Positions 1-64,000 of a stretch of 64,000 bases of DNA are shown piece after piece. The position numbers and the translations under genes are program-made. This DNA is from Myxococcus dinghuensis (GTDB lineage Bacteria > Myxococcota > Myxococcia > Myxococcales > Myxococcaceae): contig NZ_JAKCFB010000004.1 in NCBI RefSeq assembly GCF_024198235.1, forward strand, positions 124,001 to 188,000. The letters are read 5' to 3'. Positions within the stretch are counted from its first letter, which is position 1. Each line of letters starts with the position of its first letter. Under the pieces are notes generated by a model. It was not told where the DNA came from. It searched no databases and worked only from the letters and a program-made list of their open reading frames with translations.

Positions 1-2
1 GC

Positions 3-2714
3 CCGCTCGACGAGCGCATCTCCGAGGCGCACCTGCTCAAGCGCGAGGGTGACTCGCTGGCCTCGCTGGCCGTCATCACGCTCGACAACCCCATGTGCCC
101 GGGCACCGGCCACCGCATCTGCAACGACTGCATGAAGGCCTGCATCTTCCAGAAGCAGGAGCCGGTGAACATCCCCCTGGCGGAGACCGCGGCCCTCACG
201 GACGTGCTGGACCTGCCCTGGGGCTTCGAAATCTACGGGCTGCTCACCCGCTGGAACCCGCTCAACATCCGCCGCCCCTACGCCCTGCCCTACGTGGGCC
301 GCAACGTGCTCGTCGTGGGCCTGGGCCCCGCCGGCTACACGCTGTCGCACTACCTGCTCAACGAGGGCTTCGGCGTCACCGGCATGGACGGGCTGAAGAT
401 CGAACCGTTCCCGGACGAGCTCGTGGGCAAGGGCGGGCACGCGCTGCGCCCCATCCGCGACTGGCGCGCGCTGACGCATGAGCTGGACGAGCGCGTGCTG
501 GAGGGCTTCGGTGGCGTCTCCGAGTACGGAATCACCGTGCGCTGGGACAAGAACTTCCTGACGCTCATCCACCTCACGCTGGCGCGCCGCGAGGGCTTCC
601 GCATCCACGGCGGCGTGCGCTTCGGAGGCACGCTCACCATCGACGACGCGTGGGCGCTGGGCTTCGACCACATCGCCATCGCCGCCGGCGCGGGCCGCCC
701 CACCATCATCGGGATGAAGAACAACCTCATCCGGGGCATCCGCAAGGCGAGCGACTTCCTCATGGCGCTGCAGCTTTCGGGCGCGTTCAAGCGCGACTCG
801 CTCGCCAACCTCCAGGTGCAGCTCCCCGCCATCGTCATCGGCGGTGGCCTCACCGGCATCGACACCGCCACGGAGCTGATGGCGTACTACCCGGTGCAGG
901 TGGAGAAGGCGCTGGAGCGCCACGAGACGCTGGCGGCAGCCCTGGGCGAGGAGGTCGTGCTCGCGCGGCTGGACGCCGAGGAGCGCGCCACCTACCAGAC
1001 CTTCCTGGAGCACGGCCGCGCGGTGCGCGCCGAGCGCGAGAAGGCCCGCGCCGAGGGTCGCACGCCCGACTTCATCAAGCTGGTGCGCGCCTGGGGCGGC
1101 GTCAGCCTCGTGTACCGCCGCAGCCTCACCGAGTCCCCCGCCTACCGCCTCAACCACGAGGAGGTCACCAAGGCGCTGGAGGAAGGCATCCGCTTCATCG
1201 AGCGCATGAGTCCGGTGGAGGCGCTGCCGGACACCACGGGCGCCGTGCGCGCCCTGCGCTTCGAGCGCATGGTGACGGTGGACGGCAAGCTCAAGGGCAG
1301 CGGCCAGTTCTTCGAGCTGCCCGCGCGCACCGTGTGCGTGGCCGCCGGCACGTCCCCCAACGTCACCTACGAGCGCGAGTACCCGGGCACCTTCCAGCTC
1401 GACGAGGGCGGTGACTACTTCCAGGGCCACGCGCTGGTGGACGGCGCGGACGGCTTCGCCCTCCAGAAGGTGGAGGCGAGCGAGGACCTGGACGCGAAGG
1501 TGGGCTTCTTCACCTCCTACGCCAAGGACGGGCACTTCATCTCCTTCTACGGCGACAACCACCCCACGTACGCGGGCAACGTGGTGAAGGCCATGGCCAG
1601 CGCCAAGGATGGGTACGTGGAGGTGGCGCGCCTGTACGCGAAGGAGGTGGCCGCGCTCGACTTCGACGACGAGCTGGCCCAGGCCCGGCGCGACGAGGCG
1701 CGCGCGGCGCACTTCACGAAGCTGGACGAGGCCTTCAACGCCACGGTGGTGGCGGTCAACCGCCTGACGCCCACCATCGTCGAGGTCGTCGTGAAGGCGC
1801 CCTTCGCGGCGAGCCACTTCCAGCCCGGCCAGTTCTACCGGCTGCAGAACTTCGAGCGGAACGCCACCGTCGTCGACGGCATGCGCCTCACCATGGAGGG
1901 CCTGGCCCTCACCGGCGCGTGGGTGGACAAGGAGCAGGGGCTGATGGGCACCATCGTCCTGGAGATGGGCTCCTCGTCACGCCTGTGCTCGGCGCTCAAG
2001 CCCGGCGAGCCCGTCGTCCTCATGGGCCCCACGGGCGCGCCCACGGAGATCGGCCACAACGAGACGGTGGTGCTCGTGGGCGGAGGCCTGGGCAACGCGG
2101 TGCTCTTCTCCATCGCCCGCTCGCTCAAGGCCGCCGGCTGCCGCGTCGTCTACTTCGCGGGCTACCGCCTGAAGTCGGACTCCTTCAAGCAGGACGAAAT
2201 CGAGGCGGGTACGGACCAGATCGTCTGGTCGGTGGACTCCGGGGACACCATCGCCGCGCGCCGCCCGCAGGACTCCTCCTTCCGGGGCAACGTGGTGCAG
2301 GCCATGCTGGCCTACGCCGAGGGCAAGCTGGGCGTGGCGCCCGTCATCTCCCTCTCGGAGGTGGACCGCATCATCGCCATCGGCTCGGACCGGATGATGC
2401 GGGCGGTGGCCGAGGCGCGCCACGGCGTGCTCCAGCCGTTCCTGAAGCCGGACCACGAGGCCATCGGCTCCATCAACTCGCCCATGCAGTGCATGATGAA
2501 GGAGATCTGCGCCCAGTGCCTCCAGCGGCACGTGGACCCGAAGACGGGCAAGGAGACGTGGGTCTTCTCCTGCTACAACCAGGACCAGCGGCTGGACCAG
2601 GTGGACTTCGTCAACCTGAACCAGCGCCTGCGCGGCAACACGGTGATGGAGAAGGTCGCCGACCTGTACCTCGCGCAACTGCTCAAGAAGGCCCCCCACC
2701 TCAAGCGCGTCTGA
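3..2714 (+). CDS. FAD/NAD(P) oxidoreductase with PyrK-like C-terminus (5' partial)
   Basis: The reading frame is open from base 3, so the true start lies outside the window. Numbering from the ATG at 93, an N-terminal cysteine set (C2, C10, C13, C17) resembles the Fe-S ligands at the start of GltD-type glutamate synthase small subunits. A first dinucleotide fold (GLGPAG, about residue 76) and a second (GGGLTG, about residue 251) follow, as in flavin disulfide-type oxidoreductases. The last third resembles the dihydroorotate dehydrogenase electron-transfer subunit PyrK or ferredoxin reductases: a flavin-binding barrel, then GGGLGNA, then a C-terminal cysteine group (CMMKEICAQC and a later C) suited to a [2Fe-2S] cluster. 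It probably moves electrons between NAD(P)H and a partner; the substrate is unknown. It converges on the next gene across a strong hairpin. Confidence 0.8.
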   Translation, partial: PLDERISEAHLLKREGDSLASLAVITLDNPMCPGTGHRICNDCMKACIFQKQEPVNIPLAETAALTDVLDLPWGFEIYGLLTRWNPLNIRRPYALPYVGRNVLVVGLGPAGYTLSHYLLNEGFGVTGMDGLKIEPFPDELVGKGGHALRPIRDWRALTHELDERVLEGFGGVSEYGITVRWDKNFLTLIHLTLARREGFRIHGGVRFGGTLTIDDAWALGFDHIAIAAGAGRPTIIGMKNNLIRGIRKASDFLMALQLSGAFKRDSLANLQVQLPAIVIGGGLTGIDTATELMAYYPVQVEKALERHETLAAALGEEVVLARLDAEERATYQTFLEHGRAVRAEREKARAEGRTPDFIKLVRAWGGVSLVYRRSLTESPAYRLNHEEVTKALEEGIRFIERMSPVEALPDTTGAVRALRFERMVTVDGKLKGSGQFFELPARTVCVAAGTSPNVTYEREYPGTFQLDEGGDYFQGHALVDGADGFALQKVEASEDLDAKVGFFTSYAKDGHFISFYGDNHPTYAGNVVKAMASAKDGYVEVARLYAKEVAALDFDDELAQARRDEARAAHFTKLDEAFNATVVAVNRLTPTIVEVVVKAPFAASHFQPGQFYRLQNFERNATVVDGMRLTMEGLALTGAWVDKEQGLMGTIVLEMGSSSRLCSALKPGEPVVLMGPTGAPTEIGHNETVVLVGGGLGNAVLFSIARSLKAAGCRVVYFAGYRLKSDSFKQDEIEAGTDQIVWSVDSGDTIAARRPQDSSFRGNVVQAMLAYAEGKLGVAPVISLSEVDRIIAIGSDRMMRAVAEARHGVLQPFLKPDHEAIGSINSPMQCMMKEICAQCLQRHVDPKTGKETWVFSCYNQDQRLDQVDFVNLNQRLRGNTVMEKVADLYLAQLLKKAPHLKRV

Positions 2715-2730
2715 GGGGAGCACCTTCCGA

Positions 2731-2766
2731 GCGCGTCTTCACCGCCGCGTGCCGGTGAAGACGCGC
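2731..2766. terminator. Bidirectional hairpin between convergent genes
   Basis: A perfect 14-bp inverted repeat (2731-2744 with 2753-2766) and an 8-base loop sit between the converging oxidoreductase and lipoprotein genes. The hairpin covers the last codons and the stop of the lipoprotein gene. There is no T-run, which is common for terminators in such GC-rich DNA. Confidence 0.75.
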
Positions 2767-3410
2767 AGCATCTCCTGGTAGTTCTTCACCAGGTCGTCCT
2801 CTCGCGTGAGGACCACGTCCACGTTGGCGTCGCCGTACTGGCGCCGCACGTCCGTCAGCTTCTGGAAGGCCTCCACCTGCTGCCGCATGGACGCCACCTG
2901 GGTGGCCAGCTCCGCGCGCTGCCCCTCCGGCAGCTTCGCCTGGAGCGCCTCCAGCTTCGCCAGCTCCTCCTCGTACTGGAGCGTGCGCCCCAGCTGCCGC
3001 TGGCCGATGACCGCCGTCACCACCTCCGCCAGGCCGTTGACGTCCGCCACGCTCAGCTTCGCCTGCGCGCGCGCCTCCGCCTCCGCCTTGGCCTTCGCCT
3101 CCACCACCTTCAAGCCCTCGCGCGCGGCCGCCATCGCCTCCGGCGTGCCCGCGTCCACCAGCGCCCCCAACCCCTGCAGCCCCTTCACCTGCTGGCCGTA
3201 CACGTCCAGCATCCGCTGCTGGTAGGTGACGTACGCCTCCAGCTTCTCCCGCGTCACCACGTAGGCGCCGGGCTCGGCCTCCTCCTCGGGGAGCGGGCTG
3301 GCGGCGGGGGCCGGGGCTTCCGCCCTGGGTGCCTGCACACCCGTGTCCTCGCCCTTCTTACAGCCCGAGAAGGCCATCCATCCGGCCAGCAACCACGGCA
3401 CCTTGCGCAT
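2739..3410 (-). CDS. Predicted lipoprotein, coiled-coil rich, unknown function
   Basis: This 223-residue protein begins with a short positive and hydrophobic segment ending in a lipobox-like FSG-C17, so it is probably an outer- or inner-membrane lipoprotein. A Pro/Ala/Glu-rich linker (about residues 24-45) follows. The rest is almost wholly helical, with heptad-like Ala/Glu/Lys/Gln stretches suggesting a periplasmic coiled coil. I do not recognise a family. The frame is open upstream as far as 4046, but that part is antisense to sixA. The ATG at 3410 is preceded by GGGAGAAGAG and begins a normal signal peptide, so it is the better start. Confidence 0.75.
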   Translation of the reverse strand: MRKVPWLLAGWMAFSGCKKGEDTGVQAPRAEAPAPAASPLPEEEAEPGAYVVTREKLEAYVTYQQRMLDVYGQQVKGLQGLGALVDAGTPEAMAAAREGLKVVEAKAKAEAEARAQAKLSVADVNGLAEVVTAVIGQRQLGRTLQYEEELAKLEALQAKLPEGQRAELATQVASMRQQVEAFQKLTDVRRQYGDANVDVVLTREDDLVKNYQEMLRVFTGTRR

Positions 3411-3603
3411 CCGCTCTTCTCCCGAGAGACGGACCGTCAGTCCCCGCGTATATGCTGCGCGAGCTTTCATGGCGGAGAGGGCGGCCCCCTTCTGTCTGTC
3501 ACGTCGGGGTTGTTCCGGCCACTGAACAATCGCCGCATTACCTTTGACCAACCCGGCCACGGTCGTGTACGAACCGCGGTCTTGTCGCACCGGTGGAGGG
3601 ACT

Positions 3604-4098
3604 TTGAGGATTTTCCTGGTTAGGCACGGCGATGCGGACGCAGAGATCCCCGAGGGTCTCGGCGACGAGGCTCGCGCGCTCACGGCGAAGGCTCGGGCAA
3701 ATACGGCGGCCCACTTCGCCTCACTCTCCGAGCGCATGGGTCCCATCGGCCTCATCCTGACCAGCCCGCTGGTTCGCACGGTCCAGACGGCGCAGATCCT
3801 CTCCTTCGTCACGAAGCACGAGGGTCTGCTGCGCGCCAACCGCTGCCTCCTGCCGGACATGCCGGTGGGCGCGGTGGAGCCGGTCATCGCCGAGCACTCG
3901 GACGAGAACCTGGTCCTCGTGGGCCACCAGCCGTCCATGGGCGCGCTGGCGGCGCACCTGCTGGGGATGCAGTCGTTCCCCAAGCCGGTCAACCCGGGCA
4001 CCGTCATCGCCCTGGAGCGCCCCGAGAGCGACAGCACGCACCTCAAGTTCCTGTTCTACGCGGCCCCCGGCCAGCAGGTGCTTGACGTCATCCAGTGA
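3604..4098 (+). CDS. sixA: Phosphohistidine phosphatase SixA family
   Basis: This 164-residue protein of the histidine-phosphatase superfamily opens at once with the catalytic RHG motif (R7-H8-G9). It has the family's TSPLVRTVQTA segment and a later VGHQPSM, which supplies the second catalytic histidine. SixA removes phosphate from phosphohistidine on Hpt domains or, in E. coli, on the nitrogen phosphotransferase protein NPr. The chosen start is TTG at 3604, just after GGAGGG, because the core begins immediately after it; a TTG at 3544 would add 20 residues. Thirteen bases separate it from the frataxin-like gene, so the two are probably cotranscribed. Confidence 0.85.
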   Translation: MRIFLVRHGDADAEIPEGLGDEARALTAKARANTAAHFASLSERMGPIGLILTSPLVRTVQTAQILSFVTKHEGLLRANRCLLPDMPVGAVEPVIAEHSDENLVLVGHQPSMGALAAHLLGMQSFPKPVNPGTVIALERPESDSTHLKFLFYAAPGQQVLDVIQ

Positions 4099-4111
4099 GG
4101 CCCGCGCGGCC

Positions 4112-4444
4112 ATGATGGACGAAGCCCGCTACAACCAGCTCGTCGCGAGCGTCTTCAAGAGGCTGCTCGCGGCGGCGGATTCCATCGACCCCGACATCCT
4201 GGAGGCGGAGAGCACGGGTGACATGCTCACCCTCACCGCCCGCTCCCGGGAGAAGTGCATCGTCAACACCCAGCGCGCCGTGAGGCAGGTGTGGGTGGCG
4301 GGCAAGGGTCAGGGCATCCACTTCGACTACGACACGGCCACCGGCACCTGGAAGGACGACAAGGGCCGGGGCCTGGAGCTGTTCGCGTTCGTGTCCGAGG
4401 TGGTCCGCGACATCAGCGACGCGGACTTCGTCTACCCGTCCTGA
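4112..4444 (+). CDS. cyaY: Frataxin homologue CyaY
   Basis: This 110-residue protein matches the frataxin/CyaY family in length and plan. An acidic N-terminal helix (YNQLVASVFKRLL and DSIDPDILEAE) is followed by a beta sheet with the hallmark INTQ-like VNTQRAVRQVW, then a strand with HFDYD, a tryptophan and a C-terminal helix. Frataxins bind iron and tune Fe-S cluster assembly with the cysteine desulfurase and scaffold. ATG codons at 4112 and 4115 are both possible. The 3' end overlaps the converging receiver-GGDEF gene by 13 bases. Confidence 0.87.
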   Translation: MMDEARYNQLVASVFKRLLAAADSIDPDILEAESTGDMLTLTARSREKCIVNTQRAVRQVWVAGKGQGIHFDYDTATGTWKDDKGRGLELFAFVSEVVRDISDADFVYPS

Positions 4445-5451
4445 GGTTTGGCGCTGGTCGCGGCCTCCGCGACCATCTCCACCCAGTCCCCACCCGCGGC
4501 CTGCGCCCGTCGCAGGGCGTCGCCGGCGTCCTTCAACAGGCCGCCGAAGCTGACCTGGTTGTGGGAGGCGCCCGGGGCCACCTTGCCGGCGGGAGGCTCG
4601 GACACCGCCACGCCCACGGAGGCACTCCCCTCCGGGAGCACCTTCACGGCCTTGAGCTTCTCGCGCAGGCGCTCGGCCACCACGCGCGCGCCGGAGCGCG
4701 GCGTGTGCGGCAGGAAGACGACGAAGCGGCTGTCCACGAAGGGCACCGCCACGTCGATGTCGCGGATGCCCGAGTGGAGCAGGCGCAGCACCTCCGCGAG
4801 CGCCACCGTGCGCGAGGCCGGGGACAGGCCCGCCGCGCGCTCGGAGAACTTGTCCAGCTCCACCATCAGCACGGCGATGGGGTAGCGGTAGCGCCGGCTG
4901 CGCTTCACCTCCATCACCATCAGCCGCTTGAGGAACTCGAAGTCCGAGGACAGGGCCGACGACGCCGGCGACGCCGCGCCGATGGCCGGCATCTCCCGCG
5001 TCACCCGCCGCCCCTCGAGCTCCAGCGGTGGAGGAGGCGGCACCACGCGCACGGGGGCCGTGGCGCTGGGGGCGCTGGCGCCTCGACGGGCCTCGTCCCG
5101 CTGCAGCAGGAGCGAGACACACGTCAGCACGGTGGCGCGCTTGAGGGGCCCCACCAGGCTGCCGTCCGCCCCGGCCTGGGAGGCGCGGGTGTCGGCCTGC
5201 TCCTCGTCCGGCGAATACATCAGCAGGACGGGCACGGAGGCGTTCTGCGCTCGCAGGGCGCGGCACAGCGACTCCCCATCCACTGCCCCCGTTCCGGCCG
5301 CCAGGACCACGGCGGGCGGACGCTCCCGGGCGGCTTTCAGGGCCTCTTCGGCGCTGGCCACCCAGCTCACCTCGTGCCCGGCTCCCTCCAGGAACCGGCG
5401 CAGCGAGCCCGCCACCGCGGCGACGGGCTCGACCAGGAGCAGGAAGGCCAT
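4432..5451 (-). CDS. Degenerate receiver-GGDEF protein
   Basis: This 339-residue protein has an N-terminal receiver-like fold (1-118), a Pro-rich linker (130-165) and a GGDEF-like domain (168-330). Both domains have lost catalytic residues. The expected phospho-acceptor aspartate is A51 in VVLAAG. Where active cyclases have GGDEF there is FVDSRF (about 238-243), although the following FLPHTPRSGARVVAERLR is typical. It is therefore unlikely to make c-di-GMP and may instead bind a nucleotide or a protein partner. Its ATG overlaps the frr stop by one base (TGATG), so it is translationally coupled to the ribosomal-protein operon. Confidence 0.85.
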   Translation of the reverse strand: MAFLLLVEPVAAVAGSLRRFLEGAGHEVSWVASAEEALKAARERPPAVVLAAGTGAVDGESLCRALRAQNASVPVLLMYSPDEEQADTRASQAGADGSLVGPLKRATVLTCVSLLLQRDEARRGASAPSATAPVRVVPPPPPLELEGRRVTREMPAIGAASPASSALSSDFEFLKRLMVMEVKRSRRYRYPIAVLMVELDKFSERAAGLSPASRTVALAEVLRLLHSGIRDIDVAVPFVDSRFVVFLPHTPRSGARVVAERLREKLKAVKVLPEGSASVGVAVSEPPAGKVAPGASHNQVSFGGLLKDAGDALRRAQAAGGDWVEMVAEAATSAKPQDG

Positions 5452-6008
5452 CAGACCTCCATGACCTCCTTCTCCTTCTTCTGGACGATCTGATCCACCT
5501 GGGCCACGCCGGCGTCGGTCTCCTTCTGGACCTTCTCGGAGATGCGCTTCTGGTCGTCCTCGGTGATCTTCTTGTCCTTCAACTGCGCCTTGATGACCTC
5601 GTTGGCGTCACGGCGGATGTTGCGGATGGCGACCTTGTGGTCCTCGCCCTTGGTCTTCACCTGCTTGGCGATGTCCTTGCGGCGCTCCTCGGTGAGCGGC
5701 GGGAACGGCAGGCGGATCATCTCGCCGTCGTTCATCGGGTTGATGCCGAGGTTCGCCTCGCGCAGCGCCTTCTCGATCTCCTTCAGGACGCTCTTCTCCC
5801 ACGGCTTGATGATGATGAGCCGGGGCTCCGGGGCGCTGACGCTGGCCACGCCGGACAGGGGCGTGGGGGTGCCGTAGTAGTCGACGCGGATGTTGTCGAG
5901 GATGGCGGTGCTGGCGCGGCCGGTGCGCACCTTGCCCAGCTCCCGCTTGAGGTCCTCGAGCGTCTTGTCGATGCGGCCCTTCAAATCAGCGACGATGTCT
6001 CCGCTCAT
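5451..6008 (-). CDS. frr: Ribosome recycling factor
   Basis: This 185-residue protein is the normal length for the family. Its hallmark segments are KVRTGRAS near the N-terminus, YYGTPTPLSGVAS, the INPMNDGEMIRLPFPPLTEERR core, and a long C-terminal helix ending in EKEKEVMEV. With EF-G it splits post-termination ribosomes into subunits. The start ATG follows AAGGAGAG. It lies downstream of pyrH in the conserved rpsB-tsf-pyrH-frr order. Confidence 0.98.
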   Translation of the reverse strand: MSGDIVADLKGRIDKTLEDLKRELGKVRTGRASTAILDNIRVDYYGTPTPLSGVASVSAPEPRLIIIKPWEKSVLKEIEKALREANLGINPMNDGEMIRLPFPPLTEERRKDIAKQVKTKGEDHKVAIRNIRRDANEVIKAQLKDKKITEDDQKRISEKVQKETDAGVAQVDQIVQKKEKEVMEV

Positions 6009-6056
6009 GTGTGAGCTCTCCTTGGAAGACGAGGGGGGTGAAGGGAGGCGCGAGCG

Positions 6057-6809
6057 TCAGGCCCAGGCCGTCTCGTTGCCACCCACGACGGTACCAATCT
6101 CCCCACCACCGAGCACCGCGCGGCGGATGTTCCCCGGCACGGTCAGGTCGAACACGATGATGGGCAGCTTGTTGTCCATGCACAACGAGATGGCCGTGGA
6201 GTCCATCACGTTGAGGTTCTGCTTCAACACGTCCATGTACGTCAGCGAGCGGTAGCGACGCGCGGTGGGGTCCTTCTTCGGGTCCGCGTTGTAGATGCCG
6301 TCCACCTTGGTCGCCTTGAGGATGACCTCGGCGTTGATCTCCATCGCGCGCAGCGAGGCGGCCGTGTCCGTGGTGAAGTACGGGTTGCCGGTGCCCGCGG
6401 CGAAGATGACCACGCGCCCCTTCTCCAGGTGGCGCACCGCGCGCCGGCGGATGTAGGGCTCGGCGATCTGCTCCATCTTGATGGCGGACAGCACCCGCGT
6501 GTGCAGGCCCTTCTTCTCCAGCGCGTCCTGCATGGCCATGGAGTTGATGCACGTGGCCAGCATGCCCATGTAGTCCGCGCTCGCGCGGTCCATGCCCTCC
6601 GTGGCCCCGGCGATGCCGCGGAAGATGTTGCCCCCGCCGATGACGAGCGCCACCTCCACGCCCGCCTTCGCCAGTTCGATGACCTCGTCGGCGATGGCAC
6701 TCAGCGTGGGTGGGTGGATGCCATACTTCCCTTCACCCATCAGGGCCTCGCCCGAGAGCTTGAGAAGGATGCGCTTGTAGCGGAGCGGTTGGATGGTGTC
6801 GGAGGACAT
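6057..6809 (-). CDS. pyrH: UMP kinase
   Basis: This 250-residue amino-acid-kinase-fold protein phosphorylates UMP to UDP with ATP in pyrimidine nucleotide synthesis. It carries [10 protein letters not shown] at the N-terminus, the glycine-rich [10 protein letters not shown], and the [15 protein letters not shown] segment characteristic of bacterial PyrH. The start is an ATG after GGAGGCGC. It precedes frr by 48 bases and follows tsf after a structured 202-base gap. Confidence 0.98.
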
Positions 6810-6921
6810 GCGCCTCCGCTTCTATCCCCCGTCCCGCGCAACATCAACGCCCGAGTCTCCTCCAGGGCCGCGCACCGTTTGCTGCAGGTCGCCAGAGGCC
6901 GTGGGAGCCCCTCCAAAAGGC

Positions 6922-6970
6922 GAGGGCCGCGTCACCCGCCCCCTCTTCGGGAGCAAGGCGCGCGGCCCTC
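6922..6970 (-). terminator. Hairpin upstream of pyrH
   Basis: A perfect 10-bp inverted repeat (6922-6931 with 6961-6970) encloses 29 bases in the tsf-pyrH gap. With the smaller hairpin beside tsf it may act as an attenuator or an RNA-processing site that lowers pyrH-frr relative to tsf. There is no T-tract. Confidence 0.5.
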
Positions 6971-6984
6971 CAGGTGCGTCACGG

Positions 6985-7003
6985 GGCCCCTAAAGAAGGG
7001 GCC
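6985..7003 (-). terminator. Hairpin just after tsf
   Basis: GGCCCCT and AGGGGCC form a 7-bp stem with an AAAGA loop, 8 bases past the tsf stop. It lacks a T-run, so partial termination or 3'-end protection is more likely than complete termination. Confidence 0.5.
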
Positions 7004-7011
7004 GGGGTGAC

Positions 7012-7665
7012 TCAGGCCTGGCCCAGCGTCTTGGCCACTTCGGCGGCGAGGTCGTCCTTCTTCTTCTCGATGCCCTCACCCACCTCGAAGCGGACGAAGC
7101 GGCGCACGGTGACCTTCTCGCCGATCTTCGCGGCGCGCTCGGTGATCATGTCGCCGACCTTCTTCTTGTCGTCCTTCACCCAGAGCTGGTCCACGAGGCA
7201 GACGCCCTCGTAGTACTTCTCCATCTTGCCCACGAGGATCTTCTCCAGCATCGCCTCGGGCTTGCCCTGCTGCTTGAGCAGCTCGCGCTGGATGTCCTTC
7301 TCCTTGTCCAGGTTGTCGGAGGGGACCTCCTCGCGGCGGACGAACTTGGGGTTGGCGGCGGCGATCTGCATCGCCACGTCCTTCACCAGGTCCTGGAAGT
7401 CAGGGTTGCGCGCGACGAAGTCCGTCTCGCAGTTGACCTCCACCAGCACGCCGATACGGCCGCCGTGGACGTAGGTGCCGACCAGACCCTCGGCGGCGAC
7501 GCGGCCCTCCTTGCCAGCGGCGCGGGAGATGCCCTTCTTGCGCAGCCACTCCTCGGCCTTGGCGAAGTCGCCGTTCGACTCGGCCAGCGCCTTCTTGCAA
7601 TCCATCATGCCCGCGCCGGTCCGCTCGCGCAGGTCCTTCACCATCTGGGCGGTGATTTCGGCCAT
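7012..7665 (-). CDS. tsf: Elongation factor Ts
   Basis: This 217-residue protein opens with the family's N-terminal module (VKDLRERTGAGMMDCKKAL), followed by the core with NCETDFVAR, which contacts EF-Tu. It recharges EF-Tu by exchanging GDP for GTP. It is shorter than the E. coli protein (about 280 residues) and is close to the compact form seen in Thermus-type EF-Ts. The ATG at 7665 is chosen over an in-frame ATG five codons upstream because MAEIT is the usual N-terminus and GGAGA precedes it. Confidence 0.97.
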   Translation of the reverse strand: MAEITAQMVKDLRERTGAGMMDCKKALAESNGDFAKAEEWLRKKGISRAAGKEGRVAAEGLVGTYVHGGRIGVLVEVNCETDFVARNPDFQDLVKDVAMQIAAANPKFVRREEVPSDNLDKEKDIQRELLKQQGKPEAMLEKILVGKMEKYYEGVCLVDQLWVKDDKKKVGDMITERAAKIGEKVTVRRFVRFEVGEGIEKKKDDLAAEVAKTLGQA

Positions 7666-7758
7666 GTTCGTCTCCAGCATCCGCCGTCATCGAGGGCGCC
7701 AGGCGCCGGGCGGAGCGTTTGGGTTTCGGGGGGAAACTTCGGGACAGCAGAAACAAGG

Positions 7759-7798
7759 ACGGCCGGGTGACAGGCGTTCTGATGCGCCACCCGGCCGT
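7759..7798 (-). terminator. Hairpin between rpsB and tsf
   Basis: A perfect 11-bp stem (7759-7769 with 7788-7798) has a further GGCG/CGCC pairing inside its loop. On the minus strand the bases after it are moderately T-rich. It lies 25 bases past the rpsB stop and probably acts as a partial terminator or processing hairpin that separates S2 from EF-Ts expression. Confidence 0.6.
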
Positions 7799-7823
7799 TC
7801 GAGGACTGGGAACCGCGGGACGG

Positions 7824-8792
7824 CTACTCCGCCGCCGCCTCGCCGCTCTCCTCGCCACCCTCGGACGCGGGCTGCTCGGCGACAGCCGGGGCGCCCTTCA
7901 TCTCGACGAGGGGGCCACGGCGCTCGCCGCCGCGGTCACGGTCGCCGCCACGGCGGTCGCGGTCGCCACGACGGGGGCCACGGCGGTCGTCACGCTCGCG
8001 GCGGTCGTCACGGCCCTCGCGCTCCTCCTGCTCGTCGCGCTCGGCGGCGCCGGACGCGCGGTAGCGGGCCGCGCCCTCGAGGCAGGCCTCGGCGATCTTG
8101 GAGGTGAAGAGCTTGATGGAGCGGATGGCGTCGTCGTTGCCGGGGATGACGAAGTCGATGCCGTCCGGATCGCAGTTCGTGTCGACCAGGCCGATGACCG
8201 GGATGCCCAGGCGCGTCGCCTCGTGGATGGCGATGTGCTCCTTCTTCGGGTCGATGACGAAGACGCAGCGGGGCAGCTTCGACATCTCCTTCACGCCGCC
8301 CAGGTTCTTCTCGAGCTTCTCGCGCTCGCGCTCCAGGGCCGCCACTTCCTTCTTCGGCAGGCGCTCGAAGGTGCCGTCCTCGGCCATCTTCTCCAGCGTC
8401 TTCAGGCGGTCGATGCCCTGCTTGATGGTCTTGAAGTTGGTCAGCGTGCCACCCAGCCAGCGGCTGGTGACGAAGAACTGACCGGCGCGGGAGGCCTCCT
8501 CGCGGATGACGTCCTGGGCCTGCTTCTTGGTGCCGACGAAGAGGACCGAGCCGCCGCGGGCCGTCACATCCGCCACGAAGCGGAAGGCCGACCGGGCCAT
8601 CGTCACCGTCTTCTGCAGGTCGATGATGTAGATGCCGTTGCGGGCGCCGAAGATGTACGGCTTCATCTTCGGGTTCCAGCGCTTGGTCTGGTGGCCGAAG
8701 TGGACGCCGGCCTCCAGGAGCTGCCGCATCGTGATGCCGCCGGCGGCGGCCATGGCCTGCTGCTGATTCGTTTCCTGCGTGTCGATCGACAT
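7824..8792 (-). CDS. rpsB: Ribosomal protein S2 with charged C-terminal tail
   Basis: This is 30S protein S2, 322 residues. The core (about 20-240) has [31 protein letters not shown] and the terminal [13 protein letters not shown] tail of about 70 residues follows (250-322), unusually rich in Arg, Asp, Gly and Glu and ending in an acidic stretch; E. coli S2 stops near residue 241. The ATG at 8792 has GGAGAA six bases upstream. The frame continues upstream to 8891 without S2-like sequence, so that extension was not used. Confidence 0.97.
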
Positions 8793-9091
8793 GTGATTCT
8801 CCGGTTGTGTCCGCCACGCCCAGGCGAAGCTCCGGTCGAGGCCCCGGGAGCGCGGCCCCTCGCGAAAGGGACCTGCCACCCACGGAAGCACCGGTGACCG
8901 GCTCAGGCGTGTGTGTAGTGGGTACGACTGGGGTGACTTCCCCCACCCCTAACCTCGGGGCGGGCGGTCCTTAACAGAACCCCTCCCGGCGGCGCAAGCT
9001 TCGCTTCACCGGGGGTGGCGGACGACGGGCCGGAGCCCGCCTGTCCACCAGGCATCCGACCCTCCAGGGGGGCTTGCCGCCCGGAGGGACG
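8793..9091. other. rpsB leader and secA 3' flank
   Basis: This gap of about 300 bases holds the rpsB upstream region. A GC-rich inverted repeat at 9061-9088 (CCTCC...GGAGG) may add to termination of secA. I see no convincing small gene. I could not place a clear sigma-70 promoter for rpsB by eye, although a ribosomal-protein promoter must lie here. Confidence 0.5.
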
Positions 9092-9115
9092 GCCGGCGGG
9101 GGTGCCCCCGCCGGC
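9092..9115 (-). terminator. Terminator of secA
   Basis: GCCGGCGGGGG and its exact complement form an 11-bp stem separated by only TG, 8 bases past the secA stop. No T-run follows. It is the strongest structure in this gap. Confidence 0.7.
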
Positions 9116-9122
9116 GAGGCGC

Positions 9123-11975
<2,853 letters not shown>

Positions 11976-12148
11976 TCGATTGACTCTCTCGCGGCCGGAG
12001 AATCCTCGAAGGACGGCGGCGAGTGAAGGGAAATCCCTGGAGATGTAAGGGGAGGCTGGTGGGAAACCACGGGTGCCCCCTGAAACTTCCTCTCGGCCGG
12101 TTGCCCAGCGCGCATCGGTTCAGAGTAAAGCGGAACCGAGTCCACGCA

Positions 12149-13351
12149 ATGTCCCCTTCGCGAAATCAACGCCGCCCCTCTGGCCGGCGCGCTCCCCAGG
12201 GAGCCCCCCGCCGCCCCGGACGTCCCGGTCCTCCCCCTCCCCGCCAGGGCCCCGCCGGCCGGAGCGCCGCCCCTGCACGCACCGCGCCGCCCGCGCCCCC
12301 GCCGCCCCCCAGGGCGCGGATTCCCCCCATGCCCGTACAGACGCAGAACGCCACGGCGGGACGTTGGCTGTGGACCTGCCGCGCGGGCTTCGAGCCCCAC
12401 CTCTTCGAGGAGCTTGAGTGGGCGGAGGCCTCGCCCCGCATGCTGGGCGAGGCGCTGGTGGAGAGCGACGCGCCCGAGGGCCCGCCCCCCGCCTTCGCCC
12501 GCGCCGGCTACCAGGTGCTCGCCACGCTGCCCCCCGGCCCCGCCGACGCCCAGGCGGACGCGGTGGCCCGGACGCTCACCAGCCAACGCGGCGCCCGCCC
12601 CTGGGTGCTCCAGGCCTTCACCCCGGACACGCCCCGGGGCAACACGCTGACGGCCGCGGCGGAGGCGCTGGAGGCCGCGGTGCGCGCCAGGCTCCCGGCG
12701 GAGCGGCTGCTCGGCGACGCGCAGCGGGCGCGCGAGGCCAGCGCCCTGCTCGTCGGGCTGTGCGTCGCGCCGGACGGCGTGGCGGTGCTGGGCCTGGTCG
12801 CGGCCCGGGAGGCCCTGTCGCTGGCCCCCGGTGGCCGCCGCCGCATGCGGCGCGAGGGCGAGTCCCCGTCCCGCGCGGCGATGAAGCTGGAGGAGGCGCT
12901 GGACGGACTGGCCTTCGAACCCGGGCGCGGCGACGTCTGCGTGGACCTGGGCGCGGCGCCCGGCGGGTGGACGCAGCGGCTGGTGGCGCGCGGCGCGAAG
13001 GTCGTGGCGGTGGACCCGGCCCGGCTGATGCCGGAGCTGACGGCCCATGCCCGGGTGAAGCACGTGCAGCAGAGCGCGTTCGCCTACGCGCCCGAGGCGC
13101 CCGTGGACTGGCTCTTCTGCGACATGGCGTGGCGTCCGCTGGAGGTCGCCCAACTGCTCGCCAAGTGGGGACGGCGGGGCTGGGCAGGCCATCTGGTGGC
13201 CAACATCAAGCTGCCCATGAAGGACAAGAACCCCATCCTCCACCGCGTGCGCCACATCCTCGTGGAGGACGGCGGCTGGGAGGGGCTCACCCTCCGCCAG
13301 CTCTACCACGACCGGGACGAGGTCACCGTGACGGCGCACCGGATGCGCTGA
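12149..13351 (+). CDS. rlmM: RlmM-like 2'-O-ribose methyltransferase
   Basis: The C-terminal half is a FtsJ-type SAM methyltransferase that closely follows E. coli RlmM (23S rRNA C2498). It has VDLGAAPGGWTQ for SAM binding, CDMAWRP, NIKLPMKD and QLYHDRDEVTV. The K-D-K-E tetrad can be placed at K246, D325, K354 and E391. The middle section resembles the THUMP-like part of RlmM. The start is uncertain. From ATG 12149 there is a 60-residue Arg/Pro-rich, low-complexity N-terminus. ATG 12329 would give 340 residues, nearer to the E. coli length of 366. Neither has a strong ribosome site. Confidence 0.82.
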   Translation: MSPSRNQRRPSGRRAPQGAPRRPGRPGPPPPRQGPAGRSAAPARTAPPAPPPPPRARIPPMPVQTQNATAGRWLWTCRAGFEPHLFEELEWAEASPRMLGEALVESDAPEGPPPAFARAGYQVLATLPPGPADAQADAVARTLTSQRGARPWVLQAFTPDTPRGNTLTAAAEALEAAVRARLPAERLLGDAQRAREASALLVGLCVAPDGVAVLGLVAAREALSLAPGGRRRMRREGESPSRAAMKLEEALDGLAFEPGRGDVCVDLGAAPGGWTQRLVARGAKVVAVDPARLMPELTAHARVKHVQQSAFAYAPEAPVDWLFCDMAWRPLEVAQLLAKWGRRGWAGHLVANIKLPMKDKNPILHRVRHILVEDGGWEGLTLRQLYHDRDEVTVTAHRMR

Positions 13352-13400
13352 CCCACGAGGCCTGCGCGAGGGCGCGCGACGCGCTAGAGATGGGCCACAG

Positions 13401-14105
13401 ATGCCCTACCCACTCGACGACGCCACCGCCACCGCCCTCGTGTCCCTGTTCCCCTGGGTGATGACCCGCAGTCCCCAGGCGCCGGTGCAGGCCGCCGTGG
13501 AGGCGCTCCTCCAGGCGGAGCAGGCCCGCCGGGGACACCCGGACCCCAAGACGGGCGCGCTCCAGGTCCCCGCCCTCACGCAGGGCAACCTCCTCAAGGA
13601 GGAGTACGACCTGTCCACGCACGCGCACCACGACGGCTGGCGCGTGGGCGCCGTCATCGCGGACGTGAAGGGGATGATCAACCTCAACGCCCGCTTCGGC
13701 TTCCCCACCGGCGACGCCCTCCTCCGCGCCACCGTGGAGTCGCTGGCCGCGCAGTACCCGGGCGCCAAGGTGGTGCGCCTGCACCCGGACGCCTTCGCCG
13801 CCCTGCTCGTCCCCACCTCCCAGCTCACCGTGAGCGAGTCGCTGGCCGGCCCCACCCACGAGGCGCTGTCGCGCGACGTGCGCCGCGTGCTGCCGCCCGG
13901 AACGCCGGACGCGGACGCGCCGTCGTGGACGGTGAGCCTGCTGGAGGTGACGGTGGACGCCCCGTCGCACTGGCAGGTGCTGGGGCCGCTGGTCTGGGCG
14001 GAGCTGGAGCGCGCCCACGTCATGCAGCGCTCCGGCCGGGCGCAGGGCCTGCAGCGACGGCGGCTGCGGCTGGACGGCTTCGTCCCCGGGCCCGCCACGC
14101 TCTGA
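13401..14105 (+). CDS. GGDEF-like protein without the active-site motif
   Basis: This 234-residue protein has a region (about 78-200) with the pattern of the first half of a GGDEF domain: IADVKGMINLNARFGFPTGDALLR. RLHPDAF (126-132) stands where active diguanylate cyclases have RYGGDEF. Metal- and substrate-binding glycines and acids are missing, so enzymatic c-di-GMP synthesis is unlikely. There is no receiver, signal peptide or membrane segment. It starts 49 bases after the rlmM-like gene on the same strand. It may be a nucleotide-binding or structural remnant; the function is unknown. Confidence 0.7.
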   Translation: MPYPLDDATATALVSLFPWVMTRSPQAPVQAAVEALLQAEQARRGHPDPKTGALQVPALTQGNLLKEEYDLSTHAHHDGWRVGAVIADVKGMINLNARFGFPTGDALLRATVESLAAQYPGAKVVRLHPDAFAALLVPTSQLTVSESLAGPTHEALSRDVRRVLPPGTPDADAPSWTVSLLEVTVDAPSHWQVLGPLVWAELERAHVMQRSGRAQGLQRRRLRLDGFVPGPATL

Positions 14106-14119
14106 AGGGGGCCGCCGTG

Positions 14120-14163
14120 GCGGGGCCTCCCTTCCGGGACGGGCACCGGGAGGGGTGCCCCGC
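14120..14163. terminator. Bidirectional terminator hairpin
   Basis: A long, slightly imperfect stem starts with GCGGGGC at 14120 and ends with GCCCCGC at 14163, with inner CCC/GGG and CCGG/CCGG pairing. It lies between the converging GGDEF-like and M23 genes and touches the latter's stop codon. Confidence 0.65.
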
Positions 14164-15080
14164 TACTCCTCGAGGATGAACTTGCGCGGGTTCTGCGGGA
14201 TGCCGTTGACGCGGACCTCGTAGTGCAGGTGCGGGCCCGTGGAGCGGCCGGTGTTGCCCACCGCCGCGATGAGCGAGCCGCGCTTCACCTTGTCGCCGGC
14301 CTTCACCAGCATCTTCGCCAGGTGGCCGTAGCGCGTCTTGATGCCGTAGCCGTGGTCCACGACGATGACGTTGCCGTAGCCACCCTCCAGGCCCGCGAAC
14401 ACCACCGTGCCGTCCGACGGGCAGAAGACCTCCTTGCCGTGGGGCGCCGCGATGTCCAGGCCCGAGTGCATCACCCGGTCCGCGGTGTACGGGTCCAGGC
14501 GCTGACCGAAGTCGCTCGTCACCCAACCCCGCGCGGGCCAGATGGACGGCGTGGAGGCCAGCAGCGACTTCTGGTCCTGGAAGTACGCCTGCAGCTCCTG
14601 GAGGCTCTGCTCCTGGCGCGTGGCCTCCGCGCTCAGCTTGTCCAGCCGGCCCATCAGCAGCTTGGGCGTCTCCGTCGTCGTCAACTGGGTGAACTGGGTG
14701 TCCGTGGCCGGCGCCTGCGAGCCCGCCTCCGGCTCCGTGGGGCCCATGGCCAGGTTGCGCTGCGGATCCGACAGGAGCGTCATCGCGCGCAGCTTCTGGT
14801 CGAACCGCTCCACCCGGTCCAGCGTGGACCCGATGTGCTCGATGCGCTCACGCACCGACTTGAGCTGCGAGCGCAGCGTCAGGTTCTCCTCGCGGAGGAT
14901 GCGGTTCTCGGATGCGTCCGCCGCCACCTGGAAGTAGTGGATGCTCGCCCCCGCCCCCAGTCCCACCACCAGCATGAGCCCCATCCCCACTTGCATGAGG
15001 AAGGAGCGTTGGATGGTGTACCGCTTCACCGGCGCGTCGTGGTCTGGGATGACCATCAACGTGAAGGACTTTTTCGCCAC
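14163..15080 (-). CDS. M23 family metallopeptidase, membrane anchored
   Basis: This 305-residue protein has one N-terminal membrane segment (about 28-50) and then a coiled coil with ILREENLTLRSQLKSVRERI. The C-terminal LytM/M23 domain has HSGLDIAAPHG (metal-binding H and D), YGHLAKM and the HLHYEV metal motif. All the zinc ligands are present, so it should cut peptidoglycan cross-bridges in the periplasm. The plan resembles the NlpD/EnvC/MepM class used in cell separation or envelope growth. The start is GTG at 15080, seven bases after AGGGAG. Confidence 0.9.
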   Translation of the reverse strand: MAKKSFTLMVIPDHDAPVKRYTIQRSFLMQVGMGLMLVVGLGAGASIHYFQVAADASENRILREENLTLRSQLKSVRERIEHIGSTLDRVERFDQKLRAMTLLSDPQRNLAMGPTEPEAGSQAPATDTQFTQLTTTETPKLLMGRLDKLSAEATRQEQSLQELQAYFQDQKSLLASTPSIWPARGWVTSDFGQRLDPYTADRVMHSGLDIAAPHGKEVFCPSDGTVVFAGLEGGYGNVIVVDHGYGIKTRYGHLAKMLVKAGDKVKRGSLIAAVGNTGRSTGPHLHYEVRVNGIPQNPRKFILEE

Positions 15081-15217
15081 GGGACAGCTCCCTGCTTGCG
15101 TGGGACATCCGGCGCGCGAAGCTAAGTCGCTCCCGCGCGCCCATCACCTCCCCCCACCGCCTCACCCCTCCCGCTAACGTCTCCTCCTGGCGTCTGCCAG
15201 GGCTGGAAACGTTTGGG

Positions 15218-15247
15218 CAGCTACCATTCAGTTTCCAAGAGTGTCAA
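15218..15247 (-). promoter_or_regulatory. Sigma-70-type promoter for the M23 gene
   Basis: On the minus strand TTGACA (15247-15242) is followed after 18 bases by TAGCTG (15223-15218). This is upstream of the M23 gene and would leave a leader of about 130 bases. The -35 box is perfect and the -10 is poor. Confidence 0.45.
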
Positions 15248-15297
15248 GGTCAACAGTGACCTGAGAAGGCGGTTGTCGTCCACACGCACGGCGATTT

Positions 15298-16137
15298 TCA
15301 GGCCTCGACCCGCACCACGATGACGGTGATGTTGTCGTCACCGCCCCGGTCGTTGGCGAAGTCGATGAGGCGCTTGGGCACGGACTCGAGCCCCGGAGCC
15401 TTGGCCACCACCTCGTGGATCTCCTTGTCCTCGAGCATGTTGGCCAGGCCGTCCGAGCACAGGAGGAAGACGTCGCCGGGCTCGGAGACGAGCCCCATGA
15501 CATCCACCTGGACCTCCTCCTCGAAGCCCACGGAGCGGGTGATGATGTTCTTGTAGCGGGAGTGCTTGGCCTCCTCCGGCGTAATCATCCCCGCCTTGAT
15601 CTGCTCGTTGACCAGCGAGTGGTCCTCGGAGATCTGCTGGATGAGGTCGCCCCGGATGAGGTACGCGCGACTGTCGCCGACATGGGCGAAGAAGGCGTGC
15701 TCCTCCCGCACCACCAACGAGATGACGGTGGTGCCCATGCCCGACAGGCGCGGATCCTCCTGGGCCGCGGTGTAGATGGCCAGACAGGCCTTCTCCACGG
15801 CGGTGCGCAGCGCCTCGGGGATGGGGGAATCCTGGAGGTTGGGCACGGACAGGAAGGGGTTGTCCTTCCCCTCCCGCGCGCGCCGCAACTCCTTGTCGAT
15901 GGTCTCCACGGCGATACGGGAGGCGGTACCCCCGCCCGCATGTCCCCCCATGCCGTCCGCCACGACGTAGAGCTGGAGCTCGTCGTCGAGGAGGAAGCTG
16001 TCCTCGTTGTGATTGCGCTTGCGCCCGACGTCCGTCAGGCCAGCGGAAACGACTTTGAGGCGGGAGGCCGCGGTCTGCCCTGCGGTGTTGGACACACCAA
16101 GGATGCTATGTGAGACCCAGGGATGGGGCAAGGACAC
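15298..16137 (-). CDS. PP2C-type Ser/Thr protein phosphatase
   Basis: This 279-residue PP2C phosphatase carries the family metal and phosphate motifs in order: RKRNHNEDS, YVVADGMGGHAGG, GMGTTV, AHVGDSRAY, EDHS, LLCSDGLANML and GGDDNITVIVV. It is a soluble Mn/Mg-dependent enzyme that would oppose Ser/Thr kinases, which are abundant in myxobacteria; M. xanthus Pph1 belongs to the same class. The GTG at 16137 follows AAGG. A GTG 14 codons later is an alternative. The start is 18 bases past the recN stop, so the two are likely cotranscribed. Confidence 0.92.
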   Translation of the reverse strand: MSLPHPWVSHSILGVSNTAGQTAASRLKVVSAGLTDVGRKRNHNEDSFLLDDELQLYVVADGMGGHAGGGTASRIAVETIDKELRRAREGKDNPFLSVPNLQDSPIPEALRTAVEKACLAIYTAAQEDPRLSGMGTTVISLVVREEHAFFAHVGDSRAYLIRGDLIQQISEDHSLVNEQIKAGMITPEEAKHSRYKNIITRSVGFEEEVQVDVMGLVSEPGDVFLLCSDGLANMLEDKEIHEVVAKAPGLESVPKRLIDFANDRGGDDNITVIVVRVEA

Positions 16138-16155
16138 GGATGACCTTGCAGCGCG

Positions 16156-17898
16156 TCAAGCCGTCCGGCGCAGCCGGCCCCGGGGTGTGCCCTCGGGTCC
16201 GACCTCCCGGCCGCGGGCCCTGGGCGAGGCCAGGGCGCGGTGGGCCGAGCGCACCAGGGCCTCCGCCGCCCCCAGCGCCTCGCGCGTCACCTCCACCCCG
16301 GACATCATCCGGGCCAGCTCCCGCGTGCGCTCCGCCCCCGCCTCCAGGACTGTCACCTGGGAGACGGTCCGCTCCCCCTTCACCGCCTTGCGGATGAGCA
16401 GGTGCGCGTCCGCGTAGGCCGCCACCTGGGGCAGGTGGGTGATGCAGAGCACCTGACGGTGGCCGCTCACTTCCTTGATCATCCGGCCCACCACGTCCGC
16501 GATGGCGCCGCTGACGCCCGCGTCCGCCTCGTCCAGGATGTAGCAGCCGCCCCGGTCGCTGTCCGCCAGCGCCCGCTTGAGCGCCAACAAGAGCCGGCTC
16601 GCCTCGCCGCCGGAGGCCACCTTCGCCAGGGGACGCGCCGGCTCCCCCGGGTTGGCGCTGAAGAAGAACTCCACCTCGTCCAGGCCGTCCGGACGCAGCA
16701 CCTCGCCGGGCGTCACGCGCACCTCGAAGGCCGCCTTGCCCATGGCCAGGTGCCCCAGGCCCTCGCGCACCTGGGCGGAGAACTCCAGCGCGCTCGCCGA
16801 GCGCGCCCGCGACAGCACCGCCGCCGCCTTGCGCGCGCGCTCCTCCACCCGCCGGCGCTCCGCCGCCAGTTCCTCCAACACCTCCTGCCGGTTCTCCAGC
16901 GTGCCCAGCTCGGCCTCGATTTCGCCGCGCTTCTTGAGCACGCCCTCCAGGGAGGCGCCGTGCTTGCGACACAGCCGCTTGAGCCCGTCCAGCCGCTCCT
17001 CCACGTCCGCCAGCCGGTTCGGGTCCGACTCCAGGCCCTCCACGTACCGGTTGAGCCGCCGCCGCGCCTCCTCCAGCTCAGACAGGGCCGTGCTCAACGC
17101 CTGCGCCACCGGCGTCAGCGAGGCGTCGCACTTGACGGCCTCGTGCACCAGCCCCAGGGCCCGCCCCACCGTCTCCACCGCGGACGGCTCCTCCCCGGAG
17201 ACGAGCAGCTCCGCCTCCGCCGCGTGGCGCTTGAGCTTCTCCGCGCTCGACAGCCGCTTGCGCTCGGCGTCCAGCCGCGCGTCCTCGCCCGGCTCCGGGT
17301 CGATGCGGGCAATCTCGTCCAACTGGAAGCGCAGGAACTCCGCCCGCTCCCGCACCTTGGCCTCGTCCCCGCCCAGGGCCTCCATGCGCGCGTCCACCTC
17401 CCGCAGCGCGGAGTACTCCCCGAAGTAGGCCGCCAGCGGCGCCTCCACCGCCCCATACCGGTCCAGGAGCACCCGGTGCAGCCCCGGGTCGAAGAGGCTG
17501 ACGTGCTCGTGCTGCCCGGCGATGTCCACCGCCCCCCGGGTCAGCTTCGTCAGCACGCCCACCGTCACCAGGGCGCCGTTGACGTAGACCTTGCCCCGGC
17601 CGGTGCGTCCCAGCACCCGGCGGACGAGCACCTCGTCCCCCAGGTCCGGCAGCCCCAGCTCCTCCAGGCGCGAGGCCAGCACCGGGGTGCGCGCGAAGAC
17701 GCCCTCCACGGACGCCTCCTCGCAGCCGGCGCGGATGACGTCCGCGTCCGCCCGGCCGCCGAGCAGCAGCCCCAATGAATCCACGAGGATGGACTTGCCC
17801 GCCCCCGTCTCACCCGTGAGGACGGTGAGGCCGGCTCCGAACGCCACCTCCACCTCCTCGATCACCGCCACGTTCGAAATCCGCAGACCCAGCAGCAC
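16156..17898 (-). CDS. recN: DNA repair protein RecN
   Basis: This 580-residue SMC-like ATPase acts in double-strand break repair. LRISNVAVIEEVEV and GETGAGKS (Walker A) lie at the N-terminus, then two long coiled-coil arms. The C-terminal half has SGGEASRLLLALK (ABC signature) and YILDEADAGVSG (Walker B), followed by VLCITHLPQVAA. The GTG at 17898 was chosen because GGAGGG lies just upstream and the family N-terminus begins there. A longer frame to 17988 adds 30 unrelated residues. Confidence 0.96.
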   Translation of the reverse strand: MLLGLRISNVAVIEEVEVAFGAGLTVLTGETGAGKSILVDSLGLLLGGRADADVIRAGCEEASVEGVFARTPVLASRLEELGLPDLGDEVLVRRVLGRTGRGKVYVNGALVTVGVLTKLTRGAVDIAGQHEHVSLFDPGLHRVLLDRYGAVEAPLAAYFGEYSALREVDARMEALGGDEAKVRERAEFLRFQLDEIARIDPEPGEDARLDAERKRLSSAEKLKRHAAEAELLVSGEEPSAVETVGRALGLVHEAVKCDASLTPVAQALSTALSELEEARRRLNRYVEGLESDPNRLADVEERLDGLKRLCRKHGASLEGVLKKRGEIEAELGTLENRQEVLEELAAERRRVEERARKAAAVLSRARSASALEFSAQVREGLGHLAMGKAAFEVRVTPGEVLRPDGLDEVEFFFSANPGEPARPLAKVASGGEASRLLLALKRALADSDRGGCYILDEADAGVSGAIADVVGRMIKEVSGHRQVLCITHLPQVAAYADAHLLIRKAVKGERTVSQVTVLEAGAERTRELARMMSGVEVTREALGAAEALVRSAHRALASPRARGREVGPEGTPRGRLRRTA

Positions 17899-18003
17899 GC
17901 GCGCCCTCCAATGTCCGTACGACGGCCCTGGCACTGAACACCCTAACAGGTCCCCCTGACACTGCACAGGCGTTCCGTCCAGCCGCACGGATGGCGGGCG
18001 GGT

Positions 18004-18037
18004 GGGAGGTAGGGCACCGTTGACGCCCCAACCTCCC
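18004..18037 (-). terminator. Terminator of the SNF2 helicase gene
   Basis: GGGAGGT (18004-18010) and GGGC (18012-18015) pair with GCCC (18025-18028) and ACCTCCC (18031-18037), giving an 11-pair interrupted stem just past the helicase stop. Confidence 0.55.
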
Positions 18038-18045
18038 CTCCCGAC

Positions 18046-21000
18046 TCAGGTCTCGGTGAAGAGCTCCTGGATGTCCTGCTCGGTGAGGGTGCGTGCACCC
18101 TCCTCGCTGTCGCCGCCCAGGACGCCGGCGGCCAGGTCCCGCTTGCGGCGCTGGAGCGAGAGGATCTTCTCCTCCACCGTGCCGCGGGTGATGAGCTTGT
18201 AGCTGATGACGGCGCGCGTCTGGCCGATGCGGTGCGTACGGTCCGTGGCCTGGTCCTCGACGGCCGGGTTCCACCACGGGTCGAAGTGGATGACGTAGTC
18301 CGCCGCGGTGAGGTTGAGGCCGGTGCCGCCCGCCTTCAGGGAGATGAAGAACAGGGGCGGGCCGTCCGGGCGGTTGTACTCGTCCACCTTGCCCATGCGG
18401 TCCTTGGTGCGGCCGTCCAGGTAGAGGTAGCGCAGGCCCTTCTTGTCCGCCTCCGCCTTGAGCAGCTCCAGCATCTCCGTGAACTGGCTGAAGACGAGGG
18501 CGCGGTGGCCCTCCGCCACCAGGTCCTCCACCAGCTCCATGAAGCGCTCGACCTTGGCGCTGGGCGGCAGGAGCGTGCCGGGCGGCATCTTGAGGAGCCG
18601 GGGGTCGCAGCACACCTGACGCAGGCGCATGAGCGCGGCCAGGATGGACACGCGGCTGCGCTTGAAGCCGACCTTCTCGATGCTCTCGTTGACCTTGCGG
18701 CGGCTCTCCTCCATCACCTCGCGGTAGAGGGCGGCCTGGCCGGGCTCCATCTCGCACCAGGCCACGCTCTCCGTCTTCGGCGGCAGGTCCTTGGCCACCT
18801 CCGTCTTGAGGCGGCGCAGGATGAAGGGCTGGATGCGGCGGCGCAGCCGGTCCTTCACCGTCCCGTCGTTGGCCACCTGGATGGGCTGCTCGTAGCGGTC
18901 GCCGAAGCCGTCCGCGCTGCCGAGGAAGCCCGGCATCAGGAAGTCGAAGATGCTCCACAGCTCCGACAGCCGGTTCTCCAGCGGCGTACCCGTCAGGGCC
19001 AGGCGCGTCTCGCTCGGCAGCGCCTTGCACGCCTGCGCCGTGGCGCTGTCCGCGTTCTTGATGTTCTGCGCCTCGTCCAGGATGACGTAGCGGAAGCCCA
19101 CCTGGGAGAGCTGGTCCAGGTCCCGGCGCACCAGCGCGTAGGACGTGAGCACCAGGTCCATCCCCTTCAGGTCCTCGGCGCGCTCCTTGCGGTCCTGGCC
19201 GTGCCACACCATGGACTTGAGGCCCGGGGTGAAGCGCTCCGCCTCGCGCTCCCAGTTGGCGAGCACGCTGGTGGGCGCGACGACGAGCGACGGCTTGCGG
19301 CCCTCGTCGTTGGCCACCTTCTGCAGGAGGCTGAGCGACTGGATGGTCTTTCCCAGACCCATGTCGTCCGCGAGGATGCCGGACAACCCGTGGCGGCGCA
19401 GGAACCACAGCCAGGACAGGCCCGCCTCCTGGTAGTGGCGCAGCGTGGCCTGCAGGCCCTCGGGCACCGCCACCTTGGGCACGCCCGCCGTCTCGCGCAG
19501 CTCCAGCATCGCCTGGCGCGCCTTGGCCTCCACCTCCGTGAACTCACCCAGGTCCGCGAGCAGGTCCAGGGCCACGGCCTGGTGCAGCGGCAGCCGCGTG
19601 CGGGAGCGGCCCGGCAGCGCGCCGGCCTCCTCCAGGAGGTCCGCCACGCGCTTGATCTCCGCCGGGTCGGCCTCCGCGAACGTGCCGTCCTTCAGGGGGA
19701 CGAAGCGCCGGCCGGAGTCCAGCCACATGCGCACGGCGCCCAGGTCCACCGCCTGGTCGTCGGTGACGAACTCCGCGTCCAGGTCGAACCACTGCACGCC
19801 GCTCATGCCCACGCGGATGCGCGGCTTGAGCTTGGGGCGCAGGCGCACCTTGGGGGCCTGCACGCCGAAGCGCTCCCAGTCCGCCGGCAGCGACGCCAGC
19901 CCGCGCGCCCAGAACTCCAGCGCCACGTCGCCCGCGGCGTCGAACACGTGCGACTGCGGGTCGAAGCGCAGCCCCATGTCCAGCAGCTGCTTGCCCGCGG
20001 CGCGCTCCAGCTCCTCGCGGCGCCGGAACAGCTTGCGGCTGTCCCCGCCCACGCCGCTGGCGTAGCCCAGGTGCGTGGCCGTGGGGGACACCGGCGCGGT
20101 GGTCTGCCCGTAGCGCGCGGCCAGCTGCACCTTCACGCGCTCCGGGTTGCCCTCCAGCGTCAGCACGAAGTGGGGCTCCACCGTCTCGTCGACCTCGATG
20201 TCGTCCGCCTTCAACGACATGCGGAAGCGAGGCAGGTGCGCGGCGAAGAACGTCAGCACCCGGTCGAGCTGGCCGGTGGGGAACGACATGCTCGGCTCGA
20301 GCAGCCACTTGCGCAGCAGGCGCGGCGGGAAGTCCGGCTCCACCGGGTGCAGGTTCTGCCCCTGGATGACCCAGGTGCGCCGGCCCGACAGGAGGATGAC
20401 GTCCTTGAGCGCGTAGCTGACGCCGTCCGGGAAGAGCAGCTCGATGCGCGCGTCGGCGCCGTCCGGCCGGGACTCCAGGCGGATCTGCGGCCGCACCGGC
20501 GTCTCCGTGTTGATGAGCTGCGTGCCCCGGTAGATGACCCGCCGCTGGCGCAGCATGTCCAGCACCTCGCTCAGGTCCTCGTCCGACAGGACGATGCGCG
20601 AGTCGTAGCGGTGCTCGTGGCGGGCCAGCATCATGAAGACGCGCTCGTCCGCGGGGGCGATGCGGCCCCCCGTCTGGAGCAGGCGCTTGACGTGGATGGG
20701 GCCCTTGGTCTGCGCGTCCTGGCGGCGTACGTCCACCACCCACTGACGGCTGCCCGAGTTCGTGTTCGCGGCCGTCAGCCGGTAGAAGAACTCGTAGTCG
20801 GGCTGGGACGACAGGCCCAGCCAGCTCTCCACCTTGGCGAGCGCGGGCAGGTTGACCGCGTCCACGGCGGGGGCGTCCGACTCCACCGGGACCTCCGGCT
20901 CCACCACCTCGTTGCTGGCCGAGGAGGCGGGAGCCGCGGGCTCCGGGGCCGCCACCGGTTGCGGCCGGGGCGGCGGACGGAAGCGGGCCGCGTAGATGAG

Positions 21001-21306
21001 CGCCGCGGCGACCACGTGCTTGCAGTGGGGGCCGTACACGTTCCACGACTGGCAGGTGCAGGAGGACGTGGCCTTGCCACCCTCCAACATCAGCGCGACC
21101 TCGTAGCGCTCGCCGGACGAGCCGGCGACTTGTGCGCGGATGCGGTCCCCTTCCCGCTGGAGCCCGAAGACGCGCCGCGACTCGGCGACCTCCCGGCCCT
21201 TCTTGAAGGTGGTGGGTTGGACTTCGGCCTTCAGGCCCCTGAGCCACTGGGTGTCCTGAGGAGGGAGGGCGTCTCGGATGTCGACGGTGGATTGCACGGC
21301 TGGCAA
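18046..21306 (-). CDS. SWIM zinc-finger SNF2 helicase
   Basis: This 1086-residue superfamily 2 ATPase has an N-terminal SWIM zinc finger (C83, C85, C95, H97). A large middle domain follows, then a SNF2 core with DDMGLGKT (near residue 647), LDEAQ (near 744), [14 protein letters not shown] and, in the second lobe, [13 protein letters not shown] with TDRTHRIGQ. It is expected to remodel or translocate on protein-bound DNA; a link to repair or transcription is inferred only from the family. The start is TTG at 21306; a GTG three codons later is an alternative. Confidence 0.92.
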
Positions 21307-21440
21307 AGGCCCCTGGCTCCTGGCGCCGGGGAACCTTTGCCACTAGCACAGCAAGAGGTCGCCCGCTCGCGGGAAATGTGGATGAGTCGGCCAGCGGAAG
21401 CAGCCACCGACCTCAGGCTATGAGAGCATCAACGCTCGCC

Positions 21441-22427
21441 ATGACCCGGACCGTCCGCCCCCGTGTCTTCGTGACCCGCCAGCTCCCTGGAGAGGCCCTC
21501 GGCCGACTGGGCGAGCGCGTCGACCTGCGCGTCTGGGAGGAGGAGCTGCCCCCCTCGCGTGACAGGCTGATGGAGGAGGCGGCGGGCGCCGAGGGGCTCG
21601 TCACCTTGTTGACGGACCGGGTGGACGCTCGCCTGCTCGCCCTGGCGCCGGGCCTGCGGGCGGTCAGCAACGTGGCCGTGGGCTACGACAACATCGACGT
21701 CGCGGCCTGTACCCGGCAGCGGGTGGCGGTCGGAAACACCCCGGGGGCGCTCACGGAGACCTCCGCGGACTTCGCCTTCGCCCTCATCCTGGGGCTGGCC
21801 CGCCGGGTCGCGGAGGCGGACGCCTACGTGCGCGCGGGGAAGTGGCGCACCTGGAGCCCCACCCTGCTGTTGGGCACGGACGTGTACGGGGCGACCCTGG
21901 GCATCGTCGGCGCGGGGGGCATCGGCGCGGCGGTGGCGCGGCGCGCCCGGGGCTTCGGCATGCGCATCCTCTACACGAGCCGCGAGCCGAAGCCCGCGCT
22001 CGAGGCGGAGGTGGGCGCGCGGTGGGTGGACAAGGCCACGCTGCTGGCCCAGGCGGACATCCTCAGCCTGCACGTCCCGCTGACACCCCAGACGCGGCAC
22101 TGGGTGGGGCGCGAGGAGCTCCGCGAGATGAAGCCCGGGGCCCTCCTGGTGAACACGTCGCGCGGCGGCGTGGTGGACCCGGAGGCGCTCGTGGAGGCGC
22201 TGCGCGGCGGCCGGCTGGGCGGCGCGGCGCTGGACGTGACGGAGCCGGAGCCGCTGCCCGTGGACAGCCCCTTGATGACCCTGCCCAACGTCCTGCTGGC
22301 GCCGCACATCGCCAGCGCGTCACACGCCACCCGGGGGCGCATGGCCTCCATGGCGGTGGACAACCTGCTGGCCGCGCTGGAGGGAAGGCGGCCACCCCAC
22401 TGCGTCAACCCGGAGGTCTTCGCATGA
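21441..22427 (+). CDS. D-2-hydroxyacid dehydrogenase (glyoxylate/hydroxypyruvate reductase type)
   Basis: This NAD(P)-dependent dehydrogenase of 328 residues has the GyaR/GRHPR pattern: VFVTRQLP at the N-terminus, [26 protein letters not shown] for the cofactor, and catalytic residues in NTSRGGVVD (Arg), the downstream Glu, and PHIASAS (His). It probably reduces glyoxylate or hydroxypyruvate. The ATG at 21441 gives the typical N-terminus; an in-frame ATG at 21420 adds seven residues. Its stop overlaps the apt start by 4 bases. Confidence 0.9.
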
Positions 22428-22978
22428 ACCTGCCCGCCCCCAGCGCGTCCGACCCCACCCTCGTCGCCGACCTGAACGCGCGCCTGCGCGACGTGCCGGA
22501 CTTCCCCAAGCCGGGCATCGTCTTCAAGGACATCACCCCGGTGCTCGCCGACCCGCGCCTGTTCGGCCGCGTCATCCACGCCATGGCCGAGCCGTTCCGG
22601 GGCCGCCACATCACCAAGGTGGTGGGCGTGGAGGCCCGGGGGTTCCTCCTGGGCGCGCCCATCGCCCTCTCGCTCGACGCGGGCTTCGTCCCCGCGCGCA
22701 AGCCGGGGAAGCTGCCCCACCGCTCCGTGGTGGAGCGCTACTCGCTGGAGTACGGCGCGGACGGGCTGGAGATGCACGAGGACGCCATCCTCCAGGGCGA
22801 GCGCGTGCTGGTGGTGGACGACGTGCTCGCCACCGGCGGCACCGCGGAGGCCACCGCGAAGCTCGTCAAGCGCCTGGGCGGGGAGCTGGTCGGCTTCAGC
22901 TTCCTCATCAGCCTCGACTTCCTCGAGGGCCCCAAGCGGCTGGGGCCCGACAAGGTGACCGCGCTGCTGTCCTTCTGA
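22424..22978 (+). CDS. apt: Adenine phosphoribosyltransferase
   Basis: This 184-residue type I phosphoribosyltransferase salvages adenine with PRPP to make AMP. It has [14 protein letters not shown] at the N-terminus, [22 protein letters not shown], and the PRPP loop [16 protein letters not shown]. The ATG lies inside the stop of the preceding dehydrogenase gene (ATGA), so translation is coupled. Confidence 0.97.
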
Positions 22979-23116
22979 CGCGCGGCCGCGCGCGCCGGGC
23001 GGGGCGGCCGGGCGGCCGGGGCCCCTACCCGCCCCCCGCCTGCCTGCTGCCAGCCTCCGGCGACATGCGCACCTGAGACCGGGCGGTGGAGACCCACCGG
23101 CCCGTCAGGAGGCGTC

Positions 23117-23968
23117 ATGCCCGAGGTGCGCTCCAGCGGGGGTGCCCGCATCCGCTACGACGACGTGGGCCAGGGCGAGCCCGCCCTGCTCCTCATCCCG
23201 GGCTGGTGCACCCGCCGCGACCTCTTCCAGCCGCTCGTGCCGCTGTGCGCGGCGCGCCGCCGCGTGCTCGCCGTCGACCTGCGGGGCCACGGCGACTCGG
23301 AACCGGGCCCGGGCGACTTCGACGGCGGCGCCATCCTGGAGGACCTGCTCACGGTGGTGGAGGCCAGCGGCGCCCGCCAGGTGGTGCCCGTGGCCCTGTC
23401 CCACGCGGGCTGGTGGGCCCTGGAGCTGCGCCGGGAGCTGGGCGCAGAGCGCGTGCCCCGGCTCGTCCTCCTGGATTGGATCGTCACCGAAGCGCCGCCG
23501 ACCTTCCTCGCCACGCTCCACGGGCTCGTCTCCGCCAACTGGAAGCGGGCGCGCGAGGACCTGTTCCGCGAGTGGACCGCCGGCGTGGAGCGCGAGGAGC
23601 TGCGGCGCTTCATCATCGAGGAGATGGGCGCCTTCCCCGAGGAGATGTGGGCCCGGGCCGGCCGGGAGATCTCCGCGGCCTACAGCCGGGAAGGCTCGCC
23701 GCTGCGCGCCCTCACGGGCCTGAGCCCGGCGACGCCCACCCTCCACCTGTACGCGCGACCGGACTCGCACGACTACCTGGAGGCCCAGGTCGCCTTCGGC
23801 GCCCACCACCCCTGGTTCCACGTCATGCGGCTGCCCGCCGTCAGCCACTTCCCCACCCTGGAGGTGCCCGCCCTCATCGCCGCCGGCATCGAGGCGTTCG
23901 TCTCCGGGCGCACCACCGCCGTCAAGACGGGCCCGGGCGTCGACCGAGGCACTCCCCTGCCGGGCTGA
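23117..23968 (+). CDS. Alpha/beta-hydrolase resembling cofactor-free quinolone 2,4-dioxygenases (HOD/QDO/AqdC)
   Basis: This is a 283-residue alpha/beta-hydrolase fold protein. The nucleophile elbow is ALSHAGWW (S95-H96) rather than GxSxG, and D120-W121 and H244 (SHFP) complete the active site. These features, plus LLDW, REWTAG, EEMG...EMW.RA.REI, GSPL and HPWFH, follow the order I remember for 1H-3-hydroxy-4-oxoquinaldine 2,4-dioxygenase, which cleaves 3-hydroxy-4-quinolones and releases CO without a cofactor. One difference is T32 in GWCTR, where HOD has a histidine. An ordinary esterase is the alternative. AGGAGG precedes the ATG. It lies 79 bases upstream of a tetR-MFS operon. Confidence 0.7.
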   Translation: MPEVRSSGGARIRYDDVGQGEPALLLIPGWCTRRDLFQPLVPLCAARRRVLAVDLRGHGDSEPGPGDFDGGAILEDLLTVVEASGARQVVPVALSHAGWWALELRRELGAERVPRLVLLDWIVTEAPPTFLATLHGLVSANWKRAREDLFREWTAGVEREELRRFIIEEMGAFPEEMWARAGREISAAYSREGSPLRALTGLSPATPTLHLYARPDSHDYLEAQVAFGAHHPWFHVMRLPAVSHFPTLEVPALIAAGIEAFVSGRTTAVKTGPGVDRGTPLPG

Positions 23969-23989
23969 CCCCACGTCCCCGTGCGCGGG

Positions 23990-24018
23990 TTGACGTCCGC
24001 CCCCGGCGCGTTTATAAG
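23990..24018 (+). promoter_or_regulatory. Sigma-70 promoter of the tetR operon
   Basis: TTGACG (23990-23995), a 17-base spacer and TATAAG (24013-24018) make one of the clearest vegetative promoters in the window. The expected transcript starts near 24025, leaving a leader of about 23 bases before the tetR ATG. Confidence 0.8.
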
Positions 24019-24035
24019 TTGGTCACACAACCAAC
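24018..24035. promoter_or_regulatory. TetR-type operator over the -10/start site
   Basis: GTTGGT and ACCAAC form a perfect inverted repeat with 6 bases between the arms. It begins at the last base of the -10 box and covers the predicted start site, so a bound repressor would block initiation. Autoregulation by the adjacent TetR protein is inferred. Confidence 0.7.
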
Positions 24036-24047
24036 AAACAAACGCGC

Positions 24048-24656
24048 ATGCCCCGACCGTCCAACACCGAAGAGCGCCGCCAGCAGATCGTCACGGGCCT
24101 GCTGCGGGTCATGTCGGAGCGCGGCTACGAGCGCGCCTCCGTCAACGAAATCGCGAAGGCGGCGGGGCTGAGCCCCGGCCTGGTGCACTACCACTTCAGC
24201 GACAAGCAGGAGATCCTCCTGGTGCTGGTGGAGCAGCTCGCGGCCCGGGGGCGTGCGCGCGTGGCGGCGCGGCTCGCGAAGCACCCGCCGGACGACGCGC
24301 GCGGCCGGGTGGACGCGTTCCTGGACGCCTTCCTCGCGGTGGGGGCGGACGCGGACGTGGACGCGGTGGCCAGTTGGGTCACCATCAGCGCGGAGGCCAT
24401 CCGCCAGCCGGAGGTCCGCGCCGCCTACGAGCAGGTGGTGCGCTCGGACCTGGAGCAGTTGGAGTCGCTCGTGGCGGCGCTCGTCGGCAAGCGGCGCGCG
24501 CGGGCCCTGGCCGCGGGCCTGTTCGCGGCGGTGCAGGGCTACTTCGTCCTCTCCGCCAGCGCCCCGGGCCTCATCCCTCCCGGCTCCGCGGCGAACACCG
24601 TGAAGCACATGGCCGCGGGCCTGCTGGACACGGCCGACGCGAGGGAGCGCGCATGA
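24048..24656 (+). CDS. TetR family transcriptional regulator
   Basis: This 202-residue protein has an N-terminal TetR helix-turn-helix (about 10-55; RRQQIVTGLLRVMSERGY, then VNEIAKAAGLSPGLVHYHF). A helical ligand domain follows that resembles the BetI-like C-terminal class. It begins the operon tetR-MFS-coaD-MBL, in which each gene overlaps the next by 4 bases, and an operator-like palindrome covers its promoter. The ligand is unknown. The upstream quinolone-dioxygenase-like gene suggests an aromatic or quinolone effector, but that is a guess. Confidence 0.93.
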   Translation: MPRPSNTEERRQQIVTGLLRVMSERGYERASVNEIAKAAGLSPGLVHYHFSDKQEILLVLVEQLAARGRARVAARLAKHPPDDARGRVDAFLDAFLAVGADADVDAVASWVTISAEAIRQPEVRAAYEQVVRSDLEQLESLVAALVGKRRARALAAGLFAAVQGYFVLSASAPGLIPPGSAANTVKHMAAGLLDTADARERA

Positions 24657-25864
24657 AGACGCCCGCCAAGCTGGGGCTGCTGTCGAGCCTCTACCTGTCG
24701 CAGGGGCTGCCCTTCGGCTTCTTCACGCAGGCGCTCCCGGTGCTGCTGCGCCACCAGGGGCTGTCGCTGCCGGCCATCGGCCTGACGCACCTGCTCGCGC
24801 TGCCGTGGGCGCTGAAGTTCCTCTGGGCGCCGCTCATGGACCGGCACGGGTCGGCGCGCTGGGGCCGGCGGCGCGGCTACATCCTCCCCCTGCAGCTCCT
24901 GGCCGCGGGCCTGCTGCTGTCGCTCGCGTTGCCCGAGGGCACGGTGGACACCCGCTGGCTCATGGCGGCCGTGCTGGGCGTCAACCTGCTCGCGGCCACC
25001 CAGGACGTGGCGACGGACGGGCTCGCCGTGCATCTGCTGTCGCCGTCCGAGCGGGGCTGGGGCAACGGCATCCAGGTGGCCGCGTACCGCGTGGGCATGA
25101 TCCTGGGCGGCGGCGTCATGCTCGCCATCTTCGACCAGACGGGCTGGCGCGTGACGTTCCTCGCCCTGGGCGCGACGCTGCTCCTCGCCACCCTCCCCAT
25201 CGCGCTGCACCGCGAGCAGCCCTCGCCAGCGCCCGGGCACCAGAGCCTGGGCCTCGCCTGGTGGTGGCAGCAGCCCGGCGCGGCGGCCTGGCTCGCGCTG
25301 CTCGTCGCGTACAAGGCGGGAGAGGCGCTCGCCACGGGCATGCTCCGCACCTTCCTCGTGGACCAGGGGATGACGCTCACGGACATCGCGTGGATGCTGG
25401 GTGGTGTGGGCTTCACCGCGGGGCTCGTGGGCGCGCTCATCGGCGGCAGCCTCGTGGTGCGGATGGGTCGGCGTCACGCCCTGCGGGTGTTCGGCGTCAT
25501 CCAGGCGGGCGCGGTGCTGCTGTACGCCGTCGTCGCCAGCGGCCAGGCCTCGCGCGCGTGGCTCACGCTCGCCTGCGGCGTGGAGCACGTGGCCAGCGGC
25601 ATGGCGACCGCCACGCTCTTCACCGCGATGATGGACCGGTGCCGGCCGGACCACGCCGCCACGGACTACACGGTGCAGGCCTCGCTCGTGGTGCTCGCCA
25701 CGGGGGCGGCGGCGGCGCTCAGCGGCTTCAGCGCGCAGGCGCTCGGCTACACGGGCCACTTCGTCCTGTCCGCCCTGCTCTGCGTCGCGGGGGTGCTCTG
25801 CGTCAGCCCCGCCCTCTCTTCGCGGTGGGCCCCCCACCCCGACCTCCCCGAGGTGTCGCCATGA
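24653..25864 (+). CDS. MFS transporter, AmpG/RhtX-like
   Basis: This 403-residue integral membrane protein has about 12 hydrophobic segments. The N-terminal SLYLSQGLPFGFFTQALPV, WALKFLWAPLMDR with RRGY, and ATQDVATDG match the AmpG (muropeptide permease) and RhtX/FptX (siderophore uptake) branch of the major facilitator superfamily. It therefore probably imports a muropeptide, siderophore or similar compound across the inner membrane. Its ATG overlaps the tetR stop, which makes TetR its likely regulator. Confidence 0.87.
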   Translation: MKTPAKLGLLSSLYLSQGLPFGFFTQALPVLLRHQGLSLPAIGLTHLLALPWALKFLWAPLMDRHGSARWGRRRGYILPLQLLAAGLLLSLALPEGTVDTRWLMAAVLGVNLLAATQDVATDGLAVHLLSPSERGWGNGIQVAAYRVGMILGGGVMLAIFDQTGWRVTFLALGATLLLATLPIALHREQPSPAPGHQSLGLAWWWQQPGAAAWLALLVAYKAGEALATGMLRTFLVDQGMTLTDIAWMLGGVGFTAGLVGALIGGSLVVRMGRRHALRVFGVIQAGAVLLYAVVASGQASRAWLTLACGVEHVASGMATATLFTAMMDRCRPDHAATDYTVQASLVVLATGAAAALSGFSAQALGYTGHFVLSALLCVAGVLCVSPALSSRWAPHPDLPEVSP

Positions 25865-26358
25865 CCATCGCCGTCTACGCCGGCAGCTTCGACCCCATCA
25901 CCTCCGGGCACCTGTCCGTCATCCGACAGGCCGCGCGCCTGTTCGGGCACGTCGTGGTCATCGTCGCCGTCAACCCCGCCAAGAACACCCTGCTCACGCC
26001 GGACGAGCGCGTGGCCCTGGTGCGCGACGCGGTGGCCATGCACCCCAACGTCACCGTCGCGCGGACGGACGGCCTCATCGTCGACTACGCGCGGGCCATC
26101 GGCGCCAGCGTCCTCCTGCGGGGGGTGCGCGGGGCGACGGACGCGCAGTTCGAGACGGAGCTGGCGCAGAACAACCGCGCGCTCGCGCCCGAAATCTCCA
26201 CCCTCTTCCTGCCCGCCGAGGCCCACCTGGCCGAGGTGAGCAGCAGCGCCCTCAAGTCCCGCGCCGCGAACGGCGAGGACGTCTCCTCCTTCTGTCCGCC
26301 CGCCGTCGCGGCCATGCTGCGCGAGCGCCTGCACCCCTCCCTCCGGAGCCCGACATGA
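25861..26358 (+). CDS. coaD: Pantetheine-phosphate adenylyltransferase
   Basis: This 165-residue nucleotidyltransferase transfers AMP from ATP to 4'-phosphopantetheine, the fourth step of CoA synthesis. It has AGSFDPITSGH (T14 to H17 as the TxGH motif), LLRGVRGATDAQFE, and SSSALKS in the place of the family's ISSTxVR. The length is normal. Its ATG overlaps the MFS stop and its own stop overlaps the next start, so an essential gene lies inside a TetR-controlled operon unless an internal promoter exists. Confidence 0.96.
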   Translation: MTIAVYAGSFDPITSGHLSVIRQAARLFGHVVVIVAVNPAKNTLLTPDERVALVRDAVAMHPNVTVARTDGLIVDYARAIGASVLLRGVRGATDAQFETELAQNNRALAPEISTLFLPAEAHLAEVSSSALKSRAANGEDVSSFCPPAVAAMLRERLHPSLRSPT

Positions 26359-27101
26359 GCCTGTCCTTCATCCCCCTGGGCGTGGGCGACGCCTTCTCCG
26401 CCCTCTTCTATTCGTCCTGCCTCGCCGTGGAGGCCGAGGACCAGGTCCTCCTCATCGACTGTCCGCACCCCATCCGGAAGATGATGCGCGAGGCGTCGCT
26501 GTCCTCGGGCGTGCCGCTCGACGTGGACCGCGTCAGCGCCGTGGCCCTCACCCACCTGCACGCGGACCACTCCTCCGGACTGGAGGGGCTGGGCTACTTC
26601 TCCTTCTTCGTGCTGAAGCGGAAGCTGGAGCTGCTGGCGCACCCGGCCGTGGCCGACCGGCTGTGGGCGGGGCACCTGGCCGCGGGCATGGAGTGTCTCA
26701 TCGAGAAGCGCGGCGAGCCGCCCAACCCCAAGCACTTCGAGGACTACTTCGAGCACACGCCGCTCTCCACGGAGGCGTCCGTGCGGCACGGCCCCTTCCT
26801 CATCGAGGCGCGCATGACGTACCACCACGTGCCCACCACCGCGCTGCGCATCCACGCGGGCGGCCGGTGCCTGGGCTACAGCGCGGACACCGCCTTCGAC
26901 GAGGGCCTCATCTCCTGGCTGGGCAAGGCCGACCTCGTCATCCACGAGACGAACTACGGCGTCCACACGCCCTACGAGAAGCTCGCCGCGCTGCCCGCGG
27001 AAACACGCGCGCGCATGCGCCTCATCCACTACCCCGACGACTTCGACACCCAGGCCAGCGTCATCGAGCCGCTGGTCCAGGGCCGCCGCTACACCGTCTG
27101 A
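26355..27101 (+). CDS. Metallo-beta-lactamase-fold hydrolase (RNase Z-like)
   Basis: This 248-residue protein has the metal motif THLHADH (H67, H69, D71, H72) and a later YSADTAFDEG. ADLVIHETN follows, a segment shared with RNase Z and phosphodiesterase-like MBL proteins. It is soluble with no signal peptide. The substrate cannot be assigned; tRNA 3' processing is possible but the protein is short of the RNase Z exosite. It ends the tetR operon and is followed by a strong terminator. Confidence 0.85.
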   Translation: MSLSFIPLGVGDAFSALFYSSCLAVEAEDQVLLIDCPHPIRKMMREASLSSGVPLDVDRVSAVALTHLHADHSSGLEGLGYFSFFVLKRKLELLAHPAVADRLWAGHLAAGMECLIEKRGEPPNPKHFEDYFEHTPLSTEASVRHGPFLIEARMTYHHVPTTALRIHAGGRCLGYSADTAFDEGLISWLGKADLVIHETNYGVHTPYEKLAALPAETRARMRLIHYPDDFDTQASVIEPLVQGRRYTV

Positions 27102-27120
27102 CGCCCCGGCCGGAGCGGGA

Positions 27121-27151
27121 GGCGCCCGTCCCACCACCGCGGACGGGCGCC
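27121..27151. terminator. Bidirectional terminator between MBL and amylase genes
   Basis: GGCGCCCGTCC and GGACGGGCGCC form a perfect 11-bp stem with a 9-base loop between converging genes. Confidence 0.8.
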
Positions 27152-27174
27152 CCGGGACGTCGTGGGACTGCTCG

Positions 27175-29076
27175 CTACTGCGAGAAGATGAGCAGCGAGT
27201 AGGGGCCGATGGCGAACGAGGCGTTGTTGGCCATGCCGTCCTTCGCGCCGCTGTAGGCCGCGGTGTTCGCGGACGCGGTGTTCCCGAAGTCGCTCGAGTA
27301 CCCGTTCCAGTCGCTGTTGAAGCGCAGGTACCAGGTGCCGGTGCGCGGGAAGCCGATGTTGTAGCTGGGGAAGTAGGTGCCGCTGAAGTTGGCCACGACG
27401 ATCACGTCGTCGCCCGCGCCGCCGCTCTCCCAGCGGTGGTAGGCAATCACCTTGTTGGTGTTGTTGACGTGGTGGACGTTGACGTTGGCGCCGCGCAGGC
27501 CGCGCGTGTTGTTGAACCAGTTGCGGCGCAGGCGGATGAGGTCGCGGTAGAGCGTGGTGATGCCGCCGTAGGTGGTCGCCTTGGCCCAGTCCACCGGGTC
27601 GCTGTCGGAGAAGTAGCCGTCCTCGAGGAACTCCTGGCCCTGGAAGAGCATGGGGATGCCCGGGGACGTCAGGGCGATGCCCGCGCCCAGCGTGGAGCGC
27701 TTCTTGGCGGCCCAGCTCCCCGCGTTGCCCGGCCAGATCTCCTCCGGCACGCGCGAGTGGCCGTTGGCGACCTCGTCGTGGCTCTCCGTGTAGATGATGC
27801 GCGCGTGGCCGCGCCCGCTGAAGCGCTGGGTGATGGCGTCGCGCACCGCGGTCATGTTCCGGTTGGCGTCGTTCTGCTCGATGATGGCCGTGCGGACGGG
27901 GTGCACGAACTCACCGGCCCACTGCGCGTCGAAGCCCGCGCCGCCCGTGTTGTCGTCGCTGTTCCCGTCGGTGATGGAGTTGCCGCCGCCGAAGTCCTCC
28001 GCGATGGAGATCTTCCAGCCGCGCGTGGCGTCGATCTCCCGGTTGATGGAGCGGAACACCGGCCACGCCTCGGGGATGGCGTTGGAGCCGTCCGACGTGC
28101 GCATGTACTTGGTGGCGTCCCAGCGCAGGCCGTCGCCCCGGTAGTTGTCCAGCAGGTTCATCATCGAGTCGCGGATGTAGCTGCGCACGCCCGCGCGGCC
28201 GTAGTCCGGGCGCGTGTCGCCCCACGGCGTCGACTTGCGCCAGTCCGTGAAGAAGTACTCGCCGCCCGAACCCAGGCAGTCGCCGCTGAAGCACCACATG
28301 GGCAGGTCGCTCGGGCCGTAGTGGTTGTGCACCACGTCGAAGATGACGGCGATGCCCCGGTAGTGCGCCTCGTCGACGAAGCGCTTCATGTCGTTGGGCG
28401 ACCCGTAGGCGCTCTCCGGCGCATAGGGGTACGCGGCGTTGTAGCCCCAGGAGAAGTCACCCGCGAACTCGAACGCGGGCATCACCTGCACCACGTTCAC
28501 CCCCAACGCCTGCAGGTGGTTGAGCTTCGCGATGGCGCTGGTCCAGTTGCCCGGCCCGAAGCCCGGCGAGTCGAAGAAGGTCCCCACGTGCATCTCGTAG
28601 ATGACCATCTCGTTGAAGCCCGGCGTGCTGAACTGCTGCGCGTTCCAGTAGTACTCGCCGTGGTCGAAGATGATGCTCGCGCCGGTGGAGTTCTCCTGCC
28701 AGTTCGACCGGGGGTCCGCCCGCTCCGCGTCGCTGCCCCACTGGTTGCGGGTGACGAACTTGTACTTCTGCCCCTTCACCGCGCCGGCGACGTCGCCGGA
28801 GAAGTACTCGGACGTCCCCTCCTTGCTCAGCTCCAGCGTGTTCCAACTGCTGAAGTCGCCCTTCACGAAGACCTTCGAGGCCAGCGGCGCCCAGACTCGG
28901 AACGTCGTGCCTCCCGAGTAGACGACTGCGCCCATGCCCGGTCGGCTCGACGCCGCGAGCTGCTGGCCGACCTGCGCCGTCTCCCCGAAGGAGCCCTGTT
29001 GAGTCGGAAGCGCGGACTCGCCACAGCCGAACAGCCCGGCCAGGAGCAACGCGCCCCACACCTTGTTGTGTCGCAT
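27175..29076 (-). CDS. GH13 alpha-glucan-active lipoprotein with CBM48-like domain
   Basis: This 633-residue lipoprotein has signal sequence LLAGLFG-C18. Residues about 48-140 form an N-terminal beta-sandwich like CBM48 (TTFRVWAPLASKVFVKGDF). The GH13 barrel has DVVHNHYG, nucleophile D320 (LRWDATKYM), acid/base E360 (IAEDF) and D434 in ESHDE, followed by a C-terminal beta domain. The arrangement resembles branching-enzyme or trehalohydrolase-like subfamilies, but export as a lipoprotein points to degradation of external starch or glycogen. AGGGAGG precedes the ATG. It stands alone, facing away from the 5'-nucleotidase gene. Confidence 0.9.
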   Translation of the reverse strand: MRHNKVWGALLLAGLFGCGESALPTQQGSFGETAQVGQQLAASSRPGMGAVVYSGGTTFRVWAPLASKVFVKGDFSSWNTLELSKEGTSEYFSGDVAGAVKGQKYKFVTRNQWGSDAERADPRSNWQENSTGASIIFDHGEYYWNAQQFSTPGFNEMVIYEMHVGTFFDSPGFGPGNWTSAIAKLNHLQALGVNVVQVMPAFEFAGDFSWGYNAAYPYAPESAYGSPNDMKRFVDEAHYRGIAVIFDVVHNHYGPSDLPMWCFSGDCLGSGGEYFFTDWRKSTPWGDTRPDYGRAGVRSYIRDSMMNLLDNYRGDGLRWDATKYMRTSDGSNAIPEAWPVFRSINREIDATRGWKISIAEDFGGGNSITDGNSDDNTGGAGFDAQWAGEFVHPVRTAIIEQNDANRNMTAVRDAITQRFSGRGHARIIYTESHDEVANGHSRVPEEIWPGNAGSWAAKKRSTLGAGIALTSPGIPMLFQGQEFLEDGYFSDSDPVDWAKATTYGGITTLYRDLIRLRRNWFNNTRGLRGANVNVHHVNNTNKVIAYHRWESGGAGDDVIVVANFSGTYFPSYNIGFPRTGTWYLRFNSDWNGYSSDFGNTASANTAAYSGAKDGMANNASFAIGPYSLLIFSQ

Positions 29077-29317
29077 GGTGACAACCTCCCTGTGTGTTCA
29101 GGGGGCGTCCTAGCAACCGCAGTGAAGTGCGAGCAAACCGCCTTCAAGTGAATTCTGTAACTTTCGGCCATGACACACTGTGCCACCCCTCCAGGATTCC
29201 CCGCGCGAGCGGCAACCCGAGGTAGGGGCATGGCGGGTGTGCTCGCCTTCGACGCGTGAGTGCGCTACTCCCGCGAGCCCGGCGCCGCCCGGGCGCCCCA
29301 GGAGAGAACGACTCGCG

Positions 29318-30922
29318 ATGACGACGACGACAGCGCCGGCCCGAACCGGGGCCCTGCTCCTGCCGCTCGCGCTGCTCTGGGCGCTGGCGCCGGCGTCCGC
29401 CCTGGCGGCCGAGCCCGTCAAGCCCGTGCGGCTGACCTTCCTCCACCTGGCGGACGTCTACCAGGTGCAGCCCGTGCAGGGCGGGAAGGCGGGAGGGCTG
29501 GCGCGGGTGGCCACGCTGCGCAAGCAGGTGCTGGCCGAGGCGCCGGGCGCGCTGACGCTGCTGGGCGGTGACACGCTGTCGCCGTCGGTGGAGTCGCTCC
29601 TGGAGGTGGACGGCCAGGCGCTCAAGGGGCGCCACATGATCGACGCGTGGAACGCGCTCGGGCTGGACGTGGCGGTGCTGGGCAACCACGAGTTCGACTT
29701 CGGCGACGACGTGCTGAAGGAGCGCATCCGCCAGTCCCGCTTCCCCTGGCTGGGCGCCAACGTCACGAACGCGAAGACGGGCGCGCTGTTCGACGGCGTG
29801 AAGACCTACGACGTGCGGGAGATGGACGGGGTGCGCGTGGGCCTGTTCGGCGTGGTGCTGCCGGAGACCAAGACGACCACCAAGGCGGGGCCGGACACCG
29901 TGTTCGGCGACGTGTGCGAGGCGGCGAAGGGCGCGGTGGCGAAGCTGCGCGAGGACGGGGCCCAGGTCATCCTCGGCCTGACGCACCAGACGCTGGAGCA
30001 GGACCGCGCGCTCGCCCGGTGCGTGAAGGTGGACGCCCTGCTCGGCGGGCACGACCACGTGGGCGCGGCGGACCGCTCCACGGGCACGCCCATCTTCAAG
30101 GTCCCCGCGGAGGCGGTGGAGCTGGGCAAGCTCACCCTCGACGTGGACGCCAAGACGGGCCAGGTGCGCAAGACCACGTGGAAGCGGCTGCCCGTGACGT
30201 CCAAGGTGCCGGAGGACGCGGCGTTCAACGAGGCCATGAAGGCCTATGGCCCGCTGTTCGCGCGGCTGGCGGAGCCGGTGGGGCGCACGCCCGTCGCGCT
30301 GGACGCGCGGGGCACGTCGGTGCGCACGCGGGAGACCAACCTGGGAGATTTCGTCGCGGACGCGTTCCGCGAAGCCGCGGGCGCGGACGTGGCGCTGGTC
30401 AACGGGGGCGCGCTGCGCTCGGACGCGGTGCTGCCCCCGGGCGTGCTGACCCGCAGGGACCTGCACGGGCTCATGCCGTACACGGACGCGCTCGTGGTGG
30501 TGGAGCTGAGCGGCGCCACGCTGCGGGCCGCGCTGGAGAACGGCGTCAGCCTCAGCCGCGAGGACGCCCGCCCCGGCCGCTTCCCCCAGGTGTCCGGCAT
30601 GCGCTTCACCTTCGACGCGCGCAGGCCCGTGGGCGAGCGCGTGCGGGAGGTGACGGTGCACGGCAAGCCGCTCGACCCGAGCGCCACGTACCGGCTCGCC
30701 ACGCTGAGCTTCCTCGCCAGCGGCAAGGACGGCTACGACGTGCTGAAGGGGCAGCCCGCCACGCCCGCGCTGGCGGACGGGCGCGCGCCGCTGGAGGTCA
30801 TCGCGGAGGCCTTCCGCACCGGCCGCCCCACCCCGCGCGCGAAGGGCGACGGCCGCATCGTCCGGCTGGACGGTCAGGCACTGGCGCCGGACGCGCGCCG
30901 CCCCGCACCGCCGATGAAGTAG
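29318..30922 (+). CDS. Secreted 5'-nucleotidase / metallophosphatase (UshA family)
   Basis: This 534-residue exported enzyme has signal peptide LLLPLALLWALAPASALA with cleavage near 31. The metallophosphatase domain has GGDTLSPS, GNHEFDFG, THQ and GGHDHVG. The C-terminal nucleotide-binding domain has NGGALRSD, YTDALVVVELSG and a late FLASGKDGYD. It should release phosphate from nucleotides in the periplasm or outside. The first metal motif is LADVYQ instead of the usual DxH, so one histidine ligand is a tyrosine. GGAGAG lies 11 bases before the ATG. Confidence 0.92.
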   Translation: MTTTTAPARTGALLLPLALLWALAPASALAAEPVKPVRLTFLHLADVYQVQPVQGGKAGGLARVATLRKQVLAEAPGALTLLGGDTLSPSVESLLEVDGQALKGRHMIDAWNALGLDVAVLGNHEFDFGDDVLKERIRQSRFPWLGANVTNAKTGALFDGVKTYDVREMDGVRVGLFGVVLPETKTTTKAGPDTVFGDVCEAAKGAVAKLREDGAQVILGLTHQTLEQDRALARCVKVDALLGGHDHVGAADRSTGTPIFKVPAEAVELGKLTLDVDAKTGQVRKTTWKRLPVTSKVPEDAAFNEAMKAYGPLFARLAEPVGRTPVALDARGTSVRTRETNLGDFVADAFREAAGADVALVNGGALRSDAVLPPGVLTRRDLHGLMPYTDALVVVELSGATLRAALENGVSLSREDARPGRFPQVSGMRFTFDARRPVGERVREVTVHGKPLDPSATYRLATLSFLASGKDGYDVLKGQPATPALADGRAPLEVIAEAFRTGRPTPRAKGDGRIVRLDGQALAPDARRPAPPMK

Positions 30923-30959
30923 CCCGCACCTCCGCCCGCCTGCGCGACGAGCATCCGCT

Positions 30960-30983
30960 TTCCGACAGACCTCCAGGTCGGAA
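30960..30983 (+). terminator. Weak hairpin after the 5'-nucleotidase gene
   Basis: TTCCGAC and GTCGGAA form a 7-bp stem with a 10-base loop, 38 bases past the stop. It is short and without a T-run, so termination may be leaky into the next gene. Confidence 0.45.
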
Positions 30984-31121
30984 GGGGGGTGTTTCAAGCC
31001 TCGTGTCTGGCAACCAACGGCCGGTATTGCTCCACTGCCCCGCGCACGGAGCCCCCTTCCTCTCCGACGTCGCGACACCTGGCCCTGGGACTCCGCATCC
31101 ACCCCCACGCGGGAGCTGCCC

Positions 31122-32204
31122 ATGGCCGAGCTGGAGACGTTCCGACTGCCGGAGTCCGTGAGCGGAAGTGACGCCGACATCACGTTGGCGTTGTCGATGA
31201 TTCAAGCCTGGCGGAAGGACGGAATCTTCCAGGTCCAGACGACGAACGCGCAGGAGCTGAAGGTGCAACGCGCCTTCGAGGCCAGCCGGCGCTTCTTCCG
31301 TCAGCCCATGGCCGCCAAGGCCCGCTGCGTGAGCGACCTGACGTACAGCGGCTACATCGCCTCGGGCGAGGAGCTGACCGCGGGCGAGGCGGACCACTCG
31401 GAGGTGTTCACCGTCTGCAAGGACGTGCCGCTGACGGACGCGCGCGCCCAGGCCCGCTGGCCCTGCCACGGCCCCGCACCGTGGCCGGACGAGGCCTACC
31501 GCCGCGCGATGAAGGACCACCTGGAGGGGCTGGGCGCCATCGGCGACAAGCTGCTCCAGCTCGTCGCGCTGGGGCTGGGGCTGGACGACATGCACGTGCT
31601 CACCCGCCTGACGCGCGAGGGCTGGCACCACATGCGCGTGCTGCGCTTCCCGGCGCGCTCCCCCACCGCCACGCGCGGCATCGGCGCGCACACCGACTAC
31701 GGCCTGCTCGTCATCGCCGCGCAGGACGAGGTGGGGGGCCTCTACGTCCGCCCCCCCATCGAGGGCGAGACGCGCCCGCGCAACTGGCTGCCCGGGGAGA
31801 GCTCCGCCGGCAGGTACGAGGACGACGAGCGCTGGACGTACGTCAAGCCCGTGCCCGGCGTCCTCACCGTGTTCCCCGGCGACATCCTCCAGTTCCTCAC
31901 GCGCGGCTATCTGCTCTCCACCCCGCATCGGGTCCGGCTCAACACGCGCGAGCGCTTCGCCATGGCCTACTTCCACGAGCCCCACTTCGAGGCCTGCGTC
32001 CGCCCGCTCACCCACCCCGCCGGCAACGAGTTCATCCACTACGGCTCGCACTTCACCCACATGTTCATGCGCAGCTACCCGGACCGCGTCACCACCCAGC
32101 GCATCCTCGACGAGGACCGGCTCACCGTCCTCGCCTGGCTGCGCCACGAGGCCGTGCAGCGCACCACGCCCGTCGAGGAGGAGCGCCGGCTCGCCACCGG
32201 GTGA
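31122..32204 (+). CDS. efe: 2-oxoglutarate-dependent ethylene-forming enzyme (EFE) homologue
   Basis: This 360-residue Fe(II)/2-oxoglutarate oxygenase keeps the characteristic blocks of Pseudomonas EFE (350 residues) along its length: SDLTYSGY, SGEE.TAG, WPCHGP.PWP, DGWHHMRVLRFP-like, RGIGAHTDYGLLVIAAQD, NWLPGESSAG, FPGDILQF, LNTRERFA, YFHEP and YPDR.TTQRI. Fe ligands are H190, D192 and H269; R278 binds 2-oxoglutarate; E84, R172, Y193, F284 and R317 match EFE's arginine- and ethylene-determining residues. It should convert 2-oxoglutarate to ethylene and CO2, and in a side reaction hydroxylate arginine, giving guanidine. It is cytoplasmic with no signal peptide. GGGAG precedes the ATG. I see no guanidine riboswitch or exporter beside it. 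Confidence 0.88.
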   Translation: MAELETFRLPESVSGSDADITLALSMIQAWRKDGIFQVQTTNAQELKVQRAFEASRRFFRQPMAAKARCVSDLTYSGYIASGEELTAGEADHSEVFTVCKDVPLTDARAQARWPCHGPAPWPDEAYRRAMKDHLEGLGAIGDKLLQLVALGLGLDDMHVLTRLTREGWHHMRVLRFPARSPTATRGIGAHTDYGLLVIAAQDEVGGLYVRPPIEGETRPRNWLPGESSAGRYEDDERWTYVKPVPGVLTVFPGDILQFLTRGYLLSTPHRVRLNTRERFAMAYFHEPHFEACVRPLTHPAGNEFIHYGSHFTHMFMRSYPDRVTTQRILDEDRLTVLAWLRHEAVQRTTPVEEERRLATG

Positions 32205-32213
32205 GGCCAGGCC

Positions 32214-32987
32214 TCAGGGCGCCGTCCAGCCACGGAGGCGATACACGGCGCGCCCCGCGAGCTCGCGCAGCGCGTCCGTGCTCTGGTTGAGGAAGCCCGC
32301 GCGGGGCAGCCAGCTCGAGCGCCCCGCGCGCTCGCTCGGCGTGCGGGCGTCCACCGGCAGCGTGTCGGGGTGCAGCCCCACCGCCGCGAAGCAGCCCGCC
32401 GCGCGGGGCATGTGCGCGGCGCTCGTCACCAGCAGCAGCGTGCGCCAGCCCCGCTCCTGGACGATGCGCGCGGACTCCACCGCGTTCTCCCGGGTGTTGC
32501 GGCTGCGGCCCTCGGTGACGATGCGCTCGGCGGGGATGCCCCACGCCTGGAGCTGCCGCGACAGCACGTCCGCCTCCACCACCGCCTCGGGGCTCGGGTC
32601 CAGCGAGCCGCCGGAGAGCAGCACCTGTCGCGCCCGGTCCTCCCGCAGGAGCTCGAAGCCACGCAGCACCCGCTCCACGGCCGCGTTGTACTCGGGCTGG
32701 CCCGTGCGCTCGGTGGCGGACGGGTCCAACGCTCCGCCCAGGACGATGACCGCGTCGTACGTCACGTCCGGCCGGGACGTGTCCCGCGCGCCCGCCTCCA
32801 CCGCGCGCGTCAGCGCCGTGGCCACCCCCTCCGACGAGAAGGCGTAGAGGACACCGAGCCCGGCGACGGACAGCGCGCGCGACACCGCCGGGCGCAGGCG
32901 CCGCACCCGGCCGAGCAGCAGCAGGAGCAGCGCCCAGGTCAGCGGCGCCAGGAAGAGGTCCAGCACCTTCGACAGGAAGAGGAACAC
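32214..32987 (-). CDS. ElyC/SanA/YdcF (DUF218) family membrane protein
   Basis: This 257-residue protein has two N-terminal membrane segments (about 5-25 and 36-55), then a DUF218 domain with YDAVIVLGGAL, VLLSGGSL, GIPAERIVTEGRSRNTRENA and LLLVTSAAHMPRA. Relatives such as ElyC and SanA affect cell-envelope integrity and use of the undecaprenyl carrier; the reaction is not established. It lies 19 bases after nadK on the same strand, and its 3' end faces the efe gene across 9 bases. Confidence 0.88.
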   Translation of the reverse strand: MFLFLSKVLDLFLAPLTWALLLLLLGRVRRLRPAVSRALSVAGLGVLYAFSSEGVATALTRAVEAGARDTSRPDVTYDAVIVLGGALDPSATERTGQPEYNAAVERVLRGFELLREDRARQVLLSGGSLDPSPEAVVEADVLSRQLQAWGIPAERIVTEGRSRNTRENAVESARIVQERGWRTLLLVTSAAHMPRAAGCFAAVGLHPDTLPVDARTPSERAGRSSWLPRAGFLNQSTDALRELAGRAVYRLRGWTAP

Positions 32988-33006
32988 GCGCGGCGCTGGG
33001 GGCCCC

Positions 33007-33852
33007 TCAGCGCTCGCCCCAGTGGAGCTTTTGCCGGAGGATGGAGAAGTAGGCCACCTTGGGGTTGCGCACCAGGTTCACCCGGTTGGGCGAGCGCACC
33101 ACCTCGATGCAGTCCCCGCCCTGCAGGCCATGGCCCGTCTGGCCGTCCAGGGTGAGGTAGGTGTCCGCCGTCTCGCTGCGCAGGGTGATGCGGATGACGC
33201 GGTCGGCGGGCACGACGATGGAGCGCTGGGTGAGCGCGTGCGAACAGATGGGCGACAGCACGGTGCAGTCCACGGACGGGTGGACGATGGGCCCTCCGGC
33301 GGACAGCGAGTACGCGGTGGAGCCGGTGGGCGTGGCGAGGATGACGCCGTCCGCCTTGTAGGTGGTGATGGGCACCCCGTCGATGGAGGTCTCGTGGTCC
33401 GCGATGCGCGCCAGGGCGCCCTTGTTGATGACCACGTCGTTGAGGATTTCGTCCTCGATGAGCACCCGGCCGCCGCGGATGAGGCGGCAGGTGAGCTTCA
33501 TGCGCGAGTCCACCTGGAAGCGCCCCGCGAGCACCTCCTCCAGGGTGGAGAACAGCTCCTCCACCGGAATCTCCGTCATGAAGCCCAGGCTGCCCAGGTT
33601 GACGCCGAGGATGGGCACCCCGCGCCCGGCCAACAGCCGCGCCGCGTAGATGAGCGTGCCGTCCCCGCCCAGCACCACCGTCAGGTCCGCCCGGGCCGCC
33701 AGCTCCCGGTCCTCCACCCGCGGCCAGCCCAACGCATGGGCCAGCGTCCGGTCCGCCAGCACGGTGAGCTGCGGATAACGCTCGCGGATCCGGGCCGCCA
33801 GCGCCACGGCCTCCGGTTTGTCCCTCTTCGCGACGATGACCAGGGTCTGCAC
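33007..33852 (-). CDS. nadK: NAD kinase
   Basis: This 281-residue ATP-NAD kinase makes NADP. It has LGGDGTLIYAARL (GGDGT at 62-66), ILGVNLGSLGFMTEI, the LND motif, and TPTGSTAYSLSAGGPIVHP. These are the standard NADK motifs in order and the length is normal. It diverges from rarA across 115 bases. Confidence 0.97.
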   Translation of the reverse strand: MQTLVIVAKRDKPEAVALAARIRERYPQLTVLADRTLAHALGWPRVEDRELAARADLTVVLGGDGTLIYAARLLAGRGVPILGVNLGSLGFMTEIPVEELFSTLEEVLAGRFQVDSRMKLTCRLIRGGRVLIEDEILNDVVINKGALARIADHETSIDGVPITTYKADGVILATPTGSTAYSLSAGGPIVHPSVDCTVLSPICSHALTQRSIVVPADRVIRITLRSETADTYLTLDGQTGHGLQGGDCIEVVRSPNRVNLVRNPKVAYFSILRQKLHWGER

Positions 33853-33967
33853 GGACTGGTTTTCTAATCCAGCCGGGCGGCCGGGCGCCTCCCTGTTTTG
33901 CGGGGGTGCCGTCCCCCGGACAGACGGCTCGGCGCGAAAGGGGCCCCGGCGCTATTTTTGGCCATTC

Positions 33968-35299
33968 ATGGACCTCTTCGAACACGCCGGCCAGGAGGAG
34001 CAGGCCCGCCTCGCGCCGCTGGCGGAGCGGATGCGCCCCCGGACCCTCTCGGAGTTCGTCGGACAGGAGCACCTCACCGCCGAGGGCCGCTTCCTGCGCC
34101 GCGCCCTGGACAGCGACCAGGTCCCCAGCCTCATCTTCTGGGGCCCCCCGGGCACCGGGAAGACGACGCTCGCCCAGCTCGTCGCCCGCTCCACCGGCGC
34201 CGCCTTCGAGGCCCTCTCCGCCGTGCTCGCGGGCGTGAAGGACATCCGCGAGACGGTGGCCCGCGCCCAGGACCGCTGGAAGCTCCACCGCCAGCGCACC
34301 TTCCTGTTCATCGACGAGATCCACCGCTTCAACAAGGCGCAGCAGGACGCGCTGCTGCCCCACGTGGAGAAGGGCACGGTGACGCTCATCGGCGCCACCA
34401 CGGAGAACCCCTCCTTCGAGGTCAACGCCGCGCTCCTGTCCCGCACGCGCGTCGTCACCCTGCGCGGCCTGGAGGACGAGGAGCTGGTGGCGCTGCTGCG
34501 CCGGGCGGTGGAGGACCCGCGGGGCCTGGGAGGCCAGGCGCGGGTGGACGACGAGGCGCTGGCCTTCCTCGCGTCCACGGCGGGCGGAGACGCGCGCAAG
34601 GCGCTCACCGCGCTGGAGGTGGCCGCGGCCCACGGCGGCGCGAAGGTGGACCGGGCCGCCGCCGAGGAGGCCCTCCAGCAGAAGATGCTGCTCTACGACA
34701 AGGGCGGCGAGGAGCACTACAACGTCATCAGCGCCTTCATCAAATCCATGCGCGGCAGCGACGTGGACGGGGCGCTGTACTGGATGGCGCGCATGCTGGA
34801 GGCGGGCGAGGACCCGCTGTTCCTCTTCCGGCGCATGGTCATCTTCGCGTCGGAGGACATCGGCAACGCGGACCCGCGCGCGCTCGCCGTCGCGGTGGAC
34901 GCCCTGCGCGCCTTCCAACTGGTGGGCCTGCCGGAGGGCACCCTGCCCCTCACCCAGGCCGTCACCTACCTGGCGCTGGCGCCCAAGTCGAACGCGGTGC
35001 TGACGGCGTACGCCGCCGCGCGCGAGGCCGTGGAGAAGCAGGGCGCGCTGCCGGTGCCGCTGCACCTGCGCAACGCCCCCACGAAGCTGATGAAGTCGCT
35101 GGGCTACGGGGGCGGCTACAAGTACCCGCACAACTTCGAGGGCAACTACGTCCCGGAGGACTACCTGCCCGAGGCCCTGCGCTCCCGCAGCTTCTACACC
35201 CCCACCCGCAACGGGCTGGAGGCGGAGCTGTCGGACCGCTACGAGGCCATCCGACGGCAGCTCGCGGAGCGCGTCCGCGAGCCGGGCGAGGAGGGTTGA
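33968..35299 (+). CDS. rarA: Replication-associated recombination protein RarA (MgsA)
   Basis: This 443-residue AAA+ ATPase of the clamp-loader group acts at stalled forks. Walker A is GPPGTGKTT (59-67) and Walker B FIDEIHRFNKAQQD. GATTENPSFEVN carries sensor 1 and DARKAL lies near sensor 2. The C-terminal tetramerisation part has YNVISAFIKSMRGSD, FASEDIGNADP and the late YKYPHNFEGNYVPEDYLP. The ATG at 33968 begins the usual N-terminus, although no strong ribosome site precedes it. Confidence 0.96.
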   Translation: MDLFEHAGQEEQARLAPLAERMRPRTLSEFVGQEHLTAEGRFLRRALDSDQVPSLIFWGPPGTGKTTLAQLVARSTGAAFEALSAVLAGVKDIRETVARAQDRWKLHRQRTFLFIDEIHRFNKAQQDALLPHVEKGTVTLIGATTENPSFEVNAALLSRTRVVTLRGLEDEELVALLRRAVEDPRGLGGQARVDDEALAFLASTAGGDARKALTALEVAAAHGGAKVDRAAAEEALQQKMLLYDKGGEEHYNVISAFIKSMRGSDVDGALYWMARMLEAGEDPLFLFRRMVIFASEDIGNADPRALAVAVDALRAFQLVGLPEGTLPLTQAVTYLALAPKSNAVLTAYAAAREAVEKQGALPVPLHLRNAPTKLMKSLGYGGGYKYPHNFEGNYVPEDYLPEALRSRSFYTPTRNGLEAELSDRYEAIRRQLAERVREPGEEG

Positions 35300-35327
35300 G
35301 GCTCCCCGCCCCGGTCGACGACCTCCG

Positions 35328-36787
<1,460 letters not shown>

Positions 36788-36791
<4 letters not shown>

Positions 36792-38368
36792 GGCAACCTC
36801 TCGAGCTGCAGGGGGATGGGCAGAAAGACGGTGAAACGGGAGCCGGCGCCCACGTGGGTGTCGACGTGGAAGCTGCCCCCGTGGTCCTGGACGATGCGGT
36901 ACGCGATGGACAACCCCAGCCCGGTGCCCTCACCGGGGGGCTTGGTGGTGAAGGACGGCTCGAAGATGCGCGGCAGGTGCCGCTCCTCGATGCCGCAGCC
37001 GGTGTCGGTCACCGCGAAGAAGCAGCGGTCTCCCTCACGGCCCGTCTCCAGCGACAGCCGGCCCTCCCGGTTGGGGAGCGCCTGCAGGCCGTTCTGGAGC
37101 AGGTTGAGCACCACCTGCGCCAGCTGGCCCGGGTCGCCGTACACCTTCGGAAGGCCGTCCTTGAGCCCCAGCGACAGCTCCACGCGGGGCGTCGCCTTGA
37201 GCTGCGCGCGGAAGAGGACGGCGGCGTCCTCCACGCAGCGCGACAGGTCGAACAGCCGCCGGTCCTCCACGCGGCTGTGCCGGCTGAACTTCAGGAGGCT
37301 CTCCACGATGCGCTTGCAGCGCAGCGCGCTCTCCTCGATGAGCCCCAGCGACTCCAGGTCCGGCTCGCTGCGCCCCGCGTCGCGCGACATGAGCTGCGCG
37401 AAGGCGAGGATGCCGCCCAGCGGGTTGTTGATCTCGTGCGCCACCCCTCCCGCCAACTGCCCCACCGCCGCCATCTTCTCCGTCTCGATGAGCCGGCGCG
37501 TCATCGCCTGCTCCTCCGTGACGTCGCGGTAGGTGCACACCACCCGCTCGTCCCCCGCCATGGGGTACGCCGACACCACGTAGGTGCGCCCGGCCTGCTG
37601 CACCTCGCCCCGCGCCCCCTTGCCGCTCTCCATCGCCGCCGGCAGCGGACAGCCCACGCACGGCTCGTTGCGCCCGAACAGGTAGCGGTAGCACGCGATG
37701 TCGGACGGAATCTGCTCGATGGAGCGCCCCGCCACGTGCGCGTACGCCAGGTTCGCCCGCCGCACCGCGAAGTCGCGCCCGCGCACCACGCACAGCGGCG
37801 TCTCCATGCAGTCGAACGACAGCTCCCATTCGCGCTTGGCCTGGCTGAGCATCCGCGTGCGCTGCGCGACGCGCTCCTCCAGGTCCGCGTTGAGCAGCTT
37901 CAGCTCCGCGTTCTGCTCCTGCGTCACGCGGTACAGCCGCTCGTTCTCCGCCTGCAGCGCGTACTGCTCGAACGCGCTCTTCACCGTCAACACCAGGTGG
38001 CTGTCGTTCCAGGGCTTGGAGATGAAGCGGAAGATCTCCGACCGGTTGATGGCCTCCTCGATGGCCTGCTGGTCCGCCTGCCCCGTCAGCATGATGCGCT
38101 GGGCGCGCGGCTCCTGCTGCTTCACCCGGGTCAGGAACTCCACCCCGTTCATACCCGGCATCCGGAAGTCGGAGATGACCACCTCCGGCCGGAACGCCTC
38201 CACGGTGCGCAGCGCCTGCTCGGCGTCCGTCGCCGTCTCGATGTCCCAATCACCCCGGCGGAGCACCCGGCGGATGGACTTGAGGATGTTCTCCTCGTCG
38301 TCCACCAGCAGCAGCCGCCCGCGGGAGGCGGTGTCTTGAGAGGGGAGCTTTGCGGCGAGGGGACCCAT
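36788..38368 (-). CDS. Hybrid histidine kinase with N-terminal receiver and Cys-containing PAS
   Basis: This 526-residue soluble kinase has a receiver (about 17-135; D67, K118), a coiled-coil linker, and a PAS-like domain (about 180-285) with C226, C237 and C240 in a CVGCP pattern. The HisKA domain has H311 in GGVAHEINNPLGG. The HATPase domain has NLLQNGLQA, DTGCGI and GTGLGLSI. It has no membrane segment, so it senses a cytoplasmic cue, possibly redox or metal through the cysteines. The ATG at 38368 has GGAAAGAG upstream and lies about 15 bases from a sigma-54 start; a TTG at 38398 falls inside that promoter and was rejected. Confidence 0.92.
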
Positions 38369-38392
38369 CGGACTCTTTCCGCCCCACGACAA

Positions 38393-38409
38393 TTGCAATG
38401 CTCCTGCCA
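38393..38409 (-). promoter_or_regulatory. Sigma-54 (-24/-12) promoter of the kinase-regulator operon
   Basis: On the minus strand TGGCAGG, four bases, then TTGCA matches the RpoN consensus TGGCACG-N4-TTGCW at the invariant GG and GC. The predicted start near 38383 leaves a leader of about 15 bases holding the ribosome site. Since the operon encodes an NtrC-type activator, positive autoregulation is likely. Confidence 0.8.
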
Positions 38410-38503
38410 GCGGCAGAAGGGATGCAAACCCATGGAATCACGGGATGAATTGAGTCCCCGACAGTCAGGAGCCCGAGTCATCATAGACTCACCCCACCCC
38501 AAT

Positions 38504-38533
38504 GGGTCAATATCGACTCGGGGTCTTTGACCC
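38504..38533. promoter_or_regulatory. Possible upstream activator site
   Basis: GGGTCAA (38504-38510) and TTGACCC (38527-38533) form an inverted repeat about 120 bases upstream of the sigma-54 start, at a normal distance for an enhancer. Several GAGTC/GACTC words lie nearby. It could instead belong to the 3' end of the diguanylate cyclase gene. Confidence 0.4.
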
Positions 38534-38536
38534 GGG

Positions 38537-39487
38537 TCACTCCCCCTGCGAGCCGGCGGGCGGGAACAGGGGGAGCTGGGTGTGGAGGCTGATGCGGTCC
38601 CTGCCGTCGTCCTTGGCCCGGTAGAGGGCCTCGTCGGCGGTGAGCAGCAGTTGCTCGGGGCTGAGGACGGTGCGGTGGGGGAAGCTCGACAGGCCGAGCG
38701 AGGCCGTCACCCGCAGGCGCCCGTCCGGGCCCACCTGGAGCAGCCCCAGTTCGCGGCGCACGCGCTCGGCCACGGTGAGGGCCCCCGTCAGGTGGGTGCG
38801 CGGCAGCAGCACCGCGAACTCCTCGCCGCCGTAGCGGGCGACGAGGTCCGTCTCCCGCACGCTGCGCTGGAGCGCCGCGGCCACCTCGCGCAGCACCCCG
38901 TCACCGATGGTGTGCCCGTACTGGTCGTTCACCTGCTTGAAGTGGTCCAGGTCCAGCAGGATGAGCGACAGCGGGTCGTCGTAGCGCTGGGCGCGGCGGA
39001 ACTCCTCGCGCAGCCGCTCCTGGAAGTGCCGGTGGTTGTGCACCCCGGTGAGCCCGTCCGTGGAGGACAGCCGCTGCAGCTCGCCCACCTGCCCCGCGAG
39101 CCGCTTCAACCGCGCCTGCAGCTCGAGCAGCCGGTCGACCCGCGCCGCCAGCTCGTCGCCGTCATATGGGTCGAAGACGACCTCGGCGCCCCGCCGCAGC
39201 ACCTCCAGCCAGGGCCGCATGAACTCGCGGCCGGCGACGACGAGGAGGGGGGTGCTGGGGCCGCCCTCGACCTGGGGGAGCAGGCGGTCGACCAGGGGCC
39301 GCATCGCCGAGGGGCACCCCGGCGCGACGAAGAGCACCAGGTCCACCTCCGTCGCCAGTCGGATGACCTCGGGGCCTGGAGGGATGCGCCGGAGCGTCCG
39401 CTCCCCGGTGTCCAGCACCCGTGACAGCTCGGCCTGGTTCGAGTCCGCCTCTTCCACCACCAACAAGGTGCAGGGTCTGGCGCTCAC
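38537..39487 (-). CDS. Diguanylate cyclase with pseudo-receiver
   Basis: This 316-residue protein has an N-terminal receiver-like fold (5-120) lacking the acceptor aspartate (VLFVAPG), a short coiled coil, and a complete GGDEF domain. It has LDLDHFKQVNDQYGH, the active-site GGEEF (220-224) and an inhibitory RETD (211-214) spaced five residues before it. It should make c-di-GMP from GTP and be inhibited by product. The start is GTG at 39487 after GGGGA; an open frame to 39589 precedes it. Unlike the two other GGDEF-like proteins in this window, this one is intact. Confidence 0.92.
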   Translation of the reverse strand: MSARPCTLLVVEEADSNQAELSRVLDTGERTLRRIPPGPEVIRLATEVDLVLFVAPGCPSAMRPLVDRLLPQVEGGPSTPLLVVAGREFMRPWLEVLRRGAEVVFDPYDGDELAARVDRLLELQARLKRLAGQVGELQRLSSTDGLTGVHNHRHFQERLREEFRRAQRYDDPLSLILLDLDHFKQVNDQYGHTIGDGVLREVAAALQRSVRETDLVARYGGEEFAVLLPRTHLTGALTVAERVRRELGLLQVGPDGRLRVTASLGLSSFPHRTVLSPEQLLLTADEALYRAKDDGRDRISLHTQLPLFPPAGSQGE

Positions 39488-39502
39488 AGTGTCCCCGTAA
39501 AT

Positions 39503-39521
39503 TGATACTTGCACGGTATCA
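39503..39521. promoter_or_regulatory. Palindrome upstream of the diguanylate cyclase
   Basis: TGATAC and GTATCA, 7 bases apart, form a perfect inverted repeat 15-34 bases before the GTG start. The position overlaps the likely promoter or leader, so it may be a repressor operator. Confidence 0.45.
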
Positions 39522-39550
39522 CAACGTGTTCCCGGGTGGGAGGCCCGTGA

Positions 39551-39579
39551 TTGATTTGGGACCCAGGGCTTGCTAGCGA
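39551..39579 (+). promoter_or_regulatory. Possible promoter of the glycosyltransferase gene
   Basis: TTGATT (39551-39556), 17 bases, then TAGCGA (39574-39579) lies 57 bases before the GTG start. The -10 is weak. Confidence 0.35.
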
Positions 39580-39635
39580 GCCGCTCCATTCGACCCCGTC
39601 GGTGTCACCGACGCGTCGCAGCAACGAGGTCCACC

Positions 39636-40430
39636 GTGGCCAAGTACCCCAGCATCAGCCTCTTCCTTCCCGCCTGGAACGAGGAGGACTACGTCGAACG
39701 CGCGGTGAGCCGGGCGCTCGACGTGCTCCCCCGCCTGACGGACGACTTCGAAATCATCATCGTCAACGACGCCTCCACCGACCGGACGAAGGAGCTGGCG
39801 GAGGGGCTGGCGGCGCGCATCCCGCAGCTACGGGTCATCACCCATCCGGTGAACCTGAAGCTGGGCGGGGCGATGCGCACGGGGCTGGCGGCGTCGACGA
39901 AGGACATCGTCGTCTACTCCGACATCGACCTGCCGTGGGATTTGCGGGAGCTGGAGCGGGCGCTGCACCTGCTGGACTACCTGGAGGCGGACATGATCTG
40001 CGCCTTCCGGTTCGACCGCACGAGCGAGGGCCCCAAGCGCATCGTCTACTCGTTCGTCTACAACATGCTCATCCGGGCGCTGTTCGACATCCAGATCAAG
40101 GACGTCAACTTCAGCTTCAAGGTGATGCACCGCCGCGTGCTGGAGTCGATGGAGCTCAAGAGCCAGGGCTCGTTCATCGACGCGGAGCTGGTGGTGAAGG
40201 CCATCCGCAAGGGCTTCCGCGTGTTCCAGATGGGCGTGGACTACTTCCCGCGCACGCGCGGCATCTCCACGCTGGCCTCGCCCTCCGTCATCGTGAAGAT
40301 GGTGAAGGAGCTGGTGAAGCTCTACCCGGAGACGCGCTCTCCCGAGCCGCCGGCCCACCCCGTGCGCCTGCCGCCCTCCGTGCAGCCGCTGCGTCCGGCG
40401 TCGCCTCCCGGCCGCGCCGCGCAGGGCTGA
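39636..40430 (+). CDS. Family 2 glycosyltransferase (polyprenyl-phosphate sugar synthase type)
   Basis: This 264-residue GT-A fold enzyme has SLFLPAWNEEDYVERAV, IIIVNDASTDRT (D45) and YSDIDLPWDL with the metal-binding D96-x-D98. There are no clear membrane segments. The pattern fits dolichyl/undecaprenyl-phosphate mannosyl- or glucosyltransferases of GT2. The GTG at 39636 follows GAGG and starts the family N-terminus. It lies 10 bases upstream of a ChbG-like deacetylase, so the pair probably acts on one glycan or glycolipid. Confidence 0.88.
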   Translation: MAKYPSISLFLPAWNEEDYVERAVSRALDVLPRLTDDFEIIIVNDASTDRTKELAEGLAARIPQLRVITHPVNLKLGGAMRTGLAASTKDIVVYSDIDLPWDLRELERALHLLDYLEADMICAFRFDRTSEGPKRIVYSFVYNMLIRALFDIQIKDVNFSFKVMHRRVLESMELKSQGSFIDAELVVKAIRKGFRVFQMGVDYFPRTRGISTLASPSVIVKMVKELVKLYPETRSPEPPAHPVRLPPSVQPLRPASPPGRAAQG

Positions 40431-40440
40431 GCCTTTCCGC

Positions 40441-41289
40441 ATGGCGCGCCCCCTCACGCGCCTCGTGGTGAACGCGGACGACCTGGGCCTGCACCCGTCG
40501 CTGGACGCAGGCATCCTCCGCGCGCACCGCGAGGGCATCGTCACCAGCACCACGCTGCTCGCCATGGGGCCCCACGCCGCCGAGGCCGCCGCGCTCGCGC
40601 GCGCCCAGGGCCTGGCGGTGGGGCTGCACCTGGCGTTGTCCACGCGGCTGCTCCCCGCCGCGCCCGCGCCCACCGTGCCCACGGTGGCCCCCGGAGGCCG
40701 GCTGCGCGCCAGCTGGGCGGACTTCGCGCGGGCCTGGCTCACGGGCCAGGTGCGACGGGACGAGGTCTCGCGCGAGCTGGAGGCGCAGCTGGCGCGGGCC
40801 CGCGACCTGGGCGTGGAGGTCGACCACCTGGATGGGCACCAGCACCTGCACCTGCTGCCGGGCATCCGTCCCCTGGTGGAGTCCCTGGCCGCGCGCGAGC
40901 ACCTCCCGTTGCGCTGGCCGGACGCCCTGCCCCGCGCGCCGTGGCTGCGCGCGCCCGGGCCCGCGCTGAAGACGTCGCTCCTGACGGTGCTCGCGAGGCT
41001 GGCGCCCCGGGCGCGCGCGGACGTGCGGCGGGTGAGCGCGGGCGGGGTCTTCGAGGCGGGCCGGCTGGACGAGGCCGCGCTGCTGTCCGCCCTGGACGCG
41101 TTGCCCTCCGGGGACTTCGAGCTGGGGTGCCACCCCGGCGAGGGCACCCCGCATGTCCCCGAGGACCCGGCGTGGCGCTACGGCTGGCAGGCGGAGCTGG
41201 ACGCGCTCACCAGCCCCCGGGTGCGCGCGCGGCTGTCCGAGCGCGGCATCGAGCTGCACTCCTACGGGACGCTCGCCTCCGCGACGTAG
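40441..41289 (+). CDS. ChbG/HpnK (YdjC) family carbohydrate deacetylase
   Basis: This 282-residue protein has the metal motif VVNADDLGLHP (D13, D14), GLHLALS, and DGHQHLHLLPG carrying two histidine ligands. A late GCHPGEG follows. Family members remove N-acetyl groups from chito-oligosaccharides (ChbG) or from hopanoid head groups (HpnK). The glycosyltransferase neighbour and the nearby membrane mannosyltransferase favour a lipid-linked sugar, by inference. Its end overlaps the converging methyltransferase gene by 28 bases. Confidence 0.9.
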   Translation: MARPLTRLVVNADDLGLHPSLDAGILRAHREGIVTSTTLLAMGPHAAEAAALARAQGLAVGLHLALSTRLLPAAPAPTVPTVAPGGRLRASWADFARAWLTGQVRRDEVSRELEAQLARARDLGVEVDHLDGHQHLHLLPGIRPLVESLAAREHLPLRWPDALPRAPWLRAPGPALKTSLLTVLARLAPRARADVRRVSAGGVFEAGRLDEAALLSALDALPSGDFELGCHPGEGTPHVPEDPAWRYGWQAELDALTSPRVRARLSERGIELHSYGTLASAT

Positions 41290-41930
41290 AGCACGTGGGG
41301 CGTGGTGTAGCCCCGCCCCAGGTCCACCACCTCGCGCACGTCGAACCCGGCGCCGGAGAGCAGCGCCGTCATGGCCGCGCGAGGCTTGAGCACCATGCCG
41401 CCGCTGGCCCGCGTGCGCCCCAGCAGCGACACCATCACCCACTCCTGCGCCAGCGCCTTGCGGTGCTTCCAGGAGCCGTCCCCCTCCACCTCCTTCAACA
41501 GGAAGCGGCCACCGGGCTTGAGCAGGCCGCGCACCGTCCGCAGGAAGTCGGGCCAGCGTGGCTCGGGCAGGAGGTACAGCACGTCGCAGACCACCGCCGC
41601 GTCACACGCCCCGGGCAGCGCGGGCGCGAGCGTGGTCTCCACCGTGCCCTCCGACAGGTGGACGTTCGGCAGTCCCCCCAGGGCCCGCCGCGCCCACGCC
41701 ACCTTGCGCGGGTCCGGGTCCACGCCGTGCACGGCGCGCTCCGGAGCCTCCAACGCGAGCAACGCGGACAGGAGCCCGTGGCCACAGCCGATGTCCGCCA
41801 CCACGCCCCTGGGCGCGCGCTCCACCACGGACAGCAGCGGCGCGGAGGAGGCACGCGCGTGGACGTGGAAGCGCTCCGCGGCGGGGAGGCCGGCGTACCG
41901 CGCGAGGGCCTGCTCCAGGAGCGCGCTCAT
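41262..41930 (-). CDS. Class I SAM-dependent methyltransferase
   Basis: This 222-residue enzyme has motif I VADIGCGHGLLSALL, an acidic post-I residue (VHGVDPD), motif II AAVVCDVLYLLP and LLKPGGRFLLKE. Its substrate cannot be named. It shares a 4-base overlap with the upstream membrane mannosyltransferase-like gene, which suggests it modifies the same lipid-linked or surface glycan. Confidence 0.88.
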   Translation of the reverse strand: MSALLEQALARYAGLPAAERFHVHARASSAPLLSVVERAPRGVVADIGCGHGLLSALLALEAPERAVHGVDPDPRKVAWARRALGGLPNVHLSEGTVETTLAPALPGACDAAVVCDVLYLLPEPRWPDFLRTVRGLLKPGGRFLLKEVEGDGSWKHRKALAQEWVMVSLLGRTRASGGMVLKPRAAMTALLSGAGFDVREVVDLGRGYTTPHVLYVAEASVP

Positions 41931-43060
41931 GAGATGTAGTAGTCCGCGCCGAAGGCCCAGGACAACACGAGCAGCGACACCGCGCCCACCGCCAGCGCGC
42001 CGCGCAGGAGCCTCGGGCGCTCACGCAGCAGCATCGCGCCGGTGAGGAAGACGGGGAAGGCCGACAGCAGGTAGCGCCCCATGCCCATGAAGTCCTTCGT
42101 GGACCACGCCGGCAGGCCGACGATGGCCAGCACGTACGCGGCATAGCCCCAGCCCAGCAGCTTGCGCGTGGGCCACACCAGCGCCAGCGCCAGGAAGGTG
42201 AAGAAGGCGTGCGCGGCCAGGCGGAAGGCCTCGCGCTTGTCGGTGGGCGACAGGATGACGCGCTCGAACCAGCTCACCTTGAGCCACGTGTGCCAGCCCG
42301 GCTGCTGGTCCCACCCCGCGGCGCCCTGCACCTTCACGAAGGCGAACGGGTCCCCGAACTGGTGCCACAGGTAGAGCATGTAGCAGCCGAAGCCCAACCC
42401 CGACAGCACGGGGAGGAAGTCCACCACGCCCCACTTCTGCCCCCGCGCGTGCTTCCACTCCAGGCGCCGCACCAGCAGCCCCAGCACCACCGCGGGCGCC
42501 ACCGGCCGCGCCGCCGTGGCCACCGCCGCCACCAGCACCGCGGGCCCCAGGTGCCCCTTCTCCAGCAGCAGGAAGGCCGACACCACCAGCAGGACGAACA
42601 GCGCGTCCGAGTACATGGCGCCGTAGAAGTAGAACGTGAACGGGTACATCGCCATCAGCAGGCCGGCGCTGAGCGAGGTGGGCTCGTCCGCCAGCAGCCG
42701 GGCCCAGCGCGTGAAGAGGAACAGCGCCAGCGGGCCGCACAGGAACGTGATGAGGACGCCCGCCTGGTAGACGTTGGGGCCCAGCGTCTGCACCGCGCGG
42801 ATGAGCAGCGGGTAGAGCGGGAAGAACGCCACCGAGCTCTGCTGCCCCGGCGTGAACTGGTAGCCCTCCTGGGCGATGCGCATGTACCAGCTCGAGTCCC
42901 ACGCCACCCACCCCATGGTGACGTACTCGTCCAGGCGCACGACGGGGTTGTTCGGGTCCTTGTGGAAGTAGCGCCAGGCCCCGGCCCCGGCGGCGGCGCT
43001 GCAGGCGACGACGGCGACGAGGCTGACCCAGGCGATGGTGCGGGACGCGGAGCGGTTCAT
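41927..43060 (-). CDS. Multi-pass glycosyltransferase, PIG-V/Gpi18-like
   Basis: This 377-residue membrane protein has about nine hydrophobic segments. An early luminal-type loop carries WDSSWYMRIAQEGY, followed by VAFFPLYPLLIRAV. These are signatures of GT-C mannosyltransferases of the PIG-V/Gpi18 group, which use polyprenyl-phosphate sugars as donors. A GT2 polyprenyl-phosphate sugar synthase is encoded 1.5 kb away, which could supply the donor. The start ATG is at 43060; no strong ribosome site is obvious. Confidence 0.85.
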   Translation of the reverse strand: MNRSASRTIAWVSLVAVVACSAAAGAGAWRYFHKDPNNPVVRLDEYVTMGWVAWDSSWYMRIAQEGYQFTPGQQSSVAFFPLYPLLIRAVQTLGPNVYQAGVLITFLCGPLALFLFTRWARLLADEPTSLSAGLLMAMYPFTFYFYGAMYSDALFVLLVVSAFLLLEKGHLGPAVLVAAVATAARPVAPAVVLGLLVRRLEWKHARGQKWGVVDFLPVLSGLGFGCYMLYLWHQFGDPFAFVKVQGAAGWDQQPGWHTWLKVSWFERVILSPTDKREAFRLAAHAFFTFLALALVWPTRKLLGWGYAAYVLAIVGLPAWSTKDFMGMGRYLLSAFPVFLTGAMLLRERPRLLRGALAVGAVSLLVLSWAFGADYYIS

Positions 43061-43153
43061 TGGCGGGCGGCAGGCTCCTCGCAGAACGCCGCTCCGGTCA
43101 AGCGCGGGGACGGGAAGCCACCCTCCCGTCCCCTCCCATGACGCGCCGCGCGC

Positions 43154-45385
43154 TCAGCGCGGGTAGAACGTCTTGCCCGTCTTCACCAGGTCCACCAGCA
43201 GCGGCGCGGGCGTGAAGCGCTCCCCCAGCTTGTCCTGGAAGTGCTCCAGCTTGCGCAGCAGCTCGGAGGGCCCCAGCGCGTCCGCGTAGTGGAACGGGCC
43301 GCCGAGGAACGGCGGGAAGCCCAGGCCGAAGATGGCGCCCACGTCGCCGTCGCGCGCGCTGCGGAGGATGCCGTCACCCAGGCAGCGGATTGCCTCGTTC
43401 ACCATCTGCAGCACGAGCCGGTCCGCCATCTCCGTCGCGTCGAAGTGCTGGCGCTCCTTGCCGTGCGGCAGGAGCCCGTAGATGGACGGGTCCACCGTCT
43501 TCTTCTTGCCGCCCTCGTAGAGGTAGAAGCCCTTCTGGCTCTTGCGGCCCAGCCGTCCGTCCGCCACCACCGCGTCCAGCGACTTGGGCGCCGCCATGCG
43601 CTTGCCGAACGCCGCCTCCATGATGGGCCCCACCTTGTGGGCCACGTCGATGCCCACCTCGTCCAGCAGGGTGATGGGGCCCACCGGGAAGCCGAACTCC
43701 ACCAGCGCCTTGTCCAGCGCGGCGATGTCCGCGCCCTCGCCCAGCAGGTGCGCCGCCTCGTTCATGTACGGCGCGAGGATGCGCGAGGTGTAGAAGCCCG
43801 GCCCGTCGTTGACGACGATGACCGTCTTGCCCTGCTTGCGCCCCACCTCCACGCACGTCGCCGTCACCCGGTCCGCGGTGCCCGGGTGGGTGATGATCTC
43901 CAGGAGCGGCATCTTGTGGACCGGGCTGAAGTAGTGCATCCCGATGACCTGCGACGGCCGCTTGCTGCCCTTGGCCAGCTCCGTGATCGGGATGCTGGAC
44001 GTGTTGGACGCGATGATGGCCTGGTCGCCGGTGACGGCCTCCACCTCCGCGAGCACGCGGTGCTTGAGCTTCAGGTCCTCGAACACCGCCTCGATGACGA
44101 GGTCCGCCGACTTGAAGCCGCTGTAGTCCGTGCCCGCGGTGACGCGCGCCTGCTTCGCCGCCGCCTCGCGCCACGTCAGCGAGCGGCGCTTCACGCGCTC
44201 GTCGAGGATGCCCTGCACCTGCTTCAGTGCGCGCGCCACGCCCGCGTCGTCCTTGTCCTTCACGCGCACCTGCGCGCCCTGGAGCACGCCAGTCACGTAG
44301 GCGATGCCGCCGCCCATCAGCCCGCCGCCGAGCACGGCCACCTTCTTCACCTCGCGCGGCTTCACGCTGGCGTTGGAGGTGCCGTTCTCCTTCTTCAGCG
44401 CCGTCGTCGCGAAGAAGACCTCCACCAGCCGCCGCGACACGTCCGACACCACCAGCTCGCCGAACGCCTGGGCCTCCGCCTCCAGGCCCGCCTTGCGCCC
44501 GGACTCCAGGCCCACGCGCACGACCTGGAGCGCCTTCTCCGGCGCGGGGTACTTGCCGCGCGTCTTCTTCAACAGCTGCTTGCGCGCCTGGTCGAAGAGC
44601 AGCTTGCGGCCGAGCGGGTTGTCCTCCAGCGCGACCTCCGCCCACAGCTCCTTGTCCGCCAGCCCCTGGAAGAAGCCCGCCAGCCCCTTGCCGCGGGTGG
44701 CCGCCGCCTTCAGGCCCTGGTGCGAGCGCTCCGGCACGAGCGTGCCCTCCGCCAGCTCCCGCGCGCGCTTGAGCGCGACGGCGCGGAGGATGGGCACCGG
44801 CACCACCTCGTCGACGATGCCCAGCTTGCGCGCCTTCGACGGCTTGACGCTCTTGCCCGTCAGGATGAGGTCCAGCGCCGCCTGCGCGCCGATGAGCGCC
44901 GGCAGCCGCTGCGTGCCGCCCGCGCCCGGAATCAGGCCCAGCTGCACCTCCGGAAGACCCAGCGTCGTCTTCGGGCTGTCGGTGGCGATGCGGTAGTGGC
45001 ACGCCAGCGCCCACTCCAACCCGCCGCCCAGGCACGCGCCGTGGATGGCCGCGACCACGGGCTTGGGGAAGGCCTCCAGCCGGTCGAAGGCCACCTGCCC
45101 GTCGCGGCTCATCGTGGCCGCCTCCTCCGCGCTGCGCAGCGTCTGGAGGTAGTCGATCTTCGCCCCGGCGACGAAGCTGTCCTTCTTGCCGGAGACGAAG
45201 ACCACCGCCTTCACGTCCGCGTCACGCTCCGCGCGCTCCATCAGCAGCGTGAAGGCGCTCCCCACCTCCGGTGACAGCGTGTTGACGGGGGAGTCCGGCA
45301 GGTCGAAGGAGACGACGGCGACGCCGTCCTCCACCTGGAAGGAGAAGCCCTGCTTCGCCTCGAGTGCCTCGAGTTTGATGGCCAT
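43154..45385 (-). CDS. fadJ: Fatty-acid oxidation multifunctional protein (enoyl-CoA hydratase / 3-hydroxyacyl-CoA dehydrogenase)
   Basis: This 743-residue FadJ/FadB-type protein has a crotonase domain (about 15-200; GACLGGGLEWALACHYR, GLIPGAGGTQRLP) that hydrates enoyl-CoA. The dehydrogenase fold starts with VAVLGGGLMGGGIA (about 315) and has SNTSSIPIT, catalytic His in GMHYFSPVHKM and NDGPGFYTSRI. A C-terminal helical domain follows. With the thiolase it completes beta-oxidation. The ATG at 45385 overlaps the thiolase stop by one base. An apparent upstream extension of the frame is antisense-type filler and was dropped. Confidence 0.95.
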   Translation of the reverse strand: MAIKLEALEAKQGFSFQVEDGVAVVSFDLPDSPVNTLSPEVGSAFTLLMERAERDADVKAVVFVSGKKDSFVAGAKIDYLQTLRSAEEAATMSRDGQVAFDRLEAFPKPVVAAIHGACLGGGLEWALACHYRIATDSPKTTLGLPEVQLGLIPGAGGTQRLPALIGAQAALDLILTGKSVKPSKARKLGIVDEVVPVPILRAVALKRARELAEGTLVPERSHQGLKAAATRGKGLAGFFQGLADKELWAEVALEDNPLGRKLLFDQARKQLLKKTRGKYPAPEKALQVVRVGLESGRKAGLEAEAQAFGELVVSDVSRRLVEVFFATTALKKENGTSNASVKPREVKKVAVLGGGLMGGGIAYVTGVLQGAQVRVKDKDDAGVARALKQVQGILDERVKRRSLTWREAAAKQARVTAGTDYSGFKSADLVIEAVFEDLKLKHRVLAEVEAVTGDQAIIASNTSSIPITELAKGSKRPSQVIGMHYFSPVHKMPLLEIITHPGTADRVTATCVEVGRKQGKTVIVVNDGPGFYTSRILAPYMNEAAHLLGEGADIAALDKALVEFGFPVGPITLLDEVGIDVAHKVGPIMEAAFGKRMAAPKSLDAVVADGRLGRKSQKGFYLYEGGKKKTVDPSIYGLLPHGKERQHFDATEMADRLVLQMVNEAIRCLGDGILRSARDGDVGAIFGLGFPPFLGGPFHYADALGPSELLRKLEHFQDKLGERFTPAPLLVDLVKTGKTFYPR

Positions 45386-46686
45386 CACGCACGCTCCAGG
45401 ACCACCACGGCGCCCAGGCCGCCGGCGGCGCAGACGGTGCACATCACCGTGTTCTTGTTCCGACGCTTCAACTCGTTGAGGGCCTGGGTGACGATGCGCG
45501 CCCCCGTGGCTCCGAAGGGGTGCCCCAGCGCGATGGAGCCGCCCGTCACGTTCAGCCGGTCCCGGTCCACCTCGCCCACCGGCGCGCTCCAGCCCGCCTT
45601 CTTCGCGAAGGTGGGCGACGCCAGCGCCTGCAGGTTGCTCGCCACCTGCGCGGCGAACGCCTCGTGCATCTCCACCAGGTCGATGTCCGCCAGCGACATG
45701 CCCGCGCGCTTGAGCGCCGTGGGCACCGCGTACACCGGCCCCTGCAGCAACTGGTCCCCCGGGTCCGTGGCCGCGTAGGCGTGCGAGCGCAGGTAGCCCA
45801 GCGGCTCGTAGCCCAGCGCCCGGGCGCGCTCCTCGCTCATCAGCAGCAGCGCCGCGGCCCCGTCCGTCAGCGGCGACGCGTTGCCCGCGGTGACGGTGCC
45901 GTACTTGCGGTCGAACACCGGCTTGAGCTTGCCCAGCGCCTCCAGGGTGCTGTCCTCGCGGATGATGTTGTCGCGCGACGCCGTCTCGTCGAACCGCGGC
46001 GGCACCGCGACGTGCATCACCTCGTTGTCGAAGCGGCCGTCCTTCCACGCCGCCGCCGCGTTGCGGTGCGACGCCAGCGCGATGCGGTCCTGCTCCTCGC
46101 GGGAGATGCCGTTCTCCTTCGCCATCTTCTCCGCGCTCTCCCCCATCGACAGGCCCGTGGAGTACTCCGCGATGGCGGGCGGCACCGGCACCAGGTCCTG
46201 CGCCTTGAGCTTCTGGAAGGGCCTGAGCTTCTCCGGCAGCGAGCGCCCCTTGGACGCCGCCGCCAGCGCGTGCGCCAGCGGCCGGCTGGTGAACACCGGC
46301 GGGTCCGACATGGCCTCCGTGCCACCGGCGATGGCCACGTCCACCTCGCCCACCGAAATCGCGTTGGCCGCCGTCGTCATCGCCTGGATGGACGTCGCGC
46401 ACGCGCGCGTCACCGTCACCGCCTCCACCTTCATGGGCAGGCCCGCCGCGATGACCACCTCGCGCGCGATGGACGGCCCCGTCAGCGTGGGAATCACCTG
46501 ACCGAAGACGAGCTGGTCGATGAGGTTCGGGTCGATGTCCGAGCGCTGCACCAGCTCCTGCACCACCATGCGCCCCAGGTCGAGCGCGGTGAGCCCGGAG
46601 AACACGGTGCCCGCCTTGACGAACGGGGTCCGCAGGCCGCGGACGATGGCCACCCGCTTGTGGCCGTTGCGCTTCTCGCTTGCCAT
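45385..46686 (-). CDS. fadI: Acetyl-CoA acyltransferase (thiolase)
   Basis: This 433-residue thiolase has nucleophile C96 (TRACATS), HEAFAAQ, GHPFGATGARI and the second catalytic cysteine C419 in CAAGGLGA. It cleaves 3-ketoacyl-CoA with CoA in beta-oxidation. Its length and the order fadI-fadJ resemble the E. coli anaerobic pair. AGGAGG lies about 11 bases before the ATG. Upstream is a promoter with a palindrome that could bind a fatty-acid regulator. Confidence 0.95.
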   Translation of the reverse strand: MASEKRNGHKRVAIVRGLRTPFVKAGTVFSGLTALDLGRMVVQELVQRSDIDPNLIDQLVFGQVIPTLTGPSIAREVVIAAGLPMKVEAVTVTRACATSIQAMTTAANAISVGEVDVAIAGGTEAMSDPPVFTSRPLAHALAAASKGRSLPEKLRPFQKLKAQDLVPVPPAIAEYSTGLSMGESAEKMAKENGISREEQDRIALASHRNAAAAWKDGRFDNEVMHVAVPPRFDETASRDNIIREDSTLEALGKLKPVFDRKYGTVTAGNASPLTDGAAALLLMSEERARALGYEPLGYLRSHAYAATDPGDQLLQGPVYAVPTALKRAGMSLADIDLVEMHEAFAAQVASNLQALASPTFAKKAGWSAPVGEVDRDRLNVTGGSIALGHPFGATGARIVTQALNELKRRNKNTVMCTVCAAGGLGAVVVLERA

Positions 46687-46718
46687 GAGTGCCTCACCCT
46701 CCTACGTCGAGTGAAGCC

Positions 46719-46748
46719 CATCTAACGAGCGGTGCTGCGTCGCGTCAA
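46719..46748 (-). promoter_or_regulatory. Promoter of fadIJ
   Basis: On the minus strand TTGACG (46748-46743), an 18-base spacer and TAGATG (46724-46719) lie 32 bases before the fadI ATG. Confidence 0.55.
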
Positions 46749-46751
46749 CGT

Positions 46752-46775
46752 CGGATTGACTCAAAAATCAATCCG
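46752..46775. promoter_or_regulatory. Operator-like palindrome upstream of fadIJ
   Basis: CGGATTGA and TCAATCCG, separated by CTCAAAAA, form a perfect 8-bp inverted repeat just upstream of the -35 box. A further CAATCCG half-site follows at 46779-46785. This suggests a dimeric TetR- or FadR-like regulator, as is common for fatty-acid degradation genes. Confidence 0.6.
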
Positions 46776-46905
46776 CGACAATCCGACAGACGCCGGCCCG
46801 CGCTCCGAGGGGGCGGGCGAGTCTGTTCCCAGGAGGGCGCGCTCGCGCCACCTCCCCGCGGTGCGAGGCCCGCGTCCAGGAGCGGACACTCGCCTCGGGT
46901 GGGGA

Positions 46906-47952
46906 CTACGGCGTGAGCGTGCCGGCGCGCAGCGCGGCGCCGTGCCGGTGCACGGCGTCCACCACGAACTTCGCGGCGTCCGGGTCCGTGGGCGGGAGGA
47001 TGCCGTGGCCCAGGTTGAAGATGTGCCCCACGGGCCCGGCGCGCCGGAGGATGTCACGCACGCGGCCGTCCAGCTCCTCGCGCGGCAGGAACAGGTGCAG
47101 CGGGTCCAGGTTGCCCTGCACGGCCACGTCCGGGCCCAGCACGCGCCGGCCCTCGTCCATGGGCAGGGTCCAGTCCAGGCCCACCACGTCCGCGCCCGTG
47201 CCCTTCAGGAGCGACAGGTGCGTGGACATGCCCACGCCGAAGACGATGACGGGCACGCCCGTGGCCTGCAGCTCGGACACCATGCGCTTCAGGTACGGGA
47301 TGCAGAAGCGCTCGTAGTCCCACGGCGACAGCTCGCCGCCCCACGAGTCGAAAATCTGGACGATGCTCGCGCCCGCCTCCACCTGCATCTTCAGGTAGGG
47401 GATGAGCGTGTCGGTGAGCTTGGAGAACAGCTGGTGCGCGAGCGCGGGCTGCTCGAACATCAGCCGCTTGATGAGGATGTAGCTCTTGGAGCCGCCGCCC
47501 TCCACCATGTACGCGGCCAGCGTGAAGGGCGCGCCCGCGAAGCCGATGACGGGCACGGAGTCGTTGAGCGCCTTGCGCGTGCGGCGGATGGCCTCCGCCA
47601 CGAAGCCCGTGCCCTGCACCGGGTCCGGCACGCCGAGCCGCGCGATGTCCGCCGCCGTGCGCACCGGCTCCGGGAAGTGCGGCCCCTTGTCGCCCAGCTC
47701 CAGCGTGATTCCCATCGCCTCCACGGGGATGAGGATGTCGGAGAAGATGATGGCCGCGTCCACGCCCAGGCGCGTCACCGGCTGCACCGTCACCTCGGCC
47801 GCCAGGTCCGGGTGCTTGCACAGGTCCAGGAAGGCGATGTTGCCGCGGATGGCCCGGTACTCGGGCAGGTAGCGGCCGGCCTGGCGCATCAGCCACACCG
47901 GGGTGGTGTCCGTGGGTTGGCGGCGCGCGGCGCGGAGGAGTCGGTCGTTCAC
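46906..47952 (-). CDS. hemE: Uroporphyrinogen decarboxylase
   Basis: This 348-residue enzyme decarboxylates uroporphyrinogen III to coproporphyrinogen III in haem synthesis. It has PVWLMRQAGRYLPEYR, AIIFSDILIP, IGFAGAPFTLA, FDSWGGELSP, LGLDW-like GLDWTLPMD and NLGHGILPPT. The start is GTG at 47952, overlapping the stop of the upstream GH13 gene (GTGA), so it appears to be the last gene of a porin-GH13-hemE transcript. No other haem gene is next to it. Confidence 0.97.
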   Translation of the reverse strand: MNDRLLRAARRQPTDTTPVWLMRQAGRYLPEYRAIRGNIAFLDLCKHPDLAAEVTVQPVTRLGVDAAIIFSDILIPVEAMGITLELGDKGPHFPEPVRTAADIARLGVPDPVQGTGFVAEAIRRTRKALNDSVPVIGFAGAPFTLAAYMVEGGGSKSYILIKRLMFEQPALAHQLFSKLTDTLIPYLKMQVEAGASIVQIFDSWGGELSPWDYERFCIPYLKRMVSELQATGVPVIVFGVGMSTHLSLLKGTGADVVGLDWTLPMDEGRRVLGPDVAVQGNLDPLHLFLPREELDGRVRDILRRAGPVGHIFNLGHGILPPTDPDAAKFVVDAVHRHGAALRAGTLTP

Positions 47953-50438
47953 TGCGTGGCTCTCAGGGTGGGCCCCATCCTCCGCAGGGAGGACGGGAGC
48001 GGCATGGGTTCTTTCGGCGGCGGCGTCCCCCACGCCAGCGGCTGGCGCAGGGGCGCGTCGCCCTCGGAGACGTACAGCAGGCGGTTGGCGCCGTCCTCCC
48101 AGGTGAACTTCCCCGGGCCGCTGTCGCGCACGAGCTTGTACTCGAAGACCCCGCCCACCGGCAGCGACAGCGTGAAGGCCCCGGCCTCCGGACGCAGCGA
48201 GCGCTCGGGCTTCCACCCGCCCAGCTCCGGCCCGCTGCCCACCAGCCTCACGGACGCGTCGTCCGGGGTGAGCACCACCTGCCGTCGGGGCCCCTCGCCC
48301 CGCCCGCCCGCCCGCGCCCGGTCCACGAGCGCCGCGAAGCCACCCGGCGTCGCGGGCCGCAGCCGCAGCGCGCGCACCTGCCCCGGGGCCACCGTCTCGT
48401 GGAAGAGCGGCGATTCCGCCAGCCGCCCCAGCGGGGACTCGGTCCCCGTGAACGGGTCGACGCCCCGCCCCGTCCCGGCCAGCGCCTCGGGCAGGAACAA
48501 CAGCCACGGCCGCGGGCTGGCGTTGATGCCCACGACGACGGCCTCGTCCGGCGTGACGCGGGCGAAGGCGAAGAAGTCCTCATGGGCGGCGAGCACCATC
48601 GTCTCGCCGCGCATGAGGGCCTCGCTGCCCCGCCGCATCGCCAGCCACTGGCCAATCCACGCGCGCAGCGGGTGGTCCGGCGTGAAGCGCATGTCCCCGC
48701 GGTTGTCCGGCTCCTTCGCCCCCGTCAGCCCCTCCTCGATGCCGTAGGTGAGCGCCGGCACGCCGCGCATCGTCAACTGCGCCGCGAGCGCCTGCTTCAC
48801 CCGCTCCACGTCCCCACCACACTCGCTCATCACCCGGGGCAGGTCGTGGTTGTCCAGGAGCGTCACCATCGCCTGCGGCGCGGGGTTGAGCCGGTCGTTG
48901 GTCAGCAGCGCCCCCAGGTGCGACGGCGAGCGGCCCCGGCAGAAGACGTCCACCAGCGCGAAGGCGAGCGGGAAGTCGAACATCGCCCCGAAGCGCCCCT
49001 CCTTCATCACCCGCGCCTGCGCCACCGGGTCGCCGTCCAGCAGCTCCCCCAGCAGCAGGAAGTCGCGCCCGGCGTGGGCGCGCACGTCGTCGTTGTAGCG
49101 GGCCCAGAAGGCCGGAGGCAGGTGCTTCACCGCGTCCAGCCGGAAGCCCGCGGGCCGCACCGCGTCCACCCACCGCAGCGAATGCGACAGCAGGTGCGCG
49201 TAGACCTCCTCCTGCTCCACCGCCAGGTCCGGCAGCCCGTGGACGTCGCGCATCACCAGCTCCGTCGGGTCGCTCCAGTTCTCGATGGGCCCCAGGCCGT
49301 GGAACCACCCCGGCCTCGACGACACCAGCCGCGTCTCCGGGCCCACGTGGTTGAGCACCACGTCCAGCACCAGCCGCATGTCGCGCTGGCGCAGCGCCTC
49401 CGACAGCCGCTTCAGCAGCGCCTCGTCCCCGAAGCGCGGCTCCACGCGGCCGAAGTCATCCACCCAGTACCCGTGGAAGGCGCCGTAGCCGTAGAACTTC
49501 TCCGTGCGCATCTGGAAGACGGGTGAAAGCCACACCGTGCGCACGCCGAGTTTCCGTAGGTCGTCCAGCCGGTCGATGACGCCCTGGAGGTCACCGCCGT
49601 GGAAGGCCTGTGGGTCCTTCGCGTCAACCGCGCCGTCGTTGCGCGGGTCGCCGTTGGCGAAGCGGTCCACCAGGACGAAGTAGATGGCGTCGCCCGCGGG
49701 CGGCGTCCACACCGAACCCCGGTAGGGCCGGGGCTGCGGGGGCGCCTGGGGCTCGGGCTTGGACGGAGGCAGCTCGTCCGGGGTGCTCTTGCCCGGCTCG
49801 ATGCCCTCGCCCGCCGGCGCGTCCAGGCCCGGCGCCACGCCCGGGCCGCCGTCCGTCGCGGGCACCAGCATGGGCGAGGCGAGGAACGAATCGAAGAGCG
49901 ACGCGGCCTGACCCGTGATCTGGCGCGACACCTCGAGCTGCGCGTCGTCCTCGCGCTGCTGGTCGAACTGGAGCGCGGCGCCGTAGTCCTCCTCGTCGCT
50001 GGTGGGCTCCATGGGCGAGGGCGTGCGGCCCGCCGTCGTCTTCACCGACACGTCCCAGGAGAAGCGCCCGCCCACCTGCCCGAAGAACGACACCCGCGTC
50101 TCCACCAGCAGGTGCAGCGGGGAGTCGGGGGTGAGCGCCTCGAGCATCGCGAAGCGCCGCTGGCTGTCCGTCACCTTCGCGAAGTCGGTGGCGTAGCGGG
50201 TGTACGGCACCACCTCCACCTTCAGGTTGCGCTTGCCCAGCGCCTCCGCCACGCGCTGCTTCACGCCGTCCGGGAGGTCCGCCACGGTGCCCCGGCGCAC
50301 GGCGTCGTCCCGGATGTACGCCACCGACACCACCGTGCCCTCGGGCGCCAGCACCGGCGGCTGCGCGCGCTTGAGGCACGCCGTCGTCGCCACCGCGAAC
50401 AACACCAGGGCCCCACACCACCGCTGTCTCAGAACCAT
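47949..50438 (-). CDS. GH13 amylase/neopullulanase lipoprotein with CBM20-like C-terminus
   Basis: This 829-residue lipoprotein has signal LVLFAVATTA-C21. Residues 25-230 are an uncharacterised N-terminal region ending in a Pro-rich linker. The GH13 barrel begins with IYFVLVDRFANGD and has DVVLNHVG, nucleophile near 435 (GFRLDAVKHL), acid/base near 463 (LLGELLDGD) and DNHD near 527. Residues about 716-796 look like a CBM20 starch-binding domain (VRLVGSGPELGGWKPE). It should act on starch or maltodextrin at the cell surface or periplasm. Its ATG lies 10 bases inside the porin gene and its stop overlaps hemE. Confidence 0.9.
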   Translation of the reverse strand: MVLRQRWCGALVLFAVATTACLKRAQPPVLAPEGTVVSVAYIRDDAVRRGTVADLPDGVKQRVAEALGKRNLKVEVVPYTRYATDFAKVTDSQRRFAMLEALTPDSPLHLLVETRVSFFGQVGGRFSWDVSVKTTAGRTPSPMEPTSDEEDYGAALQFDQQREDDAQLEVSRQITGQAASLFDSFLASPMLVPATDGGPGVAPGLDAPAGEGIEPGKSTPDELPPSKPEPQAPPQPRPYRGSVWTPPAGDAIYFVLVDRFANGDPRNDGAVDAKDPQAFHGGDLQGVIDRLDDLRKLGVRTVWLSPVFQMRTEKFYGYGAFHGYWVDDFGRVEPRFGDEALLKRLSEALRQRDMRLVLDVVLNHVGPETRLVSSRPGWFHGLGPIENWSDPTELVMRDVHGLPDLAVEQEEVYAHLLSHSLRWVDAVRPAGFRLDAVKHLPPAFWARYNDDVRAHAGRDFLLLGELLDGDPVAQARVMKEGRFGAMFDFPLAFALVDVFCRGRSPSHLGALLTNDRLNPAPQAMVTLLDNHDLPRVMSECGGDVERVKQALAAQLTMRGVPALTYGIEEGLTGAKEPDNRGDMRFTPDHPLRAWIGQWLAMRRGSEALMRGETMVLAAHEDFFAFARVTPDEAVVVGINASPRPWLLFLPEALAGTGRGVDPFTGTESPLGRLAESPLFHETVAPGQVRALRLRPATPGGFAALVDRARAGGRGEGPRRQVVLTPDDASVRLVGSGPELGGWKPERSLRPEAGAFTLSLPVGGVFEYKLVRDSGPGKFTWEDGANRLLYVSEGDAPLRQPLAWGTPPPKEPMPLPSSLRRMGPTLRATQ

Positions 50439-51925
50439 CCCTCGGCCTCGATGGCGACCACCGAGTGCCAGTGGCGCTCGGGGCCGACGTACGTGTTGTA
50501 CTGGTTCAGGCTGTCCACGAAGGAGTTGCCGAACGCCGCGTGCTGCGTGGAGTACTGCAGGCCGTAGAGGAGGCGAAGGCTCGGGCGCGCGTAGATGCCG
50601 CGTCCCGTCGGATTCAGGACGATGCCCACCTTGCCCTGCCACGTGTTGCGCGTGTCGCTGTCGCCGTACTCCAGGCCGCGCGAGTCCGGCACGCCCCGGG
50701 TGTTGGTGAAGACCGAGTCCACGTGGTTGCGGTACAGGTTGCCGTTCTGGCTCTGCTCGGTGGCGATGCTCGTCTCCGCCAGGAGGTGCACCCGCTCGGT
50801 GAGGAAGTACTGCAGGCGCACCACGGTGGAGGCGATGAGCCGGTCGTCGTCGCCGGGCTTGATGGCGTTGTCGTTGTTGTAGGCGTAGCCCACCCACACG
50901 CCCCAGAGCGCCTCGAGCTTGTCGGGGATGAGCTTGATGTACGCCTCGTTGCCGAGCGACACCTCGTAGCGCTCGTCCGTGAGGTCCGCGATGAACACGG
51001 TCCAGTCCCGGTCGCGGTAGCGCTCCGTATACGACTGCTCCGGGTGCTTGCGCTCGAAGGTGACGTAGAGGTTGTCCCAGACGAGCGGCCCCACGTTGCC
51101 GAAGCCCAGGTAGCCGATGCCGCGGAACGACAGCGCGCTGCGCGGCGAGAGCCGGGGCACCAGGTCCTCCTGGCCCGGGTTCGCCTCGAAGTAGCGCGCC
51201 ACCACCTCGCGCCGCGCGTAGTCCTCGTAGGTGATGCCGTCGGAGGCGTAGAGCGAGTTGCGGTTGCCGCGCACCTTGGGCTCGTAGCCGAGCTGGCCGC
51301 GCACGCCGACCTCCAGGTGCCCGGGAATCAGCCGGTAGCGGAACGACGCGGCGCCGGTGAGCACCGTGTTGTACTTCTGGGGACGCAGCGTGTAGCCGCT
51401 GTCACCCACCGCCAGGAGCACGTCGAAGCGGTCGCCCTGGTACGTGCCGGACAGGCCCACCGTCTCCCAGAGCAGCGTCGCGGGGCGCTGGTCGTAGATG
51501 TGCAGGTCGTTCCACCGGTCCTCGAGCGTGCCCAGCTGCCACGTCACCCGGTCCAGCAGGATGTTGCCGGCGCGCACGAACAGGTAGTCCGCGCGGAAGT
51601 TCAGGAACGAGCCGTTGCCCGGGTCCGAGCCCCGGAAGGACGTGCCGGAGAAGCGCGTGTGCACCTCCGCCCACGTCTCGTCCGTCCCCGGCGAGGCCTG
51701 CAGCACGTCGAGCCGCAGGTTGAGCTCGCCGTAGGGGCTCTCGTTGAGGAGCCGGCCGTAGAGCCAGTAGTAGCCCAGTTGGCCCGACCCACCGGAGAAG
51801 TCCGGGCGGGTCATGATGCGGAAGTAGCCCGCGGCGCCGAAGCGATCTCGGGTGGCGTCAGCCAGGGATACGAGCGGGATGAGCAGCAGCAGGAGAGCGC
51901 CGAGGCGCGCGGGCAGGACTCGCAT
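50429..51925 (-). CDS. Outer-membrane beta-barrel protein, probable maltodextrin porin
   Basis: This 498-residue protein has a signal peptide (VLPARLGALLLLLIPLVSLADA) and then alternating amphipathic strands rich in Tyr, Trp, Arg and Gly. It ends in phenylalanine (EAEGWF), as outer-membrane barrels do. I do not see LamB-specific motifs, so the family is open. Its place between isoamylase and amylase lipoprotein genes and opposite a maltodextrin ABC importer makes a glucan porin the best guess. The ATG at 51925 is preferred to a GTG at 51949 because it starts the signal peptide directly. Confidence 0.72.
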   Translation of the reverse strand: MRVLPARLGALLLLLIPLVSLADATRDRFGAAGYFRIMTRPDFSGGSGQLGYYWLYGRLLNESPYGELNLRLDVLQASPGTDETWAEVHTRFSGTSFRGSDPGNGSFLNFRADYLFVRAGNILLDRVTWQLGTLEDRWNDLHIYDQRPATLLWETVGLSGTYQGDRFDVLLAVGDSGYTLRPQKYNTVLTGAASFRYRLIPGHLEVGVRGQLGYEPKVRGNRNSLYASDGITYEDYARREVVARYFEANPGQEDLVPRLSPRSALSFRGIGYLGFGNVGPLVWDNLYVTFERKHPEQSYTERYRDRDWTVFIADLTDERYEVSLGNEAYIKLIPDKLEALWGVWVGYAYNNDNAIKPGDDDRLIASTVVRLQYFLTERVHLLAETSIATEQSQNGNLYRNHVDSVFTNTRGVPDSRGLEYGDSDTRNTWQGKVGIVLNPTGRGIYARPSLRLLYGLQYSTQHAAFGNSFVDSLNQYNTYVGPERHWHSVVAIEAEGWF

Positions 51926-51964
51926 GGACGGGCCCTGCTTATAGCGCACCTCGGCGGCCTGCCC

Positions 51965-54406
51965 CTACTCCGCGCGCAGGACGACGATGGTGCGCTCCGG
52001 CACCCCGTAGGTCGCCCCCGGCACCGTCACCGGCGCGTCCAGCCACGCGTTGCCCGTCTGGCGCGCGTCCAGCCCCACCGCCGACAGGTACTCGGGGCTG
52101 TCGAAGTACGCCTGCGTGTCGATGAGCCGCTTCCACGTGCGGCCCGCGGGCAGCGTGAACTCCACCGCGCGCGGCTCCATGTTGATGAGCACCACCAGCT
52201 CCGGTCCGTACGACGTGTCCGGGTAGTGCATCATGAGCTGCTTGCTGTCCCAGGCCACGTCCTCCGTCGCCTGCGCGCTCTTCCAGACGAGCGGCGAGCC
52301 CTTCTCGTAGTCCGGCGGCGCGAACGCGTACGCGTGCTCCTTGCGCAGGCGGATGGCGGCCTTGACGAACTCGTACATCCGGTGGCGCTCGTCGCGCGCC
52401 AGGTAGGCGCCCCACTGGTACCAGTTGAAGGCGTTGTCCGCGCGCGTGGAGTAGGCGTTGTTGTTGCCCAGCTGCGTGCGCATCCACTCGTCGCCGCCGA
52501 GGATCATCGGCGTGCCGTGGCTGACCATCATCGCCATGAAGGCGTTGCGCATCATCTGCCGGCGCAGGCTCTCCCCGCGCGCGTCGCCCACCGCGCCCCA
52601 GTTGCGCGAGCGGTTGTGGTCCTCGCCGCTGACCTTGTCGCAGAAGGGGCTGTTGGGCGTGTCGCAGCACACCGGGTTGAGCGGCCCGCACTTGTTCTGC
52701 TTCGTGTCGTACGCGAACAGGTCGTACATCGTGAAGCCGTCGTGCACGGTGATGAAGTTCATCGAGTGGTACGGCCGGCGCCCGTTGCGCACGTACCACT
52801 CCTTGCTGCCGTACATCAGGAACGCGCCGTCGGCGGAGCCGGGGCGGCCGCACAGCGAGCCCTCGTTGGAGTTGAGCTTCCAGTCGTCCCGGTTGATGAA
52901 CGCGCGCCACCAGTCGCGGAAGCGGCCGTTCCACTCGTACCAGCCGTTGCCGGGCTGGGTGAGCGAGTTGGGGAACTCGCCCATGGGCATGCAGTACCAG
53001 CCGCCCGCGCTCCAGGGCTCCGCGATGATGCGCGTGTTGTAGCGCTGGAGCACCGGGTCATCGATGATCTCCTGCAGCACCGTGTTCCGCGGGTCGTCCC
53101 AGCGGTTGTAGTCCTGGTCGCGCTCGCCCAGGATGGGCGCCAGGTCGAAGCGGAAGCCGTCGACGTGCAGCTCCTCCGCGTAGAAGCGCAGGCTGTCGAT
53201 GATGAGCTTGCGCATGGGCCGGTGGTTGGGCCGCGTCTGGTTGCCCACGCCCGTGTTGTTCCAGTACGTGCGCCGGTCGCCGTTGAGCCCGTAGTAGGCC
53301 TGGTTGTCGATGCCGCGGAACGAGTACAGGCCCGCGACCTCCGCCGGGTCCAGCGACTCCAGCGGGTCGCCCGGCATCACGTCGTCCGTCTCCAGCTTCT
53401 CGCGCCACAGGCCACCCTCGCCCGTGTGGTTGTAGACGACGTCGACGATGACCTCGATGCCGCGCTTGTGCAGCTCCTCCACCATCCACTTGAACTCGTC
53501 GACCACCTGGTGCGGCTGCTTCATCGCCGCGTAGGACAGCTCCGGCGCGAAGAAGTTGATGGTCTGGTAGCCCCAGTAGCCGCCGTCCAGCGGCTTCTCG
53601 TGGATGGGCAGCAGCTCCACCGCGGTGATGCCCAGGTCCTTGAAGTAGTCCGCCTTCTCGCCCATGCCCCGGTAGGTGCCCGGGAAGCGCACGCCGCTGG
53701 CCCCGTCCGCCGTGAAGCCCTTGGCGTGGACCTCGTAGACGATGAGGTCGTTCCAACCGTGCCCCTTCCAGTGCTCGTCCTGGCGGTTGTCCCGCCACTG
53801 CCGCTCCACCTCGCCCCAGGCGTAGCTGCTCTGGGTGATGACGCTCTTGGCGGACGCCGCGTACGTCACCTCCGTGCGCGCCGGGCCGCTGGCGGTGCTG
53901 CCCTTGGACCAGTCGTGATCCCGGTGCAGGGCCTTGGAGTACGGGTCCGTCAGGAGCTTGTTCGGGTTGAAGCGGTTGCCGTAGGCGTCCGCGTCCGCCT
54001 TGAAGCCGTGGATGGCGCCGGGGAACCACTGGGGGTCATACTCCCAGTTGGGGCCCCAGGCGCGGAAGCCGTAGTGCTGCCCCAGGCCCACGCCCTCCAC
54101 GTAGACGTTCCACACGTCCCCGTAGCGGACCATCTCGTAGGTCCGCGACGGCCGGGTCACCTCCGGGTCGTCGAACAGCAGCAGCTCCAGCCGGGTGGCG
54201 TTCTCCGAGTAGAGGGCGAAGTTGACCCCCTGGTCCGCGAAGGTCGGCCCCATGTAGCGCATGCCCTCCACGTCCTCGACGGAGTAGCTCGGGGCGCGGG
54301 CCTCGCTGTGGTAGAGCCGGACGTAGTCGCTCTCGCTGCAGCCGAGGGCGAACAGGATGGCGACCAGGGGCGCGCCCCTCGGGAGGAACGAACGGGCAGT
54401 GCTCAT
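51965..54406 (-). CDS. Isoamylase-type debranching lipoprotein (GH13)
   Basis: This 813-residue lipoprotein (LVAILFALG-C23) has an N-terminal CBM48-like domain (GVNFALYSENATRLELLLFD). Its GH13 barrel is of the isoamylase/GlgX kind: VYEVHAKGFT, DVVYNHTGEG, nucleophile near 420 (GFRFDLAPILGE), acid/base near 465 (AEPWSAGG) and VHDGFT near 556, then SHGTPMILGGDE. It should cut alpha-1,6 branches of glycogen or amylopectin outside the cytoplasm. Four cysteines cluster in the NKCGPLNPVCCDTPNSPFC loop, as expected of an exported enzyme. The ATG is at 54406. Confidence 0.93.
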   Translation of the reverse strand: MSTARSFLPRGAPLVAILFALGCSESDYVRLYHSEARAPSYSVEDVEGMRYMGPTFADQGVNFALYSENATRLELLLFDDPEVTRPSRTYEMVRYGDVWNVYVEGVGLGQHYGFRAWGPNWEYDPQWFPGAIHGFKADADAYGNRFNPNKLLTDPYSKALHRDHDWSKGSTASGPARTEVTYAASAKSVITQSSYAWGEVERQWRDNRQDEHWKGHGWNDLIVYEVHAKGFTADGASGVRFPGTYRGMGEKADYFKDLGITAVELLPIHEKPLDGGYWGYQTINFFAPELSYAAMKQPHQVVDEFKWMVEELHKRGIEVIVDVVYNHTGEGGLWREKLETDDVMPGDPLESLDPAEVAGLYSFRGIDNQAYYGLNGDRRTYWNNTGVGNQTRPNHRPMRKLIIDSLRFYAEELHVDGFRFDLAPILGERDQDYNRWDDPRNTVLQEIIDDPVLQRYNTRIIAEPWSAGGWYCMPMGEFPNSLTQPGNGWYEWNGRFRDWWRAFINRDDWKLNSNEGSLCGRPGSADGAFLMYGSKEWYVRNGRRPYHSMNFITVHDGFTMYDLFAYDTKQNKCGPLNPVCCDTPNSPFCDKVSGEDHNRSRNWGAVGDARGESLRRQMMRNAFMAMMVSHGTPMILGGDEWMRTQLGNNNAYSTRADNAFNWYQWGAYLARDERHRMYEFVKAAIRLRKEHAYAFAPPDYEKGSPLVWKSAQATEDVAWDSKQLMMHYPDTSYGPELVVLINMEPRAVEFTLPAGRTWKRLIDTQAYFDSPEYLSAVGLDARQTGNAWLDAPVTVPGATYGVPERTIVVLRAE

Positions 54407-54441
54407 GCGGGCGGGGGACCTCTAGGATTCCGGACCGGTCT

Positions 54442-54471
54442 TCCATAACAAGCCGCTTCGAGGGCTGACAA
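54442..54471 (-). promoter_or_regulatory. Possible promoter of the isoamylase gene
   Basis: On the minus strand TTGTCA (54471-54466), an 18-base spacer and TATGGA (54447-54442) lie 36 bases before the ATG. Confidence 0.45.
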
Positions 54472-54540
54472 GGCAGGCCCCCCCGTTTCACCCCTCCGTG
54501 CACCGGCAACTCCCGGGGGGAATCGTCCGAAAATGACGCG

Positions 54541-54570
54541 TTGCACCCAACCATGGGGGTTTGGGTAAAG
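54541..54570 (+). promoter_or_regulatory. Possible mal promoter and overlapping operator
   Basis: TTGCAC (54541-54546) and GTAAAG (54565-54570) could be -35 and -10 boxes 18 bases apart. Between them ACCCAA (54545-54550) and TTGGGT (54561-54566) form an inverted repeat, which would place a repressor inside the promoter of the malK operon. Confidence 0.4.
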
Positions 54571-54626
54571 CGCGAGGCACCGGATAAGGTGCGCGGCCAC
54601 TCCTCCCCCACTCTTCCGAGCGCGTC

Positions 54627-55715
54627 TTGTCCGAAGTCATCCTGAGCGGAATCAAGAAGTCGTTTGGCGCCAACCTCATCGTCAAGGGCGTGGACCTCCA
54701 GGTGGGCGAGGGCGAGTTCCTCGTCATGGTGGGGCCCTCGGGGTGCGGGAAGACGACGCTCTTGAGGCTCATCGCCGGGCTGGAGCAGGTGGACGCGGGC
54801 GAGGTGCGCATCGCCGGCCGCCGGGTCAACGACGTGCCGCCCCGTGATCGCGACGTGGCGATGGTGTTCCAGTCCTACGCCCTCTACCCGCACATGACGG
54901 TGCGGGAGAACCTGGCCTTCGGCCTGACGCTGCGGAAGTTCCCCCAGGTGGAGATCGACCAGCGGGTGGCGGAGGTGGCGTCGATGCTGGAGCTGAGCCA
55001 CCTGCTGGACCGCAAGCCCAAGGCGCTCTCCGGCGGCCAGCGTCAGCGCGTGGCCATGGGGCGGGCCATCGTGCGCCAGCCCCAGGTCTTCCTCTTCGAC
55101 GAGCCCCTGTCCAACCTGGACACCGCCCTGCGCGTGCAGATGCGCGGCGAGCTGGCCCGGCTCCACCGTCGCCTGGGCGCGACGATGATCTACGTCACCC
55201 ACGACCAGGTGGAGGCGATGACGCTGGCCACCCGCGTGGCCGTCTTCAACGGAGGCGTGCTGCAGCAGGTGGGCCCGCCGCTGGAGCTGTACAACCGCCC
55301 GGCCAACCGGTTCGTGGCGGGGTTCCTCGGCTCGCCCGCGATGAACTTCCTGGAGGCGCGGCGCGACGGGCAGCACCTGGTGGGCAAGGGCTTCACCCTG
55401 CCCGCCCCCGCGGACCTGTCGCCGGACGCCGCCCGGGTGCTCGTGGGCCTGCGCCCGCAGGACCTGCGCGTGGCCGCCCAGGGCCCCCTGACGGGGACGG
55501 TGGACGCGGTGGAGCGGCTGGGGTTCGACGGGTACGCCTTCCTCACCACGGAGTCCGGCCCGGTGGCCGCGCGCTTCGACAGGGGCACCGTCGTCTCGGT
55601 GGGTGACAAGGTGTCGCTGCTGCCCATGTCGGACGCGCTGCACGTCTTCTCCGAGGACGGCGCCACGGCGCTGCGGCACCCCGCGGACCGGGAGTCCCTG
55701 GGGGTGGCGTCTTGA
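54627..55715 (+). CDS. malK: Maltose/maltodextrin ABC transporter ATPase MalK
   Basis: This 362-residue importer ATPase of the MalK/UgpC group has Walker A GPSGCGKTT, a Q-loop in MVFQSYALYPHMTV, signature LSGGQRQR, Walker B VFLFDEPLSNLD and the H-loop YVTHDQ. Its C-terminal OB-fold (about 240-350; VLVGLRPQDLRV) is the regulatory domain typical of sugar importers. The start is TTG at 54627. The stop overlaps the TTG start of the binding-protein/permease fusion gene (TTGA). Confidence 0.93.
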   Translation: MSEVILSGIKKSFGANLIVKGVDLQVGEGEFLVMVGPSGCGKTTLLRLIAGLEQVDAGEVRIAGRRVNDVPPRDRDVAMVFQSYALYPHMTVRENLAFGLTLRKFPQVEIDQRVAEVASMLELSHLLDRKPKALSGGQRQRVAMGRAIVRQPQVFLFDEPLSNLDTALRVQMRGELARLHRRLGATMIYVTHDQVEAMTLATRVAVFNGGVLQQVGPPLELYNRPANRFVAGFLGSPAMNFLEARRDGQHLVGKGFTLPAPADLSPDAARVLVGLRPQDLRVAAQGPLTGTVDAVERLGFDGYAFLTTESGPVAARFDRGTVVSVGDKVSLLPMSDALHVFSEDGATALRHPADRESLGVAS

Positions 55716-57886
55716 GGAGGCTGCTGGCGCTGGCGCTGCTCGTGGCGGCCTGGAGCGCGCACGCGGCGGACGCCCCGCTCAAGCTGTGGCACGCGTACCG
55801 GGGCGCCGAGGAGGCCGCGCTCCTGAAGGCCACGGGCCTGTTCACGCAGAAGACGGGCGTGAAGGTGGAGCTGCTGGCCCTGCCGTACGACGCCTATGCC
55901 GCGAAGCTGACCAACGCCATCCCCCACGGGGCCGGCCCGGACGTCTTCCTCTTCAACCACGAGCGGCTGCGCAACTTCCAGGCGCAGAAGCTGGTGGCCC
56001 CCACCACGGACCGCATCGTCCGGGGCGACTACTTCGCCAACACCGTGGAGGCGCTCGAGGTCGAGGGCCAGCTCTATGGCTATCCCCTGTCGCTGAAGTC
56101 GCTGGCGCTCTACGTCAACACGCGGCTCGTCCCCCAGCCCCCGGCCAACACGGACGAGCTGCTGCGGCTGCTGCCCACGCTGTCGGACGCGGGGCAGGGT
56201 CGCTTCGGGCTCGCGTACGAGAGCGGCGACTTCTACTACCACGCGGCCTTCCTCTTCGGCTTCGACGGGCCGCTGTTCGACGCCTCCGGCCGGGCCAGCT
56301 TCCAGACGCAGGGCATGGCGCGCTCGCTGACGTTCGTGAAGAAGCTCCAGGACGCCGGCTACATCCCCCAGGAGGCGTCCGGCGCGCTGGTGAAGAGCCT
56401 CTTCAACGACGAGCGCGCGGCCATGGTCATCAGCGGCCCGTGGTTCGCGGGGGAGGTCGCCTCGTCCGTGCCCTACCGCGTGGTGGCGCTGCCGGTGGTG
56501 AGCGCCACGGGCATCCCCATGCGGCCGTTCCTGGGCGTGGAGGCGGCGTTCGTGTCCTCGCGCGCGCAGCAGCCGCAGAAGGCACACCAACTGGCGCGCT
56601 TCCTCTCCATGGGCGAGGCCTCGCGCGTGCGCGCCACGCAGGGCCGTCAGATTCCGGCGGACGTGGCGGTGTACCAGTTGCCCGAGGTGCGCGACGACGT
56701 GCTCATCTCCTCCTTCCGCGAGGCCGCGCGGCACGCCACGCCCATGCCCAACACGCTGGAGATGGCGCGGGTCTGGGAGCCCATGAAGCTGACCCTGCGC
56801 GCGGTCCTCCAGGGCGGCACGGCCCCGGAGGAGGCCGGGGCGTTGGCGGACCGGCGCTACCGCGCGCTGCACCGCGAGCGGCCCCCCGACGCGAGCTTCG
56901 CTCCCTGGCTGGGACTCGCGGGGGCGCTCGTGCTGGGCGGCGGCGTCTGGGTGCTGCGGCGCCCCGCGGCGCCCCTGCCCTTCCGGCAGCGCTACCCGGA
57001 CGTGGCGCGCGCGGCGGCGTACCTGGCCCCCGCGGCGGCGGGCCTGGGGGTGCTGGTCTTCATCCCGTTCGCGGTGGGTTTGAGCCTGTCCCTCTTCCAC
57101 CACGAGGCGGGCACCTACACCTTCGTGGGCCTGGCCAACTTCGTCGACATCCTGGCCAGCCGGGGCTACCGCATCACCGAGCCGCTCTCGTTCTACTTCA
57201 CGCTCGCGGTGACGCTCCTGTGGGCGCTGGTCAACGTGGTGCTGCACGTGGGCATCGGCCTGGCGCTGGCGCTGCTCCTGAAGAACCCGCTGCTCAAGCT
57301 GCGCGGCCTGTACCGGGTGCTGCTCATCATCCCGTGGGCGGTGCCCAACTACATCACCGCGCTGATGTGGAAGGGCATGTTCCACCGCCAGTTCGGCGCC
57401 ATCAACGGCCTGCTGGTCATGCTGGGGCTGGAGCCGGTGAGCTGGTTCACGCGCTTCTCCACGGCCTTCGCCGCCAACGTGGCCACCAACACCTGGCTGG
57501 GCTTCCCCTTCATGATGGTGGTGGCGCTCGGCGCGCTCCAATCCATCCCCCAGGAGCTGTACGAGGCGGCGGAGGTGGATGGGGCCAGCCGCTGGACGCA
57601 GCTTCGGCGCATCACCCTGCCCCTGCTCAGGCCCGCCATGCTGCCGGCCATCATCCTGGGCAGCGTTTGGACGTTCAACATGTTCAACATCATCTACCTG
57701 GTGTCGGGGGGCGAGCCGGGGGGCGGCACGGACATCCTCGTGTCCGAGGCGTTCCGCTGGGCCTTCCAGCGCAACGAGCAGTACGGCTTCGCCGCGGCCT
57801 ACTCGGTGCTCATCTTCGTGGTGCTGCTGGGCTGGTCCGCCTTCACCCGCCGGCTGACGCGCGCGGACGCGGAGGTGACGGGATGA
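55712..57886 (+). CDS. Fused maltodextrin-binding protein and permease (MalE-MalF)
   Basis: This 724-residue fusion has a signal peptide (1-19), then a MalE-like extracytoplasmic binding domain (about 20-390; LKLWHAYRGAEEAAL, ESGDFYYHAAFLFGFDG, MVISGPWF). A membrane anchor follows (about 396-415; WLGLAGALVLGGGVWVLRR), and then a MalF-type permease (about 430-724) with six or so membrane segments and the EAA loop EAAEVDGASRWTQLRR. In most bacteria these are separate proteins. The reading frame shows no break across the junction. TTG start, coupled to malK; its stop overlaps the malG start. Confidence 0.9.
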   Translation: MRRLLALALLVAAWSAHAADAPLKLWHAYRGAEEAALLKATGLFTQKTGVKVELLALPYDAYAAKLTNAIPHGAGPDVFLFNHERLRNFQAQKLVAPTTDRIVRGDYFANTVEALEVEGQLYGYPLSLKSLALYVNTRLVPQPPANTDELLRLLPTLSDAGQGRFGLAYESGDFYYHAAFLFGFDGPLFDASGRASFQTQGMARSLTFVKKLQDAGYIPQEASGALVKSLFNDERAAMVISGPWFAGEVASSVPYRVVALPVVSATGIPMRPFLGVEAAFVSSRAQQPQKAHQLARFLSMGEASRVRATQGRQIPADVAVYQLPEVRDDVLISSFREAARHATPMPNTLEMARVWEPMKLTLRAVLQGGTAPEEAGALADRRYRALHRERPPDASFAPWLGLAGALVLGGGVWVLRRPAAPLPFRQRYPDVARAAAYLAPAAAGLGVLVFIPFAVGLSLSLFHHEAGTYTFVGLANFVDILASRGYRITEPLSFYFTLAVTLLWALVNVVLHVGIGLALALLLKNPLLKLRGLYRVLLIIPWAVPNYITALMWKGMFHRQFGAINGLLVMLGLEPVSWFTRFSTAFAANVATNTWLGFPFMMVVALGALQSIPQELYEAAEVDGASRWTQLRRITLPLLRPAMLPAIILGSVWTFNMFNIIYLVSGGEPGGGTDILVSEAFRWAFQRNEQYGFAAAYSVLIFVVLLGWSAFTRRLTRADAEVTG

Positions 57887-58731
57887 ACCGCCCCTCCGCC
57901 CTGAAGATGGCGTTCGTGCACCTGGGGCTGAGCCTCATGTGCATCGTGACGCTCTACCCGGTGCTCTGGGTGGTGAAGATGGCCCTGTCTCCCACGGACG
58001 GGCTGTCGCTCACCGCCAACCCGTTCCCGGAGACCGTGACCTTCGAGCACTTCCGCGAGGTGCTCTTCGGCACGGACGCGGAGGGCCGCTGGCTGTTCGG
58101 GCGGCAGTTGCTGTCGAGCCTGGTCGTGTCCGGCGCCACCACGGTGGTGGGGCTGACGCTGGCGGTGACGGCGGCGTACGCGCTGTCGCGCTTCCGCTTC
58201 CCGGGGAAGGAGGGCGGCATGCAGGCGCTGCTCGTCACCCAGATGTTCCCGGCGACGCTGATGCTGGTGCCCATCTACAGCATCCTCCAGAAGCTGCGGC
58301 TGCTGGACACGCTCACCGGGCTCGTCCTGGTGTACGCGACCACGGCCCTGCCCTTCTGCATCTGGATGTTGAAGGGCTATTTCGACACGCTGCCGCGCGA
58401 GCTGGAGGAAGCGGCGGTGATGGACGGGGCCTCGCCCCTCCAGGTGTTCCTCCGGGTGGTCCTGCCGCTGGCCCGCCCCGCGCTGGCCGTGACGGCGCTG
58501 TTCTCCTTCATGACGGCGTGGAACGAGTTCGTCCTCGCCGCCACGCTGCTCAATGATCCGACCCGCTTCACCCTGCCCGTCGCCCTCCAGCGGTACGTGG
58601 GCGAGTACAAGGTGGAGTGGGGCAAGTTCGCCGCCTGCGCGCTGGTCGTCTCCGCGCCGGTCATGGCGTTGTTCTTCGCTCTCCAGAAGCACCTCGTCGG
58701 CGGGTTGACCGCTGGCGGCGTCAAGGGGTGA
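57883..58731 (+). CDS. malG: Maltodextrin ABC transporter permease MalG
   Basis: This 282-residue inner-membrane protein has six predicted membrane segments and the EAA loop EEAAVMDGASPLQVFLRVVLP that contacts MalK. The N-terminal LYPVLWVVKMALSP and late NEFVLAATLLND are typical of MalG. Its ATG overlaps the stop of the fusion gene, and the repeat lipoprotein begins 6 bases after its own stop. Confidence 0.95.
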   Translation: MNRPSALKMAFVHLGLSLMCIVTLYPVLWVVKMALSPTDGLSLTANPFPETVTFEHFREVLFGTDAEGRWLFGRQLLSSLVVSGATTVVGLTLAVTAAYALSRFRFPGKEGGMQALLVTQMFPATLMLVPIYSILQKLRLLDTLTGLVLVYATTALPFCIWMLKGYFDTLPRELEEAAVMDGASPLQVFLRVVLPLARPALAVTALFSFMTAWNEFVLAATLLNDPTRFTLPVALQRYVGEYKVEWGKFAACALVVSAPVMALFFALQKHLVGGLTAGGVKG

Positions 58732-58737
58732 TGGCCG

Positions 58738-61700
58738 ATGTCGCGTTGTCCGCGGTCTCTTCTTCTCGTTCTGTCGTTGCTCGTCGTGGCCTGCGGGGAT
58801 GACCCGGAAGGCTCGGGACCCTCGCTCACCGCGCCCACCGTGCGGGAAGTCACGCCCAGCGGTGGCCCCATCTCGGGCAACACCCTCATCAACGTCTACG
58901 GCTCCGGCTTCCAGGCCGGCGCGAAGCTCTACCTGGGCAACCAGGAGGCGCTGCGGACGGTGGTGGTCAACTCGTTCCGCATCTACGGCTACACGCCCAC
59001 GGGGACCACGGCCGCGGTGGACGTGCGCGTCCTCAACCCGGACGGCGCCTACGGCGTGCTGGTCAACGGCTTCATCTACGAGGGCCCGCCGGCGCCGAAC
59101 ATCGACCAGGCGGAGGTGCTCAACGGCAACCAGGACGCCGTCAGCGGCGGCCAGCCGGTGGGCGTGGTGGTGCGCGGCGCCATCACCGTCGCGGGGCTGA
59201 CGCGCGGCGTGGGCCAGGGCGGCGGCGTGCGCGCGCAGGCGGGCTTCGCCCCCGCGGACGCGGACCTGCTGAAGGTGGAGAGCTACACCTGGGAGGAGGC
59301 CACCTACGAGAAGGACTCCGACAGCGGCGAGGCGGACATCTACAAGGGCAACGTGCTGCTGCAGCCGGCCATCGGCGGGGAGAGCCGCGAGTGGGTCATC
59401 GCGATGCGCTTCTCCATCGACGGCGGCAAGACGTGGGTGCTCGCGGATGGTGACGGCATCGCCAACGGCGTCTCCAACGCCATGCTGCGCCGCGTGTTCA
59501 TCAGCCGGCCGCGCGTGGACTACTGCAAGCTGGGACCGGACGGCAACCGCGCCAACCCGGAGCTGTTCTACAAGCCGGGGGACACGACGCTGCTGAAGGT
59601 GCTGGGCCAGGTGTACGCGGCGGGCATCACCCAGGGCGCGGGCGCAGGCTCGGGCCTCACCGCGCAGCTGGGCATCGGGCCGGTGGACACCGACCCGCGC
59701 ACGTCCGAGGCGTGGACGTGGATCAACGCCACGTACAAGGCGGAGCACGGCAACAACGACGAGTGGGAGGCGGAGCTGCCCAACCCCGGCGTCGAGGGCA
59801 CGTACAAGATCGCCTTCCGCTTCAGCATCAGCGAGAACGCGTGGCGCATGTGTGATGCGGACGGCGTCAACGACAGCACCGAGGGAGAGCTGACGTTCAG
59901 CCTCGCGAAGCTGGGCACGCTGACGGTGGGCAACGAGGCGCCGAAGCCGCCCGTCGGCTGGTGCAAGATTGGCGAGGACCAGAAGGCGCCGGAGGCCATC
60001 AACTACCAGACGACGCAGACGACGGGCCTGAAGACGGTCTACGCCCAGGTGTACATGGCGGGCGTGACGGACAAGGTCGGCGCGGGCCCGGGGCTTTCGG
60101 GTCAGCTCGGCTGGGGCCCCGCGGGTGAGGACCCGCGCACCTCGCCACTGTGGAACTGGTCGACGGCGCTCGCCTTCAACAAGGACAACTTCCAGGTCAA
60201 CGACGAGTGGAAGGCCACGCTGCCCAACCCCGGCCTGAACGGCGAGTACCGCTACGCGGTGCGCTTCAGCGGCAACGGCGGCCCGGTGCGCGTGTGTGAC
60301 GGCAACGGCGTGGATGACGGCGGCCAGGACTTCGAGCTGGACCAGTTGGGCCAGCTGTCGGTGACGGGCGAGGTCGTGGTCCCGAAGGTGGTGGGCTACT
60401 GCAAGCTCGGGCCGGACGGGAACACGACGCCGGAGTCGGTGACGTACGCCACGGGCGCGGAGGCCACGCGCAAGGTGGTGGGCCAGGTGTTCGTGCAGGG
60501 CGTGACGAGCGGCGCGGGCGCGGGCGCGGGCGTGGTGGGCCAGCTCGGCTACGGGCCGGCGGGACAGGACCCCGCCACCTCCGCGCAGTGGACCTGGACG
60601 ACGGCGGCCTATAAGGACGAGGTGGGCAACAACGACCAGTTCGAGGCCACGCTGCCCAACCCGGGCACGGCGGGCAGCTACCGGTTCGCCTACCGCTTCA
60701 AGGTGAACGACGGCGCGTACCTCCTGTGCGACGCGGACGGCAACGCCGGCGGCGCCACGGGGTTCGAGACGGCGAAGATGGGCACGCTCACGGTGAGCGC
60801 GGCGCAGGACATCACCATCGGCTGGTGCAAGCTGGGCGGGGAGTCCAACGACCCGCCGCCCAACGAGGTGTACCGCGTGGGCCAGGCGACGAAGGACATC
60901 TACGCCCAGGTCTACATGGAGGGCGTGACGCCGGGCACGGGCGCGGGCGCGGGCATCCAGGGACAGGTGGGCTACGGCCCGGTGGCGGACGCGCCGGACT
61001 CCGCCAACTGGCACTGGACGTCCACGGGCGCGAGCTTCAACCGCGAGTCCGGTGGCGGGAACAACGACGAGTGGAAGGCCGCGCTGCCCAACCCGGGCAC
61101 GCCGGGCCAGTACAAGTTCGCCATCCGCTTCAACGTGAACGGCGGCGCGTACCGGTACTGCGACGCGGACGGCCTGGACAACGGGTTCTCGCTCGCGCAG
61201 GCAGGCAACCTGGAGGTCAAGGCGGTGGGCGTGGACGCCTGCCAGTTGGTGGGGCCGGCCTCGCTGAACGCGACGCCCGGCGGCACCACGGCGGTGGTGC
61301 GCGGCAAGGTGCTGGTGACGACGGTGACGGACGTCACGAGCGGCGCGGGCGCGGGCATCACCTCCGAGGTGGGCTACGGCCCGGAGGGCTCCGACCCGGC
61401 GACGACGTCCGGGTGGAGCTGGAAGGCGGCGAGCTTCGCCGCCGAGACGGACAGCGGCGCGCAGGATGCGTACGAGACGGCGCTGACGGCGCCCGCCGCG
61501 GAGGGCACCTACGCGGTGGCGGTGCGCTTCCGCTACCAGACGGGAGCCTGGGCGTACTGCGACCGCGACGGCAGCGCGAACGGGTATCAGCCGGCGCAGG
61601 CGTCGGTGCTGACGGTGGCGGAGGTGGTGCCGCCGCAGGTCGACTGGTGCCGGCTGGGTGGCGAGACGGAGAGCGCGGCTCCGTCGGAGACGTACTCGGT

Positions 61701-62850
61701 GGGCGAGGCGGCCTCCAAGGTCATCGCCGTGCAGGTGCACGAGGCGGGGGTGACGCCGGGCTCGGGTGCGGGCGCGGGCATCACCGCGGAGCTGGGCTAT
61801 GGCCCCTCGGGCAGCGCACACACGGGCGGCGCGTGGCAGTGGGTGGCCGCGACGTACGCGGCGGACACGGGCAACACGCAGAACGACGAGTACCGGGCCA
61901 CCCTGCCCAACCCGGGCACGGCGGGCGGCTACAAGTTCGCGTACCGCGTGAAGCTGGGCACCGGGCCGTACGTGTACTGCGACGCGAACGGGACGGATGA
62001 CGGCTTCGACGTGGCCCAGGCGGGCACGTTGACGGTGCAGGACGGCGCCGCGGCCTTCTGCCGGTTGCAGGCCGTGAGCGGGACGACGGTGGGCAGCGGC
62101 GACGCCGTCACGGTGACGGGCCGGGTGCGCATCCCGGGGGTCACCAACGGCAACGGCGCGGGCGCGGGCCTCCAGGTGCAGGTGGGTCTGGGCAACGCGG
62201 ACGTGAACGCGTCGACGACGCCCGCGTCCTTCAGCTGGAAGCCGGCCACGTACAGCCGCGAGGCTCCGGACGAGGTGGACACGGACGAGTTCGGCGTGGA
62301 GCTGCGCCCGGCCTACACCACGAGCCGTGCGGTCAGCATGCGCTACAGCACGGACAGCGGCGCCACCTGGACGTACTGCGACAAGGACGGCAGCGACGTG
62401 GGTGGCTACTCGCAGGGTCAGCAGCACGCCCTGACGGTGGGCAACCACTCCGGCATCGACTACTGCCGCCTGCAGTGGCCGCTGAAGCTCAGCGACCTGG
62501 GCGGTGGCCGGACCATCTACGGGTTCATCTACGAGGACGGCGTCACCAACGCGCCGCCCCCCGCCACCAACCTCTCCGCGGAGCTGGGCCACGGCCCCAA
62601 GGATCAGGACCCTGGCGTGAGCCCGGCCTGGACCTGGGTCGCCGGCACGGTGAACAACGACCAGAACAACGACGACGAGTACAAGGCCGACCTGCCGGCC
62701 AACGCGGCCCTGAACCACGGCTACCTGTGGCGCTTCCGCGTGGGGACGGGTCCCTACTGCTACGGCGACTGGCAGCCGGACGGCGCGCCGGGTGGCTCGT
62801 CCAACGGCGTGGCGCCGGAGAACCTGGGCACGGTGGACGTCGCTCCCTAG
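58738..62850 (+). CDS. Large repeat lipoprotein, possible surface glucan-binding protein
   Basis: This 1370-residue lipoprotein has LLVVA-C19, an IPT/TIG-like domain (about 30-115; PTVREVTPSGGPISGN), and then nine tandem modules of about 120-150 residues, the first divergent. Each module has Y/W-C-K/R-L, a GQVY..GVT segment, GAGAG, W.W, GNNDE, LPNPG..G.Y, RF, and CDADG. Each has two conserved cysteines, probably a disulfide. The modules look like exported beta-sandwich domains; I do not recognise the family. Its place as the last gene of the mal operon suggests it holds starch or glycogen at the cell surface. Confidence 0.85.
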   Translation: MSRCPRSLLLVLSLLVVACGDDPEGSGPSLTAPTVREVTPSGGPISGNTLINVYGSGFQAGAKLYLGNQEALRTVVVNSFRIYGYTPTGTTAAVDVRVLNPDGAYGVLVNGFIYEGPPAPNIDQAEVLNGNQDAVSGGQPVGVVVRGAITVAGLTRGVGQGGGVRAQAGFAPADADLLKVESYTWEEATYEKDSDSGEADIYKGNVLLQPAIGGESREWVIAMRFSIDGGKTWVLADGDGIANGVSNAMLRRVFISRPRVDYCKLGPDGNRANPELFYKPGDTTLLKVLGQVYAAGITQGAGAGSGLTAQLGIGPVDTDPRTSEAWTWINATYKAEHGNNDEWEAELPNPGVEGTYKIAFRFSISENAWRMCDADGVNDSTEGELTFSLAKLGTLTVGNEAPKPPVGWCKIGEDQKAPEAINYQTTQTTGLKTVYAQVYMAGVTDKVGAGPGLSGQLGWGPAGEDPRTSPLWNWSTALAFNKDNFQVNDEWKATLPNPGLNGEYRYAVRFSGNGGPVRVCDGNGVDDGGQDFELDQLGQLSVTGEVVVPKVVGYCKLGPDGNTTPESVTYATGAEATRKVVGQVFVQGVTSGAGAGAGVVGQLGYGPAGQDPATSAQWTWTTAAYKDEVGNNDQFEATLPNPGTAGSYRFAYRFKVNDGAYLLCDADGNAGGATGFETAKMGTLTVSAAQDITIGWCKLGGESNDPPPNEVYRVGQATKDIYAQVYMEGVTPGTGAGAGIQGQVGYGPVADAPDSANWHWTSTGASFNRESGGGNNDEWKAALPNPGTPGQYKFAIRFNVNGGAYRYCDADGLDNGFSLAQAGNLEVKAVGVDACQLVGPASLNATPGGTTAVVRGKVLVTTVTDVTSGAGAGITSEVGYGPEGSDPATTSGWSWKAASFAAETDSGAQDAYETALTAPAAEGTYAVAVRFRYQTGAWAYCDRDGSANGYQPAQASVLTVAEVVPPQVDWCRLGGETESAAPSETYSVGEAASKVIAVQVHEAGVTPGSGAGAGITAELGYGPSGSAHTGGAWQWVAATYAADTGNTQNDEYRATLPNPGTAGGYKFAYRVKLGTGPYVYCDANGTDDGFDVAQAGTLTVQDGAAAFCRLQAVSGTTVGSGDAVTVTGRVRIPGVTNGNGAGAGLQVQVGLGNADVNASTTPASFSWKPATYSREAPDEVDTDEFGVELRPAYTTSRAVSMRYSTDSGATWTYCDKDGSDVGGYSQGQQHALTVGNHSGIDYCRLQWPLKLSDLGGGRTIYGFIYEDGVTNAPPPATNLSAELGHGPKDQDPGVSPAWTWVAGTVNNDQNNDDEYKADLPANAALNHGYLWRFRVGTGPYCYGDWQPDGAPGGSSNGVAPENLGTVDVAP
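59518..62840 (+). repeat. Tandem protein-coding modules in the lipoprotein gene
   Basis: Eight recognisable modules begin near codons for DYCKLG, GWCKIG, GYCKLG, GWCKLG, DACQLV, DWCRLG, AFCRLQ and DYCRLQ, about 400 bases apart. DNA similarity is highest around the GGCGCGGGCGCGGGC (GAGAG) and CTGCCCAACCC (LPNP) segments, which could promote recombination and changes in module number. Confidence 0.8.
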
Positions 62851-62864
62851 CCCGGCTGCCCACC

Positions 62865-62897
62865 GACCGCGCAGGAGGAGTCCTCGCCTGCGCGGTC
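62865..62897 (+). terminator. Terminator of the mal operon
   Basis: GACCGCGCAGG and CCTGCGCGGTC form a perfect 11-bp stem with an 11-base loop, 14 bases past the lipoprotein stop. No T-run. Confidence 0.7.
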
Positions 62898-62931
62898 CGT
62901 GACGAAATGATCCGCCCCCGGCAACAGTTGC

Positions 62932-62960
62932 TTGACAGTACTGGGGGGCACTTATAAAAG
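62932..62960 (+). promoter_or_regulatory. Promoter of the tRNA-Val/tRNA-Asp operon
   Basis: A perfect TTGACA (62932-62937) is followed by the AT-rich TTATAAAAG; TAAAAG at 62955-62960 gives a 17-base spacer, and TATAAA at 62953 gives 15. It is a strong stable-RNA-type promoter 30 bases before tRNA-Val. Confidence 0.75.
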
Positions 62961-62990
62961 CCCCGCCGTCGCAACGCGGAACACGCCTCC

Positions 62991-63062
62991 GGGCGGATAG
63001 CTCAGCGGCAGAGCGTCGCCCTTACAAGGCGAGGGTCACAGGTTCAATCCCTGTTCCGCCCA
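62991..63062 (+). tRNA. tRNA-Val (anticodon TAC)
   Basis: This 72-nt cloverleaf has acceptor stem GGGCGGA (62991-62997) with TCCGCCC (63055-63061) and discriminator A63062. The anticodon stem TCGCC/GGCGA encloses CTTACAA, with anticodon TAC at 63023-63025, and the T-loop contains TTCAATC. CCA is not encoded. It shares a promoter with the following tRNA. Confidence 0.95.
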
Positions 63063-63069
63063 TGGTTGT

Positions 63070-63146
<77 letters not shown>

Positions 63147-63152
63147 AGATAG

Positions 63153-63190
63153 CCCCAGCAAGTCTCCGGACTTGCTGGGGTTTTTCTTTT
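63153..63190 (+). terminator. Rho-independent terminator of the tRNA operon
   Basis: CCCCAGCAAGTC and its exact complement form a 12-bp stem with a TCCG loop, followed directly by a T-rich run (63181-63190). It is the only classical intrinsic terminator in the window. Confidence 0.95.
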
Positions 63191-63613
63191 CCGGCATCGA
63201 CCGTACCACCACCGTACCAGTTGCCCGCATCGAGTCCTCCTCGTGGCCACGGCCCGAGGCGGATGCCCCTGTGCGGCGTGGTGGCCCTGTCCATTGCCCG
63301 CGGCCGGCCAACGCGCGGACGCGTCGCCTGTCCCGGTGGGAACAGAAGCCAGGGTGCGGACCGGGGTCGTTCGAGCCTCCGGCATGTGCCGCAGGACTTC
63401 GGGAGGGACGCCGGGGCACCATCCTCGGAGCCCACGAGACGCCGCCCTTGCCCCACCTGACACACGGCGAGACGGGAACCTGTTTGCCCGGGTCGGTGCC
63501 CACGGACACGCAACCTGATGACACATACATCCTGGACACGGGGCAGCGGGACCTCACTCCCAGTGAGGCGATTCCTTGCTGAGCCGAGAAGCCGGGTGCT
63601 ATCTCGCGCGCAC
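63191..63613. other. Non-coding gap after the tRNAs
   Basis: About 420 bases hold only overlapping shadow frames on both strands and no recognisable protein. A short direct repeat (ACCGTACCA twice, near 63200-63220) lies close to the tRNA terminator. No integrase motif is visible in any frame. The promoter of the small lipoprotein must lie near the right end, but I could not place it. Confidence 0.5.
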
Positions 63614-63937
63614 ATGCGAAGCCCCCTGCGCTGCCTCTCCGCCGTCGTGTTGCTTGGCCCCGCGTGCGCCACGATTCCCACCGTCGAGCGCGATGGCTTC
63701 CAGCTCGGGACCTTCGCCTGGGAGAACGACGAGCGGACCATCCGCTCGCAGGCCGCGTTCACCACGAACTGCCCCGCCGAGCAGCTCGAGCTCCAGGTCC
63801 TGTCCGTGGCGGGCGACGCGAAGCTGCCCAGCGACGCACGTGGTGTCGGCGTGACGGGCTGCGGTCGGAAGACGAGCTGGGTCCGGCTCGCGAACGGAAG
63901 CTGGGCCATCAACACGGATGGCCCCAGCGCACCGTAA
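63614..63937 (+). CDS. Small predicted lipoprotein, unknown function
   Basis: This 107-residue protein has a short signal sequence and a cysteine at 18 (LLGPA-C), probably lipidated though the lipobox is not ideal. The mature part has FTTNCPAEQLELQVL and VGVTGCGRKTSWV. This two-cysteine pattern is one I associate with small secreted proteins repeated in myxobacterial genomes; no function is known to me. The frame is open further upstream, but the ATG at 63614 starts the signal sequence. Confidence 0.65.
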   Translation: MRSPLRCLSAVVLLGPACATIPTVERDGFQLGTFAWENDERTIRSQAAFTTNCPAEQLELQVLSVAGDAKLPSDARGVGVTGCGRKTSWVRLANGSWAINTDGPSAP

Positions 63938-63942
63938 CGAGC

Positions 63943-63959
63943 GCGGCGGCCCCCGCCGC
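63943..63959 (+). terminator. Hairpin after the small lipoprotein gene
   Basis: GCGGCGG and CCGCCGC form a 7-bp stem with a 3-base loop, 5 bases past the stop. Confidence 0.45.
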
Positions 63960-64000
63960 CTGGCCCCCACTCCACAAAGATTCCCCTCCGCCACCGGCGC

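Follow-up and report, generated by a model that had tools for sequence, protein, structure and literature searches.

An ethylene-forming enzyme and an ETR1-type histidine kinase share their distribution in a myxobacterial genus

Among 27 genomes of one myxobacterial genus (Myxococcus and Pyxidicoccus records), we found that the gene for an ethylene-forming enzyme (EFE) and that for an ETR1-type hybrid histidine kinase occur in the same genomes, and neither was found alone. The EFE gene studied here is in a 64,000 nucleotide stretch of the Myxococcus dinghuensis genome, called the window below, and is of an already known kind; what we add is the paired sensor pattern, which lies outside the window. 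The usual view of bacterial ethylene receptors is that they listen for ethylene from plants, and EFE is usually regarded as serving plant pathogens. M. dinghuensis, a non-pathogen, has an EFE as well as an ETR1-type sensor; if the two cooperate, a multicellular predator would be using ethylene as a private or community signal. Our working hypothesis is an ethylene signal that is self-made and self-sensed.

In the mechanism that we propose, the EFE would convert 2-oxoglutarate and oxygen to ethylene and carbon dioxide at its Fe(II) site with arginine bound, and in a likely side reaction would convert arginine to guanidine and pyrroline-5-carboxylate (P5C). Ethylene gas would probably be a signal read by the producing cell via the ETR1-type hybrid kinase, a role proposed because the presence of the kinase matches that of EFE across the genus. 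A guanidine-III riboswitch would respond to the by-product guanidine and an SMR protein would export it; this module would also serve relatives that have no EFE.

The EFE gene and its product

As an earlier note made from the sequence alone had described, the window contains an intact EFE open reading frame (ORF), which starts with ATG at 31122 and ends with TGA at 32204. The features of the locus are:

29180..30922, plus strand: 5'-nucleotidase-family gene, left neighbour of EFE, found in 27 of 27 genus genomes
31026..31036, plus strand: ATTGCTCCACT, an 11-base block 5' of EFE, with no variation among the 11 aligned upstream regions
31111..31115, plus strand: GGGAG, likely ribosome-binding site, 6 bases 5' of the ATG, identical in all 11 aligned orthologous loci
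31122..32204, plus strand: EFE ORF, 360 aa, with DIOX_N and 2OG-FeII_Oxy domains
31688..31697 (approximate, computed from the ORF start), plus strand: codons for H190-T191-D192, which include two of the three Fe(II) ligands
31689-31691, plus strand: codon for H190, ligand position by alignment, coordinates from the ORF start
31695-31697, plus strand: codon for D192, ligand position by alignment, coordinates from the ORF start
31749..31835, plus strand: EFE-specific loop, approximately residues 210-238, including Glu216 (Glu215 in Pseudomonas numbering), full length with no deletion
31926-31928, plus strand: codon for H269, the third Fe(II) ligand, coordinates from the ORF start
32214..32987, minus strand: DUF218 protein gene, convergent right neighbour, given for context

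The block at 31026-31036 is likely a regulatory element, which we list as putative. A sigma-54 promoter reading of the conserved upstream block was dropped by eye, as the GG-GC spacing is too long. The neighbours of EFE are housekeeping-type genes, and no hint of plant interaction was found in the EFE locus or the window. No riboswitch or other Rfam element was found at the EFE locus, two tRNAs being the sole Rfam matches in the window. Recent foreign composition was not seen in EFE, which has a GC3 of 0.967 compared with 0.960-0.976 in five neighbours. The genome (10.4 Mb in 124 contigs) contains a single EFE gene, and the next relative of its product in the same genome is a distant oxygenase encoded on contig C41 (33% identity). 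Elsewhere in the window, 26355-27101 (plus strand) encodes a protein of metallo-beta-lactamase fold that weakly matches the Apyc1 (anti-Pycsar) model (46.4 bits, below the cut-off of 50).

When the protein was used to query PDB sequences with phmmer, the match to Pseudomonas savastanoi EFE scored 514 bits (E 1.2e-153) and aligned residues 1-343 of the query with 1-342, which bears out the similarity along nearly the whole length that had been reported for it. Penicillium digitatum EFE followed (430 bits, residues 2-337), and after the EFEs the next matches were the reconstructed Anc357 (112 bits) and a Pseudomonas aeruginosa IPNS-like oxygenase (105 bits). The window protein is identical to Pseudomonas EFE at 215 of 342 aligned residues (62.9%), the reference row (P0133) being a synthetic EFE in which 8 internal residues are deleted. 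No NCBIfam family matched it. Its AlphaFold model (pLDDT 86) best matched the fold of P. savastanoi EFE 5v32 (TM 0.90, rmsd 1.9, 64% identity), and the first 34 matches listed were all Pseudomonas or Penicillium EFE. As confidence in the model is lowest at residues 83-88 and 188-190 (pLDDT under 50), it speaks to the fold only and says nothing on the arginine loop or the iron motif.

All of the residues that the earlier note had named (H190, D192, H269, R278, R172, E84, Y193, A199, L207, F251, F284 and R317) are present. The +1 register shift that it gave for them holds after a one-residue insertion near residue 155, but not before it, where E84 is E84 in both proteins. In Pseudomonas numbering, the Fe(II) triad H189/D191/H268 and the 2-oxoglutarate-carboxylate residue Arg277 are all kept, as H190, D192, H269 and R278. 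The eight residues of the hydrophobic 2-oxoglutarate pocket (F175, V196, A198, L206, F250, A279, A281 and F283; list from PMC12329707 and the earlier note) are all identical, as are E84, R171, Y192, M313, F314 and R316 of the L-arginine site, M314 and F315 of the window EFE being as in Pseudomonas EFE. The beta-11 loop (209-237, as defined in PMC12329707) is of equal length and keeps Glu215 as Glu216. We aligned 217 EFE rows, partly redundant, and set aside two degenerate Actinomadura rows. In all of the remaining 215 rows the iron ligands, Arg171, Arg277, Tyr192, Glu84, Thr86, Arg316 and Glu215 are invariant, and all are present in the window EFE.

Ser318, flagged previously as the one change nearby, is not alone at or near the active site: Leu85 (Val85), Met281 (Cys280), Ser93 (Pro93), Ile79 (Val79), Ile213 (Val212) and Val323 (Ile322) also differ. 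Two of these changes, V85 to Leu and C317 to Ser, are in the arginine site, and both are also found in the active M. stipitatus EFE, so the flagged change occurs in a working enzyme. Ser in place of Pro93 is shared by 209 of the 215 rows. At six positions where at least 90% of rows agree, the window EFE deviates (V95, A109, I213, R237, R270 and S318), and Arg237, in place of Pro236 in the EFE loop, is unusual, R being found in 5/215 rows. At the ten positions correlated with ethylene formation in PMC4202696, a set that is insufficient according to that paper, eight are identical (L22, V173, A200, E214, E236, I255, F279 and I305) and two carry conservative changes, I213 (Val212) and V323 (Ile322). 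I322V alone had no significant effect (PMC4202696). The C280M substitution did not alter the formation of ethylene or P5C by Pseudomonas EFE, going by unpublished observations cited in PMC12329707, and Met at this position (Met281 in the window EFE) is found in several of the reconstructed ancestors in that paper.

A tree of 57 of 192 proteins, drawn from the best 120 of 2899 and the best 120 of 1025 matches, was rooted on Actinomadura proteins and did not include fungal sequences. The earlier note had named a position outside the EFE clade as one result that would refute its claim; the window protein fell inside that clade, so the claim was not refuted, in agreement with the residues and the fold search. 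It grouped with the G070 and P0002 proteins (100/99), and with 13 Myxococcus-type rows (100/99), within a single clade of 20 Myxococcus and Pyxidicoccus rows (92/95, below the tool's star). The Pseudomonas enzymes formed a separate clade of 11 rows (100/98) nested inside the rooted tree. This nesting suggests that EFE did not originate in plant pathogens, in a tree with no fungi and in which several deep forks are weak. EFE has a dN/dS of 0.20-0.29 against three relatives which, together with its host-like composition, indicates that the gene has long been in the genus and evolves under constraint.

Activity cannot be proven by sequence, as a close Penicillium chrysogenum homolog lacks ethylene formation. 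By sequence the window protein is nevertheless an EFE, and we predict with high confidence that it is active; this copy is probably also expressed.

Distribution of EFE and the ETR1-type kinase

We found EFE in 17 of 195 Myxococcota genomes (17/96 in the family), all of which belong to one genus (17/27). In 11 of them, including that of the window, EFE lies as a single gene with the 5'-nucleotidase gene on one side and the DUF218 gene on the other; these two directly adjoin one another in the 10 genus genomes that lack EFE. In the other six the gene is elsewhere, next to typA in 5/6, and the 5'-nucleotidase/DUF218 site is empty in 5/6, the sixth having other neighbours. Because the loci differ, EFE may have been acquired separately by Myxococcus and Pyxidicoccus; however, the proteins of both form the single clade described above, with its 92/95 support. 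One genome that lacks EFE (G078, locus L069) has a second, partial 5'-nucleotidase match after the first, likely a local duplication.

Outside the phylum, relatives that are at least 60% identical were found, among the matches listed, in Frankia, Amycolatopsis, Actinoplanes, Streptomyces and Nonomuraea, in Scytonema and Nostoc, and in Pseudomonas. EFE is thus not limited to a handful of plant-associated organisms, as had been supposed, but extends to actinobacteria, cyanobacteria, pseudomonads and many metagenome contigs. Two of the EFE-clade proteins (P0031 and P0070) are from Frankia, one from a nodule-associated genome judging by its name, and an ethylene maker in a plant symbiont would be a worthwhile lead. 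In Actinomadura, an EFE-like protein encoded at L013:8001-8939, which shares approximately 55% identity with the window protein, does not have the Asp iron ligand, Glu84 or Glu215, and in another, encoded at L014:8001-8924, the H-x-D motif is absent by eye. Both are likely degenerate or repurposed kin of EFE.

A search of the M. dinghuensis genome for the ETR1_N domain returned one strong match:

L108:4997-7504 (contig C92, outside the window): hybrid histidine kinase, 835 aa, with ETR1_N, two HisKA/HATPase units and one receiver

The ETR1_N domain of this kinase scored 104.7 bits against a Pfam cut-off of 27. It has six of the seven binding residues of Arabidopsis ETR1, which we take to be D25, Y32, I35, P36, I62, C65 and H69, and has Ser in place of Pro36. 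Seven residues are needed for ethylene binding in Arabidopsis ETR1 (PMC6682694, PMC11819568), so with six the kinase is not classed here as a proven receptor; it is likely an ethylene sensor. The Cu(I) ligands of the ethylene receptor, Asp25, Cys65 and His69 (PMC12643061), are all kept. Domains from 27 of the 29 myxobacterial genomes that contain one could be aligned; 25 of these 27 retain the copper ligands, and the Pro36 position is Ser in 20 and Ala in seven. By eye, the P. brassicacearum domain retains Pro36. The ETR gene has a dN/dS of 0.35-0.55, and so evolves faster than EFE.

ETR1_N was found in 29 of the 195 Myxococcota genomes, in 28 of them above the cut-off. Within the genus it is present in 17/17 genomes with EFE and in 0/10 without, so that the two sets are equal. 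A further 12 Myxococcota genomes contain ETR1_N without EFE. Outside the phylum, six genomes with EFE were searched (6 of 12 loci, leaving out three from Myxococcus, two degenerate ones from Actinomadura and one partial one from Streptomyces), and ETR1_N was above the cut-off in 1/6, strongly so in P. brassicacearum; the Actinoplanes match (24 bits) was under it and four genomes had none. A general association of EFE with ethylene receptors across all bacteria is thus unsupported.

The co-occurrence was assessed in species-representative genomes, with the species tree represented by one gene tree (5'-nucleotidase). In that tree G067, which lacks EFE, is placed among the Pyxidicoccus-type genomes that have it, so the absences amount to two events on the tree and not to 27 independent points. 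The receptor gene is near the same glycosyltransferase gene in 17/17 genus genomes, and also in G014 and G015, the two genomes of another genus in which the domain occurs and EFE does not. As the receptor tree also follows host groups, we infer that the receptor is ancestral, with two losses, both in lineages that lack EFE. When two losses were placed at random by branch length they hit the same two branches in 985 of 200,000 simulations, approximately 0.5%, a value that is uncorrected for the five features looked up in the M. dinghuensis genome and the two followed across relatives; with three losses the count was 576/200,000. According to record coordinates, over 1.5 Mb separates the EFE and ETR genes in six closed or near-closed genomes; the genes are unlinked, and their co-occurrence is therefore not due to neighbours hitch-hiking.

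Possible roles of ethylene and guanidine

The guanidine module is also outside the window:

L109:3164-3223 (contig C81), minus strand: guanidine-III riboswitch, 56 bits, directly upstream of the SMR gene

The SMR protein is likely a guanidine exporter. No guanidine-I or -II riboswitch was found in the M. dinghuensis genome. The guanidine-III riboswitch is present in 27/27 genus genomes and in 54/96 family genomes compared with 17/96 for EFE, and the module was rejected as an EFE accessory. Its presence in all 27 genomes, whether they have EFE or not, fits guanidine tolerance and points to nothing EFE-specific.

Tentatively, we suggest that ethylene serves some myxobacteria as a hormone of their own, with EFE and the ETR1-type kinase forming a self-contained circuit. 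Two lineages would have lost this circuit as a whole, one of them a nine-genome clade with small genomes. The enzyme could instead act chiefly as an arginine 5-hydroxylase supplying nitrogen metabolism with P5C and guanidine, with ethylene a by-product for which there is no receiver. Both reactions are catalysed by EFE (PMC12329707), the position of the riboswitch just 5' of the SMR exporter gene implies that guanidine matters to the cell, and Leu85 and Ser318 are changes at the arginine site. However, a riboswitch that is in every genome of the genus is no EFE accessory, reconstructed ancestors all had both activities in similar ratios (PMC12329707), and a mainly metabolic role leaves the match between EFE and ETR unexplained. 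We regard it as possible but doubtful. Loss of ethylene formation from an EFE-like oxygenase has a precedent in the P. chrysogenum homolog, which makes no ethylene itself and did not regain its formation when the ten residues were matched (PMC4202696), and degenerate kin such as the Actinomadura L013 protein exist. None of the catalytic losses in those proteins is found in the window EFE, the dN/dS of 0.20-0.29 indicates constraint, and a 76-77% identical ortholog with the same Ser318 and Leu85 is active, which together leave such a loss very improbable here.

Ethylene might also be directed outwards, as a signal to plants, fungi or prey, with the kinase sensing plant or fungal ethylene independently of EFE; signalling to plants or fungi had been raised in the earlier note. 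Functional ethylene receptors are known in Azospirillum and Synechocystis, and A. brasilense, for which the same paper reports no detectable ethylene production, responds to ethylene in root colonisation (PMC11819568). The twelve Myxococcota genomes that have the domain without EFE are also in keeping with independent sensing. Against it, independent sensing does not predict that the domain would be missing from exactly the 10 genus genomes that lack EFE, and the EFE locus and window hold nothing plant-related, only neighbours of housekeeping type. We consider an outward role rather unlikely. As the ETR1-type domain is in the same members of the genus as EFE, the genome evidence points at least equally to self-sensing.

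Comparison with known enzymes and receptors

Pseudomonas savastanoi/syringae EFE (PDB 6vp4, 5v2y and others) is a full-length homolog, 63% identical to the window EFE, with equal loop length and the same iron, 2-oxoglutarate and arginine residues; its Val85, Pro93, Trp247, Cys280 and Cys317 are Leu, Ser, Leu, Met and Ser in the window EFE. Penicillium digitatum EFE (PDB 9eir, 9eis) is also a full-length homolog, with a Foldseek identity of 46-53%.

The kinase resembles AzoEtr1 from Azospirillum and SynEtr1 from Synechocystis in having an N-terminal three-helix ETR1-type domain on a histidine kinase, and like them keeps the equivalents of Asp25, Tyr32, Ile35, Ile62, Cys65 and His69. Unlike them, it has Ser at the Pro36 equivalent and is a hybrid kinase in which a receiver accompanies two HisKA/HATPase units. 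It is encoded in a genome that contains EFE, whereas ethylene production by A. brasilense was below detection in the work reported in PMC11819568. No myxobacterial ethylene receptor was found in the titles and abstracts searched, and among the matches listed none described EFE and an ethylene receptor in one bacterium; most subscription papers lie outside both searches.

A myxobacterial EFE is not the surprise that the earlier note took it for. One has been known since 2014, and the window gene is one more ortholog. The M. stipitatus EFE formed ethylene in yeast, in low amounts (2014, PMC4202696), and was active in vitro and in Escherichia coli, with the top in-cell yield among five new enzymes (2022, PMC9101411). 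The published enzyme (P0005/L041, WP_015351455.1) is identical to the product of the gene in M. stipitatus DSM 14675 (G069), which is 76-77% identical to the window EFE and in the same slot between the 5'-nucleotidase and DUF218 genes. The two have Leu85, Ser318 and Val323 in common, and differ in that M. stipitatus has Leu281, Val213 and Pro where the window EFE has Met281, Ile213 and Arg237. The Phe at the Cys280 position stated for the Myxococcus EFE in PMC4202696 is absent from our alignment. As DSM 14675, with its proven EFE, has both the EFE and the ETR1-type gene, the question of an ethylene circuit is directly addressable in that strain.
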